40,050 nucleotides of DNA from a virus, in IMG/VR virus record IMGVR_UViG_3300005530_000053, positions 1 through 40,050 of that record; one strand, given 5' to 3'. The notes below the pieces were generated by a model that was not told the origin of the DNA, searched no databases, and worked only from the letters and a program-made list of their open reading frames with translations. Positions 1 through 40,050 of the stretch are shown piece after piece (the stretch's first letter is position 1; every line of letters starts with the position of its first letter). Position numbers and translations under genes: made by a program.

Positions 1-104
1 ATTTCCGGTGCGAGGCGAGTGCCGTATAGCGTCTGTTCCTCGTATCCCAGAGAAAAACCAGTTAGAATGGGATCGATGTATAACTGCTGAGGATCGTAAG
101 CCAT
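1..104 (-). CDS. Major capsid protein, N-terminus only (cut by window edge)
   Basis: An open frame starts at ATG 104 on the minus strand, with a GGGAGGTGAG Shine-Dalgarno just upstream, and runs off the window. The first residues read MAYDPQQLYIDPILTGFSLG, which resembles the start of phage major capsid proteins that begin with a (V/I)DPILTN-S-GY type stretch. It lies directly downstream of portal, protease/scaffold and decoration genes, the usual place for the capsid gene. Only 34 residues are visible, so the assignment rests on position and this short similarity. Confidence 0.7.
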   Translation of the reverse strand, partial: MAYDPQQLYIDPILTGFSLGYEEQTLYGTRLAPE

Positions 105-121
105 TTAGTATCTCACCTCCC

Positions 122-508
122 TTACGGAATGAGCGCCAGACCAGGCGTTAGAAGGACAGGAATAAGATCACCAGCAACGCCGGTATTTAAAGCAATACCA
201 AGTGGCCGTGCACCAGTATTTGAAGCAACTGCCTGACCACTTGCATCCATAACGACAATCGTGCCTAGTGTGATTCCACCAGTACCAACCTTAATTAAGG
301 AAGTACCCATGAGCCACACTGTTGCACCTTTACCCTCTAGAATTTCACCAGAAGTAACTCCGAACTGGGTAATACCAATCCAAAGATCACCTTCTGCCGT
401 AACAGGGGTAACTGTCTGGTTAGCGGATAGTTTAACTGCTGTATACTGAGTTAGTGCTGCTGCTGCATCAAAACCTAACTCAAGAATACTGTTTCCACCT
501 TCGGCCAT
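122..508 (-). CDS. Capsid decoration/cement protein (DUF2190-like)
   Basis: 128 residues, small, rich in Gly, Ala, Val and Thr, and predicted all-beta. Features such as AALTQYTAVKLSANQTVTPV near the N-terminus and a central GKGATVWLMG resemble DUF2190-type capsid cement proteins, which bind the outside of the assembled shell and stabilise it. The start codon at 508 overlaps the end of the protease gene by one base, and the next gene leftward is the capsid protein. This protease-decoration-capsid order is classical. The function is inferred from family resemblance and position. Confidence 0.7.
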   Translation of the reverse strand: MAEGGNSILELGFDAAAALTQYTAVKLSANQTVTPVTAEGDLWIGITQFGVTSGEILEGKGATVWLMGTSLIKVGTGGITLGTIVVMDASGQAVASNTGARPLGIALNTGVAGDLIPVLLTPGLALIP

Positions 509-1155
509 TACTTCTCACCTCCCTCATGTGCGGGGCGGTAAGTAGAACGATACGCTGAAACAAGTTCTTCGTTTTCAGGATCGGCCATTACCTTAGCAAG
601 TGCATCACCATAAGACTCACCAGTTTCAACCTGGATAGCCTTAGCCTTATTAGTAAGTTCAGTTGCAGCAGAAGCACCATCAGTCGTAACTTCCTTACCA
701 CGAGTTGAACCAAGCTCGCGATAATCTACGATTGCATTTCCAGATGCAACGTTATCAAGGAGCGATGAAAGATCATCATGCGTCATAAGACCATCTGCAA
801 TCTTAAGATGCATTTCCTCAACCTGAGTAAGTGCAAGACCTGAAAAACCAAGACCAGTCTCAGCACCTTCATCAGTTGAGAATCTTTCATACTGAGCAGC
901 GAACATCTTTGCTGCATCCTTGCGACGACCTGCACGCATTTCAGCCATTTCTGCACGATCTGCCTTAAGCTGAGAAGCGATTTCTGGATACTGCTTCTCA
1001 AACTCAGGAGTAAGAATCGGTGCAGGATCATTTACATCAGGCGTTGGTGCCGGATTAGTTTCACGAATTCCGGCGATTGCGGCAAGAACGTCATCAGACG
1101 TTGCATCCTCACTGAGTTCTAGAGACTCTAGAATCTCGGGAGTAAGCTCCGGCAT
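508..1155 (-). CDS. Probable nested scaffolding protein from internal start
   Basis: Inside the protease gene, in the same frame, Met303 (ATG at 1155) is preceded by AGGTAGGAGTCAAA, a strong Shine-Dalgarno with about 5 bases of spacing. Initiation there would give a 215-residue protein starting MPELTPEILESLELSEDA, acidic and then coiled and charged, without the protease domain. This is the arrangement of lambda C/Nu3, where the scaffold is translated from within the protease gene. The start and its ribosome site are visible. Production of a separate protein is inference. Confidence 0.6.
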   Translation of the reverse strand: MPELTPEILESLELSEDATSDDVLAAIAGIRETNPAPTPDVNDPAPILTPEFEKQYPEIASQLKADRAEMAEMRAGRRKDAAKMFAAQYERFSTDEGAETGLGFSGLALTQVEEMHLKIADGLMTHDDLSSLLDNVASGNAIVDYRELGSTRGKEVTTDGASAATELTNKAKAIQVETGESYGDALAKVMADPENEELVSAYRSTYRPAHEGGEK

Positions 1156-2061
1156 TTTGACTCCTACCTGTCGTGGTACAACAGCTTGTGATTTACCCTT
1201 TGAACTAAAAACTTCTTGCAAGAAATTCTCAGATACACTACGAATTGTCTTTACTCCATCGACCATACCTTTCTCAAGGGCCGAACGAGATTTATAAACA
1301 CGTCCTTTGCCGTAGTTTTCAGTTACATCTTCCACGGATACTCCACGTCCGCGGGCTACGGCAGAAGTAAATTCGCCGTAGATTTCGGTCATTTGTTCCA
1401 TCACAATTTCTCGAGCTTTATCACTCAATGGTAGTGCTGGATGACCGATACCTTTGTTCTCACCAACAGTGAGAACAGTTCGCTTAATTCCTTCCTTTGC
1501 ATCCTGACCCGATTCGTCAGTATGTACGGAAATAACTCCAATTGAGCCTACCGTACCAGAAGGAGTCATGAAAAGTTTTTCAGCCTGTGAACCTAGATAG
1601 TATGCTCCACTGGCCGCCTGAGAGTTCGCAATGGCCCAAATAGGTTTCTTTCCAGACTGACGTGCTTCCCAAATTGCGTCAGCACCTTCTTGCATCATTG
1701 TAGCAGAACCACCAGGAGAATCGATATCGAGAAGAATCCCCCGAACATTATCCTCAGCCATTAATGAATCTAGATCATTCATCATTGCTGAAACGGAAGT
1801 TCCACCACTAAACTCAGTAAGAAGATTTGCTTTGGGAAAAATTGAACCATGAATAGGGAGTACAGCAATACCTGGCTGTTCAGGTAAATCCAGATGGTTT
1901 CTTGATCCGCCTTTTTCCCTAAGTTCTTCGAGCTGCTCAAGGGAAAGAGAATCGCCTTCAATCTTACGATCAAGAATTCCGAGGATTGACTGTAAACCAT
2001 CTTCTGTGATGAGCCAGGGTACTCCATAAACATGATTTAAAACGTTGTCGTATTTTTTCAT
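508..2061 (-). CDS. S49-family capsid maturation protease fused to scaffold domain
   Basis: 517 residues. Residues about 65-270 form an SppA/ClpP-fold serine protease. DIDSPGG is at 112-118 and the nucleophile motif AASGAYY at 149-155 (Ser151). Lys203 lies 52 residues further on, the spacing of the Ser/Lys dyad in Bacillus SppA. A linker rich in Pro, Thr and Asp (about 330-350) separates it from a C-terminal half that is helical and charged, as expected for a scaffold. In phages of this layout the protease cleaves scaffold and head proteins during procapsid maturation. The start at 2061 overlaps the stop of the upstream small gene. An internal in-frame start at Met303 is listed separately. 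Confidence 0.9.
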   Translation of the reverse strand: MKKYDNVLNHVYGVPWLITEDGLQSILGILDRKIEGDSLSLEQLEELREKGGSRNHLDLPEQPGIAVLPIHGSIFPKANLLTEFSGGTSVSAMMNDLDSLMAEDNVRGILLDIDSPGGSATMMQEGADAIWEARQSGKKPIWAIANSQAASGAYYLGSQAEKLFMTPSGTVGSIGVISVHTDESGQDAKEGIKRTVLTVGENKGIGHPALPLSDKAREIVMEQMTEIYGEFTSAVARGRGVSVEDVTENYGKGRVYKSRSALEKGMVDGVKTIRSVSENFLQEVFSSKGKSQAVVPRQVGVKMPELTPEILESLELSEDATSDDVLAAIAGIRETNPAPTPDVNDPAPILTPEFEKQYPEIASQLKADRAEMAEMRAGRRKDAAKMFAAQYERFSTDEGAETGLGFSGLALTQVEEMHLKIADGLMTHDDLSSLLDNVASGNAIVDYRELGSTRGKEVTTDGASAATELTNKAKAIQVETGESYGDALAKVMADPENEELVSAYRSTYRPAHEGGEK

Positions 2062-2198
2062 TATTTCTTTCCCTTGCGATGCTTGCTAGCTTGAATTGCT
2101 CTACCCTGTCTCGCTGCTTTTGCCTTTGCTCCCTTACCTCTGTACAACTTACCCTTGCTACCGTACTTATAACCACCACCTGTTTTCCTAACAGGCAT
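2061..2198 (-). CDS. Small very basic protein, 45 residues
   Basis: The frame begins at ATG 2198, sharing one base with the stop of the preceding gene, and its stop shares one base with the protease start, so the three are translationally coupled. The product (MPVRKTGGGYKYGSKGKLYR at the start) is dominated by Lys, Arg and Gly and has no hydrophobic core, suggesting nucleic acid binding or a disordered head component. Function unknown. Confidence 0.65.
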   Translation of the reverse strand: MPVRKTGGGYKYGSKGKLYRGKGAKAKAARQGRAIQASKHRKGKK

Positions 2199-2371
2199 TA
2201 CTTACCTGGCTTTGGTAAACTTTCAATTCGCTCTGCGTCTTCTTCTGGATCAAGTGCGAAATAAGGAGTTTCAATTCTCCATTTCTCTTGTGCTGCTTTA
2301 CTTGGTCCATTATAAACTGGTGCTCCGCCAGGTTCGGCTCTATCATGTGCGCGTGCTTCTGTATCACCCAT
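2198..2371 (-). CDS. Small hypothetical protein between portal and protease, 57 residues
   Basis: ATG at 2371 follows AGGAGG at good spacing; the site lies in the last codons of the portal gene. The product is hydrophilic, starts MGDTEARAHDRAEPGG and carries an acidic DPEEDAERIE stretch near the end. No family recognised. Its tight position in the head operon suggests a minor head or assembly role. Confidence 0.6.
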   Translation of the reverse strand: MGDTEARAHDRAEPGGAPVYNGPSKAAQEKWRIETPYFALDPEEDAERIESLPKPGK

Positions 2372-2373
2372 GA

Positions 2374-3777
2374 TTATCTGCCTCCTGCATCATTAGGAGA
2401 CTTTCCGATATTTCCTGCACCACCATTGTTACTTGCTTGCTTATCGATGTTGGCAGGATTATCAGCTTCTACTGGACGCGGCTCAGTCTTTTGTGGCATA
2501 TCCGCGATCTTGCGAAGATACTGCTCAGTCGGCATATCAGGAGTGATCCCCTGAGCTTCAAGTAGATTCTTTACCATAGACGACCAAGCCTGCATATCCT
2601 TAGTCTCACCGATATTGCGAACACAGAGTTTTGGAAATCTATTTGTGGGGAAGTTATAAGCAACAAGATAAGGAATGAGAAACATATTGATATAATCGCA
2701 AATCATATTTGCGATGTATCTCATTGCCTTCATGAATGCATCGAAAGCTGTTGCTCCTGTTGCGCGTCCACCACCAGAAGAGTCTAAACCAAGATTAATG
2801 AACTGAACCAGAATATTCTTCATGATTTGATTATCATGATGAAGTGCTGACTCTAGTGCATCAACTGGTTGCCCTTTAAGCTCTGCGAATCCAATAGTAA
2901 GTGTTGACGGTCGAACGATGTACCCTCGTTCGTTCGTCCTAAGGTTAGCGCCAAGTTCTTCTGCAAGTCTTTTATCGCTGTTGGTCGCACCCGGTAATAC
3001 TTCAACTTCGGGCACTCCAATACCATGACGTTCCTTTTGGATTGCGTCAATCGTATAAAGCTTATCTTTATAGTACCAATTCCTATGAGCCGGACGGAGA
3101 ATACTCTCACCTTCGGCATTCCCGTCTCCTTCAAAAGTAAATAAGACACCTTTCGAGATTGGGATCTTAACTTCTTTCGCGCGGTTATCCGCTCCGATAG
3201 CTTGCTGCGTAACAAAGTTTAATCCACCATTCTCGTCGTAGTCAAATCCTGTAACTGTGCGAGCGGGCCTTTCGGCCAACTTGCGTAACATTGTATATTT
3301 CTTTTTGTTTGCTCCTGGTGCACTAGTTCTTGGTGACCATTCTCTTAGTTCCCAAACATGCTCAAAGAATGAGAAGCCATTTTCGAGGAATCTCACGATT
3401 CCTTCTAATGTCTTTACCCACGGAATGTTACCACCATAAAAAAGGTTGTCGTTGCAAAATTCAGCGACAACCTGATCTTCAATTTCTGGAGAATATGCGT
3501 CGATGTAGAACTCAGCACCAAGAATAGATGATTTACCTACTCGCAATGATGAGCGGACAGACACATCACCACGAATCATCTTCTTGTATGTTTGTAGCTC
3601 TTGGTTCCTATTCGCTAATTCAGGAACAGGATCAATGATCTGTGCAATGCGAGAAGAGCCTAATTCTCCATATGCAACAGGAGCTACATCAACAGCACCA
3701 TTAGCAGAATACCCCGTTCCCGAAACTTGCTTTCGGGGTGTTTGATCCTTTTTACTTAATGTGGGTAATTTAGCCAT
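2374..3777 (-). CDS. Portal protein (DUF935 / Mu gp29-like)
   Basis: 467 residues. The region around residues 225-260 (ILRPAHRNWYYKDKLYTIDA, then a KERHGIG stretch) is characteristic of DUF935 portal proteins. These form the dodecameric ring at the capsid vertex through which DNA is packaged and to which the tail attaches. The C-terminus after about 430 is disordered and Pro/Asn/Gly-rich. The gene overlaps the end of the terminase gene by 8 bases and precedes the protease/scaffold gene, the standard packaging order. Confidence 0.9.
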   Translation of the reverse strand: MAKLPTLSKKDQTPRKQVSGTGYSANGAVDVAPVAYGELGSSRIAQIIDPVPELANRNQELQTYKKMIRGDVSVRSSLRVGKSSILGAEFYIDAYSPEIEDQVVAEFCNDNLFYGGNIPWVKTLEGIVRFLENGFSFFEHVWELREWSPRTSAPGANKKKYTMLRKLAERPARTVTGFDYDENGGLNFVTQQAIGADNRAKEVKIPISKGVLFTFEGDGNAEGESILRPAHRNWYYKDKLYTIDAIQKERHGIGVPEVEVLPGATNSDKRLAEELGANLRTNERGYIVRPSTLTIGFAELKGQPVDALESALHHDNQIMKNILVQFINLGLDSSGGGRATGATAFDAFMKAMRYIANMICDYINMFLIPYLVAYNFPTNRFPKLCVRNIGETKDMQAWSSMVKNLLEAQGITPDMPTEQYLRKIADMPQKTEPRPVEADNPANIDKQASNNGGAGNIGKSPNDAGGR

Positions 3778-5143
3778 ATGAGATACTGTCGTTTAGTTTA
3801 AAACCACTAGAGTACGTAAAGAACGCATCGCTCTCGCGCTCTCCCCGCCTAGTATATACGGACGCTAGTGTCATGTTCCTTCCAAGCACAAAATGTTGAG
3901 AGAAGAAGTATCTAATTGCATCTGGTCCGTGATCATCATAATCATGCTGACCAGTTCTCTCATTATGACCTTCTCTATTCTCTTTTCTTCTTAACTGTTG
4001 AATTTGACGAATGAGATGGACACAAGAAGGATCAATAACTAATTTTGATGGTCCCTCTTCAGGAGCCATCCAACGACGAACTGCTTCGATACCTTCATGC
4101 CAACTAACTCGTTCAGCAAAAATTTTACCCAACACCAGTTCTAAGGTTGCGACTTCATCTGCACCAGCAGGATCAGCATACATCATATTCACGTGAAAGT
4201 TATTTGGATTTTCACGATTCTTTAAGATATGACCATGCTGCCATGTACTTAAATGACTGACCTGATATTCCCGCCAGATGTATACGTTGTCAGAGGGATC
4301 GACTTGGATATCGTAACAACAGAATGGATCTGCGAAGCCGAAGTCAAAGGCCCATGCGTTAAACCATAATGGATTATACTCGTGCCTTTTAACATGAACA
4401 CGTTCATCGAATTCTGGATAGATTTGTCCTTCGAACGAAGTGAACTCCGCCGCATACTCTTGTTCCCAATACTGTTTAGAAACCGTGCGACGAATTCTAA
4501 CAAGTTCTGGATCATCGTACCCTCCTGGGTACATTGCCTTATTTGTCCAAGTCGGAAATCGCCAAGATTCATAATCTTCAAAGTCGGGATGCTGGCCCAT
4601 ATCATACAGACCTTTATACCAATTGAATCCTTGTGGCGTACTCGGGAAGATTGCTGAACCACGTTTGTCAGACAAAGCAGGTTCAATGTACATCTGCCAA
4701 GTAGACATTTTATGCTTGGCAGCCTCAGACATAATTACACCATCAAGACCTTCACCAACGAGGGTATCCTGTTTCTCTGCTGATACAACTTCGAGCGTTG
4801 ATCCCATCGGAGTGACAAGACGCATCTGACCCTGATTAATGTTGTATTGTCTAGTGCTGCACTTATCCAGAAGATTTAGAGCTTTAAGATCGTTCCAGAC
4901 AACTCTGAATTCCTTCTCACCGAGTCGATAAGTTGGACCAACGATCCACCAAAGCGTTTCTGGAATAAAAAGATTCAGAGTCATTTCATGACCAGCAGCT
5001 TGTGACTTTCCAAATCGCCGGCCACAACTTGGAATTCTGAATCTTGCTAACGAATCATGGATTCTATACTGTTCCTCTGAATGAGGCTTATACTTAATCC
5101 GTTCGAATACTTCGTCTCTATCGACTGGTGGAATAAGTCTCAT
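3770..5143 (-). CDS. terL: Terminase large subunit (packaging ATPase/nuclease)
   Basis: 457 residues. The ATPase domain shows Walker A GRRFGKSQ at 41-48, Walker B LDGVIMSE at 133-140 and coupling motif STPQG at 168-172. The RNase H-like nuclease domain has FDFGFADP at 266-273 (Asp267), ADPAGADE from 323 (Asp324) and DDHGPDAIRY from 403, supplying the acidic metal ligands. It translocates DNA into the procapsid through the portal and cuts concatemers. All key residues are present. The downstream portal gene overlaps it. Confidence 0.95.
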   Translation of the reverse strand: MRLIPPVDRDEVFERIKYKPHSEEQYRIHDSLARFRIPSCGRRFGKSQAAGHEMTLNLFIPETLWWIVGPTYRLGEKEFRVVWNDLKALNLLDKCSTRQYNINQGQMRLVTPMGSTLEVVSAEKQDTLVGEGLDGVIMSEAAKHKMSTWQMYIEPALSDKRGSAIFPSTPQGFNWYKGLYDMGQHPDFEDYESWRFPTWTNKAMYPGGYDDPELVRIRRTVSKQYWEQEYAAEFTSFEGQIYPEFDERVHVKRHEYNPLWFNAWAFDFGFADPFCCYDIQVDPSDNVYIWREYQVSHLSTWQHGHILKNRENPNNFHVNMMYADPAGADEVATLELVLGKIFAERVSWHEGIEAVRRWMAPEEGPSKLVIDPSCVHLIRQIQQLRRKENREGHNERTGQHDYDDHGPDAIRYFFSQHFVLGRNMTLASVYTRRGERESDAFFTYSSGFKLNDSISYG

Positions 5144-5452
5144 TTAGTCATCTACCTGAAAGAAGAAAGGACCTAATCTTGGCGTTTGTGGTGATGCAGC
5201 AAAAGAGATGAAGAGCTTATAACGTCCTTCATCTAAAGAATTTGAATCGATTAGTGGCTGAGCAATCATACCTTCATTTCCTGCAATTGCGTTTGTTACG
5301 ATTTCCGTCTCATCTTCATCATCTTTGTAAAGATCATATCTTAGGTCCAAACCATCTAAGGTTAAGATAGTTCCGAAAGCGTCCTTGACCTTAACAGGCC
5401 AATATTGAATACTACCCTTTGGTACATGAATTGTAGCTTGTGCAATAGCCAT
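5144..5452 (-). CDS. Hypothetical structural-operon protein, 102 residues
   Basis: Begins MAIAQATIHVPKGSIQYWPV and looks all-beta, with aromatic residues alternating with polar ones and a C-terminal GRYKLFISFAAS stretch, suggesting an Ig-like or baseplate/fibre accessory fold. It starts at the stop of the repeat fibre gene and ends one base before the terminase start. No family recognised; a virion or fibre-associated role is inferred from position. Confidence 0.65.
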   Translation of the reverse strand: MAIAQATIHVPKGSIQYWPVKVKDAFGTILTLDGLDLRYDLYKDDEDETEIVTNAIAGNEGMIAQPLIDSNSLDEGRYKLFISFAASPQTPRLGPFFFQVDD

Positions 5453-7842
5453 TACATATCTTTCGGATTCATTGGTTTACCTCTGAGATGCTCGATTGCG
5501 TAACCTGAGAATCTAAGTAGAGCCTGTCCAGACCACTGAGTTAATGCAATACCACTTGCAATAATCATTCCAGCGTTCTGGAATACTTGTGTTGTTAATG
5601 TTGCGATTCCTGTTCCTGTAACCTCTAGTACTTTTTGTACTGATCTGATTAAGGTAGTATTTCCGATTGCAGTTACAAAGAATTCAACCGTCGTAGCCGT
5701 CGATTGAATCATTGTCACAATAACAGAACCAGTCGTAGAAAATGTTGAACTTACCAAACGGGCTAGTACTGCAATTCCATTTACTGTAACCCTTAAACTT
5801 ACCTGCGGCGCTCGACGAATTGAGGCTACTGCGGTAGCAGTTGTCGTAAATACTGCGGATTGTAAGGCTGCTGCTGTTAATGATGCCACCCCACTAGATG
5901 TTGCACTAAATACATGCGATGGTAATTTACTTAATGAGGCAACACCTGTTACTGTAACATTGAATGTCCTTAAGATGATTGAAGTTATTGAGAGTGATGC
6001 TATTCCTGTTCCAATTGTGCTTAATGTTCTAATTGGTGCTCTAATTAAACTTGTCGTCCCCGTTCCAATTGCAGTAAATGAAGCTAGTCTCACTTTTAGG
6101 CTGGTTAAGGATGCTACTCCCGTGCCGACTGAACTCAGCACACGGGCAGGCACCCGAACTAGTGTAGCCAAGCCAGTTCCAGCAGCCAAGTACACAGTAT
6201 ATATAGAGCGTACTACGGATGCCCCTCCCGTACCTAGAACCGAGAGATTAATTTGCGGATTTTTGATTAATGATGCTAATCCAGTTGCTGTAGTTGCGAA
6301 CTCCGCTAGTCGTACTTTGATAACGGAGAGAGTTGCTGTTGATGTGCCAATTACATTTAATGTTCGTAATGGATTTCTGATGAAAGTTGCTGTACCTACT
6401 GCAGTTATGCTTAATGCCCTGATAGGCGTACGTACAAATGTTGCAACATTTGATCCAGTGGTAACAAGAATCTTTTGAGCGCTACGAACCAGAGACGTGA
6501 CATTACTTGCTTGAATAGAGTATGTACGTGAGAGAGAACGCGTAATACTTGCAACGCCGGCTCCTGATACAGTTAGATTTCTTGAGATATCACGAATTAG
6601 TGTAACTACTACTGTAACTGATCCTGAGGTTACAAGAATTTTTCGCGGTTCTCGAATCAAAGACACCACACCAGTAACAGTAACACTTAATGTCTTTAAA
6701 CTTAGTTTTAATGCTGCTACAGTTGCAGTTCCAACACCTGTAGCAAGTAGACTTCGAATCGGATTTCTAACTAATGTGGCCGTTCCACTTCCCGTAACAG
6801 ACAGGCTTCTGATTGGACTTCTAATTAAACTTGGAGTAACAGTTCTTGCAACAGAGAAAATATGCAATGGAGAACGTACGAAAGTTGCTACACCAGATGT
6901 AACTACAGAGAGCAGTCTAATAGGTGAACGTACAAGTGTGCTAATTCCCGTACCTGTTGCACTTAAGGATCTAATAACTACTTTGGAAGTAACTAAAGAT
7001 ACAACTCCAGTTCCAGCCGCCGAAAGTGAACGGCTAGGAATCCTTCTAAGTACAGGAACGCTAGTTCCACTAGAAGATAGTGATCTAGCTGGTGCACGAA
7101 TCAAAACTCGAGCCGCAGTTCCAACTCCCGACAAGACCTTAGTTGGAGTTTTTTGCAAAACTGGACTTCCTGAACCAGATGCACTTAGAGTTGCAAATTG
7201 AGTTGATCCCGTAAGTTCCTTGATCGCAACTGCAACCATTGCGACATCATCAGTAGTAGCTGTCCATCCTACAGTTACATTACCACCAGCATCATTCGTG
7301 TCGATTGTTTCTAGAACTGCAACTTGCTGGCCGAAGTCATGGTTATCTAGTTTACTGAATCCTGTACCAGACGTAAATGCAGCTTGTGTACCCTGACCGG
7401 ACATGACAATGCTCATTGCCCATGTTTCTACACTCGCGCCGGTAGTAAGAACGACAGTTGGGTTTGCTTGGTTCTCTTGGGCGACTCCAGAAGCTTCAAC
7501 TGCTGTATTAGCTGCTCCTGTTAAAGTAATAATCCATGCAACTTTATCACCATTAACTGCTGATGTATCGAAGTTTACCGTTTGTGTCCCGGTTGGAATA
7601 CCTGAACCTAAGAAATAAATATACGACGCCATAAATTCGGTCGCCGTATCTTTCGCGAAGCCATTGGTCAATCGTGCCATGGCTACGCCACCATAAGTGA
7701 CTCCCGCCATTTCATCTGCATCAGTACCATTCTGAGCAATACAGACGAGGACAGCTTTAGGTGTACCAATAGGAGTATGGTTGGTACTAGAATCACCCGT
7801 AAAGAGTGCTGTTTTAGTGAAGGTGTCTAGAGCGAGAGTCAT
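5452..7842 (-). CDS. Giant repeat fibre protein with about 29 tandem 18/20-residue repeats
   Basis: 796 residues. Residues 1 to about 215 form a globular beta-rich head with alternating small residues. From about 216 to 758 the chain is tandem repeats of consensus R-S-L-S-x-T-G-T-G-x-A-T-L-V-R-x-P-I, mostly 18 residues with about nine 20-residue variants. Alternating hydrophobics and conserved Gly pairs fit a beta-solenoid or triple beta-spiral fibre shaft. The C-terminus (ALLRFSGYAIEHLRGKPMNP) is distinct. Likely a virion fibre or appendage. The start at 7842 lies 5 bases after a 12-bp hairpin that contains part of its AGGAGG site. Confidence 0.75.
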   Translation of the reverse strand: MTLALDTFTKTALFTGDSSTNHTPIGTPKAVLVCIAQNGTDADEMAGVTYGGVAMARLTNGFAKDTATEFMASYIYFLGSGIPTGTQTVNFDTSAVNGDKVAWIITLTGAANTAVEASGVAQENQANPTVVLTTGASVETWAMSIVMSGQGTQAAFTSGTGFSKLDNHDFGQQVAVLETIDTNDAGGNVTVGWTATTDDVAMVAVAIKELTGSTQFATLSASGSGSPVLQKTPTKVLSGVGTAARVLIRAPARSLSSSGTSVPVLRRIPSRSLSAAGTGVVSLVTSKVVIRSLSATGTGISTLVRSPIRLLSVVTSGVATFVRSPLHIFSVARTVTPSLIRSPIRSLSVTGSGTATLVRNPIRSLLATGVGTATVAALKLSLKTLSVTVTGVVSLIREPRKILVTSGSVTVVVTLIRDISRNLTVSGAGVASITRSLSRTYSIQASNVTSLVRSAQKILVTTGSNVATFVRTPIRALSITAVGTATFIRNPLRTLNVIGTSTATLSVIKVRLAEFATTATGLASLIKNPQINLSVLGTGGASVVRSIYTVYLAAGTGLATLVRVPARVLSSVGTGVASLTSLKVRLASFTAIGTGTTSLIRAPIRTLSTIGTGIASLSITSIILRTFNVTVTGVASLSKLPSHVFSATSSGVASLTAAALQSAVFTTTATAVASIRRAPQVSLRVTVNGIAVLARLVSSTFSTTGSVIVTMIQSTATTVEFFVTAIGNTTLIRSVQKVLEVTGTGIATLTTQVFQNAGMIIASGIALTQWSGQALLRFSGYAIEHLRGKPMNPKDM

Positions 7843-7847
7843 AAGAT

Positions 7848-7882
7848 ATTGTGTGGCCTCCTACAAGAGAAGGCCACACAAT
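7848..7882 (-). terminator. 12-bp perfect hairpin between beta-helix and fibre genes
   Basis: ATTGTGTGGCCT and AGGCCACACAAT pair perfectly around an 11-base loop. The hairpin begins right after the stop codon of the upstream gene and ends 5 bases before the fibre ATG. There is no U-tract on the minus strand. On the mRNA, AGGAGG spans the loop and the 3' arm, so the hairpin may also limit access to the fibre gene's ribosome site. Termination and translation control are both inference. Confidence 0.55.
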
Positions 7883-8803
7883 TCATCCGTAAGTAATTAG
7901 TGTATTGTTCTCATTTACAGGATCGGTCTGCAATCCATTAAACCAAATTGCTGGTGCTGTAGGTGCATCACACTCTGAACCTGTACCGCACCAATAGACC
8001 GTTGAATTGCGAATACCACTTCTGACGGAATTTCCAATTCGAACTACACGATTCTTATCAGGTGTTCTCTTAAACGTTGAATTGTTGAATACGATATCTG
8101 TAGGTCGCTGCTGGCAGTTATTTCCGCAGTTAATATAAAGTGCGGAGTTAGTGCGCTCAGAATACTGTAGTTCAACATTGAAATTGTTAAACGTGATGTT
8201 GGAACCACCGAGTACCTGAATTACATCTGCGTGTAACGGATCACAAGCAGTACCACAGCGATCATGCACGATTGCGTAACCACCATCAATCGTTAGATTT
8301 TCAGCAAATGGACCAATGTGGATTCCATCAGACGCCCACGTATCAACTTCTAAACGTCCGATGTGACCCGTGCAACCACTTGAAAGGAATACTGCATCCT
8401 GTCGTTGTTCCTGTTGTGTGATATTAACTTTTACAAGATCATAATTTACATTTGAAGTACAACGCCAAGTTGTATTGTCTGGTAGGATTAAATTATTGCC
8501 TGTTGGAGTAGTAGGTGTTGTAGGCGTTGTATCAGTCGGCGTTGTTGGAGTTGTGTTAGTAGGTGTTGTCGTAGTAACGGTAACTGTAACTGGCGGCGAA
8601 GTTTCCGTGACCGTAACCGGATCAGGAATTGTGTCTGTGTCTGTCAGCACGTATTGATCTGAAACCGTTTTGTCTCCGACGACGACATTAAACGGTACAG
8701 TGTGCGTCTCAGTCACTTCCGTCGCCATTAGCGCAGAAGCAGCATAACCTCCTGCGATTAATGCACCTAATGCTGCGAGCAAGAAGAGACTTTGCTTTTT
8801 CAT
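7883..8803 (-). CDS. Secreted right-handed beta-helix protein with Thr/Pro linker
   Basis: 306 residues. The N-terminus MKKQSLFLLAALGALIAGGY is a signal peptide or anchor. A Thr/Pro-rich spacer (repeats of TPTTPT, about residues 80-105) follows, then a beta-helix domain (about 110-306) with short repeats such as SDGIHIGPFAENLTIDGG and NITFNNF, of the pectate-lyase or parallel-helix type. The eight mature cysteines are an even number and many lie close together, as in disulfide-containing exported proteins. It may bind or cut a surface polysaccharide. A signal peptide in the middle of a virion operon is unusual. A good GAAGGAAAGAG site precedes the ATG. Confidence 0.75.
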   Translation of the reverse strand: MKKQSLFLLAALGALIAGGYAASALMATEVTETHTVPFNVVVGDKTVSDQYVLTDTDTIPDPVTVTETSPPVTVTVTTTTPTNTTPTTPTDTTPTTPTTPTGNNLILPDNTTWRCTSNVNYDLVKVNITQQEQRQDAVFLSSGCTGHIGRLEVDTWASDGIHIGPFAENLTIDGGYAIVHDRCGTACDPLHADVIQVLGGSNITFNNFNVELQYSERTNSALYINCGNNCQQRPTDIVFNNSTFKRTPDKNRVVRIGNSVRSGIRNSTVYWCGTGSECDAPTAPAIWFNGLQTDPVNENNTLITYG

Positions 8804-8846
8804 CTATATAACTCTCTTTCCTTCAACTAAAGGACTCGCTTGTTCA

Positions 8847-9248
8847 TTATGTGATCTGCACCTTCCAGGTTAACTGTAGGGAGTCACCGTTTAGGAGGTT
8901 GATTACACTTAACGTTGCAGAGGTAATCATGTTCCCAGAAGTAGATGCGTCAAATAGTCCCGACTCATCTACTGCTCTAGTTGCTGTAATTGAAACTGTG
9001 CCCTGGGACTGATAAGTGTCACCTGTCTGAGTCGTTGTAACTGTTGACTCAGTTCCTGAGGCTCTAGTTTCAACTTCGGTCGTTAATGCTGTATCCGCTG
9101 CTACTGCTGTTCTTGCTGCTCCCGTTGCGCCAGTTCCAATTCCGATGAACTTAGGAGAAGTGGAATATGTACCTGGCGTGGTTCTTGCGCGATCTGCGAA
9201 AAGTGCCTTACCTTTGTTAGTAAGGACTGTAGCTACACCGAAAGCCAT
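8847..9248 (-). CDS. Putative tail/fibre-associated structural protein, 133 residues
   Basis: Begins MAFGVATVLTNKGKALFADR, continues with a Gly/Ala-rich FIGIGTGATGAARTA and ends in beta strands (SLQLTWKVQIT). This pattern, with NKGKAL at the start, GWGTG-like and GLFDA motifs, is common in small phage proteins near tail-fibre genes. A role as collar, fibre base or head-tail accessory protein is plausible. Function not established. Confidence 0.65.
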   Translation of the reverse strand: MAFGVATVLTNKGKALFADRARTTPGTYSTSPKFIGIGTGATGAARTAVAADTALTTEVETRASGTESTVTTTQTGDTYQSQGTVSITATRAVDESGLFDASTSGNMITSATLSVINLLNGDSLQLTWKVQIT

Positions 9249-9275
9249 TGTTGGCCCTTTCTTATTCTAGTGTTA

Positions 9276-9533
9276 TTATCCTCTATCTAGAGGCTTACGA
9301 AATGGGCTTTTTGAATGTGCCAAAGCAATCTGGACGTTAGCCTTAAGACGTTTCCAGAATGATTCGTCGTAAACGGCGAGGGCACCTAAATCAAATGTTT
9401 CACCAACTTCAACCTTTCTTCCTAATAACTTGGTGAGCTTCTCAGCGGACTCAGGGCCAACTGTGACTACGCCGTGAAGCTCGGCACGTTTAACTTTTGC
9501 TGACGTACTCCTGATTGCAATCTTTGGGATCAT
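9276..9533 (-). CDS. Hypothetical protein, 85 residues
   Basis: Begins MIPKIAIRSTSAKVKRAELH and contains GPESAEKLTKLLGRKVEVGE, a helix-turn segment followed by basic residues at the C-terminus. Its ATG overlaps the stop of the upstream gene. No family recognised. It sits in the late operon between a small unknown gene and the tail-type gene. Confidence 0.55.
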   Translation of the reverse strand: MIPKIAIRSTSAKVKRAELHGVVTVGPESAEKLTKLLGRKVEVGETFDLGALAVYDESFWKRLKANVQIALAHSKSPFRKPLDRG

Positions 9534-9754
9534 TATCCAATACGCCTAACTTCGTCTTCCGTTAAAGTCTTTTCTACCTTCTTCTTCTTATCTTCATCTG
9601 AGACTTCGTATAGTGCAACGTTTAGATAAGTAAGTTCTTCATTGCCGAAACCTGTTACTTCACCTTCATACTGAATGGGAGGATGCTCGCTTGTATCATC
9701 CCAGGAAACTTTGTCTCCAACACGGAGACGGAACATTTTGGACTCATCGGCCAT
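9533..9754 (-). CDS. Hypothetical protein, SH3/KOW-like, 73 residues
   Basis: Contains FRLRVGDKVSWDDTSEHPPI and a following YEGEVTGFGNE, resembling a small beta-barrel of SH3 or KOW type, then an acidic/basic tail ending in TEDEVRRIG. AAAGGAG precedes the ATG at good spacing. Function unknown; position suggests a minor head or packaging protein. Confidence 0.55.
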   Translation of the reverse strand: MADESKMFRLRVGDKVSWDDTSEHPPIQYEGEVTGFGNEELTYLNVALYEVSDEDKKKKVEKTLTEDEVRRIG

Positions 9755-9759
9755 TCTGT

Positions 9760-10128
9760 TTACTCCTTTTCTGCTGGCTCTTCATCTGGCTTTTTCATGA
9801 GGTCCTTCAGAATCTTGTTGTAATCGCTTTCCTCCACTTTCTTTGTTCCAGGCTTTCCGATTGTATACTCGAAAACTAGCTTAACTGCTGCTAATGGTAC
9901 TGCATCCTCTTTTCCACCCGTGTGCAAAATCTGCGCTAACTTATTAGACGCATCCGGTAGTAATAGTGCAAGTTTCTTTCTTGCCTCATCAGCGATATCC
10001 TCGGAAGTTCCTGTAGAGGCAATTTTGAATTCTTCCTCTAAAGACTTCCGATAGTCCTTAAGTGATTCTGACAAACTACCAAAGTCCTGAGGTTCACTCA
10101 GGATATCTTCTGCATCATTTAGATCCAT
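9760..10128 (-). CDS. Possible terminase small subunit, 122 residues
   Basis: First gene of the leftward operon, preceded by GAGGTGAACGA and a promoter. The centre (ARKKLALLLPDASNKLAQIL and later AVPLAAVKLVFEYTIGKPG) resembles the helical pattern of phage DNA-binding small terminases, in which a helical hairpin ends in a G(R/K)P turn. The C-terminus is acidic (KKPDEEPAEKE). No other small-terminase candidate is visible near terL. A DNA-binding helix-turn-helix is not obvious, so the call is tentative. Confidence 0.4.
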   Translation of the reverse strand: MDLNDAEDILSEPQDFGSLSESLKDYRKSLEEEFKIASTGTSEDIADEARKKLALLLPDASNKLAQILHTGGKEDAVPLAAVKLVFEYTIGKPGTKKVEESDYNKILKDLMKKPDEEPAEKE

Positions 10129-10344
10129 TCGTTCACCTCATTTTTTGTAGGCAAAATTGGGGGCTTCTGTGTGAAGTGTATACGGACTCTAGTGGTGCAT
10201 CAAAATTAGAATGGGTGGTAAATATGGGACCCTTTTTCAAAATTTGAGAATGGAGTTAGAAATTGATAGCGGCAACACTTTCCTTCCCACGGGCATATAG
10301 TTCCTCTTGTTAGTTCGAAGTCGCCAAACAGAACGGGAGGCATC
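10129..10344. other. Divergent intergenic region
   Basis: About 216 bases separate the leftward structural operon from the rightward early genes. It contains the leftward promoter at 10175-10203 and the Shine-Dalgarno GGGAGG of the gene at 10345. I see no convincing rightward promoter of the phage consensus here. Open frames crossing it are shadows without ribosome sites. Confidence 0.6.
10175..10203 (-). promoter_or_regulatory. Leftward promoter for the structural operon
   Basis: Read on the minus strand, TTGATG (10203-10198) and TACACT (10180-10175) are separated by exactly 17 bases, the geometry of the phage's rightward promoters. It would start transcription about 40 bases before the first late gene. 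The spacer holds ACGGACTCTAGT as written on the plus strand, a 12-base sequence repeated at 11198-11209, which may be an operator. Confidence 0.55.
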
Positions 10345-10614
10345 ATGCGAGACGCAAGAATGCAGAATGCAGCCGATGCTAAGGCATTCGGTGCCATTAC
10401 TTCTACGACCAGGCGAGTGTCAGAACGTTGGAAGGGCTCCGGCACGAAATCCGGCGAATGTGTCTCGATCTTCCCCGACGGTACTCGCATCCCATTCGTC
10501 CGCACACGTACCCCGAATGAGCACGCGAAGCGTATCACTCGCGCAAGCCAGAATGCGCAGAAGCGTAGCCTGATTCAATCGATCACACTCGACCACGATT
10601 ACAATAACGGCTAG
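10345..10614 (+). CDS. Small early protein of unknown function, 89 residues
   Basis: ATG at 10345 follows CAGAACGGGAGGCATC, the same GAACGGGAGG leader used by the genes at 10723 and 12159. The product starts MRDARMQNAADAKAFGAITS, is basic (many Arg and Lys) and has no hydrophobic segment. A perfect 12-bp hairpin follows it. First rightward gene; unrecognised family. Confidence 0.65.
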   Translation: MRDARMQNAADAKAFGAITSTTRRVSERWKGSGTKSGECVSIFPDGTRIPFVRTRTPNEHAKRITRASQNAQKRSLIQSITLDHDYNNG

Positions 10615-10624
10615 TGCGAAGTTG

Positions 10625-10657
10625 GGGAAGGGCCAAAACACAAAATTGGCCCTTCCC
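10625..10657 (+). terminator. 12-bp hairpin terminator
   Basis: GGGAAGGGCCAA and TTGGCCCTTCCC pair perfectly around a 9-base A-rich loop, eleven bases after the stop of the preceding gene and just before the next promoter. The downstream TCTACTT is only weakly U-rich, so termination may be partial or need a factor. Confidence 0.7.
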
Positions 10658-10662
10658 TCTAC

Positions 10663-10691
10663 TTGACACTACCCCACACATAAGCTACAAT
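10663..10691 (+). promoter_or_regulatory. Promoter TTGACA-17-TACAAT
   Basis: TTGACA at 10663-10668 and TACAAT at 10686-10691 with 17 bases between, preceded by GC just before the -10 as in the other rightward promoters. Predicted start about 10698, giving a 25-base leader to the gene at 10723. Confidence 0.85.
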
Positions 10692-10722
10692 CTATCTACT
10701 ACATCGAACGGGAGGAAAATAA

Positions 10723-10956
10723 ATGGCACGCACGCGGTCTAGTCTGATGAATAAGCGCCGATTCGGTCCGTCCGCTAATACTCAGCTTTGTATTCACGTC
10801 AAGACTGAGAAGTGCCACGTTGCCGAATGTACCAATCCCGTACTGATGGTCGAGAATGGGGGAGGCAAGACTAAGCGTAGGTGTGCAGAGCACTTGAATA
10901 ACAGTAAGCCTGTTACTGACACTAAGATCGCCGCCGAAATGTGGTGGCTTAACTAG
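10723..10956 (+). CDS. Small basic protein with possible zinc site, 77 residues
   Basis: Follows promoter 10663-10691 and leader CGAACGGGAGGAAAATAA. The chain starts MARTRSSLMNKRRFGPSANT and carries four Cys/His clusters (CIHVKTEKCHVAEC and later CAEH) that could bind one zinc ion. It is strongly basic at the N-terminus. Function unknown. Its Shine-Dalgarno is the one matched by two 10-base complementary stretches in the non-coding region at 17427-18169. Confidence 0.7.
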   Translation: MARTRSSLMNKRRFGPSANTQLCIHVKTEKCHVAECTNPVLMVENGGGKTKRRCAEHLNNSKPVTDTKIAAEMWWLN

Positions 10957-10969
10957 ACAGGAGTAAATC

Positions 10970-11059
10970 ATGTGGGATCGTTTCCTGTACTTCCTGGGTT
11001 ATAACCCTTCACATCGAAAGATTAAGCGTAACCTCCGAATTATCCGCAATTGGTATTAA
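10970..11059 (+). CDS. Very small protein, 29 residues
   Basis: ATG 10970 lies 13 bases after the previous stop, with ACAGGAG in between at good spacing. The product MWDRFLYFLGYNPSHRKIKR plus nine residues has an aromatic, amphipathic start and a basic end. Too short to classify; the ribosome site and spacing are the only support. Confidence 0.4.
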   Translation: MWDRFLYFLGYNPSHRKIKRNLRIIRNWY

Positions 11060-11288
11060 TCAGAACAAGCAAAACCGCTACGGCGTCCAGTGTACGTACA
11101 GTGTCACAGGGTCGCAATAGCACGTATAAGTCTTAGCTAGGAGGCTATAGACCTATATAATACTATATAATATATATAGTATATAGTAGTAATACTAACG
11201 GACTCTAGTACTCTTAGAGTTAACTCAATAAAATGACTTTTGCACTCACTGAGTCGGTACAATATACCCTCTCACTGAAAGGATCACG
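11060..11288 (+). other. AT-rich intergenic region with inverted repeats
   Basis: No gene of its own. It contains an almost pure A/T stretch centred on an inverted repeat at 11160-11182 (ATACTATATA / TATATAGTAT around ATA), then a second inverted repeat at 11202-11220 (ACTCTA / TAGAGT, 7-base spacer) that overlaps the 12-base ACGGACTCTAGT shared with the late promoter. The easily melted stretch could be a regulatory or replication-start site. Confidence 0.5.
11198..11220. promoter_or_regulatory. Operator-like inverted repeat sharing 12 bases with the late promoter
   Basis: ACGGACTCTAGT at 11198-11209 is identical to 10182-10193, where it occupies the spacer of the leftward promoter. Here it is followed by TAGAGT at 11215-11220, making the inverted repeat ACTCTA-7-TAGAGT. 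A repressor or activator site common to both regions is inferred. Confidence 0.35.
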
Positions 11289-11465
11289 ATGGAATACCCT
11301 GATTGGGACGAACTCTACACAATCGAGACTAAAACGCCGAAGGGTTGGGAGATTACGCATATGTATGATCCCAAGAATATTTCACTACGCAAGGTTATGC
11401 AAGTATTCGAACGTCTCGCAGTAAATCAAAACGAACAGTTTAGACTCACAGTACCGAAACCCTAA
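11289..11465 (+). CDS. Small hypothetical protein, 58 residues
   Basis: ATG 11289 follows GAAAGGATCACG. The product starts MEYPDWDELYTIETKTPKGW, ends in a basic strand and appears to be a compact alpha/beta domain. No family recognised. It lies between the AT-rich region and promoter 11485-11512. Confidence 0.5.
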   Translation: MEYPDWDELYTIETKTPKGWEITHMYDPKNISLRKVMQVFERLAVNQNEQFRLTVPKP

Positions 11466-11484
11466 AACCTAGACTTAAGTATAG

Positions 11485-11512
11485 TTGACTTCCCAACACA
11501 GTCTGATACACT
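11485..11512 (+). promoter_or_regulatory. Promoter TTGACT-16-TACACT
   Basis: TTGACT 11485-11490 and TACACT 11507-11512 with a 16-base spacer. Transcription would start near 11519, giving a roughly 158-base structured leader to the gene at 11677. Confidence 0.7.
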
Positions 11513-11533
11513 TCAACTATAATGAAAGGAGAG

Positions 11534-11646
11534 GTTATTTGAGGGATAGACGTAAGGCTTGATCGGCCGATAAGTCAAACCCTGATAAAAGATGACCGGG
11601 CTAAGTTTTGGGTTGATAATCCGGTTGCGTTTATCCCTCAAATAAC
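11534..11646 (+). ncRNA. Structured 5' leader with closing 15-bp stem and possible pseudoknot
   Basis: GTTATTTGAGGGATA (11534-11548) pairs perfectly with TATCCCTCAAATAAC (11632-11646). Inside, a CTT-ATC/GAT-AAG hairpin caps on GGCC (11558-11574). TCA(A)ACCC (11575-11582) can pair with GGGTTGA (11610-11616) and GACCGG (11594-11599) with CCGGTT (11621-11626); these two helices cross, i.e. form a pseudoknot. The 5' arm also carries a possible 7-codon leader peptide (TTG at 11539 to TGA at 11562) after GGAGAGG. The Shine-Dalgarno of the next gene lies just outside the stem. A cis-regulatory RNA is likely; no known riboswitch recognised. Confidence 0.65.
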
Positions 11647-11676
11647 TTCAACCGCAAGAAAGGAGGTGAAAATTAA

Positions 11677-12048
11677 ATGGCTGATACGCTCTCACTTGAC
11701 ATGATCGATGAGGTTCTTGGTTCTACTCGTTCGAAGCTTAATTCTTCCGACTACGTGAAGGATTTTCTCGCTTCGGGTGAGATGGGTCGGGAGGTCGATT
11801 TGGGTGCTGGTTCGTTCGTCGGAAAGTCTGCAAAGCAGGTTAAGATGGCTCTTGATTCTGCGCGCAAGAAGGTTTCCGATGAGACTGGAACGCTTGCGAT
11901 TCCGGGTGGAACCGACATTCAGGTTCGAATCAAGCAGGAGACTAACGGGCTTAAGGGTGATAAGAAGGTCGTTGTTTCTGAGCGGCTTTTCATCATCAAC
12001 ACTAAGTTGGTCGCTGAGGCCCGTGCGTCACAGAACGGAAGCAAGTAA
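11677..12048 (+). CDS. Paralogous small protein A, 123 residues, unknown function
   Basis: Excellent Shine-Dalgarno (AAAGGAGGTGAAAATTAA) and a codon choice (GGT, CGT, AAG, GCT) that suggests high expression. The protein is about 70% identical by eye over about 105 residues to the product of the gene at 17049. Shared stretches include LGSTRSK, DFLASGE, GREVDL, DETG, IPGGTD, KQETNG and a C-terminal INTK-VAEARA. No family recognised. A helical N-terminus and strand-rich Lys/Arg C-terminus could suit an abundant nucleic-acid or protein-binding factor. It has its own promoter and a structured leader. Confidence 0.8.
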   Translation: MADTLSLDMIDEVLGSTRSKLNSSDYVKDFLASGEMGREVDLGAGSFVGKSAKQVKMALDSARKKVSDETGTLAIPGGTDIQVRIKQETNGLKGDKKVVVSERLFIINTKLVAEARASQNGSK

Positions 12049-12053
12049 GAAAT

Positions 12054-12097
12054 AGGATGAATTGCACGCGGGCATCCTTTAAACAACCGTGCTAATT
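12054..12097 (+). ncRNA. Possible 3' pseudoknot after paralog A
   Basis: AGGATG (12054-12059) can pair with CATCCT (12073-12078), and AATTGCACG (12060-12068) with CGTGC-t-AATT (12088-12097, one bulged base). The two helices cross, giving an H-type pseudoknot right after the gene and ending just before promoter 12102-12130. It may protect the 3' end or terminate transcription. Pairing is visible; function is inference. Confidence 0.4.
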
Positions 12098-12101
12098 GTA
12101 C

Positions 12102-12130
12102 TTGACAAACATTTCGAAGTATGCTACACT
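12102..12130 (+). promoter_or_regulatory. Promoter TTGACA-17-TACACT
   Basis: TTGACA 12102-12107 and TACACT 12125-12130 with a 17-base spacer and TATGC before the -10. Start about 12137, leader about 22 bases to the TTG start at 12159. Confidence 0.85.
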
Positions 12131-12158
12131 TAAGCTACAAATCGAACGGGAGGTTATT

Positions 12159-12437
12159 TTGAGTGAGCTTACACTCACTGACGCAGAAGTGAACGAACTT
12201 GCAGATTCGATGCGCTACGGTCGCGGGCATTTGTGCTTTACAAATCTTGCGAACAAGAATGCTGTTAAGAAGGCTTGTACGCAAAAGCGAATCAAGACTG
12301 TTAGCCGCACGGCACACGGTTCACTTCTAGACCCACGTTACACTGTAGAGGGAAGGCATCTTCCTGATAAGGGATTCGCAAACGATTATAAGCGATTCCA
12401 TCCTAAGCTTTACGTACTAGAAACTTCACGCTGGTAA
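12159..12437 (+). CDS. Hypothetical protein, 92 residues, TTG start
   Basis: The frame is open from 12096, but that region is the promoter. TTG 12159 follows AACGGGAGGTTATT and lies downstream of the predicted transcript start, so it is the likely start. The product begins MSELTLTDAEVNELADSMRY and is then basic, with GHLCFTNLANKNAVKKAC, a possible DNA- or RNA-binding region. No family recognised. It is followed by 273 bases of structured RNA. Confidence 0.65.
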   Translation: MSELTLTDAEVNELADSMRYGRGHLCFTNLANKNAVKKACTQKRIKTVSRTAHGSLLDPRYTVEGRHLPDKGFANDYKRFHPKLYVLETSRW

Positions 12438-12443
12438 AAGAGT

Positions 12444-12595
12444 GTAGCGGTTCGGCATGGTGAGCCGATTAAATGTTACTACCTAAGTAACAGCCGCTAC
12501 CGAATTTAGACCGAAACAGTGGGTTGAAGTCTTTAAACTAGAAACCCAGTCTGCTAGGATTCACCCGGTTGACTAGCAGAGAAAACAAACCGGGT
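12444..12595 (+). ncRNA. Three-way junction followed by an 8+8 bp H-type pseudoknot
   Basis: GTAGCGG (12444-12450) pairs with CCGCTAC (12494-12500), enclosing hairpins TCGGC/GCCGA (12452-12456, 12464-12468; 7-base loop) and GTTACT/AGTAAC (12475-12480, 12486-12491). A TGGGTT/AACCCA stem follows (12520-12525, 12543-12548). Then TCTGCTAG (12550-12557) pairs with CTAGCAGA (12573-12580) while ACCCGGTT (12563-12570) pairs with AACCGGGT (12588-12595), two perfect 8-bp helices that cross as a textbook pseudoknot. The overall shape recalls tRNA-like RNAs but no tRNA is encoded. It abuts the next element. Confidence 0.7.
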
Positions 12596-12691
12596 AGTTG
12601 AATGAGACAATAAGTTAAGCCCGAAATCGCCGGGTTGACTAAAAGCCCGAACTGCGTCAGTAGTGGAACCACTTATTGTCTCATTGAGCTA
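12595..12691 (+). ncRNA. Structured RNA element, family copy 1
   Basis: TAGTTGAATGAGACAATAAG-T (12595-12615) pairs with 12671-12691, giving about 20 pairs with one G-G mismatch (12600/12686) and one G-U pair. The interior is about 55 bases with CCCG/CGGG pairing options. The outer sequence TAGTTGAATGAGA / TCTCATTGAGCTA is identical in the element at 17716-17831, while the inner stem differs with pairing preserved. It ends 14 bases before an AAAGGAGGG ribosome site, so it may act on the gene at 12711. Confidence 0.7.
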
Positions 12692-12710
12692 ATCAGAAAG
12701 GAGGGATAAA

Positions 12711-12890
12711 GTGAAAAGCGAACACTACAAATCGTATGCGCCAGACAAACATGGCCCTGCTGCTGAAAAGCGTAAATCAGAAGCCGCCGAATTTGTTGAG
12801 GCGCTTCGAATTAAGCACGGTATCCCTCTAGAGATTCTATACCCTGCCTATCCTGAAAGAAACAAATACGTTTCTTACGCAAGGAGGTAA
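12711..12890 (+). CDS. Hypothetical protein, 59 residues, GTG start
   Basis: GTG 12711 follows GAAAGGAGGGATAAA directly after the structured RNA. The product starts MKSEHYKSYAPDKHGPAAEK and has one amphipathic helix (AAEFVEALRIKHGIPLEIL). The last codons (AAGGAGG) double as the Shine-Dalgarno of the next gene, so the two are coupled. Family unknown. Confidence 0.6.
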   Translation: MKSEHYKSYAPDKHGPAAEKRKSEAAEFVEALRIKHGIPLEILYPAYPERNKYVSYARR

Positions 12891-12892
12891 AA

Positions 12893-13087
12893 ATGCATCC
12901 CGATAAGCCTCTAAAATTTCGCTACGATTGTGTAATCGTAGACTCTGCGAACAATAGACGTGAAATTACCGTCTACGGTCTCTCATTCGCAGATGCGGAG
13001 TCTGAGTGTAAACGAGTTGCTGATATTCAGGAAGATGAACAGTTGGTTAGGATTCTTCTAGATTGGGAATCTGGCCCTACCCACTGA
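12893..13087 (+). CDS. Hypothetical protein, 64 residues
   Basis: ATG two bases after the previous stop, using AAGGAGG within that gene. The sequence (FRYDCVIVDSANNRREITVY, then an alanine/cysteine helix and a final strand) looks like a small alpha/beta domain. No family recognised. Confidence 0.6.
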   Translation: MHPDKPLKFRYDCVIVDSANNRREITVYGLSFADAESECKRVADIQEDEQLVRILLDWESGPTH

Positions 13088-13099
13088 GAGTAAACTACA

Positions 13100-13402
13100 A
13101 TGAAAATCATTACAAATAACGTGCCGCGTGAAGTCATCCGCGAATATGAGTTGACAGAAAAAGAGCGAAAAGAGTTTGACTATCTAGGAGAGGATGGTGG
13201 TTACTTCTTTAGATACAAAGGTGAGGTTTACGATTTGGGGGAGTTCACTACAACTAGTGGACTAGATGGTACGTTCGATCTTTGGGACGGGTATCACTCT
13301 GATACCTTCTTTAGTGGAATCCTTGTTAGGTATCCACGAACAGATAGAGGTACATTCGATTCCGATAATGATACAATTATCGTCGGGAGATACTATTCAT
13401 GA
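13100..13402 (+). CDS. Hypothetical early protein, 100 residues
   Basis: Starts MKIITNNVPREVIREYELTE, then GGYFFRYKGEVYDLGEFTTT and, near the end, WDGYHSDTFFSGILVRY. This FFRYKGE-YDLGEF pattern recurs in small early proteins of phages infecting Gram-positive hosts, to my recollection, without a known function. Its stop overlaps the start of the next gene (ATGA). No strong Shine-Dalgarno is seen. Confidence 0.65.
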   Translation: MKIITNNVPREVIREYELTEKERKEFDYLGEDGGYFFRYKGEVYDLGEFTTTSGLDGTFDLWDGYHSDTFFSGILVRYPRTDRGTFDSDNDTIIVGRYYS

Positions 13403-13584
13403 ACGATACAGAAGCACTAGCACTAATGAGTTTGCTTCAAAGATATTTTCATGAGTATCCAGAGACATGCAGAATGGACAAAACCGCAATCGACATTCTA
13501 GAAGATTTGAAGGAAACAATGGAATCGACTACAGCTAATGATAAGGCTGTTGAGATTTGGGAATCTATTAAGTGGAACGACTAA
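13399..13584 (+). CDS. Small helical protein, 61 residues
   Basis: ATG overlaps the previous stop by four bases, typical of translational coupling. The product (MNDTEALALMSLLQRYFHEY and on) is acidic and mostly helical. No family recognised. Confidence 0.55.
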   Translation: MNDTEALALMSLLQRYFHEYPETCRMDKTAIDILEDLKETMESTTANDKAVEIWESIKWND

Positions 13585-13602
13585 GAAAGGAATCAACCGC
13601 AA

Positions 13603-13818
13603 ATGACACTGTACGATCAAATCATCGACGAAGCAGAGGAACTTGCAGAGAATAGAATTCTCTACGATCCTACAGATTCGCAGATCGTGGATGCTATTTC
13701 AGATATCGTCCGAATCAAGCTTGCTTACAATTCTATCGGCGCGCATCTTGCAATTGCAGCATACAATAGAATTGACAATGCACTCAATAACATTGAAAGT
13801 GTTGGTGCAATGCGATGA
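13603..13818 (+). CDS. Small helical protein, 71 residues
   Basis: Directly preceded by AGAAAGGAATCAACCGCAA; CAACCGCAA touches the ATG and recurs before other genes. The product (MTLYDQIIDEAEELAENRIL and on) is acidic and all-helical. Its end overlaps the next start by four bases (ATGACT). Function unknown. Confidence 0.6.
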   Translation: MTLYDQIIDEAEELAENRILYDPTDSQIVDAISDIVRIKLAYNSIGAHLAIAAYNRIDNALNNIESVGAMR

Positions 13819-14054
13819 CTAACAGCCAAGCCATTTACTTTGCAGACACACTTTGTGAGAAGCAGCGATTCGTCTATAACCACTTGTTCGGCACAATGCG
13901 TTGGACATACTGGTGGGAAATTGCAGCTTCTCTTAGATACACAAATCTCAATATAGATGATATCGATAATGCACTCGATAGTCTCACTGAATCTGGAAAG
14001 ATTGAAATGACCCACACGTTGACGGGAGGTAGGATTTGGAGAGTGAATCTATGA
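13815..14054 (+). CDS. Putative winged-helix protein, 79 residues
   Basis: The arrangement of a helix (QRFVYNHLFGTMRWTYWWEI), a second helix pair (NIDDIDNALDSLTESGKIEM) and a final beta wing (THTLTGGRIWRVNL) fits a small winged helix-turn-helix, so a DNA-binding or regulatory role is possible. Coupled to its neighbours by ATGA overlaps at both ends. No specific family recognised. Confidence 0.55.
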   Translation: MTNSQAIYFADTLCEKQRFVYNHLFGTMRWTYWWEIAASLRYTNLNIDDIDNALDSLTESGKIEMTHTLTGGRIWRVNL

Positions 14055-14167
14055 GAGCACAATTCACAATGACACTTGCAACATGGGTATGCATTATCGG
14101 TCTATGTATGGTATTCTGGTTCTTTGTAGGTTATGGTATTAAAGAACTAATCGAATACATCTTCTAA
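14051..14167 (+). CDS. Single-pass membrane peptide, 38 residues
   Basis: ATG overlaps the stop of the previous gene (ATGA). After seven residues comes a hydrophobic span TWVCIIGLCMVFWFFVGYGI long enough to cross the membrane, then a short KELIEYIF tail. Small membrane proteins are common in early phage regions. Function unknown. Confidence 0.55.
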   Translation: MRAQFTMTLATWVCIIGLCMVFWFFVGYGIKELIEYIF

Positions 14168-14181
14168 ACCAGGGAGGTGAT

Positions 14182-14358
14182 GTGTTAAGATTCCTGGTAG
14201 CGGCCGCGATTCTTGCGTTCATCTTAGTTGCGATGGAAACACAAATTATTGGGATACAAAATGATAGACGCAAGGACGAATGCAAAACAGTAGCATATAA
14301 TGGAATCGTACACAAAGCTAGTGATTACGAATACTATTCTTGTTTGAACGGAGGATAA
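14182..14358 (+). CDS. Small membrane-anchored or exported protein, 58 residues, GTG start
   Basis: GTG 14182 follows CAGGGAGGTGAT. The first 18 residues (MLRFLVAAAILAFILVAM) are a membrane anchor or uncleaved signal, followed by a polar domain with two cysteines (EC and SC) that could form a disulfide outside the cell. Its last codons (ACGGAGG) supply the ribosome site of the next gene. Confidence 0.55.
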   Translation: MLRFLVAAAILAFILVAMETQIIGIQNDRRKDECKTVAYNGIVHKASDYEYYSCLNGG

Positions 14359-14359
14359 A

Positions 14360-14596
14360 ATGAAGTTCATAGTCTGGCGCAATGATATGGTTACTGTGAG
14401 GAATTGGCCGATCGTTGTTGAAGCAGACGCAGATACTCCGGCCGATGAAATTGTGCGGATTGCATTTCGAGCAAAAGGTTGGCCTGATTATGAACCGAGG
14501 GATAAGAGGTACGTAGTTGTACCAATGAATGAGGCAATGGTTGTCTCTTTCATTCCGATCAATCAATACACTACTAGAATCGATCCTTATGTTTAA
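14360..14596 (+). CDS. Hypothetical protein, 78 residues
   Basis: ATG right after the previous stop, with GAACGGAGGATAAA as ribosome site. The product (MKFIVWRNDMVTVRNWPIVV and on) looks like a small alpha/beta fold with strands at both ends. Its end overlaps the next gene. Family unknown. Confidence 0.6.
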   Translation: MKFIVWRNDMVTVRNWPIVVEADADTPADEIVRIAFRAKGWPDYEPRDKRYVVVPMNEAMVVSFIPINQYTTRIDPYV

Positions 14597-14780
14597 AGAG
14601 ATTGAACACTTGCAGAAGGTTAGCGCCGTGTGGTACGATACTACAAACGCTTTTGAGCGCAGAATTGCAGTTAGACTACACAATGGTGTGCTTACAATCT
14701 CACAAAGAGATAATCCGTCTGATATCTGGTCGCCGTCTGTAAAGATGCCACTAGCAGGCATTAGATTTTCGGAGGAATAA
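14589..14780 (+). CDS. Hypothetical protein, 63 residues
   Basis: I start it at ATG 14589, which overlaps the stop of the previous gene, rather than at an earlier in-frame codon inside that gene. The product begins MFKEIEHLQKVSAVWYDTTN and has a beta-sheet pattern (RIAVRLHNGVLTISQ). It ends on TAATG, coupling it to the next gene. Family unknown. Confidence 0.55.
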   Translation: MFKEIEHLQKVSAVWYDTTNAFERRIAVRLHNGVLTISQRDNPSDIWSPSVKMPLAGIRFSEE

Positions 14781-14944
14781 TGCCTACACTTGAAGTAGAA
14801 TTGTATCGCATTATTCAGAAGATCAACGTTACGGAACCAACTTATGTATTGGTAGATATGGTTAATGGTGAGGAACATGAATGTAGTACATATGAGCAAA
14901 TGTTGGAACTCTTAAAGGAAATTAACGATGGCAACGCACCATAA
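14780..14944 (+). CDS. Hypothetical protein, 54 residues
   Basis: CGGAGGAATA lies at ideal distance from ATG 14780, which shares a base with the previous stop. The product starts MPTLEVELYRIIQKINVTEP and ends in a helix (TYEQMLELLKEINDG). It overlaps the next gene by 17 bases. Family unknown. Confidence 0.55.
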   Translation: MPTLEVELYRIIQKINVTEPTYVLVDMVNGEEHECSTYEQMLELLKEINDGNAP

Positions 14945-15179
14945 AGCAACTTACAATTTAGTTGCAAAGAAGATCCGCGATCAGTTCCCCACAACTTCAA
15001 ACGATCATTTGCAAGTTGTAATGCGCGGCTTGCTTTGTGAACTTGCAATTGATTTTGCAGATTCTTTTAAGAGAGACAATCCTGAAAGATTCGATCCTAT
15101 TAGATTCCTAAATGCATGTTCGCCAGATGTAGACTTGTATCCAATTAGTGAGCTTTGGAACGAGGCACATAATGGATGA
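14928..15179 (+). CDS. Hypothetical helical protein, 83 residues
   Basis: ATG 14928 lies inside the end of the preceding gene, with AAAGGAAATTAACG upstream. The product starts MATHHKATYNLVAKKIRDQF and is helical, with a central VVMRGLLCELAIDFADSFKR. It ends with ATAATGGATGA, coupling to the next gene. Family unknown. Confidence 0.6.
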   Translation: MATHHKATYNLVAKKIRDQFPTTSNDHLQVVMRGLLCELAIDFADSFKRDNPERFDPIRFLNACSPDVDLYPISELWNEAHNG

Positions 15180-15339
15180 ACATCGTAAATCTCTAGCAAT
15201 TGTAACAATCGACAAACGCATGGTTTATAAGTCTGTTGGTTGGTGGTTGAAATTCGGTAGTCGTCCTAAATCTGAATTGAGTTGCGTACATGACGTTAAA
15301 CTCAATATTCATTGTCAGGCGTGTGCAAAGCAAACATGA
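15172..15339 (+). CDS. Small zinc-knuckle-like protein, 55 residues
   Basis: ATG 15172 overlaps the previous stop. The N-terminus (MDEHRKSLAIVTIDKRMVYK) is a short alpha/beta segment, and the C-terminal third has CVHD, then HCQAC, a Cys/His pattern that could bind one zinc ion. Such tiny zinc proteins recur through this region. Function unknown. Confidence 0.6.
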   Translation: MDEHRKSLAIVTIDKRMVYKSVGWWLKFGSRPKSELSCVHDVKLNIHCQACAKQT

Positions 15340-15845
15340 ATATTATGGAACTAGACGATATTCTAAATCTCAATAGACTTCAATGCACAGGTGAGCAGGC
15401 AAGAGCCGGATGGTATCTAGATCAAGATGCTATTCTAGAAGCTATTGATAAACTAGGCATTAAGATGCCAGTTCATATTCGCTACATGACCGCAACTGCG
15501 CGAGCAGTTAGAGAACGTGGTCGTGGTAGAAGTTGGGGTAAAGGTGGCAAAGGCTGGACATACGGTACTCATCGAAATACGAAACAGCACCATAAAATTA
15601 CAGTAGACCAAGAGCGTGAAGCTGCCGAAACGAGTAATACACTTTGGCACGAATTGGCTCATTGTATGCAATCAGAAAAATGGGCTAAAGAGACAGGCAA
15701 AGATATTACATTGTGGCATCACGCGGATTACAAGGCTGTTGATGGTGAACATGGCCGAAGGTACAAAGGAAATTTGTACGAGATTGAGGCTAATAGGATT
15801 GCTGAGGATAATCAAGATTTCATGTTGGTAGCTTTTGCCTCTTGA
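15336..15845 (+). CDS. Putative zinc metallopeptidase (HExxH zincin), 169 residues
   Basis: The frame starts at ATG 15336, overlapping the previous stop. HELAH at 105-109 gives two histidine ligands and the catalytic Glu106, and YEIEANRIAED (148-158) supplies a plausible acidic third ligand (Glu151) about 40 residues further on, the usual zincin layout. A Gly/Arg-rich loop (GRGRSWGKGGKG, 62-73) precedes it. No signal peptide, so it would act in the cytoplasm. The substrate is unknown. Phage-encoded metallopeptidases can remove host proteins, but that role is speculation. Confidence 0.75.
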   Translation: MNIMELDDILNLNRLQCTGEQARAGWYLDQDAILEAIDKLGIKMPVHIRYMTATARAVRERGRGRSWGKGGKGWTYGTHRNTKQHHKITVDQEREAAETSNTLWHELAHCMQSEKWAKETGKDITLWHHADYKAVDGEHGRRYKGNLYEIEANRIAEDNQDFMLVAFAS

Positions 15846-15870
15846 CTTTCCTGAGCATCTATGCTATGCT
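15842..15870 (+). promoter_or_regulatory. Promoter TTGACT-17-TATGCT
   Basis: TTGACT 15842-15847 overlaps the stop region of the metallopeptidase gene; TATGCT 15865-15870 follows after 17 bases. Start about 15877, then a leader with CAACCGCGA and TAGGAGGTG before the GTG at 15919. Confidence 0.8.
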
Positions 15871-15918
15871 ATTTGAGCCGTCGGATTTAACAACCGCGAA
15901 TTTTTAGGAGGTGTAAAA

Positions 15919-16209
15919 GTGGAAAAGCGTGGTCGTGCAATGACCGCAGAAGAGGCTCAGAATATTCTTGAGACTACTTCAACCAAGACTACGTTGATTA
16001 GTTGGTTCCATCCGTTTACAGAGCAGATGATTTCTGCAATTGAGAGTGGCAAGAATAGTGTGATCTTGAATGGTCGCACTTTTCTCGTTAAGAATTGCGA
16101 GAATGGAACTGACTATGTGTTTACGGTTGTGGGGGACTTTATTCCTATGACCCGCGTTTCTTTGGAAAATCTTAGAAGCAGGTTGGTTGTAGATGCCAAC
16201 TCCGCTTGA
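15919..16209 (+). CDS. Hypothetical protein, 96 residues, GTG start
   Basis: GTG 15919 follows TTAGGAGGTGTAAAA under its own promoter. The product (MEKRGRAMTAEEAQNILETT and on) looks like a small alpha/beta protein with a C-terminal helix (SLENLRSRLVVDA). It overlaps the next gene by 17 bases. Family unknown. Confidence 0.65.
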   Translation: MEKRGRAMTAEEAQNILETTSTKTTLISWFHPFTEQMISAIESGKNSVILNGRTFLVKNCENGTDYVFTVVGDFIPMTRVSLENLRSRLVVDANSA

Positions 16210-16594
16210 TGATCTTGATTTTCTTGAAGCACTAATTGAAACACCTGATCCACCAAAAGGAAGTAGAGCAAGAAAGCCTAAAGACACAAGAGATTTTGAT
16301 TCTTGGTTTAAGAAAGATCATATCAATAATCGCTGTCTGAATTGCGGCGCGATTAATTCTTGTGAAAAAGGTTATACTTCTGAAACAGATCCAGAAGCTT
16401 CCTTTCCTGATAAATGTCTCGAATGTGAAAGCACAAATGTTCAAATGTCCGGCATTTGTTCTCAGGGTGAAAATTGTCTTGGTATTCTAATGCAGGACAA
16501 AGGGCCAGAGAGAGTAACGGCAATTGTAAATGGTGTAGAAATGTGCCGTTGGGATTTTCTGGATGGTCTTGCTCATAACACGAACAATGACTGA
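16193..16594 (+). CDS. Zinc-ribbon-like protein, 133 residues
   Basis: The start lies inside the end of the previous gene. An acidic N-terminal helix (MPTPLDDLDFLEALIETPDP) is followed by a cysteine-rich middle: CLNCGAINSC, then CLEC and CSQGENC, enough for one or two zinc sites. Many cysteines and no hydrophobic signal suggest a cytoplasmic zinc protein. Family unknown. The end overlaps the next gene. Confidence 0.6.
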   Translation: MPTPLDDLDFLEALIETPDPPKGSRARKPKDTRDFDSWFKKDHINNRCLNCGAINSCEKGYTSETDPEASFPDKCLECESTNVQMSGICSQGENCLGILMQDKGPERVTAIVNGVEMCRWDFLDGLAHNTNND

Positions 16595-17042
16595 CACATT
16601 TGTACATCATTGCATTACAATGTTTAACGCCTTAGATGATCGAGCACGAACTCAGGTATTGGAGTCAGGTAATAAGGCTCGAGTTTTTGCAGGATCATAT
16701 GGTGAAGCTTGGGAAGCAACTGGAATTAGTAGAACTTACTATGGCTCTGTCCGAAAAGCGTTAGAACGTCACAACGCAATTCAATTTTTACAGCGTGGCG
16801 GTCGTGGTGCTGATACAGTTATTGTCTTACATGGTTTGCCAGAAAAGTGGGACGTATCAGGGTGGCTCGACGGTAATGACAAAGACTTGACACCTAAGCC
16901 CGACTATGCTATGCTGGAGGCACGGATTCAAGAGCTAGAAAGATTACTAGGAGGTATTGATGTAACAACGGCCCTAAGTAATTTCGAGAGTCGGGTAGTA
17001 AATCTAGAAAAATCAAAACGCAGGGCAACAAAAGGAGAGTAA
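16587..17042 (+). CDS. Putative DNA-binding regulator with coiled-coil tail, 151 residues
   Basis: ATG 16587 overlaps the previous stop. The region about 30-85 (SYGEAWEATGISRTYYGSVR and on through GGRGADTVIVLHG) fits a winged helix-turn-helix with a Gly-rich wing. Residues about 105-150 (MLEARIQELERLLGGIDVTT and on) form a coiled coil ending in a basic KSKRRATKG. This suggests a dimeric regulator. A promoter lies inside its 3' part (16887-16915). No specific family recognised. Confidence 0.6.
   Translation: MTDTFVHHCITMFNALDDRARTQVLESGNKARVFAGSYGEAWEATGISRTYYGSVRKALERHNAIQFLQRGGRGADTVIVLHGLPEKWDVSGWLDGNDKDLTPKPDYAMLEARIQELERLLGGIDVTTALSNFESRVVNLEKSKRRATKGE
16887..16915 (+). promoter_or_regulatory. 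Intragenic promoter TTGACA-17-TATGCT
   Basis: TTGACA 16887-16892 and TATGCT 16910-16915 with a 17-base spacer, inside the preceding gene. The -10 context CTATGCTATGCT is the same as at 15861-15870. Start near 16922, about 127 bases before paralog B. Confidence 0.75.
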
Positions 17043-17048
17043 TAAAAA

Positions 17049-17426
17049 ATGGCAACTGCTTCTGATACTGGCCTTTCACTTGATGACATTACTGGAATTC
17101 TTGGATCGACTCGCAGCAAGACTAACGCAGGTGAGTACATTTCGGATTTCCTTGCAAGTGGAGAGCTTGGTCGTGAGGTTGATCTAACTGCTGGTAGTTT
17201 CGCTGGTAAGCCTGCGAAGGTTATTAAGACCGCTCTTGATAACGCTCGCAAGAAGGTTAATGACGAAACTGGTCAGCTTGTTATTCCTGGTGGTACTGAT
17301 GTGCAGGTTCGTGTTAAGCAGGAGACGAATGGTAAGAAGGGTGAGGAGCGCGTTGTCCTTTCCGAGAAGCTTTTCGTTATTAACACGAAGAAGGTTGCTG
17401 AGGCTCGCGCGGCTCAGAGCAAGTAA
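17049..17426 (+). CDS. Paralogous small protein B, 125 residues, unknown function
   Basis: About 70% identical by eye to the product of 11677 over the core. The differences sit mostly between LGSTRSK and DFLASGE and at scattered conservative positions; the N-terminus has four extra residues. AAAGGAGAGTAATAAAAA precedes the ATG and codon use again suggests high expression. It has its own promoter and is followed by a 14-bp hairpin and 743 bases of structured non-coding sequence. A duplication kept within one phage suggests dosage or subunit specialisation. Function unknown. Confidence 0.8.
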   Translation: MATASDTGLSLDDITGILGSTRSKTNAGEYISDFLASGELGREVDLTAGSFAGKPAKVIKTALDNARKKVNDETGQLVIPGGTDVQVRVKQETNGKKGEERVVLSEKLFVINTKKVAEARAAQSK

Positions 17427-17431
17427 GTAAT

Positions 17432-17463
17432 TAGTAGATACGGTCTAACGACCGTATCTACTA
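17432..17463 (+). terminator. 14-bp hairpin after paralog B, with a competing partner
   Basis: TAGTAGATACGGTC (17432-17445) and GACCGTATCTACTA (17450-17463) pair perfectly around TAAC. The end of the 3' arm can alternatively pair with TAGTAGAT at 17501-17508, so two structures compete, as in attenuators. There is no clear U-tract. Confidence 0.6.
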
Positions 17464-17503
17464 TTAAGTGCTAGTGTTCCTCCCGTCCACTAGCACTTAA
17501 TAG
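17461..17503 (+). ncRNA. 16-bp hairpin with anti-Shine-Dalgarno loop UUCCUCCCGUC
   Basis: CTATTAAGTGCTAGTG and CACTAGCACTTAATAG pair perfectly, presenting an 11-base C/U-rich loop. Ten bases of it (17477-17486) are the exact complement of ACGGGAGGAA at 10708-10717, the ribosome site of the gene at 10723. Eight bases match the sites at 10345 and 12159. A C-rich apical loop is how UCCC-type regulatory RNAs of Gram-positive bacteria bind Shine-Dalgarno regions. Confidence 0.5.
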
Positions 17504-17715
17504 TAGATGAAAGTCTACTGATTTAGTAGAGAGCGGAGCAACCTGTAAGATACTGATAGAAAAGCTCAGAAAAATCCTTTGATGAGTGAGCTTTTGCTCG
17601 GGATTTCTTTTCTATTAAGTCTAAGCAGGAAATGCGTCACTACTAAGCCGAGGAACAGAAGATTCCTCGGGGCTTACAGAGTTAAACACGATACCGCTCA
17701 CTCTGTAAGTTAATT

Positions 17716-17831
17716 ACGTAGTTGAATGAGATAGTCGATCTTTGTCTAGGAGATTATCAAGAGATAACCTAGTATCTCCTGAATTTTCCTCCGGGGGCAA
17801 AGCTAGGTTCGACTATCTCATTGAGCTACGT
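17716..17831 (+). ncRNA. Structured RNA element, family copy 2
   Basis: ACGTAGTTGAATGAGATAGT-CGA (17716-17738) pairs with 17809-17831: 22 pairs, one G-G mismatch (17724/17823), one G-U. Inside are CTTTGTC/GGCAAAG (17740-17746, 17796-17802), AGGAGAT/ATCTCCT (17748-17754, 17774-17780) and TATC/GATA with loop AAGA. ATTTTCCTCC (17783-17792) is left unpaired and matches GGAGGAAAAT at 10711-10720. The outer bases are those of the copy at 12595; inner bases differ with pairing kept. Confidence 0.7.
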
Positions 17832-18077
17832 TGAGGACTATCGTGTGAGATAGTGGAAATTGCAGGTTGGGAAGGGTGGTTACATTCTATGAAAGCACGC
17901 AAGTAATAGAATGTAGGTAAACGTAGCTCAAAAATGTAGTGTGTGTCACGAAGTGGCAAATCGTGAGAAAATAAGTAGTGCGACAGTAGCTACTTACGGC
18001 AAACTCGTAGCTAAATGGGTATGATAATATTATATGTACTCATTGTATTTAACGTAGGCCGCGCACACTACAAACCT

Positions 18078-18172
18078 CATAATTGAATAAGGGGTACAGT
18101 ATACACACAAGTAAAACGTAGGGTCAGCCTACGACTACGAAAGTGAATACTTGTACCCCTTATTGAATTATG
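18078..18172 (+). ncRNA. Structured RNA element, family copy 3, enclosing a start codon
   Basis: 18078-18102 pairs with 18147-18172 (about 24 pairs, one bulge). It has the same TTGAAT / ATTGA motif and the same single G-G mismatch (18085/18165) as the two other copies. The interior has CGTAGG/CCTACG (18117-18122, 18128-18133). The ATG of the next gene (18170-18172) is the very end of the 3' arm, paired with CAT 18078-18080, and no Shine-Dalgarno is visible, so opening of the stem probably governs translation. Confidence 0.65.
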
Positions 18173-18511
18173 TCTGATTGGGTAAGGCATGGAGAATGTG
18201 ACGGATGCGGTTATTGCTGCGAAGCTTTAACGCATCCTATCCAAATTGACTTTTCACAAAATGATCCTGATTGGATTGAAGCGAGAGGATTACCAAAAGA
18301 TGGAATCACCTGGTTACCAATCATTCATCCCTGCCCAAAACTCACAGAAGAGAAGCGTTGTAGTATTTATGAAGATCGTCCAAATCAGTGTAAAGATTTT
18401 CCAACTGATCCTTCACAGGTTGAAAGAATACCATGTGTGTACTGGTTTGAAAGCGTGGTAACAGGAGAAAAAATCGGTGGAACAAGAAGCCCTTTCCCCG
18501 TCAATCAGTGA
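18170..18511 (+). CDS. YkgJ-family cysteine-cluster protein, 113 residues
   Basis: CDGCGYCCEA at 9-18 and later CPKL, CSIYEDRPNQC and CVYW form the CxxCxxCC plus distal cysteine pattern of YkgJ-type proteins (zinc or Fe-S cluster binding, function poorly known). Length fits the family. The start codon lies in the stem of the preceding RNA element and has no Shine-Dalgarno; ATG 18170 is the only in-frame start that keeps the first cysteine cluster. Confidence 0.8.
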   Translation: MSDWVRHGECDGCGYCCEALTHPIQIDFSQNDPDWIEARGLPKDGITWLPIIHPCPKLTEEKRCSIYEDRPNQCKDFPTDPSQVERIPCVYWFESVVTGEKIGGTRSPFPVNQ

Positions 18512-18524
18512 TAGACCTATAAGT

Positions 18525-18731
18525 ATGAAGCGTGAGCCTAAGCTTAGGACTATGATTGATGCATTAATGAATTCCGATGCGCCAGGAATTGAATATGCAG
18601 GTTTAGGTCATCGTGCAGATGGAATCAATTTCGCATTAAAGAATAATTCGTGGGGTCGAGAGCATGCAGACAAAATCATCGTTAAGGCACATAACACAAA
18701 TCTCTATCTTATTCATAAGGATAGAATTTGA
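18525..18731 (+). CDS. Hypothetical protein, 68 residues
   Basis: I place the start at ATG 18525, thirteen bases after the previous stop; the ribosome site is weak. The product (MKREPKLRTMIDALMNSDAP and on) is basic, with a short alpha/beta pattern (GINFALKNNSWG, KIIVKAHNTNLYLI). Family unknown. Coupled to the next gene by TGATG. Confidence 0.5.
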   Translation: MKREPKLRTMIDALMNSDAPGIEYAGLGHRADGINFALKNNSWGREHADKIIVKAHNTNLYLIHKDRI

Positions 18732-18925
18732 TGACTGATGCAGATGCATTACTTAAGGAAGTAATCGAAAATCATATCTATGTTGGATATGAATCAAATT
18801 GGTGCATCTTCTGTGGTCGTTGGCCTGAGGAACATGAAGAAGATTGTATTGTTTTACGAATTCGAGAGTACTTTGTAAAGTTAAATGATTCATCACAAAA
18901 GACAGAATTTGATGTTAAAAATTGA
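18731..18925 (+). CDS. Small zinc-binding protein, 64 residues
   Basis: ATG 18731 overlaps the previous stop. NWCIFCGRWPEEHEEDC (around residues 23-39) is a CxxC-H-C zinc knuckle followed by a helix (IVLRIREYFVKL). This knuckle with an acidic HxxDC half is common in tiny phage proteins. Function unknown. Confidence 0.6.
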   Translation: MTDADALLKEVIENHIYVGYESNWCIFCGRWPEEHEEDCIVLRIREYFVKLNDSSQKTEFDVKN

Positions 18926-19112
18926 AGCATACAATCTTGTAAAGATTCACGATGAATCTCCACGGCATAGATTGTATTGTGATGATTGTGGAATGCGTAG
19001 ACTTTGCACTCAGATTACATTAAAGCATTCAGAACATCAAACAATCAGAGTTGAATGGTTATGTAATGAGTGTTTAACCAAAACTCCGAATTGGCAATCT
19101 CGATGGTGTTAG
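18912..19112 (+). CDS. Small zinc-ribbon protein, 66 residues
   Basis: ATG 18912 overlaps the previous gene by 14 bases. YCDDCGMRRLC and WLCNEC give two Cys pairs about 25 residues apart, a zinc ribbon with intervening strands. The rest is basic and polar. It is the last gene before a new promoter. Function unknown. Confidence 0.6.
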   Translation: MLKIEAYNLVKIHDESPRHRLYCDDCGMRRLCTQITLKHSEHQTIRVEWLCNECLTKTPNWQSRWC

Positions 19113-19142
19113 TCAAGATTTGAACTTTTCATGTTTTGTGAC

Positions 19143-19171
19143 TTGACAAACTCGGTGGTTTGTGCTACCGT
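19143..19171 (+). promoter_or_regulatory. Promoter TTGACA-17-TACCGT
   Basis: TTGACA 19143-19148 and TACCGT 19166-19171, 17-base spacer, GTGC before the -10 as in the other phage promoters. The predicted start at about 19178 coincides with the first base of a perfect hairpin. Confidence 0.8.
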
Positions 19172-19177
19172 CGTTGG

Positions 19178-19282
19178 TGCCTAAATCGATCCCCCGATTT
19201 AGGCAAATGGGGAATTCTCACCGCAAGCAGAATTCTCCAAATGCGGCGGTAACGGTTTATGCGGTTGGACTGTTACCGCCGC
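19178..19282 (+). ncRNA. Leader of three consecutive long hairpins
   Basis: TGCCTAAATCG/CGATTTAGGCA (19178-19188, 19195-19205, 11 bp), TGGGGAATTCT/AGAATTCTCCA (19208-19218, 19229-19239, 11 pairs) and GCGGCGGTAACGGT/ACTGTTACCGCCGC (19243-19256, 19269-19282, 14 pairs) follow each other almost without linkers, from the predicted transcript start. It is either a stable small RNA or a protective/regulatory leader of the transglycosylase gene. The third stem is GC-rich but lacks a U-tract. Confidence 0.65.
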
Positions 19283-19313
19283 AATATCCTGAAAAGCAAT
19301 CTAGGAGGAAGTC

Positions 19314-19967
19314 GTCAGAAAGCCAAAAGCCATACTAACTGCAATACTCATTTCAGGGGTAATCGCAGGACAGGCCCAGGCCCATTATACACCTAAGCAC
19401 TTTAAGAGCTATCAGGAGAAATATCAGGAGTTTGAATCTAGGAAAGATCATGCACTAGATGTTGAAAGGTTTTTCAAGAATCATCCTGAGTTAGCAAAAT
19501 CAAAAGCTGGTAGAATCGCAATTAGAGAACACTCCCAGCTATTTAAGTGGTCAGATAGAGTTCTAAGAAAAATGGATGATATCAAACTTATCCATTTGTG
19601 GTCGAATGAGCAATTAGCTGAAGAAGGAAAAAAGGCAATCGCCAACGGCGGCACGTACTCCGTAAGATATGGCGATTGCTCAGAAACAGTAAAAGTAATC
19701 GTAAAGGAATTACTGGAAAGAACTTTTGGCCCTCATGGTACTTACTATTGGGCATACGGTATCGTTAATCGAGAAAGTGGTTTTTGCCCTGGTGCTGTTA
19801 ATACCACTTACTCTGATCCAAATGAACAAGCACAATGTGTCGCACAAATGATTCCACGGTATCATACGTGGGTAGACTACAATAGATGCAAATCTGATCC
19901 AGCGTACTCAGTTCAAGTTTTTGCAGAACTGAGCAATTACGGAACAAGCACAGGTCCGTGGTCATAA
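19314..19967 (+). CDS. Secreted lytic transglycosylase-like protein with non-canonical GTC start
   Basis: From 19314 the frame reads (GTC)RKPKAILTAILISGVIAGQ-AQA, a signal peptide with an AQA cleavage site, then a charged helical stretch (about 24-120) and a lysozyme-like domain. NRESGFCPGAVN (Glu about 152) matches the catalytic ESGF-P-A pattern of SLT/actinobacterial transglycosylases, followed by AQMIPRYHTW and a final TGPWS. Four cysteines in the mature domain suggest disulfides. An in-frame TAG at 19302 and the absence of ATG/GTG/TTG before 19572 leave GTC, 5 bases after GGAGG, as the only start that keeps the signal. Likely cuts host peptidoglycan from outside. Confidence 0.7.
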   Translation, partial: VRKPKAILTAILISGVIAGQAQAHYTPKHFKSYQEKYQEFESRKDHALDVERFFKNHPELAKSKAGRIAIREHSQLFKWSDRVLRKMDDIKLIHLWSNEQLAEEGKKAIANGGTYSVRYGDCSETVKVIVKELLERTFGPHGTYYWAYGIVNRESGFCPGAVNTTYSDPNEQAQCVAQMIPRYHTWVDYNRCKSDPAYSVQVFAELSNYGTSTGPWS

Positions 19968-19968
19968 C

Positions 19969-20409
19969 ATGGAAGCATTGTTCAACCTAAATGATCTATG
20001 TCCCAATTGTGGGAAATTTGTAGATCACTTAGATGAACAAACAGGCTTTTGTGATAGTTGTGCTGGTGTGGGGTCTGTTAATACAAAGGACCCCACACCA
20101 ATCGATAAAGCAGAAAAGCTTGAATTGTGGCTGACACAGAATGCAGACACAATTGAATCTTTGATGCTAGCGGACAATGTTACCGCGAAGTTTGCTATCA
20201 GAGAAATCTTAAACAGTGAAAGACCGAAGTGTGCTACTTGTGGTACAGAAATGCCACATACCACAAATGGTCGTCACATCTTTTGCACAAAGAAACCAGA
20301 ATGCCGTCGGGCACGTAGGTACTATCGTTACTTAATCTACGAAAAGCATACAAGTAAAGAAGATGCTTTAAAGCTCACACTAGAACGGTACGTAACGGTT
20401 TCTCAATAA
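19969..20409 (+). CDS. Protein with two zinc ribbons, 146 residues
   Basis: CPNCGK (11-16) with CDSC (28-31), and CATCGTE (about 87-93) with C-K-PEC (about 106-113), mark two separate zinc ribbons joined by a helical linker. The C-terminus is basic and helical (RRARRYYRYLIYEKHTSKED). A nucleic-acid-binding role is plausible. The DNA between the ribbons contains an 11-bp perfect inverted repeat (20065-20075/20089-20099). Confidence 0.65.
   Translation: MEALFNLNDLCPNCGKFVDHLDEQTGFCDSCAGVGSVNTKDPTPIDKAEKLELWLTQNADTIESLMLADNVTAKFAIREILNSERPKCATCGTEMPHTTNGRHIFCTKKPECRRARRYYRYLIYEKHTSKEDALKLTLERYVTVSQ
20065..20099 (+). repeat. 11-bp perfect hairpin inside a coding region
   Basis: GGTGTGGGGTC and GACCCCACACC pair perfectly around a 13-base loop within the two-ribbon gene, between the two domains. 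No U-tract. It could pause ribosomes or RNA polymerase, or be an internal processing site. Confidence 0.5.
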
Positions 20410-20425
20410 CACTAGGAGCAGTTAA

Positions 20426-20644
20426 ATGGAATCGGACTTCTCATTAGAGGTCGGTTATTCTATTGCTACAGGAAAGACTTACGCACCGTTTGGTGAGATT
20501 CACAAAGCAGTAGAAGAACTACTCGGTCGTTCTGTTTGGACTCATGAATTTGTACAGAAGTCGCTTTGGGATCAAATTCGTTTACGCTTTGAAGAAAGAG
20601 CAACAGAAAAATACAACGAGTGGCAGAGGGAGAATTCCAATTAA
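20426..20644 (+). CDS. Hypothetical protein, 72 residues
   Basis: CTAGGAGCAGTTAA precedes the ATG. The product starts MESDFSLEVGYSIATGKTYA and includes AVEELLGRSVWTHEF; this TG...THEF layout recalls small phage DUF7736-type proteins, which I could not verify. The C-terminus is a charged helix. It lies just before the helicase gene. Confidence 0.6.
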   Translation: MESDFSLEVGYSIATGKTYAPFGEIHKAVEELLGRSVWTHEFVQKSLWDQIRLRFEERATEKYNEWQRENSN

Positions 20645-20652
20645 GGAATGAA

Positions 20653-22284
20653 ATGACTGAATTGCTAACACCCTCATATTGGCAGCTTGAAGATAGGGCT
20701 GAATACAGTCATCTTGACAATGCTGCTGATTGGTCACAAATGGGATGTTTTAAGACTTCTTCCTTTTTGTGGCGCATGGAAGAAAAACTCAAAGGATTGG
20801 AAAATCCTCGAGTTCTAGTTATCACAACTGCATCAGGTAAGGGTGCGTACTTTAGAGACATTCCAAAGACAATTGGATCAGAGTGGCAAATCATCAATTA
20901 CAAGGCTGATGGTTTCTATCTAATTCTCAATGGAATGCAAATCAAGATTGGTAAGGCTAAGGGTCTTGCTCCAACAATTGATTTTCCTCATGTTGTTGTG
21001 ACGCACTACCCATTGTTTTCTCGCAGTAATATCAATAAGTTCGATGAGTGTAAAGAGTGTGATGGACGCGGTTTATCAGAAGATTTCCTTATGCCATGTT
21101 TTGTGTGTGATGGAGAAGGAAAGATTCCAAAGAAGCCCTCTATCGCAGATTCTCTACTTGAACGAGAATGGGATTTGGTGGCACTTGATGAAGGCCACAG
21201 AATTAAGAATCCAGATGCGAAATGGACTGTTAACATCAAGAAGCTAAAGACTCGTTACAAGTATATCATGACAGGTTCAGGATTCGTAAATCGTCCTGAT
21301 GAATTTTGGTCATTGCTCAACTTCCTCGAACCAGATGAATTTACGGATCACTGGAAATTCCGTGCTGAGTTTTGTGAGGAAGATGCGTGGAACGGTTATC
21401 GTACAATCACTGGACTTAAGCGAAATAAGATTCCTGAGTTCAGAGAGCTTAGAAAGCGATTCGGTCCACGACGCACTAAGCTCGAAGTATTCCCTGATCT
21501 TACGGAGCCAATCTTTGAGGATATCTACGTTGAGCTAAACAAAGTTCAGCGCAGTATGTACGATCAGATTAAATATGAACTAAGACTATTGGATCAAAAA
21601 GGTGAACCATTGCACTCACCTAATGTTCTCTCGCAGTTGCAGAGATTGCGTCAGATTTGCGTTGGTACACCAGATGTAATTAGTGACGAGTGGAGTGAAA
21701 AGGAAGAAAGACGTGTAATCAAGATTCGCCTGATTGATCCTTCCGCTAAGCTTGATGCATTGATGGAAATCATTGATGGTCTACAGTGGGACGATGAAGA
21801 TAAACAGCAAATTGTTGTTTTCTCTAACTTCAATGATCCACTTGATTTGCTGCAAGCACGACTAGATAACGTAGGAATCAAATGGATGCGTCTCCGCGTA
21901 AATGACAACGATTCGCAAAGATATCTAAAGTGGGGAGTTGAATTCCCTAAGAAGAACCATCAGGTATTTCTCAGTACAATCAAGCTTGGTGGGGAATCAA
22001 TCGACTTGACTTCTGCAAGTTATGTTGCATTGCTTGATCTTGATTGGGCGCCAATGAATAATGAACAGGCAATTGCAAGAGTATGGCGTCCTGGCTTTGA
22101 TGTATCAAAAGGCGCACCTATTGTTTTGCGCTTCTTTGCAGAAGATACAGTCGATCAGAGAATGCTTGATACGAATGAAGAAAAGCTAGACTGGTTCAAT
22201 GCAATCTTCGGAGATAAAGATCCAATCGAACTAGAGGACAAAGAGAACTGGAACGAAGCCTCTCATTGGAGCAAGATGCTATGA
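20653..22284 (+). CDS. SNF2-type DEAD-like helicase with inserted DnaJ-type zinc motif, 543 residues
   Basis: ATG 20653 is chosen over an upstream codon inside the previous gene because TTAAGGAATGAA lies before it. Motif I is MGCFKTS (30-36), where GLGKT is usual; motif II is LDEGH (178-182), motif III MTGSGFVN (206-213), and the C-terminal lobe ends with NEQAIARVWRPGF, the arginine-finger motif VI. Between them, CKECDGRG (133-140) and CFVCDGEG (149-156) are two DnaJ-like CxxCxGxG units. Such phage enzymes remodel branched DNA or displace proteins during replication or recombination. The altered Walker A may reduce ATP use. Confidence 0.85.
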   Translation: MTELLTPSYWQLEDRAEYSHLDNAADWSQMGCFKTSSFLWRMEEKLKGLENPRVLVITTASGKGAYFRDIPKTIGSEWQIINYKADGFYLILNGMQIKIGKAKGLAPTIDFPHVVVTHYPLFSRSNINKFDECKECDGRGLSEDFLMPCFVCDGEGKIPKKPSIADSLLEREWDLVALDEGHRIKNPDAKWTVNIKKLKTRYKYIMTGSGFVNRPDEFWSLLNFLEPDEFTDHWKFRAEFCEEDAWNGYRTITGLKRNKIPEFRELRKRFGPRRTKLEVFPDLTEPIFEDIYVELNKVQRSMYDQIKYELRLLDQKGEPLHSPNVLSQLQRLRQICVGTPDVISDEWSEKEERRVIKIRLIDPSAKLDALMEIIDGLQWDDEDKQQIVVFSNFNDPLDLLQARLDNVGIKWMRLRVNDNDSQRYLKWGVEFPKKNHQVFLSTIKLGGESIDLTSASYVALLDLDWAPMNNEQAIARVWRPGFDVSKGAPIVLRFFAEDTVDQRMLDTNEEKLDWFNAIFGDKDPIELEDKENWNEASHWSKML

Positions 22285-22484
22285 AGCTCAGTGAACTGAA
22301 GATTATTATTGCTACGTTTGAAATGGAAGAAGTACCGATTCTTGGTAAGAGATACATTGCTCAGTCTTGTGACTATCCCGTGAGGAATGGTTCCGGTAAT
22401 TCAGTTGATGAAGCAGTAGAAGATTTGTGTTTGCAAATTATTCAACATCTACACAATCAGAGAACAGGCAGAACACATGGCTAG
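22281..22484 (+). CDS. Hypothetical protein, 67 residues
   Basis: ATG 22281 overlaps the helicase stop. The product (MKLSELKIIIATFEMEEVPI and on) has a small alpha/beta layout with a C-terminal helix (VDEAVEDLCLQIIQHLHNQ), reminiscent of HicB-like antitoxin folds, but the similarity is slight. Family unknown. Confidence 0.55.
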   Translation: MKLSELKIIIATFEMEEVPILGKRYIAQSCDYPVRNGSGNSVDEAVEDLCLQIIQHLHNQRTGRTHG

Positions 22485-22647
22485 AAAATACGAAACTAAG
22501 CCGGATGAGAACACTCACCGCTTTATGGACAGAAACAAACCGAAGGGTTTGCGTCAGAATTCCACAAGAGACAAACGAGAGCGTTATCTAAATAAGCACA
22601 AGAGCACAGTCAATCGAAAGCGCAGAAAGCATGGTCGTTCGGTATGA
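22477..22647 (+). CDS. Small highly basic protein, 56 residues
   Basis: ATG 22477 lies in the end of the previous gene. About half of the residues are Lys, Arg, Asn or His (for instance NRKRRKHGRSV at the C-terminus). It is probably disordered and could bind nucleic acid. It ends on ATGA, coupling it to the next gene. Confidence 0.5.
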   Translation: MARKYETKPDENTHRFMDRNKPKGLRQNSTRDKRERYLNKHKSTVNRKRRKHGRSV

Positions 22648-22856
22648 AAAGAGATTTCGATCCTCAGAGTCCATTTCTAGTAGCAAACGAAGCAGGTTTT
22701 ATTGTAGGAAGCGCGACTAAGTGGAATTCAGCAGGACTCGGAGAAGTGATTGTTCAGTATTTCGACGGTTCTGCAAGTTCTGAAATGGCGTCAGAATTAA
22801 GATTTCCAAACGGTCGTAAAAAGGCTTATGAAGCATTAACAGCGAGAGAACCATGA
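22644..22856 (+). CDS. Hypothetical protein, 70 residues
   Basis: ATG overlaps the previous stop. The product starts MKRDFDPQSPFLVANEAGFI and contains VIVQYFDGSASSEMASELRF, a beta-rich core followed by a short helix. Family unknown. Its end overlaps the deaminase gene. Confidence 0.55.
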   Translation: MKRDFDPQSPFLVANEAGFIVGSATKWNSAGLGEVIVQYFDGSASSEMASELRFPNGRKKAYEALTAREP

Positions 22857-23272
22857 GTGAGTTCATGACAGAAGCGATTAAGGTTGCAGAGCGTTCAACG
22901 CATAAGCGTTATATGATGGGTTGTGTAGTAGTACAGAATGGTGAAATTATTGCTAAAGGTTTTCAGCATTCTGGAACGTGGAGGATGCGTCAGTTGTATT
23001 CTATGCACGCAGAGCTTCATGCACTTTTCAACTTACGACATAAGCGTGGTAAGTTAGATGGAGCTTGCGTTTATATTGCTGGCATCGCTCGTAAGTCTGG
23101 AAATTTTGTTGCTGCTGTTCCTTGTGCTTGTTGTGCTACTGCATTGATTCATGCGAGTATCAATAATGTGTTTTATACCGATCCTAGAACTACTCTTGCT
23201 AGAGGATTCGTTTCACAAATGATGTATCTCCCTGAGGCACTCGATCAGCTTAAGACTTATCCTGCTCCATGA
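22853..23272 (+). CDS. Cytidine/deoxycytidylate deaminase-like protein, 139 residues
   Basis: The zinc site is intact: HAE at 52-54 (His52, catalytic Glu54) and PCACC at 90-94 (Cys91, Cys94). VVVQNGEIIAKGF and the helix around the PCxxC fit the CDA/dCMP deaminase fold. It probably converts dCMP or a (deoxy)cytidine species to the uracil form, feeding dTTP synthesis. An RNA or DNA substrate cannot be excluded. It stands among coupled early genes near the nucleotide-pool genes. Confidence 0.8.
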   Translation: MSEFMTEAIKVAERSTHKRYMMGCVVVQNGEIIAKGFQHSGTWRMRQLYSMHAELHALFNLRHKRGKLDGACVYIAGIARKSGNFVAAVPCACCATALIHASINNVFYTDPRTTLARGFVSQMMYLPEALDQLKTYPAP

Positions 23273-23679
23273 CAGACGACGAACGTTTAGCTCAGTTAGA
23301 GAATATGCGAGTTTTTATCAATCAAGAAATTCGCAATCTCAAAACTAAGATTAAGAATGCTGAACGTCCTAAAGGTAATCATCATCGTTTAACATATAGC
23401 GGTCTATTTGTTCAGACAAATTGTTTGGTTCCTTTCATTCAAACATACAAGGATAACAATGGCTCAATTTATGCCCTTGCCGATCATGCGAATGTCTCTT
23501 ATCATACAATCGCTAATATTCTCAAAGGGAAACATAGATGGACAAGGGAAGAAGTAGCTGAATCAATTATGTTGGCTTTAGGGCTTCCACATGAATTCAA
23601 TAATTTTGCTCTAGTGAAGATTAGCCGCAAATACCGAGTTGTGGACGAACCACCATTTAGTCATTTTGAGGAAGAATGA
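23269..23679 (+). CDS. Helix-turn-helix regulator-like protein, 136 residues
   Basis: An N-terminal coiled coil (ERLAQLENMRVFINQEIRNL) precedes a Cro/XRE-type domain at about 70-110: SIYALADHANVSYHTIANIL is a helix-turn-helix with VSYHTIANI as recognition helix, then KGKHRWTREE and a further helix. The C-terminus is Pro/Glu rich. It may bind DNA as a dimer and act on one of the nearby promoters. Overlaps the deaminase gene by four bases. Confidence 0.7.
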   Translation: MTDDERLAQLENMRVFINQEIRNLKTKIKNAERPKGNHHRLTYSGLFVQTNCLVPFIQTYKDNNGSIYALADHANVSYHTIANILKGKHRWTREEVAESIMLALGLPHEFNNFALVKISRKYRVVDEPPFSHFEEE

Positions 23680-23705
23680 CTTGCGTGCTTTCCAACATTT
23701 TGCTC

Positions 23706-23734
23706 TTGACAAACCTCAATGTATGTGCTAGGCT
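23706..23734 (+). promoter_or_regulatory. Promoter TTGACA-17-TAGGCT
   Basis: TTGACA 23706-23711 and TAGGCT 23729-23734, 17-base spacer, GTGC before the -10. A short leader follows, with CAACCGCAA (23746-23754) and AAAAGG before the GTG start at 23765. Confidence 0.8.
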
Positions 23735-23764
23735 ATCGCCTCCTGCAACCGCAAAAGGTATAGT

Positions 23765-25075
23765 GTGTCTACAGCGACGTTAGACAAAATTGAAGTACCC
23801 GATAAATACGATATTATTCCGATTCATACTTCGGATCGCGCGACATTTAAACAGTGTCGTAGACGATGGGTTTGGTCTAGTCCAGCTCATCAAAATCTGA
23901 TTCCGAAAGTAACAATTTATGGTATCTATTTCCCGTTCTGGTTTGGAACGGGAATTCACCATGCTCTACAACATTATTATAATCCTGTTTTGAAACAAGA
24001 CCCAGAAGTAACTTTTGATGCTTGGTTTAACCTCCAGTGGAATGGTGGTGAAATCAAGGAAAGTGAAGTAGATGAATTCGCTGATAGATTCCCTCATGAA
24101 CAAAACGGTAAATGGACAATTGAGGGATTGAAAGATGTTCTACCCGATCCTGACTATGAAGCGTTTGAACTGCATCATACAATTGGACTCGGTATGATGA
24201 AGTTCTACAAAGAGTATGCAGAACGCAATGACGACTTCGAGGTAATTGCGTCAGAACATCTTTTCAGTGTTCCCATTCTTGATCCCACAACAGGCAAGCC
24301 TCTGTATATGTATGATGCACGGCAAATGCCAGAAGATTGGGAACCGAAAGAAGCAGAAAATGCTTTTGGTCCACTGATGATTCCTTCACCAAAAGATGGT
24401 GCAGAAGATTATCCGTATACAGGTGTAATGAAGCAAGTTCATGCACGCGGTCGAATGGACTTAATCGTTCACGGTAACTCGACAGGTAATTACGCAATTA
24501 TCGACCACAAAACTGCTGATACGATTAAAGACGACTACTTCGATCATACAGATTTAGACGAACAGTGCACAACATACATTTGGGCCGCCGAAGTGGAAGC
24601 ACAAATGTATGACTTGCCATATAAAAATATAGCTGGCATTGTGTATCAAGCTTTGAGAAAAGCATACCCACGTCCACCTAGTATTACAACTAGAGGATTG
24701 CCTTCACTCAACAAGGCGACGGAAAGTACCACACCTTATCTTTTTGCTGAAACAATCAAAGAACTCGGACTGACAAGTTACTTCCAGTCCGACGAAAAGA
24801 TGCAAGCATACTACACGTATCTTGTTGAGCAAGGCGAAAAGCAATTTATTCAGCGGCATCCTGTAACTCGCAATGCACATCAAAAAGCGAATGCAGGTTT
24901 GCGCTTGTATATGGAAGCAATGGATATGCTCGATAATCCTCGTATCTATCCCAATCCTACTAAAGACTATTCATGTCTTAAATGCCGATTCCGTGGGCCT
25001 TGTCTCGCAGTTGAATCAGGTTGGGATTGGGAAGATATGATTAAAGACGGATACGAGAAGAACTTTGATAGATAA
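23765..25075 (+). CDS. Cas4/RecB-like PD-(D/E)XK nuclease with Fe-S cysteines, 436 residues, GTG start
   Basis: TSDRATFKQCRRRWVW near 22-37 is the N-terminal motif with the first cysteine (Cys31). ARGRMDLI (Asp about 232) and AIIDHKTA (Asp about 246, Lys about 248) are the catalytic motifs. CLKCRFRGPC near the C-terminus completes a four-cysteine iron-sulphur site, as in Cas4 and AddB nucleases. It lies under its own promoter and upstream of the RecA-like ATPase and ssDNA-binding genes, so a role in end resection or recombination-dependent replication is likely. No CRISPR locus is present. Confidence 0.85.
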   Translation: MSTATLDKIEVPDKYDIIPIHTSDRATFKQCRRRWVWSSPAHQNLIPKVTIYGIYFPFWFGTGIHHALQHYYNPVLKQDPEVTFDAWFNLQWNGGEIKESEVDEFADRFPHEQNGKWTIEGLKDVLPDPDYEAFELHHTIGLGMMKFYKEYAERNDDFEVIASEHLFSVPILDPTTGKPLYMYDARQMPEDWEPKEAENAFGPLMIPSPKDGAEDYPYTGVMKQVHARGRMDLIVHGNSTGNYAIIDHKTADTIKDDYFDHTDLDEQCTTYIWAAEVEAQMYDLPYKNIAGIVYQALRKAYPRPPSITTRGLPSLNKATESTTPYLFAETIKELGLTSYFQSDEKMQAYYTYLVEQGEKQFIQRHPVTRNAHQKANAGLRLYMEAMDMLDNPRIYPNPTKDYSCLKCRFRGPCLAVESGWDWEDMIKDGYEKNFDR

Positions 25076-25428
25076 TGGGCACAGTTATCGTAACAAATAA
25101 TCCAGCTCTAATCGAAGCATTAGATCAACTCGTTGATCCAATGCTAAATTATACAGATGCAGGTTATGATGATTTTTGGTGTGTAGCAATTAATCCATAT
25201 ACATGCGCTGGATGCAATCAACTCATTTCACACGCTCAGGTAGGCGATCATTTTATTGTGATTTGGGAAGAGAAGGATGATGACACAATTCTTGAAGTTG
25301 CATCTGGTCTAAAAAGAGCCGAAATGAATCCGCGCATTGTTAACTACAATCGCAATGACGGACCTTGTGTGGAATTCTACGAGGCTATACGACGAGGATG
25401 GGTAGATGAATTCCCTCACGGATATTGA
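25075..25428 (+). CDS. Hypothetical protein with CxxC, 117 residues
   Basis: ATG overlaps the nuclease stop (TAATGGG). Contains VAINPYTCAGCNQLISHAQV, a likely zinc knuckle, then a strand-rich region (GDHFIVIWEEKDDD). The C-terminus holds GPCVEFYEAIRRGW. No family recognised. Overlaps the next gene by 23 bases. Confidence 0.6.
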   Translation: MGTVIVTNNPALIEALDQLVDPMLNYTDAGYDDFWCVAINPYTCAGCNQLISHAQVGDHFIVIWEEKDDDTILEVASGLKRAEMNPRIVNYNRNDGPCVEFYEAIRRGWVDEFPHGY

Positions 25429-25651
25429 TTTCTTACAAGAGCTTCTTGTTGAAGAACCAGATCAAGTAGAAAGTCGTTATCCTAGACCAACGCAAAACGG
25501 ACCATTTCGTTTCTTTGATTCAGAAATGCGGTGTGCAAGTAGAGGTTGTGGATCACCAACACGTTATAAGCTACAAGGCATTCCATACTGCTCAGTTCAT
25601 TGCTTGAATAGAATGAATGACATGCTGATCGCAATGGGAGTAGAGAAATGA
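25406..25651 (+). CDS. Small zinc-binding protein, 81 residues
   Basis: The start lies within the end of the previous gene, with GAGGATGGGTAG upstream. MRCASRGCGSPTRYKLQGIP followed by YCSVHCLNRM gives a C-C/C-H-C zinc site typical of short ribbons in phage proteins. The N-terminus is acidic and helical. Function unknown. Confidence 0.6.
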   Translation: MNSLTDIDFLQELLVEEPDQVESRYPRPTQNGPFRFFDSEMRCASRGCGSPTRYKLQGIPYCSVHCLNRMNDMLIAMGVEK

Positions 25652-25821
25652 TTTTTGAAGTATTCCATAGCGTTACAAATAATCTATGGTATTTCCATTT
25701 AAAGAGCAAAGGCAATAACGAAATCATCGCTGCTAGTGAAGGATATCATAATAAGTCAGATATTGAAACACTCCATCAAAAGTATTTCCCAATGTGGACT
25801 TGGACAGAACGAGGATATTAA
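25648..25821 (+). CDS. YegP/DUF1508-like protein, 57 residues
   Basis: ATG overlaps the previous stop (ATGA). LWYFHLKSKGNNEIIAASEG followed by YHNKSDIETLHQKYF matches the single-repeat pattern of DUF1508 (FxxYxxGxWRWRL...N...IA.S.GY..K). The function of this family is unsettled. The end overlaps the next start. Confidence 0.6.
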   Translation: MIFEVFHSVTNNLWYFHLKSKGNNEIIAASEGYHNKSDIETLHQKYFPMWTWTERGY

Positions 25822-26045
25822 TGGAAAGCAAGTCAGATAAACGACACAGAGAACTTCTTGCTAGACAGACACAAAGAAGAAGAAATATTGAAGCGCGTGA
25901 AGCAACTAAAGCTGATAGAGATAGAAAGATCAAAGCTGTAAACGATAAATATCTACCTCAGATTCAGAAGCTACGCGAAGAACATCGTACAGAATTAAAG
26001 AAGATTTGGGACGATTGGAAAAACGTTGGCAACGACGACAGTTGA
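25821..26045 (+). CDS. Highly charged coiled-coil protein, 74 residues
   Basis: ATG 25821 shares a base with the previous stop. Nearly the whole chain (ESKSDKRHRELLARQTQRRR and on through LPQIQKLREEHRTELKKIWD) is a charged helix, probably a coiled coil. It could bind nucleic acid or a replication protein. It overlaps the start of the RecA-like gene by 20 bases. Confidence 0.55.
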   Translation: MESKSDKRHRELLARQTQRRRNIEAREATKADRDRKIKAVNDKYLPQIQKLREEHRTELKKIWDDWKNVGNDDS

Positions 26046-26826
26046 TATTAGGCAACAACTTGGCTTGCAGGACTTTCATGAATTAACGAAACATCTAAAT
26101 GTCCTTGCATACGGTGAACCGGATTCAGGCAAGACATATCTTGCCGGTACAATGCAAGATCACAAAGATTTGAGTCCTGTTCTCCATCTAGGATTTGAAC
26201 AAGGGCTTCTAACAGTAGCATATCGTAAGAACTACGAAGCTAAAGAAATTCGTAGTATTGATGAACTAGAAAAAACAGTTAAGCTTTTGCAGGATGATTG
26301 CTACTCCGACAAACCGTACTATAAAGGTTTAATTATTGACAATGCAACGGAGCTACAAAGCCTCGATATTGATACAGTAATGCAAGAGGCTAAGAAACTT
26401 GCGATTGCAAAGTCTCGTGGGGATACAGTAGATATTGATGTGCCGTCTCCACGTGAATGGGGCAAGATCGGAAAGAGACTACGACGTTGTGTAATCTCGC
26501 TCAGAGATTTACCACTTCACACAGTTTGGACAGCATGGAGAGGAGAATATACAGACGAAACTACAGACATAACACGGTACTTTCCTAAACTCTCAGGCTT
26601 TATGAAGTCAGAGTTTAGTGGTTACTTCGATATCGTTGGTTACATGCAGAAGGAGAATAAGAAGGTAGAAGGGAAAGACACTCCTTATGTAACGATGCAG
26701 ATTTCGGGAACTAAGCGAGTTAAAGCTAAATGGCGCAATAAGCCAGATGATGTGCCCGGAATTCTGGAAATGCCAACAATGCCAATGATATGGGAGTTCG
26801 TTCAACAGTCTAAAATTGCTGCTTGA
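26026..26826 (+). CDS. RecA-like AAA ATPase (Sak4-type), 266 residues, TTG start
   Basis: Walker A GEPDSGKT at 30-37 and Walker B GLIIDNATE at 101-109 (Asp105) in a RecA-fold core. The overall length and the PTMPMIWEFVQQ end match phage Sak4-type ATPases, which act with a ssDNA-binding protein in recombination or annealing. The immediate partner is the DUF669 gene at 26874. A TTG at 26026 is the first in-frame start; the ribosome site (GGAAAAACG) is weak and the gene may rely on coupling to its predecessor. Confidence 0.8.
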   Translation: MATTTVDIRQQLGLQDFHELTKHLNVLAYGEPDSGKTYLAGTMQDHKDLSPVLHLGFEQGLLTVAYRKNYEAKEIRSIDELEKTVKLLQDDCYSDKPYYKGLIIDNATELQSLDIDTVMQEAKKLAIAKSRGDTVDIDVPSPREWGKIGKRLRRCVISLRDLPLHTVWTAWRGEYTDETTDITRYFPKLSGFMKSEFSGYFDIVGYMQKENKKVEGKDTPYVTMQISGTKRVKAKWRNKPDDVPGILEMPTMPMIWEFVQQSKIAA

Positions 26827-26844
26827 ACGCTATCCGGCTATACA
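26816..26844 (+). promoter_or_regulatory. Probable promoter TTGCTG-17-TATACA with tandem 9-mers
   Basis: TTGCTG 26816-26821 and TATACA 26839-26844, 17-base spacer and GGC before the -10. The region is a tandem array GCTATCCG/GCTATACAC/GCTATATAC/GCTAAGGAG (26829-26863), so the -10 sits in a 9-base repeat. It would drive the ssDNA-binding gene, which has its own terminator. Confidence 0.55.
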
Positions 26845-26873
26845 CGCTATATACGCTAAGGAGTAATAAACTG

Positions 26874-27401
26874 ATGGGTGAAGGACTAGGACTTAACCTC
26901 GCTGGTGCTGATTTGAGCGGTGGCGATTTCGATGCAATTCCATCTGGAACGTATCATTGTACTGTGTTCAAGATGGAAATGAAGCAGACTAAGGGTAGTG
27001 ACACTTCGGTTCTTCCGAAGGGCACTCCTATGATTAACGTTCAGTTCAAGGTAGAAGATGAGGATAGAGAGGACGCAGACGGCGATACTGTAAAGGTGCA
27101 TAATCGTCGTCTGTTCCGTCAGCTAATCATCGCTCCTGCAAAGGTCGGTGGAAAGCCGTATGAGCACAAGAAGGTAATGGACCGAATTCTTGGTCAGTTC
27201 TTCAAGTGCGTAGGATACAGCGAGGAAGAAATCCTGTCCGGCGATTTCGATCCCGATTTCGATGAAATCAAGGGTAAGGATATTCTCGTAGTTGTAGGAC
27301 AGAAGCAGAAGTGGGGCGCTGAGGAAGGCGTCATGGATAATGAGGTTAAGGGTTTCAAGCCGTATGATGCAAACGGTAACGGAAGCCCGCAGCTAGTCTA
27401 A
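26874..27401 (+). CDS. ssDNA-binding protein, DUF669-like, 175 residues
   Basis: ATG 26874 follows TAAGGAG at somewhat long spacing. DAIPSGTYHCTVFKMEMKQT, TPMINVQFKVED and RRLFRQLII show the strand order of DUF669 proteins. C-terminal GDFDPDFDEIKGKDILVVVG and EVKGFKPYD complete it. In phages this family pairs with Sak4-like ATPases and binds single-stranded DNA. Codon use and an own promoter and terminator point to high expression. Confidence 0.8.
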   Translation: MGEGLGLNLAGADLSGGDFDAIPSGTYHCTVFKMEMKQTKGSDTSVLPKGTPMINVQFKVEDEDREDADGDTVKVHNRRLFRQLIIAPAKVGGKPYEHKKVMDRILGQFFKCVGYSEEEILSGDFDPDFDEIKGKDILVVVGQKQKWGAEEGVMDNEVKGFKPYDANGNGSPQLV

Positions 27402-27411
27402 CCTCTAAAAG

Positions 27412-27451
27412 ATGCAGGGAGTAGGATTCGTCGCTGGCCTACTCCCTGCAT
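27412..27451 (+). terminator. 14-bp perfect hairpin terminator
   Basis: ATGCAGGGAGTAGG and CCTACTCCCTGCAT pair perfectly around a 12-base loop, followed by TACTCTTATG. It lies eleven bases after the ssDNA-binding gene and before the next operon part. Confidence 0.8.
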
Positions 27452-27458
27452 TACTCTT

Positions 27459-27764
27459 ATGACACTTGAAACTTTCCCATGTAAAATAAATGGATGCGAA
27501 GGCACTAGCTTTGTCAATAAAGGTGCTTACGCATTTTTGTGTAAAACACATCGTGCCGAAAAAGCACAGTTGAGAGTACATAAGCAAAAACCTTCTTCAA
27601 GTTTAAAGGAAACAGCAATCAGATTAGTAGAGATTTCCGAGCGCATTGATTCAAGTTCAACCAGATTTCGTGAGTCAAAGAATCAACTGATTATCGACGC
27701 GCAGGAATTCGTTAAATTACTTGATGATCTTAAAGAGCAGGCTAAAGAAATCTTGACGGGATAA
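27459..27764 (+). CDS. Small zinc/coiled-coil protein, 101 residues
   Basis: CKINGCEGTSFVNKGAYAFL followed by CKTHRAEK gives a C-C/C-H zinc site at the N-terminus; the rest (SLKETAIRLVEISERIDSSS and on) is a long coiled coil. It directly precedes and abuts the primase-helicase gene, so an accessory role in replication is plausible. Family not recognised. Confidence 0.65.
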   Translation: MTLETFPCKINGCEGTSFVNKGAYAFLCKTHRAEKAQLRVHKQKPSSSLKETAIRLVEISERIDSSSTRFRESKNQLIIDAQEFVKLLDDLKEQAKEILTG

Positions 27765-29956
27765 TGCCTACAAAAGAATCAGATCTAAGACGTCAATTCC
27801 TCGATTATGTATTTGGGGATCGTAATGGATACATCTGTATTGGCACAGGTGAACCTTCAGCGAATGGGCACAAAGATGCATTTAATCAACAATTCTTTAA
27901 GTGGCCTTCGCAGAGAGGCGATATCCAAAAATTTATCGAAGGTTCACTTGCAAAGAATGTTTGGTTTGGGGTCAATCTTCTAGATAAGCCAGAACGCAAG
28001 AAAGAGAATTGTCTGCCTATGGACATTGTATGGGCAGATTTGGATACTTGTCATCCTTCTCTTCTTGATCCAAAACCTCAAATTATTATTGAATCATCTC
28101 CTGATCGTTTTCAAGCACTATGGAAATTAGGTGATGATGTACCCCCATCGATTGCAGAAGAATACTCGAAAAGGATCTTCTCTAAATATCGTGTCAACGG
28201 GGTGGACTCGGGATGGGCACTCACTAAGCTTCTACGAGTACCTTATACATTCAACTTCAAGTATGACTCAACACCAGAAGTACGAATACTCGCAGCAACA
28301 GATGAACGAGTTGATGCAGCCGAATTCGAAGCAATTCTAATTGAAGAGCTTAAGGAACATGGCGTTGATGATATTGATATGCCTAATCTCGATGAATTGC
28401 CTGCACCAGAATTCATCATTCACGAGTATCGTCATGCACTAACTCGAACAGGTTTTGCAAATCTGTACTCAGTTGAACCAGAAGGTGAATGGTCTGGTGT
28501 ATTATGGCAACTTATTCGAATTCTCTTTGAAGTTGGAATGTCTCGTGAAGAGGCATTCATAGTTGCTATCTCCGCTAAGTGTAACAAATATGAAAGAGAT
28601 AAACGTCCTCTTTCACATTTATGGCTTGACATTCTCCGTGCAGAAACAATCGATAAAACGTTCGCAATCATCGCGGGTGCATTAGACGAAAATCTCGAGT
28701 TCCCATCCCTTCTAGATGATTCAGAGCGAAAGAAAATCAAAGATAATACTTTCTTCGATGAGTACGTTGAATGGGCAAGTAAGGTAACAGATGCGAATCA
28801 GATTTACCACGAACTCTGCGGCGCGATTATGTTGTCGTCATTGCTTGCAGACAAGCTTCACATTGAAATGTCTTGGGATAGAATGTATCCTAACCTGTGG
28901 GGACTTGTATTAGGGGAAAGCACGATCACGCGAAAAACTACAGCAATGAAAATGGCTATGGATTTTGTTCATGAACTTACTCCAGAAGCTATTTTGGCGA
29001 CACAAGATTCCTCCGCAGAAGGTCTTTTCGGTTCATTAGATCAACGTTCTGAAAAAGTATCTATCTACTTTCGTGATGAAGTCGCAGGATTCTTTCACGC
29101 AATGAGTAGCAAGACATATCTCGCAGGAATGCCAGAAGCATTAACACAACTCTATGATGTGCCTCCTGTGATGATTCGTCAGCTTAGTAAAAAGACGATC
29201 AGCGTAAAACGACCGATTTTCATTTTCTTTGGTGGAGGCATTCAGGATAGAGTGTACGAGACTGTAGATGAGCAGTTTTTCTTCTCAGGCTTTTTGCCTC
29301 GTTTCCTTGTTGTAAATGGTGAGTCGAATATTGATAATGTACGCTGGATGGGACCACCAACAGTTAGCACAGGAAAAGATATCAAGAATACCTTAAAAAG
29401 CGATCTTGAACAAATTATCTCACACTATCAAGTTCAAGTTATTGAGCAAAAGATTTTCGGTGTAGATGCTCAGATCAGCAAAGAAGTCGAAGCAACATTA
29501 ACAGATGCAGCATGGGGAAAGATGCAGCAAATCGAGAAACTGTTGGTAACTACAGCAAGTGAATCATCACAGTCAAATGTCGCTTTGCCAACATTTTCAA
29601 GAATCGCGATTTCTTTGCTAAAGTTCTCCACACTCCTAGCTGCTATTAGACAAGAGCCAAAAGACTTTATCGTGAAAGTCGAATTACAAGACGTGCTCAA
29701 AGCTGCACATTTCATTGAGCGGTGGGCACCACATTCAGTTCATATGATGTCAAATGTGGGAACAACAACATCAGAAAGACTCATTCAAGGTGTTCTAAGA
29801 ATGATTCGCAATACGCCGGGAATCACTCGCGCAGAAATCATGCGACGCAGACACCTACAGAGTGTGCCTGCAAAAATCGTGTTCTCAACATTAGAAGAAA
29901 GGGGATTGATTACAATTAAAGCGTCTGGAAGAGGGTATAGATTATGGCCCGTATGA
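27764..29956 (+). CDS. Primase-helicase (AEP-like N-terminus plus DUF3987-like ATPase), 730 residues
   Basis: The N-terminal part resembles archaeo-eukaryotic-type primase or RepB-primase domains: IVWADLDT with Asp92 and Asp94, IIESSPDRFQALWKL (108-122) and a later RVPYTFNFKY. The ATPase half carries Walker A LGESTITRKTTA (about 382-393, a G-S-x-x-RKTTA form seen in DUF3987) and FRDEVAGFF as Walker B-like. A winged helix (TSERLIQGVLRMIRNTPGIT and on) ends the protein. It probably primes and unwinds DNA at the fork together with the family A polymerase. Confidence 0.8.
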   Translation: MPTKESDLRRQFLDYVFGDRNGYICIGTGEPSANGHKDAFNQQFFKWPSQRGDIQKFIEGSLAKNVWFGVNLLDKPERKKENCLPMDIVWADLDTCHPSLLDPKPQIIIESSPDRFQALWKLGDDVPPSIAEEYSKRIFSKYRVNGVDSGWALTKLLRVPYTFNFKYDSTPEVRILAATDERVDAAEFEAILIEELKEHGVDDIDMPNLDELPAPEFIIHEYRHALTRTGFANLYSVEPEGEWSGVLWQLIRILFEVGMSREEAFIVAISAKCNKYERDKRPLSHLWLDILRAETIDKTFAIIAGALDENLEFPSLLDDSERKKIKDNTFFDEYVEWASKVTDANQIYHELCGAIMLSSLLADKLHIEMSWDRMYPNLWGLVLGESTITRKTTAMKMAMDFVHELTPEAILATQDSSAEGLFGSLDQRSEKVSIYFRDEVAGFFHAMSSKTYLAGMPEALTQLYDVPPVMIRQLSKKTISVKRPIFIFFGGGIQDRVYETVDEQFFFSGFLPRFLVVNGESNIDNVRWMGPPTVSTGKDIKNTLKSDLEQIISHYQVQVIEQKIFGVDAQISKEVEATLTDAAWGKMQQIEKLLVTTASESSQSNVALPTFSRIAISLLKFSTLLAAIRQEPKDFIVKVELQDVLKAAHFIERWAPHSVHMMSNVGTTTSERLIQGVLRMIRNTPGITRAEIMRRRHLQSVPAKIVFSTLEERGLITIKASGRGYRLWPV

Positions 29957-30156
29957 TGATGAAAGTTAAGAAGTTTGTCACTAATGGGACGGATGAAGTA
30001 GAAGAAATCGAAGTAATGGAGTTAGTCGAATTTGAACCGCCGATTTGCAATGAGTGCAATCAGTACATGAGGAACATCAACACAGTTAATGGTGTAAGGA
30101 AATTTGGCTGTGTAACGTGGGGATGCACTAATAAGAAAATGGTGACTTATGAGTGA
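29944..30156 (+). CDS. Zinc-ribbon protein, 70 residues
   Basis: ATG within the end of the primase-helicase gene. ICNECNQYM and FGCVTWGC form a two-CxxC-type ribbon of about 20 residues. The N-terminus is charged strand/helix. Function unknown; the coupled position suggests a replication accessory protein. Confidence 0.6.
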   Translation: MARMMMKVKKFVTNGTDEVEEIEVMELVEFEPPICNECNQYMRNINTVNGVRKFGCVTWGCTNKKMVTYE

Positions 30157-30553
30157 AGGTATTCCAGGTATTAAAAAGAATAGTATACCTAATACAGAGC
30201 CAGAACTTGATGTTAATGCTCGCGTCAATGCGCTTGATCCTGCATTGCTAGAAAATGCTTGGGACGTAGAAGTTGAACGTTGGGCAGAATTAGGAATGGA
30301 CCCAGGAAGAAGTATTTTCGTAGATATGTTTCATCTGAAATTCCGCTTTGATACACTATACCAATTCGTCAAAGGGAATATCGAAGGCTTCGATGAAGAA
30401 AAGTTCGATCTGCATGTTAAGCGAAGTATGCTCGTAGCAATGATCGTATTACGTCAACAGCACGAACGGCAAATGTTGCATGCTAAGTTAACTGAGGGTA
30501 TTCAGCCACCTCAGGTTCAAGTTCCTATTTTGCCGCCGGGCACAAAAATCTAA
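30149..30553 (+). CDS. Hypothetical protein, 134 residues
   Basis: Starts MSEGIPGIKKNSIPNTEPEL and is helical in the middle (FVDMFHLKFRFDTLYQFVKG and FDLHVKRSMLVAMIVLRQQH). The C-terminus is Pro-rich (IQPPQVQVPILPPG). Overlaps both neighbours. No family recognised. Confidence 0.6.
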   Translation: MSEGIPGIKKNSIPNTEPELDVNARVNALDPALLENAWDVEVERWAELGMDPGRSIFVDMFHLKFRFDTLYQFVKGNIEGFDEEKFDLHVKRSMLVAMIVLRQQHERQMLHAKLTEGIQPPQVQVPILPPGTKI

Positions 30554-30897
30554 TGAGTCTGGCACAAGGAACAAAATATGATGATGGAAAAGAACCACTT
30601 GACTTATGGAGTCCTGACGCATTATACGAAACGAGTCGTGTTCTCGCTTTCGGAGCTAGAAAGTATGATGCGTATAATTGGGAAAAAGGCATCAATTACA
30701 GCCGTGTCTTTGCAGCACTTCTCCGACACTTATGGTCGTTTTGGCGTGGAGAGGCAAAGGACAAAGAGACTAATTTACACCATCTTGGTCATGCCATGTG
30801 CTGCCTTATGTTCCTATTACATTACGAAATGAATCGACGTAAATTTCGTTCCTTCGACGATAGGCCAAAATATGGACGCAAGAGAGTATCAGCATAA
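30553..30897 (+). CDS. dATP/dGTP diphosphohydrolase-like protein (DUF5664), 114 residues
   Basis: KYDDGKEPLDLWSPDALYET, FGARKYDAYNWEKGI and LLRHLWSFWRGE, then HHLGHAMCCLMFLL, are the conserved motifs of DUF5664, an all-helical NTP pyrophosphatase-type fold related to MazG. It probably adjusts the purine dNTP pool. The following MazG-like gene starts inside its end, so the two are probably made together. Confidence 0.85.
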   Translation: MSLAQGTKYDDGKEPLDLWSPDALYETSRVLAFGARKYDAYNWEKGINYSRVFAALLRHLWSFWRGEAKDKETNLHHLGHAMCCLMFLLHYEMNRRKFRSFDDRPKYGRKRVSA

Positions 30898-31249
30898 AAC
30901 TGGCTACACAGCAGTTTACCGTGATAGAAACTTAGAATTTGCAGGACAAGATAGTATAGGAAAAGCTTGGTATGCTCTCAATATTCATTACGTCACGTTA
31001 GGCTTAGTGGGGGAAGCCGGCGAGATTGCAAATAAAGTAAAGAAGCAATTGAGAGATAATCCAAAAGATCCATTTAATGATGAATTCAAGATAATGATGT
31101 TTGGTGAACTCGGCGATGTGATGTGGTACGTCTCTCAAATGTGTAACGAACTTGGTCTTGATCTTGAAGGTATTATGGAAGCAAACATCGATAAGCTAGA
31201 ATCACGTAAGGAAAGAGACGTACTTGGAGGATCAGGCGATGAACGATAA
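30872..31249 (+). CDS. MazG-like nucleotide pyrophosphohydrolase, 125 residues
   Basis: GLVGEAGEIANKVKK (about 46-60) is the EExxE-type metal-binding motif region, and GELGDVMWYVSQMCNELGLD (about 84-103) the second, both typical of MazG. It hydrolyses NTPs or dNTPs to monophosphates. The start overlaps the previous gene by 26 bases. Together with the DUF5664 gene it forms a dNTP-pool module. No adenylosuccinate synthetase-like gene is present, so there is no sign of a Z (diaminopurine) genome. Confidence 0.85.
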   Translation: MDAREYQHKTGYTAVYRDRNLEFAGQDSIGKAWYALNIHYVTLGLVGEAGEIANKVKKQLRDNPKDPFNDEFKIMMFGELGDVMWYVSQMCNELGLDLEGIMEANIDKLESRKERDVLGGSGDER

Positions 31250-31457
31250 TCCAGATTTTAATGACGGTTATGGTGCTCACGCACAAAATGCAAAACAGAA
31301 GGACAATCCTTTTATTGAAAGAGCTTGTAGATGGGATGAGGGTTGGAGGCAAAGAGAAGAACAGCGATTGAGCCATACACTACAAAAAGATAAAATTAAG
31401 AATATTCCTGTTCTATCAATTGGTTTGATTAGAAACTCGGAAGTCAAAGATGTCTAG
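31239..31457 (+). CDS. Small RMF-like protein, 72 residues
   Basis: DFNDGYGAHAQNAKQKDNPF followed by ACRWDEGWRQREEQ resembles the GY...NPF...W..GW layout of small ribosome-modulation-factor-like (RMF/CrpP) phage and bacterial proteins. Function in the phage is not known. ATG overlaps the end of the MazG gene. Confidence 0.55.
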   Translation: MNDNPDFNDGYGAHAQNAKQKDNPFIERACRWDEGWRQREEQRLSHTLQKDKIKNIPVLSIGLIRNSEVKDV

Positions 31458-31782
31458 ATGGGCATGGGGAGAGCTTAAGAATGGCGGTATCAGAATTTGC
31501 AGGTGTGGCGAAGTAACACTCGAAGATGAAATGCATGCATGTACATTAGGAGAGGAAAAAATGTCAGATGGTAATGAAGGTCTTAAGCACTTAACTAGTG
31601 TGGAAGATACGAAAGCTAATATGGATACCGGCAGAATGGGGTATCGCATTATGCAAGGAGTTATCGAAGAAGGTGGAACGATGGAAGAAGCGATCATTAT
31701 TCTAACCTCTTTCTTCACAGGAATGTTTGTCGGTGCATCACAAGCGAGTAAGGATAAAGATGAGGAAACACCCTCTAGCTGA
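31450..31782 (+). CDS. Hypothetical protein with possible internal start, 110 residues
   Basis: ATG 31450 overlaps the previous gene. Residues 17-31 (CRCGEVTLEDEMHAC) are a small Cys/His site. At 31561 a second in-frame ATG follows TAGGAGAGGAAAAA, a much stronger ribosome site, and would give a 73-residue protein starting MSDGNEGLKHLTSVEDTKAN, with a hydrophobic helix IIILTSFFTGMFVGAS. Both forms may be made. Family unknown. Confidence 0.55.
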   Translation: MSRWAWGELKNGGIRICRCGEVTLEDEMHACTLGEEKMSDGNEGLKHLTSVEDTKANMDTGRMGYRIMQGVIEEGGTMEEAIIILTSFFTGMFVGASQASKDKDEETPSS

Positions 31783-34093
31783 TTGTGAAAATTGTCCATT
31801 GCGTGATGAACGCATGGCAAGCACGACTGGTCCAAAAGATGCAAAAGTTGCAATGGTTAGTCGTGCGCCTGGGTATCACGATGTAACTCATGGAAAACCT
31901 TTCTCTGGCCCATCTGGACAAGTTCTTGATTACTTGTTCAGATCGAACGAAGTAGACCGTAAAGATGTAATCACTACAAATCTCGTTCTCTGTTATTCAG
32001 AGGACCCGCCGAAAGCAGCGATCAATGCCTGTAGACCCAGGTTGGAATCTGAAATTGAAAGTGCAGACACAATCATTGCAGCAGGAGTTGAAGCGGTTAA
32101 GGAATTCACTTCCGCAAAATCAATTACAGCGGCTCGAGGTCTTGAGCATTCGAGAGAAACGGCTGATAAGACGCAACGTGTTATTGCTACCTCTAACCCT
32201 GCTGTTGTGTTGTATGATTCTGACAGCTTTCCTAATCTTGTGGAGGACTTTAAACTTGCTCTAAATCCTCCGCCACCTGTAACTTATCCAAAGGTCTTAG
32301 TTTTCGATACAGAGGCAGCAGGCAAAAAACTACTAAAGAAACTAATTGAACATGATGGACCAATCGCAACAGATCTTGAAGGTAGATACCAACACATCGA
32401 ATGTGCTGGTTTTGCTATTGAAGGAACTTCGGCTTTCGTTCTCACAAGACGTGCAATTGTTGCTAATTGGGATTTATTCAAAAAGCTTTATGAGAGCGAT
32501 AAGCAATGGATTTGGCATAATGGTATTTATGACGTTAAGCTACTCAAGCAGAACGATGTATCTTCAAGGATCGTTGACGATACTTACGCTATGTCTTACG
32601 TTCTTGACGAAAGAACGCAGGGAGTCCACGGTCTTAAATATCTTGCAAGAACACAACTAGGTTGGAAGAACTACGAAACAGACGAAATCGATACTTACTT
32701 CGAGACAGGAAAGCTACCAGACGACATTGCAACATTCTACGACTATAACGGGTATGACTGTGGCGCGACCTTCCAACTATTTGATCTATTGGAGGAACGT
32801 GCCAAAAAGGACGAAGTATATGATCTCTACAAGCACCATATGGTGCCCTTCTTCAATGCAATCGTAGATATCGAACTTCGTGGATTCCACTTCGATCATG
32901 TTGCTGCTGCTGATCTAAATGAGGAAATCGTACTTCCTGAACTTCGCCGGCTCACCAAGCAAATGCGAGAAATTACCGAGTTGGAGTTGTTCAATCCAGC
33001 ATCACCCAAACAAGTCTCTGCATTTGTCTACGATACTTGCGGACTCGTTCATTCACTCAAATCGACACGCAAGCGATCATTCGAGCGTTCATTTGCTAAG
33101 GAAGTACGAACAGAAATCACAGAAGATCGATTTGACTGTAAGCCAAAGTTCAAAGAATCACTTAAAAAGTTTGCTGAGCTACATGCTGCTTGGGCCGAAA
33201 TCGATAAACAACGTGGCACATACATCGAGAGCCTAATTAAGTTAGTAGGGGAAGATGGGAAATTATACGCTTCGTTCAATCCGTGTGGAACCGTCACCGG
33301 ACGACCATCGTCTCGTAATCCTAACTTCCTCAATATTACCAGAACCGGACGAAATATTGTACCAGCTATTAGAACGTTGTTTAAACCCTCACCAGGAAAT
33401 GTTATCATTCAAGGAGATTACTCTCAGGCAGAACTTAGGGTCATTGCTCAAATGTCGGGAGATAAGGAATTACAAAGTATTTATAAGGACACAAATCGAT
33501 CCTTACACGTCGAAACCGCAACTTCATTTTACGGAGCTGACTATACTAAAGAACAGTACGTAAAATCAAAGAACATCAATTTCGGTGTGTGTTATGGACA
33601 GTCAGCTTTTGCATTTGCTCAAATGTATCATATGGAGCGAGAAGAAGCTCAGGCATACATCGACAATTGGTTCAAGAAGTTTCCAGATGTATTAATGTGG
33701 ATCAAGGATACGCATGTTAGAATCAATAAAGAACAATATCTCGCAAATCCTTTCGGACGAAAAAGACGCTTCCATCTCATTACAGAAGAGAATCTCCAAG
33801 ATACACTCCGAGAAGGAGTCAACTTTCTACCACAGTCAACTGCTTCTGAGTTTACAGTCTGCGCTGTTGTGGAACTCAATGAAGCAGGCATTCCTGTTAT
33901 TAACACTGTCTATGACTCTATTATCGCAGACGTTCCAGAAAACGAGGCTATGGAGGTGGCTCGACTGATTAAATCAACAATGGAGAAACAACCAAATGTA
34001 ACGATTGGATGGGATAATATGCCCTTTAGGGCAGATATCTCAATCGGTGAAACTTGGGGCGGAGTCGAAGAAGTGGAGTTGATTGCAGCATGA
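31760..34093 (+). CDS. polA: Family A DNA polymerase with N-terminal uracil-DNA-glycosylase-like domain, 777 residues
   Basis: ATG 31760 follows AAGGATAAAG. Residues about 1-165 resemble family 4 UDGs: C9, C12, C78 and C91 are the four Fe-S ligands, APG at 36-38 and GKPFSGPSGQVLD at 45-57. The usual GEAPG reads SRAPG and the HP motif reads SNP, so glycosylase activity is doubtful. The 3'-5' exonuclease has TDLEG (about 203), HNGIYDVK (about 254) and YDYNGYDC (about 327). Polymerase motif A is DYSQAELR (about 552), B KSKNINFGVCYG (about 601) and C VYDSI, in place of VHDE. This is the replicative polymerase. Confidence 0.9.
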   Translation: MRKHPLADCENCPLRDERMASTTGPKDAKVAMVSRAPGYHDVTHGKPFSGPSGQVLDYLFRSNEVDRKDVITTNLVLCYSEDPPKAAINACRPRLESEIESADTIIAAGVEAVKEFTSAKSITAARGLEHSRETADKTQRVIATSNPAVVLYDSDSFPNLVEDFKLALNPPPPVTYPKVLVFDTEAAGKKLLKKLIEHDGPIATDLEGRYQHIECAGFAIEGTSAFVLTRRAIVANWDLFKKLYESDKQWIWHNGIYDVKLLKQNDVSSRIVDDTYAMSYVLDERTQGVHGLKYLARTQLGWKNYETDEIDTYFETGKLPDDIATFYDYNGYDCGATFQLFDLLEERAKKDEVYDLYKHHMVPFFNAIVDIELRGFHFDHVAAADLNEEIVLPELRRLTKQMREITELELFNPASPKQVSAFVYDTCGLVHSLKSTRKRSFERSFAKEVRTEITEDRFDCKPKFKESLKKFAELHAAWAEIDKQRGTYIESLIKLVGEDGKLYASFNPCGTVTGRPSSRNPNFLNITRTGRNIVPAIRTLFKPSPGNVIIQGDYSQAELRVIAQMSGDKELQSIYKDTNRSLHVETATSFYGADYTKEQYVKSKNINFGVCYGQSAFAFAQMYHMEREEAQAYIDNWFKKFPDVLMWIKDTHVRINKEQYLANPFGRKRRFHLITEENLQDTLREGVNFLPQSTASEFTVCAVVELNEAGIPVINTVYDSIIADVPENEAMEVARLIKSTMEKQPNVTIGWDNMPFRADISIGETWGGVEEVELIAA

Positions 34094-34455
34094 GCACTCA
34101 ATCAGTACCAACATTGCCACATGAACGAGAATTGCTTGATTTGGTGAATCTTGTTATGGAAGCTTATGGAGCTGACGATCCAAACTATATGATTCTTGTT
34201 TTAACTGATTCGTATGAACACGTGAGATTTTTGATGGGCAGACTTCGTGATGCAACGCAATGGGATGCACCAGATACCAAAATCTATCGTGATGGTGTTT
34301 CTGTAAAAGGTGGTGGTAGAGTAGTAGTTTCGACGGTTGGTGATCCAGGAAGATTAATGGGTATCCGTCCTAACAAAGTAGTTCTATTTGGTCGAACTGG
34401 TGAACTTTTTCACTGGTTGAATTCAATGGATTGTGAAATTGGAACAAGCGCATGA
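34090..34455 (+). CDS. Hypothetical protein, 121 residues
   Basis: ATG overlaps the polymerase stop. The product (MSTQSVPTLPHERELLDLVN and on) alternates helices and strands (NYMILVLTDSYEHVRFLMGR, GRVVVSTVGDP, PNKVVLFGRTGE), a Rossmann-like or P-loop-derived fold without a visible Walker A. Family unknown. Coupled to its neighbours at both ends. Confidence 0.6.
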   Translation: MSTQSVPTLPHERELLDLVNLVMEAYGADDPNYMILVLTDSYEHVRFLMGRLRDATQWDAPDTKIYRDGVSVKGGGRVVVSTVGDPGRLMGIRPNKVVLFGRTGELFHWLNSMDCEIGTSA

Positions 34456-34601
34456 TCGGCAAACTATTAGGAAAAGTCGTTGGTGAAGTTCTTGCTTTAC
34501 CCGCAACAATTGCTAACGAAATGGAGGATGCAGTAGATGAAGTAGAAAAAACGATTGACAAGCGTTATGATCCGCCGAAGAAGAAAGAGAAGGCAAAATG
34601 A
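34452..34601 (+). CDS. Small amphipathic protein, 49 residues
   Basis: ATG overlaps the previous stop (ATGA). MIGKLLGKVVGEVLALPATI is a hydrophobic amphipathic helix, followed by acidic residues and a Lys-rich end (PPKKKEKAK). It could attach to a membrane peripherally. Function unknown. Confidence 0.5.
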   Translation: MIGKLLGKVVGEVLALPATIANEMEDAVDEVEKTIDKRYDPPKKKEKAK

Positions 34602-35137
34602 TGAAGAGACTTTCAGATGCAGAATGCTTTAATAAGTTAACAAGTTCAGAATGCTATAAAAATACGGTTAATCAAGCAGATAAGAATAAAGTCACAAAAG
34701 CCCGTTCTGGTGTAAACCCCACCACACCAAGTTCTTTGATTGGGCAGGTTGCAGCAGAACTTGGGTTAAGAGCATATGCAGCAGAAGATCATTCTACTAC
34801 ACCACCGCCTCCCCCACCTCCACCACCTACAACTAATCCGTGGGATTCTGGTTATCCACCGAGAGCATATAATCAGGGTTCGCGCGGACAGAACTGTATC
34901 TTTAATGTTCACATCAATTGCACTCTACGTAGTGATGGAAAGTATGTAGATCAGCACGGAATCACATATTCTGATTCTGGCTTGTGTGATGGTGGTCGTA
35001 CAGAAACTCCAGATATTCCAGAACTCAAAGCCGCCGATATGAAAGATCAGGCTGAACCGTGGGATGCTTATGAGTGGTTCGGCAATGTAATTGGTCCAAA
35101 CAAAGAAAACTATCCGGCTGCTTCGTACAATAAGTGA
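34598..35137 (+). CDS. Hypothetical protein with polyproline tract, 179 residues
   Basis: A polar N-terminus with Cys (MMKRLSDAECFNKLTSSECY) is followed by a run of nine prolines and an Asp/Tyr/Gly-rich C-terminal region. The proline run joins a helical N-terminal part to a disordered or Trp/Tyr-rich end. Family unknown. It is the last gene before a non-coding stretch and a promoter. Confidence 0.55.
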   Translation: MMKRLSDAECFNKLTSSECYKNTVNQADKNKVTKARSGVNPTTPSSLIGQVAAELGLRAYAAEDHSTTPPPPPPPPPTTNPWDSGYPPRAYNQGSRGQNCIFNVHINCTLRSDGKYVDQHGITYSDSGLCDGGRTETPDIPELKAADMKDQAEPWDAYEWFGNVIGPNKENYPAASYNK

Positions 35138-35318
35138 TTCAGTACAGTAACTCAACGAGTCCTCTCGGCTCGCTCGCCCAGGGGTCGGGAGGCACGTTGA
35201 GACGCCACCTGAGACGCCGTAGACCGCTTGCGGGGGGTTAGCCTGTATGCTAGGCTACCCTGTATGAGACGCTTACTGTCACGTCACAGAATCTACATAC
35301 CACTCAATCCCTTTATTC
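35138..35318 (+). other. GC-rich intergenic region with nested inverted repeats
   Basis: Unlike its AT-leaning surroundings, this stretch is GC rich. CTCAACG (35151-35157) pairs with CGTTGAG (35194-35200), and CCTCTCG with CGGGAGG inside it. GAGACGCC then occurs twice in tandem (35198-35205 and 35210-35217). The promoter at 35228-35256 follows. It could terminate the replication transcript; no gene is seen. Confidence 0.5.
35228..35256 (+). promoter_or_regulatory. Promoter TTGCGG-17-TAGGCT
   Basis: TTGCGG 35228-35233 and TAGGCT 35251-35256, 17-base spacer, with TATGC before the -10 and the same TAGGCT as at 23729. It would start near 35263, upstream of the gene at 35319. Confidence 0.7.
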
Positions 35319-35657
35319 ATGCAGAAAACCTGTAGCTACTGTAACGGAGAATACAACACAATCAGACCTACAAGTAAGTTCTGTTCTCCTAGATGCCGCA
35401 CGTTAGCCTATCGAGAGAGGCATGGTATTGTCACCAAGAGAGATAAGGACCATACTGTATGCCAGCGCGAAGGATGCGGAAAAACAATACCAGATAGCTT
35501 TAAAGCTAGTGCAAGATATTGCTCGAATGCCTGTCGCCAAAAAATTTACAACGACTCACACAAAGAAGTCGCCAAAGCAAAGAGAGACGCAGTAGTACAA
35601 GAACGTAGAGATGCTAAAGCAGTTGAAGATTTCATACAGGAGTTGATGGGTGAATGA
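35319..35657 (+). CDS. Protein with two cysteine-rich zinc ribbons, 112 residues
   Basis: CSYCNGEYNTIRPTSKFCSP and RC (4-26) form one ribbon; CQREGCGKTIPDSFKASARY and CSNAC (about 48-72) another. A basic helical tail (KAKRDAVVQERRDAKAVEDF) follows. A nucleic-acid-binding role is plausible. No ribosome site is visible in front of the ATG, which is odd for this genome. Confidence 0.65.
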   Translation: MQKTCSYCNGEYNTIRPTSKFCSPRCRTLAYRERHGIVTKRDKDHTVCQREGCGKTIPDSFKASARYCSNACRQKIYNDSHKEVAKAKRDAVVQERRDAKAVEDFIQELMGE

Positions 35658-35875
35658 GAGTTTCAACAAATTTTCGTACAGGAGAAAATGCTGAAGATAT
35701 GGGCCTTATTATGGAAGTAGACTTTCGTATCACAAATAGTCGTATGTTTGGTGTAGAACCTGATCCAGCAAAAATTGGTGAATGTGTCAATGCAGCATTG
35801 AATGCATTTAATGAAGAATGGATTAAAGAAGCTGTTAGCTTTAGACCTAATCCTTCTCTGAGAGATTATGTATGA
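35654..35875 (+). CDS. Hypothetical protein, 73 residues
   Basis: The product (MRVSTNFRTGENAEDMGLIM and on) is a small alpha/beta domain with a C-terminal helix (CVNAALNAFNEEWIKEAVSF). ATG overlaps the previous stop and its end overlaps the next start. Family unknown. Confidence 0.6.
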   Translation: MRVSTNFRTGENAEDMGLIMEVDFRITNSRMFGVEPDPAKIGECVNAALNAFNEEWIKEAVSFRPNPSLRDYV

Positions 35876-36066
35876 TGAAAAGGAAACAGGCCTTCTCATA
35901 TACAGTGAATATTCCTATTATTGAGGGACAAGCTACTGTAATGATTGATGGTGTTCCGAAGGTCCTTATTGCAGGTGATAGTGTTGATGTAACCTACAAA
36001 GTTTCATTTAGGACACGTTTTCCTTTTATTATAAAAAGTGTTAGGATTGATGGTGTGGTTTCATGA
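35872..36066 (+). CDS. Hypothetical beta-rich protein, 64 residues
   Basis: Strand-rich (FSYTVNIPIIEGQATVMIDG, VLIAGDSVDVTYKVSF) with almost no acidic residues and a hydrophobic C-terminus. Family unknown. Overlaps the neighbouring genes by four bases each. Confidence 0.55.
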   Translation: MMKRKQAFSYTVNIPIIEGQATVMIDGVPKVLIAGDSVDVTYKVSFRTRFPFIIKSVRIDGVVS

Positions 36067-36527
36067 AAATCATTTCGGGTGGACAAATTGGCGCGGATAT
36101 TGCAGCCCTTCAATGGGCCAAATCTGTAGGTTGGGAAACAGGCGGCTGGATGCCCAAAGACTTTAAAACTCTAGATGGTCTTCATCCTGAGTATAAAGAA
36201 TTGTACGGAATGACTGAAACGCATGACGACGGCTATCCAGAACGCACCCGGATGAATGTCTTAACTGCTGATGTGACTCTACGATTTGGATCAAGTTTCA
36301 ATACACATGGTGAACGTTGTACTGCACGATTTATTCGTATGTACAAAAAACCACATCTGGATATTCTAATGAATCCTATTAATTTTACTTGTATTCCTAG
36401 TCCTGCTTATGCACGTGAATGGCTAGAAGTACACATGCCAGATACAATCAATGTTGCTGGTAACGCAAGAGTCACAATTGAACCAGAAGTAAGACTTTTC
36501 TTAGACCAGATTGGTTATCGTAGATGA
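36063..36527 (+). CDS. SLOG/YpsA-like putative nucleotide- or molybdenum-carrier-like protein, 154 residues
   Basis: IISGGQIGADIAALQWAKSV at the N-terminus and TGGWMPKDFKTLDG (26-39) match the signature of the putative molybdenum-carrier proteins (SLOG/DprA-related Rossmann fold); YPERTRMNVLTADVTLRFG continues it. Such proteins are common in phage genomes and probably bind a nucleotide-like ligand. Real substrate unknown. Overlaps the RuvC-like gene. Confidence 0.8.
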   Translation: MKIISGGQIGADIAALQWAKSVGWETGGWMPKDFKTLDGLHPEYKELYGMTETHDDGYPERTRMNVLTADVTLRFGSSFNTHGERCTARFIRMYKKPHLDILMNPINFTCIPSPAYAREWLEVHMPDTINVAGNARVTIEPEVRLFLDQIGYRR

Positions 36528-36997
36528 AAATCATCTCACTTGATCCTGGAAAAACTACAGGGTATACTGTGGGGTATCTTTCGGAGCTAGAACCGGAATT
36601 ACGCTTTCATTCATTTCAGGATAAATTGAGTCATATCCAACTCTATGAGTTATTGCAAGAAGAATCACCACAATGGATCGTGTGTGAAAGTTTCGAATTC
36701 AGAAACAAGGTTCGACCAGGAACTGAATTAATCTCGTGTGAACTAATTGGTGTTGTTCACTTATATACCGCATTATACAAAAATGGCCTTACCTTCCAAA
36801 CTGCATCCACACATGGAGCAGGCGGTCGGAATGGTCCATTTCAAGATCGTATTCTACGAGCGAAAGGAATCTATAAACCAGGTAAACCTCACGCTATGGA
36901 CTCATTGAGGATTCTTCTCTATTGGTATGAACATGGTAAAGGATTCCAATTTAATAAACGTAAGGGCTATAAGGACTTAATGGTACATCATCTATGA
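36524..36997 (+). CDS. RuvC-like Holliday-junction resolvase (RNase H fold), 157 residues
   Basis: SLDPGKTTGY (Asp7) starts the first strand; IVCESFEF has Glu55, and HAMDSLRILLYW gives Asp126, the acidic residues of a RuvC-type active site. It probably resolves branched DNA before packaging. Its start overlaps the previous gene (ATGA) and its end the phosphoesterase gene. Confidence 0.85.
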   Translation: MKIISLDPGKTTGYTVGYLSELEPELRFHSFQDKLSHIQLYELLQEESPQWIVCESFEFRNKVRPGTELISCELIGVVHLYTALYKNGLTFQTASTHGAGGRNGPFQDRILRAKGIYKPGKPHAMDSLRILLYWYEHGKGFQFNKRKGYKDLMVHHL

Positions 36998-37521
36998 CGG
37001 CTCCTTTAACTGTAACCGAAGATACGTGGATCATTGCGGATACACATTTCGGACATACGAACATCATTCGCTATTGTAACCGCCCAATTGACCATGATCG
37101 TAAAATGTATAACTCATGGAAGCGATTGGTTAAAAAGAATGATGTTGTCTTACATCTTGGTGATTTATCTATTTGGTATGGACCGTGGAGAAATCATTGG
37201 CTAAAGAAATGTTATAAACTTAAAGGTGAGAAGTACATCATTTGGGGTAACCACGATGAAGATCAGAAAATGTCTCCCAAAGTCTTTGAATCAAAAACTG
37301 GATTCAAGGTCATTCAACCGTTCCGTCAAAAAGACGTTATGTTCTCACACGAACCTGTTACTGATTCCGAGGCATTATGGCAAGTCAACATTCATGGACA
37401 CGTTCATGACCACAAACCGTTCGGTGTTTGGCAAATGGCTGGATACAATTACTTCAATGCTTCGATTGAAGGGATGAATTACAAGCCGTGGCGATTAGGC
37501 GATATACTCAAAAGATGTTAA
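36994..37521 (+). CDS. Calcineurin-like metallophosphoesterase, 175 residues
   Basis: The metal-binding motifs are all visible: IADTHFGHTN (14-23), HLGDLS (54-59), WGNHDED (84-90), FSHEP and IHGHVHDH. Such phage enzymes cleave phosphate esters in nucleotides or nucleic acids; the substrate here is unknown. It lies after the RuvC-like gene, which fits a DNA-processing role. Confidence 0.9.
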   Translation: MTAPLTVTEDTWIIADTHFGHTNIIRYCNRPIDHDRKMYNSWKRLVKKNDVVLHLGDLSIWYGPWRNHWLKKCYKLKGEKYIIWGNHDEDQKMSPKVFESKTGFKVIQPFRQKDVMFSHEPVTDSEALWQVNIHGHVHDHKPFGVWQMAGYNYFNASIEGMNYKPWRLGDILKRC

Positions 37522-37685
37522 TCTGGTGTAGATCAAAATATGATGAACTTGTAATGACTGTAAGTTTGCTTTTCATTGCAATTGGTGTATATCTTGGCGC
37601 AACACTAATCAATGTCCCGATCGGTTCTGCTCTACTTATTATAGGAATCGTAATCTTCGGATTAGGGACGATCTGGAAATCTTGA
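37515..37685 (+). CDS. Two-span small membrane protein, 56 residues
   Basis: ATG 37515 overlaps the previous gene end. Two hydrophobic helices (VMTVSLLFIAIGVYLGATLI and GSALLIIGIVIFGLGTIW) are separated by a short loop, preceded by a basic N-terminus. It may be a membrane accessory protein or a holin-like protein, but the annotated holin is elsewhere. Confidence 0.55.
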   Translation: MLIWCRSKYDELVMTVSLLFIAIGVYLGATLINVPIGSALLIIGIVIFGLGTIWKS

Positions 37686-37698
37686 TAATGGAGGTATC

Positions 37699-38505
37699 AT
37701 GCGTAAATTATTATTAGCCTGCTTAGTTGTAATCGTCTTTGGTTCTATTGGAAGTGCTCAATCTTCTACCGGATGGTTGACTCCGACTACTACATGGCAA
37801 TGGCAGATTCAAGGTAAAATCGACCAAACGGTTTCAGCGCAGATGTTTGACATTGATCTATTTGATGCACGCCCAGGAGAAATCAATGCAGGCGTTATCT
37901 CGCAACTCCATTCTAAAGGTAAACACGTTCTTTGCTATTTAGATACAGGCGCGTGGGAAAGCTATAGGCCAGATGCTTCACAGTTCCCCGCTAGTGTAAT
38001 CGGCAATTCAACTGGTTGGAGTGGTGAACGCTGGTTGGATATTCGACAGCAATCGTGGCCGCTATTCGCAGATATTATCTGGAATAGACTTGATCTTGCT
38101 GTAAGTCTTGGTTGTGATGGCATCGAACCAGATCAAAATAACTCAGTTGAAAACAATCCTGGTTTTCCAATCACCTATGCAGACGAAGCTGCTTGGTATC
38201 TAGAGGTTGCAAGACAAGCACATCTTCGTGGTTTAACTGTTGTACAGAAAAATGGTATTGAGTTACTACATCGTTCATTTGGTCCAAGTCTCGTAGCTGC
38301 TCACGACGGAATGCTGAATGAAGAGTGTTGGCAATATCGTGAATGTGATGATGGATTACAGTTATACGTACAGGCAGGTAAGTGGTTAGGTGAAGTAGAG
38401 TACAAAGGACAAGTAAGTAAAGTATGTCCTCAGCTAAATAAGCGTGGCTTCATGGGAATGAAAAAGAAGTTATCACTATACGCTTATCGTGAGGTCTGCT
38501 GGTAG
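37699..38505 (+). CDS. Secreted GH114-like endo-polygalactosaminidase, 268 residues
   Basis: MRKLLLACLVVIVFGSIGSA is a signal peptide. The mature chain matches the GH114 fold in order: TTWQWQIQGKID, FDIDLFDARPGEI, LCYLDTGAWESYRPDASQFP, GERWLDIRQQ, GCDGIEPDQNN, VVQKNG and EECWQYREC. GH114 enzymes cleave alpha-1,4-linked galactosamine polymers in exopolysaccharides. The six mature cysteines suit an exported enzyme. TGGAGGTATC precedes the ATG. Found at the end of the early block beside the tRNA, it could be acquired cargo that loosens the host's surface or biofilm matrix. Confidence 0.85.
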   Translation: MRKLLLACLVVIVFGSIGSAQSSTGWLTPTTTWQWQIQGKIDQTVSAQMFDIDLFDARPGEINAGVISQLHSKGKHVLCYLDTGAWESYRPDASQFPASVIGNSTGWSGERWLDIRQQSWPLFADIIWNRLDLAVSLGCDGIEPDQNNSVENNPGFPITYADEAAWYLEVARQAHLRGLTVVQKNGIELLHRSFGPSLVAAHDGMLNEECWQYRECDDGLQLYVQAGKWLGEVEYKGQVSKVCPQLNKRGFMGMKKKLSLYAYREVCW

Positions 38506-38511
38506 ATTCAT

Positions 38512-38595
38512 GCCGACGTGGTGGAATTGGTATACACATCAGACTTAAAATCTGACGCCTGTAAAGGATTGAGGGTTCGAGTCCCTCCGTCGGCA
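38512..38595 (+). tRNA. tRNA-Leu (anticodon TAA, 38546-38548)
   Basis: An 84-base cloverleaf. GCCGACG pairs with CGTCGGC, followed by discriminator A at 38595; the anticodon stem TCAGA/TCTGA closes loop CTTAAAA; a long variable arm (class II, CGCCTGTAAAGGATT) is present; the T arm is GAGGG-TTCGAGT-CCCTC. It reads UUA codons, which AT-leaning phage genes use. No CCA is encoded. A hairpin pair follows. Confidence 0.95.
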
Positions 38596-38607
38596 TTGCA
38601 CAAAAAT

Positions 38608-38674
38608 GAGGGAGCCACCCCAGGAGTAAAGGTGACTCCCTCTGCTTCTCTCTCTGGCCCTGAACGAGAGAGAA
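38608..38674. terminator. Two consecutive hairpins after the tRNA, between converging operons
   Basis: GAGGGAGCCACC/GGTGACTCCCTC (38608-38619, 38631-38642; one C-A mismatch) and TTCTCTCTC/GAGAGAGAA (38646-38654, 38666-38674) follow each other. They probably terminate the rightward transcript and, being symmetrical, possibly the leftward lysis transcript. About 90 further bases before the holin stop hold only a short TAGCAA/TTGCTA repeat (38713-38726). Confidence 0.7.
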
Positions 38675-38763
38675 CTTTGAAAGTTAGAACAAGATTCTGA
38701 TAAGTAAGATGATTAGCAAAATTGCTAGAATTACTTTCAGAACCGTTAATAGATCATTTGTGC

Positions 38764-39177
38764 TCAAGGATTAGGTGGTGCCGGAACTTCTGGCGTAACA
38801 GGATCAGGTCCGGCAACTTGTGGAACATCACTCTGCAACTGCTTAAATAGACCTAGATCAGTCACGCTCTTAAGGATAGAACCCACGAATGCTGCAAGAA
38901 CAACAACCCAAGCAGCGTTCATAAGCACTTCCATATCGAGTCCAGGGATCACTAGGTCTGCATTAGCAGCATATAGATAACCACCATACAGAATGAAGAA
39001 CGGCACCATCTTCCCAAGCACATCGTTACGCATGGTATCCGCAATGAAGCTAAGACGGAAGCCCTGCGTGTTGTCAACAAGTGCGGCTACTGTTCCAAGT
39101 AGGAAATCGAGTACGAGAAGTAGCAGAGCAATCTGAACTCTCGTATCATTGAAAGCCGCATTTAGTAGGTCCTGCAA
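38764..39177 (-). CDS. Holin, 137 residues
   Basis: Several hydrophobic segments (IALLLLVLDFLLGTVAALVD, then KMVPFFILYGGYLYAANAD and LMNAAWVVVLAAFVGSILKS) give three probable membrane spans, followed by a Pro-rich tail (PDPVTPEVPAPPNP). The gene sits next to the endolysin gene. It forms the membrane lesion that lets the leaderless endolysin out at the end of infection. The short N-terminal charged end and spans match class I-type phage holins. Confidence 0.85.
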   Translation of the reverse strand: MQDLLNAAFNDTRVQIALLLLVLDFLLGTVAALVDNTQGFRLSFIADTMRNDVLGKMVPFFILYGGYLYAANADLVIPGLDMEVLMNAAWVVVLAAFVGSILKSVTDLGLFKQLQSDVPQVAGPDPVTPEVPAPPNP

Positions 39178-39186
39178 CTCAGCCTC

Positions 39187-39960
39187 CTAAATATCGTAGT
39201 GAACGTAGCAATTGATATCGCTACGATAGTTGTACTTGTAGAAACCCATTGGGTAACTTCCCATGCTTAAGACGTTTCCACCTCCTGTGTACATTGCAAC
39301 ATGCGTTGGTGCTCCTACAGGGAATGCAGGACTTGCACCACGATGAAAACCATAGAAGATAAAGTCACCTGGTTCTAGTAAACCGAATTTAACCTTATGT
39401 CCATGTCCAATTAAAGTGCCAGTATATCCCTGCCCATCATAACCACGTCCATTAGGATCGGGAGCACCAGCAGCGTAATGGCAGTTTGTAACCATTGCGC
39501 TACAATCCCACTTTTTGGGAACTGTCGGAGGCTTGCATAGAATAAAAGCACGCATTTGACTGTATGCATCCATATCATAGCGATGTGCATACCAGTAAAA
39601 TCCTGCTTCTACTGCAAGCTGTCGCTTATTCTTCTTCTTGTGATTAGCGCAATAGACCTCTGCAAGATGAATTGAATAATCATCAAAAGCCCACTCAGTT
39701 CTATGACGTGCTGTCCGTCTTTGACGAAGCGCATCGTGAGTGACTTTGTTGATCTTCCCGGTAACGGGAACCTTCATAATTAACTGAGCACCCTTAACAG
39801 CATTCTCGAATGCTGTGCCGTACTGCGGAGAAAATCCGCGTTTCCACCACGGGTACAAATCGGGGAATGCGTGTGAAAGTGCGCGTTTATGCGCGATCAC
39901 ATCATTCCCGGTCATACCGCGCTGTAGTGTTCTGCAAAGTGGTACTTTAGGTGTTGCCAT
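39187..39960 (-). CDS. Endolysin: peptidoglycan-binding plus NlpC/P60-like peptidase, 257 residues
   Basis: Residues about 10-80 form a PG_binding_1-type helical domain (GMTGNDVIAHKRALSHAFPD). The C-terminal domain has WDCSAMVTN (151-159, catalytic Cys153), and GAPTHVAMYTG with His220, as in NlpC/P60 peptidases, with a downstream polar residue still to be identified. It has no signal peptide, so it needs the holin. A Gram-positive host is likely. Confidence 0.9.
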   Translation of the reverse strand: MATPKVPLCRTLQRGMTGNDVIAHKRALSHAFPDLYPWWKRGFSPQYGTAFENAVKGAQLIMKVPVTGKINKVTHDALRQRRTARHRTEWAFDDYSIHLAEVYCANHKKKNKRQLAVEAGFYWYAHRYDMDAYSQMRAFILCKPPTVPKKWDCSAMVTNCHYAAGAPDPNGRGYDGQGYTGTLIGHGHKVKFGLLEPGDFIFYGFHRGASPAFPVGAPTHVAMYTGGGNVLSMGSYPMGFYKYNYRSDINCYVHYDI

Positions 39961-39962
39961 AA

Positions 39963-40050
39963 TTAGTCGTCCTCAGGAGGAACAGTTCCTTCCCCTTCTT
40001 CACTATCAGGTTCTTTAGGTTCATCTTCTGGCGTTGGCGCATCTGGATCA
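39963..40050 (-). CDS. C-terminal end of an acidic protein (cut by window edge)
   Basis: The frame enters the window at its right edge and stops at 39963-39965, three bases before the endolysin ATG. The visible 29 residues are dominated by Asp, Glu and Pro, e.g. PTPEDEPKEPDSEEGEG, indicating a disordered acidic tail. The CCTCCTGAGGACG stretch in its last codons supplies the endolysin's ribosome site. Nothing more can be said. Confidence 0.6.
   Translation of the reverse strand, partial: DPDAPTPEDEPKEPDSEEGEGTVPPEDD

Follow-up and report, generated by a model that had tools for sequence, protein, structure and literature searches.

The locus examined here raises the question of whether a set of long inverted repeats, each interrupted by the same G·G mismatch, is maintained as RNA or as DNA, and of what such elements might do between the genes of a phage. 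The DNA analysed (the window) is a whole virus record of 40,050 bases with a G+C content of 43%. Its terminase is nearest to those of Arthrobacter and Microbacterium phages, with the best match at 36%; no relative was found among 50,697 phage records compared with the window at the DNA level, or among cultured phages compared at the DNA and protein levels. Structural genes lie in the left part of the window on the minus strand, and genes for a helicase, an exonuclease, a Sak4-like protein, a primase and a polymerase follow on the plus strand from about 20.6 kb. The elements are located in a plus-strand region of small genes, which we assume to be early genes. Elsewhere, an ORF of 796 aa (5452-7842, minus strand) contains imperfect repeats, many of them separated by multiples of 54 bases, and has a weak family match only.

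Long stems in the window

A sequence-only reading of this DNA had described three elements with TTGAAT and ATTGA on the two sides of a long stem and one G·G mismatch each, and all three are present on the plus strand as described. E1 (12595-12691; G12600/G12686) has a 21-bp stem and a loop of 55 nt, E2 (17716-17831; G17724/G17823) a 23-bp stem and a loop of 70 nt, and E3 (18078-18172; G18085/G18165) a 22-bp stem and a loop of 51 nt. The likeness noted between the outer arms of two elements is exact in E1 and E2 over 14 nt on the 5′ side and 13 nt on the 3′ side; no direct repeat in this region is longer, and E3 has only TTGAAT/ATTGA in common with them. The similar element without a mismatch that had been placed at 11534-11646 is a 25-bp stem at 11531-11649 (E0, plus strand), which ends 27 nt upstream of where ORF 11677 starts. 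Six stems in the window score at least 17.5, where 200 dinucleotide shuffles give 0.105 on average; the stems are therefore not a product of chance.

E1 ends about 18-19 nt before the GTG of a 59-aa ORF at 12711. The ATG of ORF 18170 (18170-18511, plus strand) sits inside the 3′ arm of E3; this start is not certain, and no Shine-Dalgarno sequence is seen before it. Positions 17427-18172 together make up about 745 nt of structured RNA. Right before E1, at 12551-12595, the pairings CTGCTAG/CTAGCAG and ACCCGGTT/AACCGGGT may make up an H-type pseudoknot, the third loop of which is rich in A. A promoter-like site, TTGACT-16-TACACT (11485-11512, plus strand), lies just upstream of E0 as a consensus match only, and such matches in the region do not exceed the shuffle level. 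A 10-nt complementarity between the 3′ arm of E0 and the Shine-Dalgarno region at 12701 was set aside as within chance for the region.

Relatives of the stems in other virus records

The earlier reading had made its proposal depend on other copies being found, and these exist in IMG/VR records, where they were matched by structure-aware patterns. The pattern TTGAATRAG...CTYATTGARYTA, with a G·G stem, retrieved true members, and further members came from a second pattern, a pattern for the core RNA described below and the scanning of complete records. In total we find 20 G·G stems in seven virus records, with the near copies G003 and G005 counted once. In the five carrier records where a polymerase was found, this DNA polymerase is 42-47% identical to that of the window; the terminase, where found, is at 45-60%. 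By sequence, these five are one diverged group. Searches for close protein matches in IMG/VR, made with the DNA polymerase and with ORF 17049 and its paralogue, gave no kin. The matches listed for two loose pattern scans were mostly chance, yet each included a true member; 5 of 10 matches in one pattern scan do not fold, and inner pairing is found in none of the 23 matches from a scan of GTDB genomes.

Selection on RNA structure

The 20 stems from the seven records were aligned on the mismatch using the arms only, joined by an artificial GAAA linker. Paired cells make up 95.5% of this alignment, a value that is partly given by construction as the stems were picked for pairing, and the informative number is that of changes on both sides: 18 of 19 base pairs have changed on both sides with pairing kept. 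The statistical check of covariation that had been proposed gives a score of 0.813, against 0.222 in shuffles and 0.055-0.160 when the partners are slid. The differing yet pairing inner stems seen in the window are part of this pattern, with inner arms covarying across all 20 stems. We count 15 G·U pairs and no A·C pair on the sense strand, which argues for a coding-strand RNA rather than a DNA hairpin. The G·G itself is, in every record, on the strand that encodes the polymerase or the flanking genes. Comparison of these sequences thus shows the elements to be RNA under selection, on the sense strand and between phage genes, and the proposal of selection on RNA structure rather than on DNA sequence is supported.

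The invariant G·G mismatch

Each element consists of a stem of 18-28 bp, in which the one invariant G·G usually sits 5-10 bp above the base, and of a variable loop that caps it. Both Gs are fixed and their flanks vary (TT[G]AA, CT[G]AA, CT[G]CA, CT[G]GG, CA[G]CA, TT[G]GG). We counted long single-mismatch stems in the records regardless of mismatch type, and G·G is the mismatch in 20 of the 28 intergenic ones and in none of the 12 that lie within ORFs of at least 80 aa (Fisher p = 4.5e-5). The three stems of the window were known beforehand, and a single G·G stem had led to each of five other records; with these eight ascertained stems removed, G·G accounts for 12 of 20. The record G006, which was found through the core rather than through a G·G, has three G·G stems. 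One exception of the same stem type has a G·U in place of the G·G (G002, 55576-55706 in sense coordinates). Replacement of the G·G by a C-G pair makes the hairpin stronger by 3-4 kcal/mol in all nine cases computed (nearest-neighbour). A fixed G·G amid freely changing helices would suggest that a protein or enzyme reads it, or that it tunes strand exchange.

A second hairpin family, approximately TAGNGYTARTGAAG.../...CTTCAYTARCNCTA, was also observed, with variable inner arms and loops and no G·G, at G003 sense 49339-51919 (L324), G001 sense 12510-12627 (L320), and 5356-5476 and 6290-6476 of G007 (L333). Most of its members end a few bases before a Shine-Dalgarno sequence, and some have a C·A at a fixed place.

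A competing helix downstream of the stems

The 3′ arm of E2 (TTGAGCTACGTT, 17821-17832) has a perfect 12-nt complement, AACGTAGCTCAA, at 17920-17931 on the plus strand, which we term an anti-arm. Such a downstream anti-arm is laid out in 10 of the 20 elements. In nine of the 20 stems it is perfect over at least 10 nt (10-14 nt), as compared with 0.7% of random 15-mers; the tenth, that of G7b, has 14 nt paired including one G·U, and G2a and G2b have one anti-arm in common. When the ten anti-arm helices are aligned on the 3′ G, positions 0 to +7 are paired in every case, and compensating pair types occur at +2 and at +7 to +11, partly beyond the reach of the hairpin. In all ten, the 3′ arm pairs more with the anti-arm than with the 5′ arm. 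The anti-arm helix begins at the 3′ G that is mismatched in the hairpin, and because this G is paired in the new helix the G·G marks the branch point. The hairpin and the exchanged form exclude one another at the outer arm, and the inner hairpin is kept. Comparison of the records therefore shows two mutually exclusive conserved helices with one common strand, the arrangement of a strand-displacement switch, in 10 of the 20 elements.

The energies of the two forms were estimated by nearest-neighbour rules, which leave tertiary contacts out of account. When the unused arm is kept unpaired, the difference ranges from +0.1 to -9.4 kcal/mol, favouring the exchanged form. The unconstrained minimum is the hairpin form in E2 and G6a and the exchanged form in G3a, G3b, G4a and G7c; G7b is a tie, and in G2b and G4b the unconstrained minimum lies below the forced exchanged form. 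The G·G is kept in stems that have no anti-arm (E1, E3, G1a, G4c and others), so strand exchange alone does not account for the mismatch.

Position relative to genes

Of 38 long stems, 17 have a start codon 10-40 nt downstream of their end, against a mean of 1.5 and a maximum of 6 in 500 shifted controls; the shift does not preserve intergenic location, and the gene calls come from a simple script. The anti-arm ends 20-30 nt before the start in G2a/b, G4b, G6a, G7b and G7c, and without an anti-arm the stem itself can end near the start (E1 at about 18 nt, G4c at 18 nt and G1a at 29 nt). Stems lacking the G·G (E0 and type B) occupy the same positions, so this placement does not depend on the G·G. 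E3 and two stems with GATCA[G]CATG cover a start codon or adjoin it, an arrangement that suggests repression more than insulation. The genes downstream of the G·G stems are of different kinds, so that no single gene goes with the element, and a punctuation role of a general sort is favoured over the control of one gene. None of the 20 stems is directly followed by a T-run as in an intrinsic terminator, and the E stems are absent from the list of predicted terminators.

A proposed role in intercistronic punctuation and possible processing by RNase III

The best explanation of these observations, which we hold tentatively and at somewhat less than an even chance, is intercistronic punctuation by strand exchange, perhaps with processing by RNase III. 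The genes and elements would here be transcribed as one unit. The hairpin would form first during RNA synthesis, and the anti-arm would then displace the outer 5′ arm by branch migration, a step that the energetic cost of the G·G, roughly 4 kcal/mol, would enable. The final helix would end just upstream of the ribosome-binding region of the next gene, and the element would isolate this region from the upstream RNA. It would probably also be a site where the transcript is cut, with host RNase III as the candidate, or stabilised; no phage-encoded RNase III is recognisable in these phages. A stem length near two helical turns fits RNase III.

A simpler account, possible and to our minds the strongest of the alternatives, is that the stems are sites like those of T7, at which host RNase III would cut so that each downstream gene receives its own 5′ end; the G·G would then limit or place the cut, with strand exchange secondary or absent. 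Long intergenic hairpins near the next ribosome-binding site are what is found here: stems of about two turns between genes, ending at the next ribosome-binding region, and an actinobacterial control genome has RNase III. As in T7, long imperfect hairpins lie between what we take to be early genes, near the next gene and several to a transcript, and the T7 R1.1 hairpin, which has bulges and mismatches and receives a single RNase III cut (PMC4858673, PMC8708148), counts in favour of this account. Sites of the T7 type, however, can do without an invariant G·G and without an anti-arm, and the present elements differ from them in having both, together with conserved outer arms and larger loops; cleavage in our case is a candidate activity only.

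The ORF 17049 protein family

Apart from punctuation by strand exchange, the gene content of the carrier records offers a possible protein partner. ORF 17049 (17049-17426, plus strand) encodes 125 aa and founds a family, retrieved by iterated profile search, whose roughly 12 members are spread over all seven records, with the weakest members resting on late iterations. ORF 11677 (11677-12048, plus strand) is a paralogue, 70-73% identical. The protein gave no significant match in Pfam, PHROG or PDB, and its AlphaFold model (pLDDT 78.6) gave no significant fold match with Foldseek; with a small alignment, this is weak evidence of absence. By sequence comparison, this is a new small protein family.

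In seven members of the family a long hairpin starts 6-100 nt past the stop codon. The stems might thus be binding sites of the ORF 17049 family, through which it would regulate its own and neighbouring genes, and the presence of the family in every element-carrying record, as well as a weak, non-significant resemblance of the protein to ribosomal proteins and to Alba/SpoVS folds, would be in line with this. We consider such binding unlikely, given that no sequence or fold match is significant, that the hairpins right after family genes often have no G·G (in the window, G001, G003 and G007) and that nearness to these genes could reflect shared synteny. In the window, this place is taken by an overlapping hairpin pair X-X′-X (TAGTAGAT / ATCTACTA / TAGTAGAT; 17432-17509, plus strand), 6 nt past the stop of ORF 17049. 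The X-X′-X layout, without a G·G, also occurs after the stops of homologues at L333 14679-14765 and at about 7065-6945 on the minus strand of L243; in L073 and L259 the same place holds the G·G stem GATCA[G]CATG, abutting the next ATG.

A conserved junction RNA between E2 and E3

Positions 17936-18073 (plus strand) encode a core RNA, a four-way junction closed by stem P1, with two hairpins whose loops are conserved and an invariant GCAAACTCGTAGCTA. An alignment of the window with G004 and G006 has changes on both sides in 15 of 36 pairs, from three sequences only, and the loops are conserved as AGTGGCAAA and GCGMCAGKA, or nearly so. In G006 the core overlaps the end of a small ORF. A covariance model of the core run over the other records finds its own three sequences and no more, and among 40 matches to the core pattern only those in L245 and L259 are real. 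Judged by comparison of these sequences, the core is a separate conserved RNA, distinct from the E2 and E3 stems that flank it.

The strong conservation of the core bears on a further reading, in which the stems are processing handles and small trans-acting RNAs, made of either the variable loop or the core, would be released from them. The loops are on average more stable than shuffles (mean z -1.08, n = 18) and two G·G stems of G007 lie directly behind a tmRNA gene, which such a role would accommodate; we think it unlikely, as the loops have no evident common sequence, several have z near zero and two are just 10-13 nt long. The tmRNA gene of G007 (L333) lies at 15383-15679, and its predicted tag peptide is odd (AERNTSNKVLTTLKVSGGGVRKAAR). 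In L159, at about 8735-8670 on the minus strand, a short tRNA-like sequence has a T-arm and acceptor-like ends and is not called as a tRNA by ARAGORN. Finally, near-perfect inverted repeats with common ends and different interiors would suit elements acting as DNA (cruciforms, recombination sites or mobile hairpins of the MITE/REP kind), yet we disfavour these as highly improbable, since MITE/REP-like copies would be homologous in the interior also, and here the interiors have no evident homology, the inner arms covary, the G·U excess and the G·G are always those of the sense strand, and the stems are placed before start codons.

Comparison with known RNA systems

The only matches of the window to Rfam 15 covariance models above the gathering threshold are to tRNA, and the region 11420-19600 has no credible match at E ≤ 10; the records of the relatives match tmRNA and tRNA only. 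Strand displacement is a known mechanism of riboswitches, for example the ZTP and yxjA purine riboswitches (PMC10085676, PMC9756952). Such riboswitches and attenuators have, as our elements do, two exclusive helices with one common strand and similar energies; unlike these platforms, the present elements mostly have no terminator or sequestered Shine-Dalgarno sequence, have no conserved aptamer in the loop, and occur in many copies before unrelated genes. The put RNA of HK022 is likewise an RNA of a phage early transcript, repeated in the genome (PMC9378689). Put measures about 70 nt, consists of two stem-loops close to the early promoters and has two copies (PMC9378689), whereas our elements lie between cistrons and each rest on a single long stem, so that both layout and position differ. 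GOLLD, ROOL and OLE (PMC12286853) resemble the stretch at 17427-18172 as large ornate RNAs linked to bacteria or phages, but the latter has no Rfam match at a permissive threshold and a conserved core of only 138 nt. As the elements belong to no Rfam family and are not put RNAs, terminators or MITEs, we call the family new, though of a broadly known kind: its function would be like that of an intercistronic processing or boundary element, and its architecture that of a strand-displacement switch.

The readings by strand exchange, RNase III, protein binding and small RNAs can overlap. A more far-reaching one, which we regard as improbable though worth stating, is that of a novel phage RNA machine, in which transcripts would consist of overlapping strand-exchanging hairpins, a protein of the ORF 17049 family would read the G·G branch point, and the order or amount in which the genes of one transcript are expressed would be set in this way, with the new four-way-junction RNA in addition. 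The present analysis adds two RNA families, the stem and the junction core, both absent from Rfam and, in the searches made, from cultured phages. They bear on how a phage of this kind may portion out a long transcript, and the G·G mismatch provides a strong signature.
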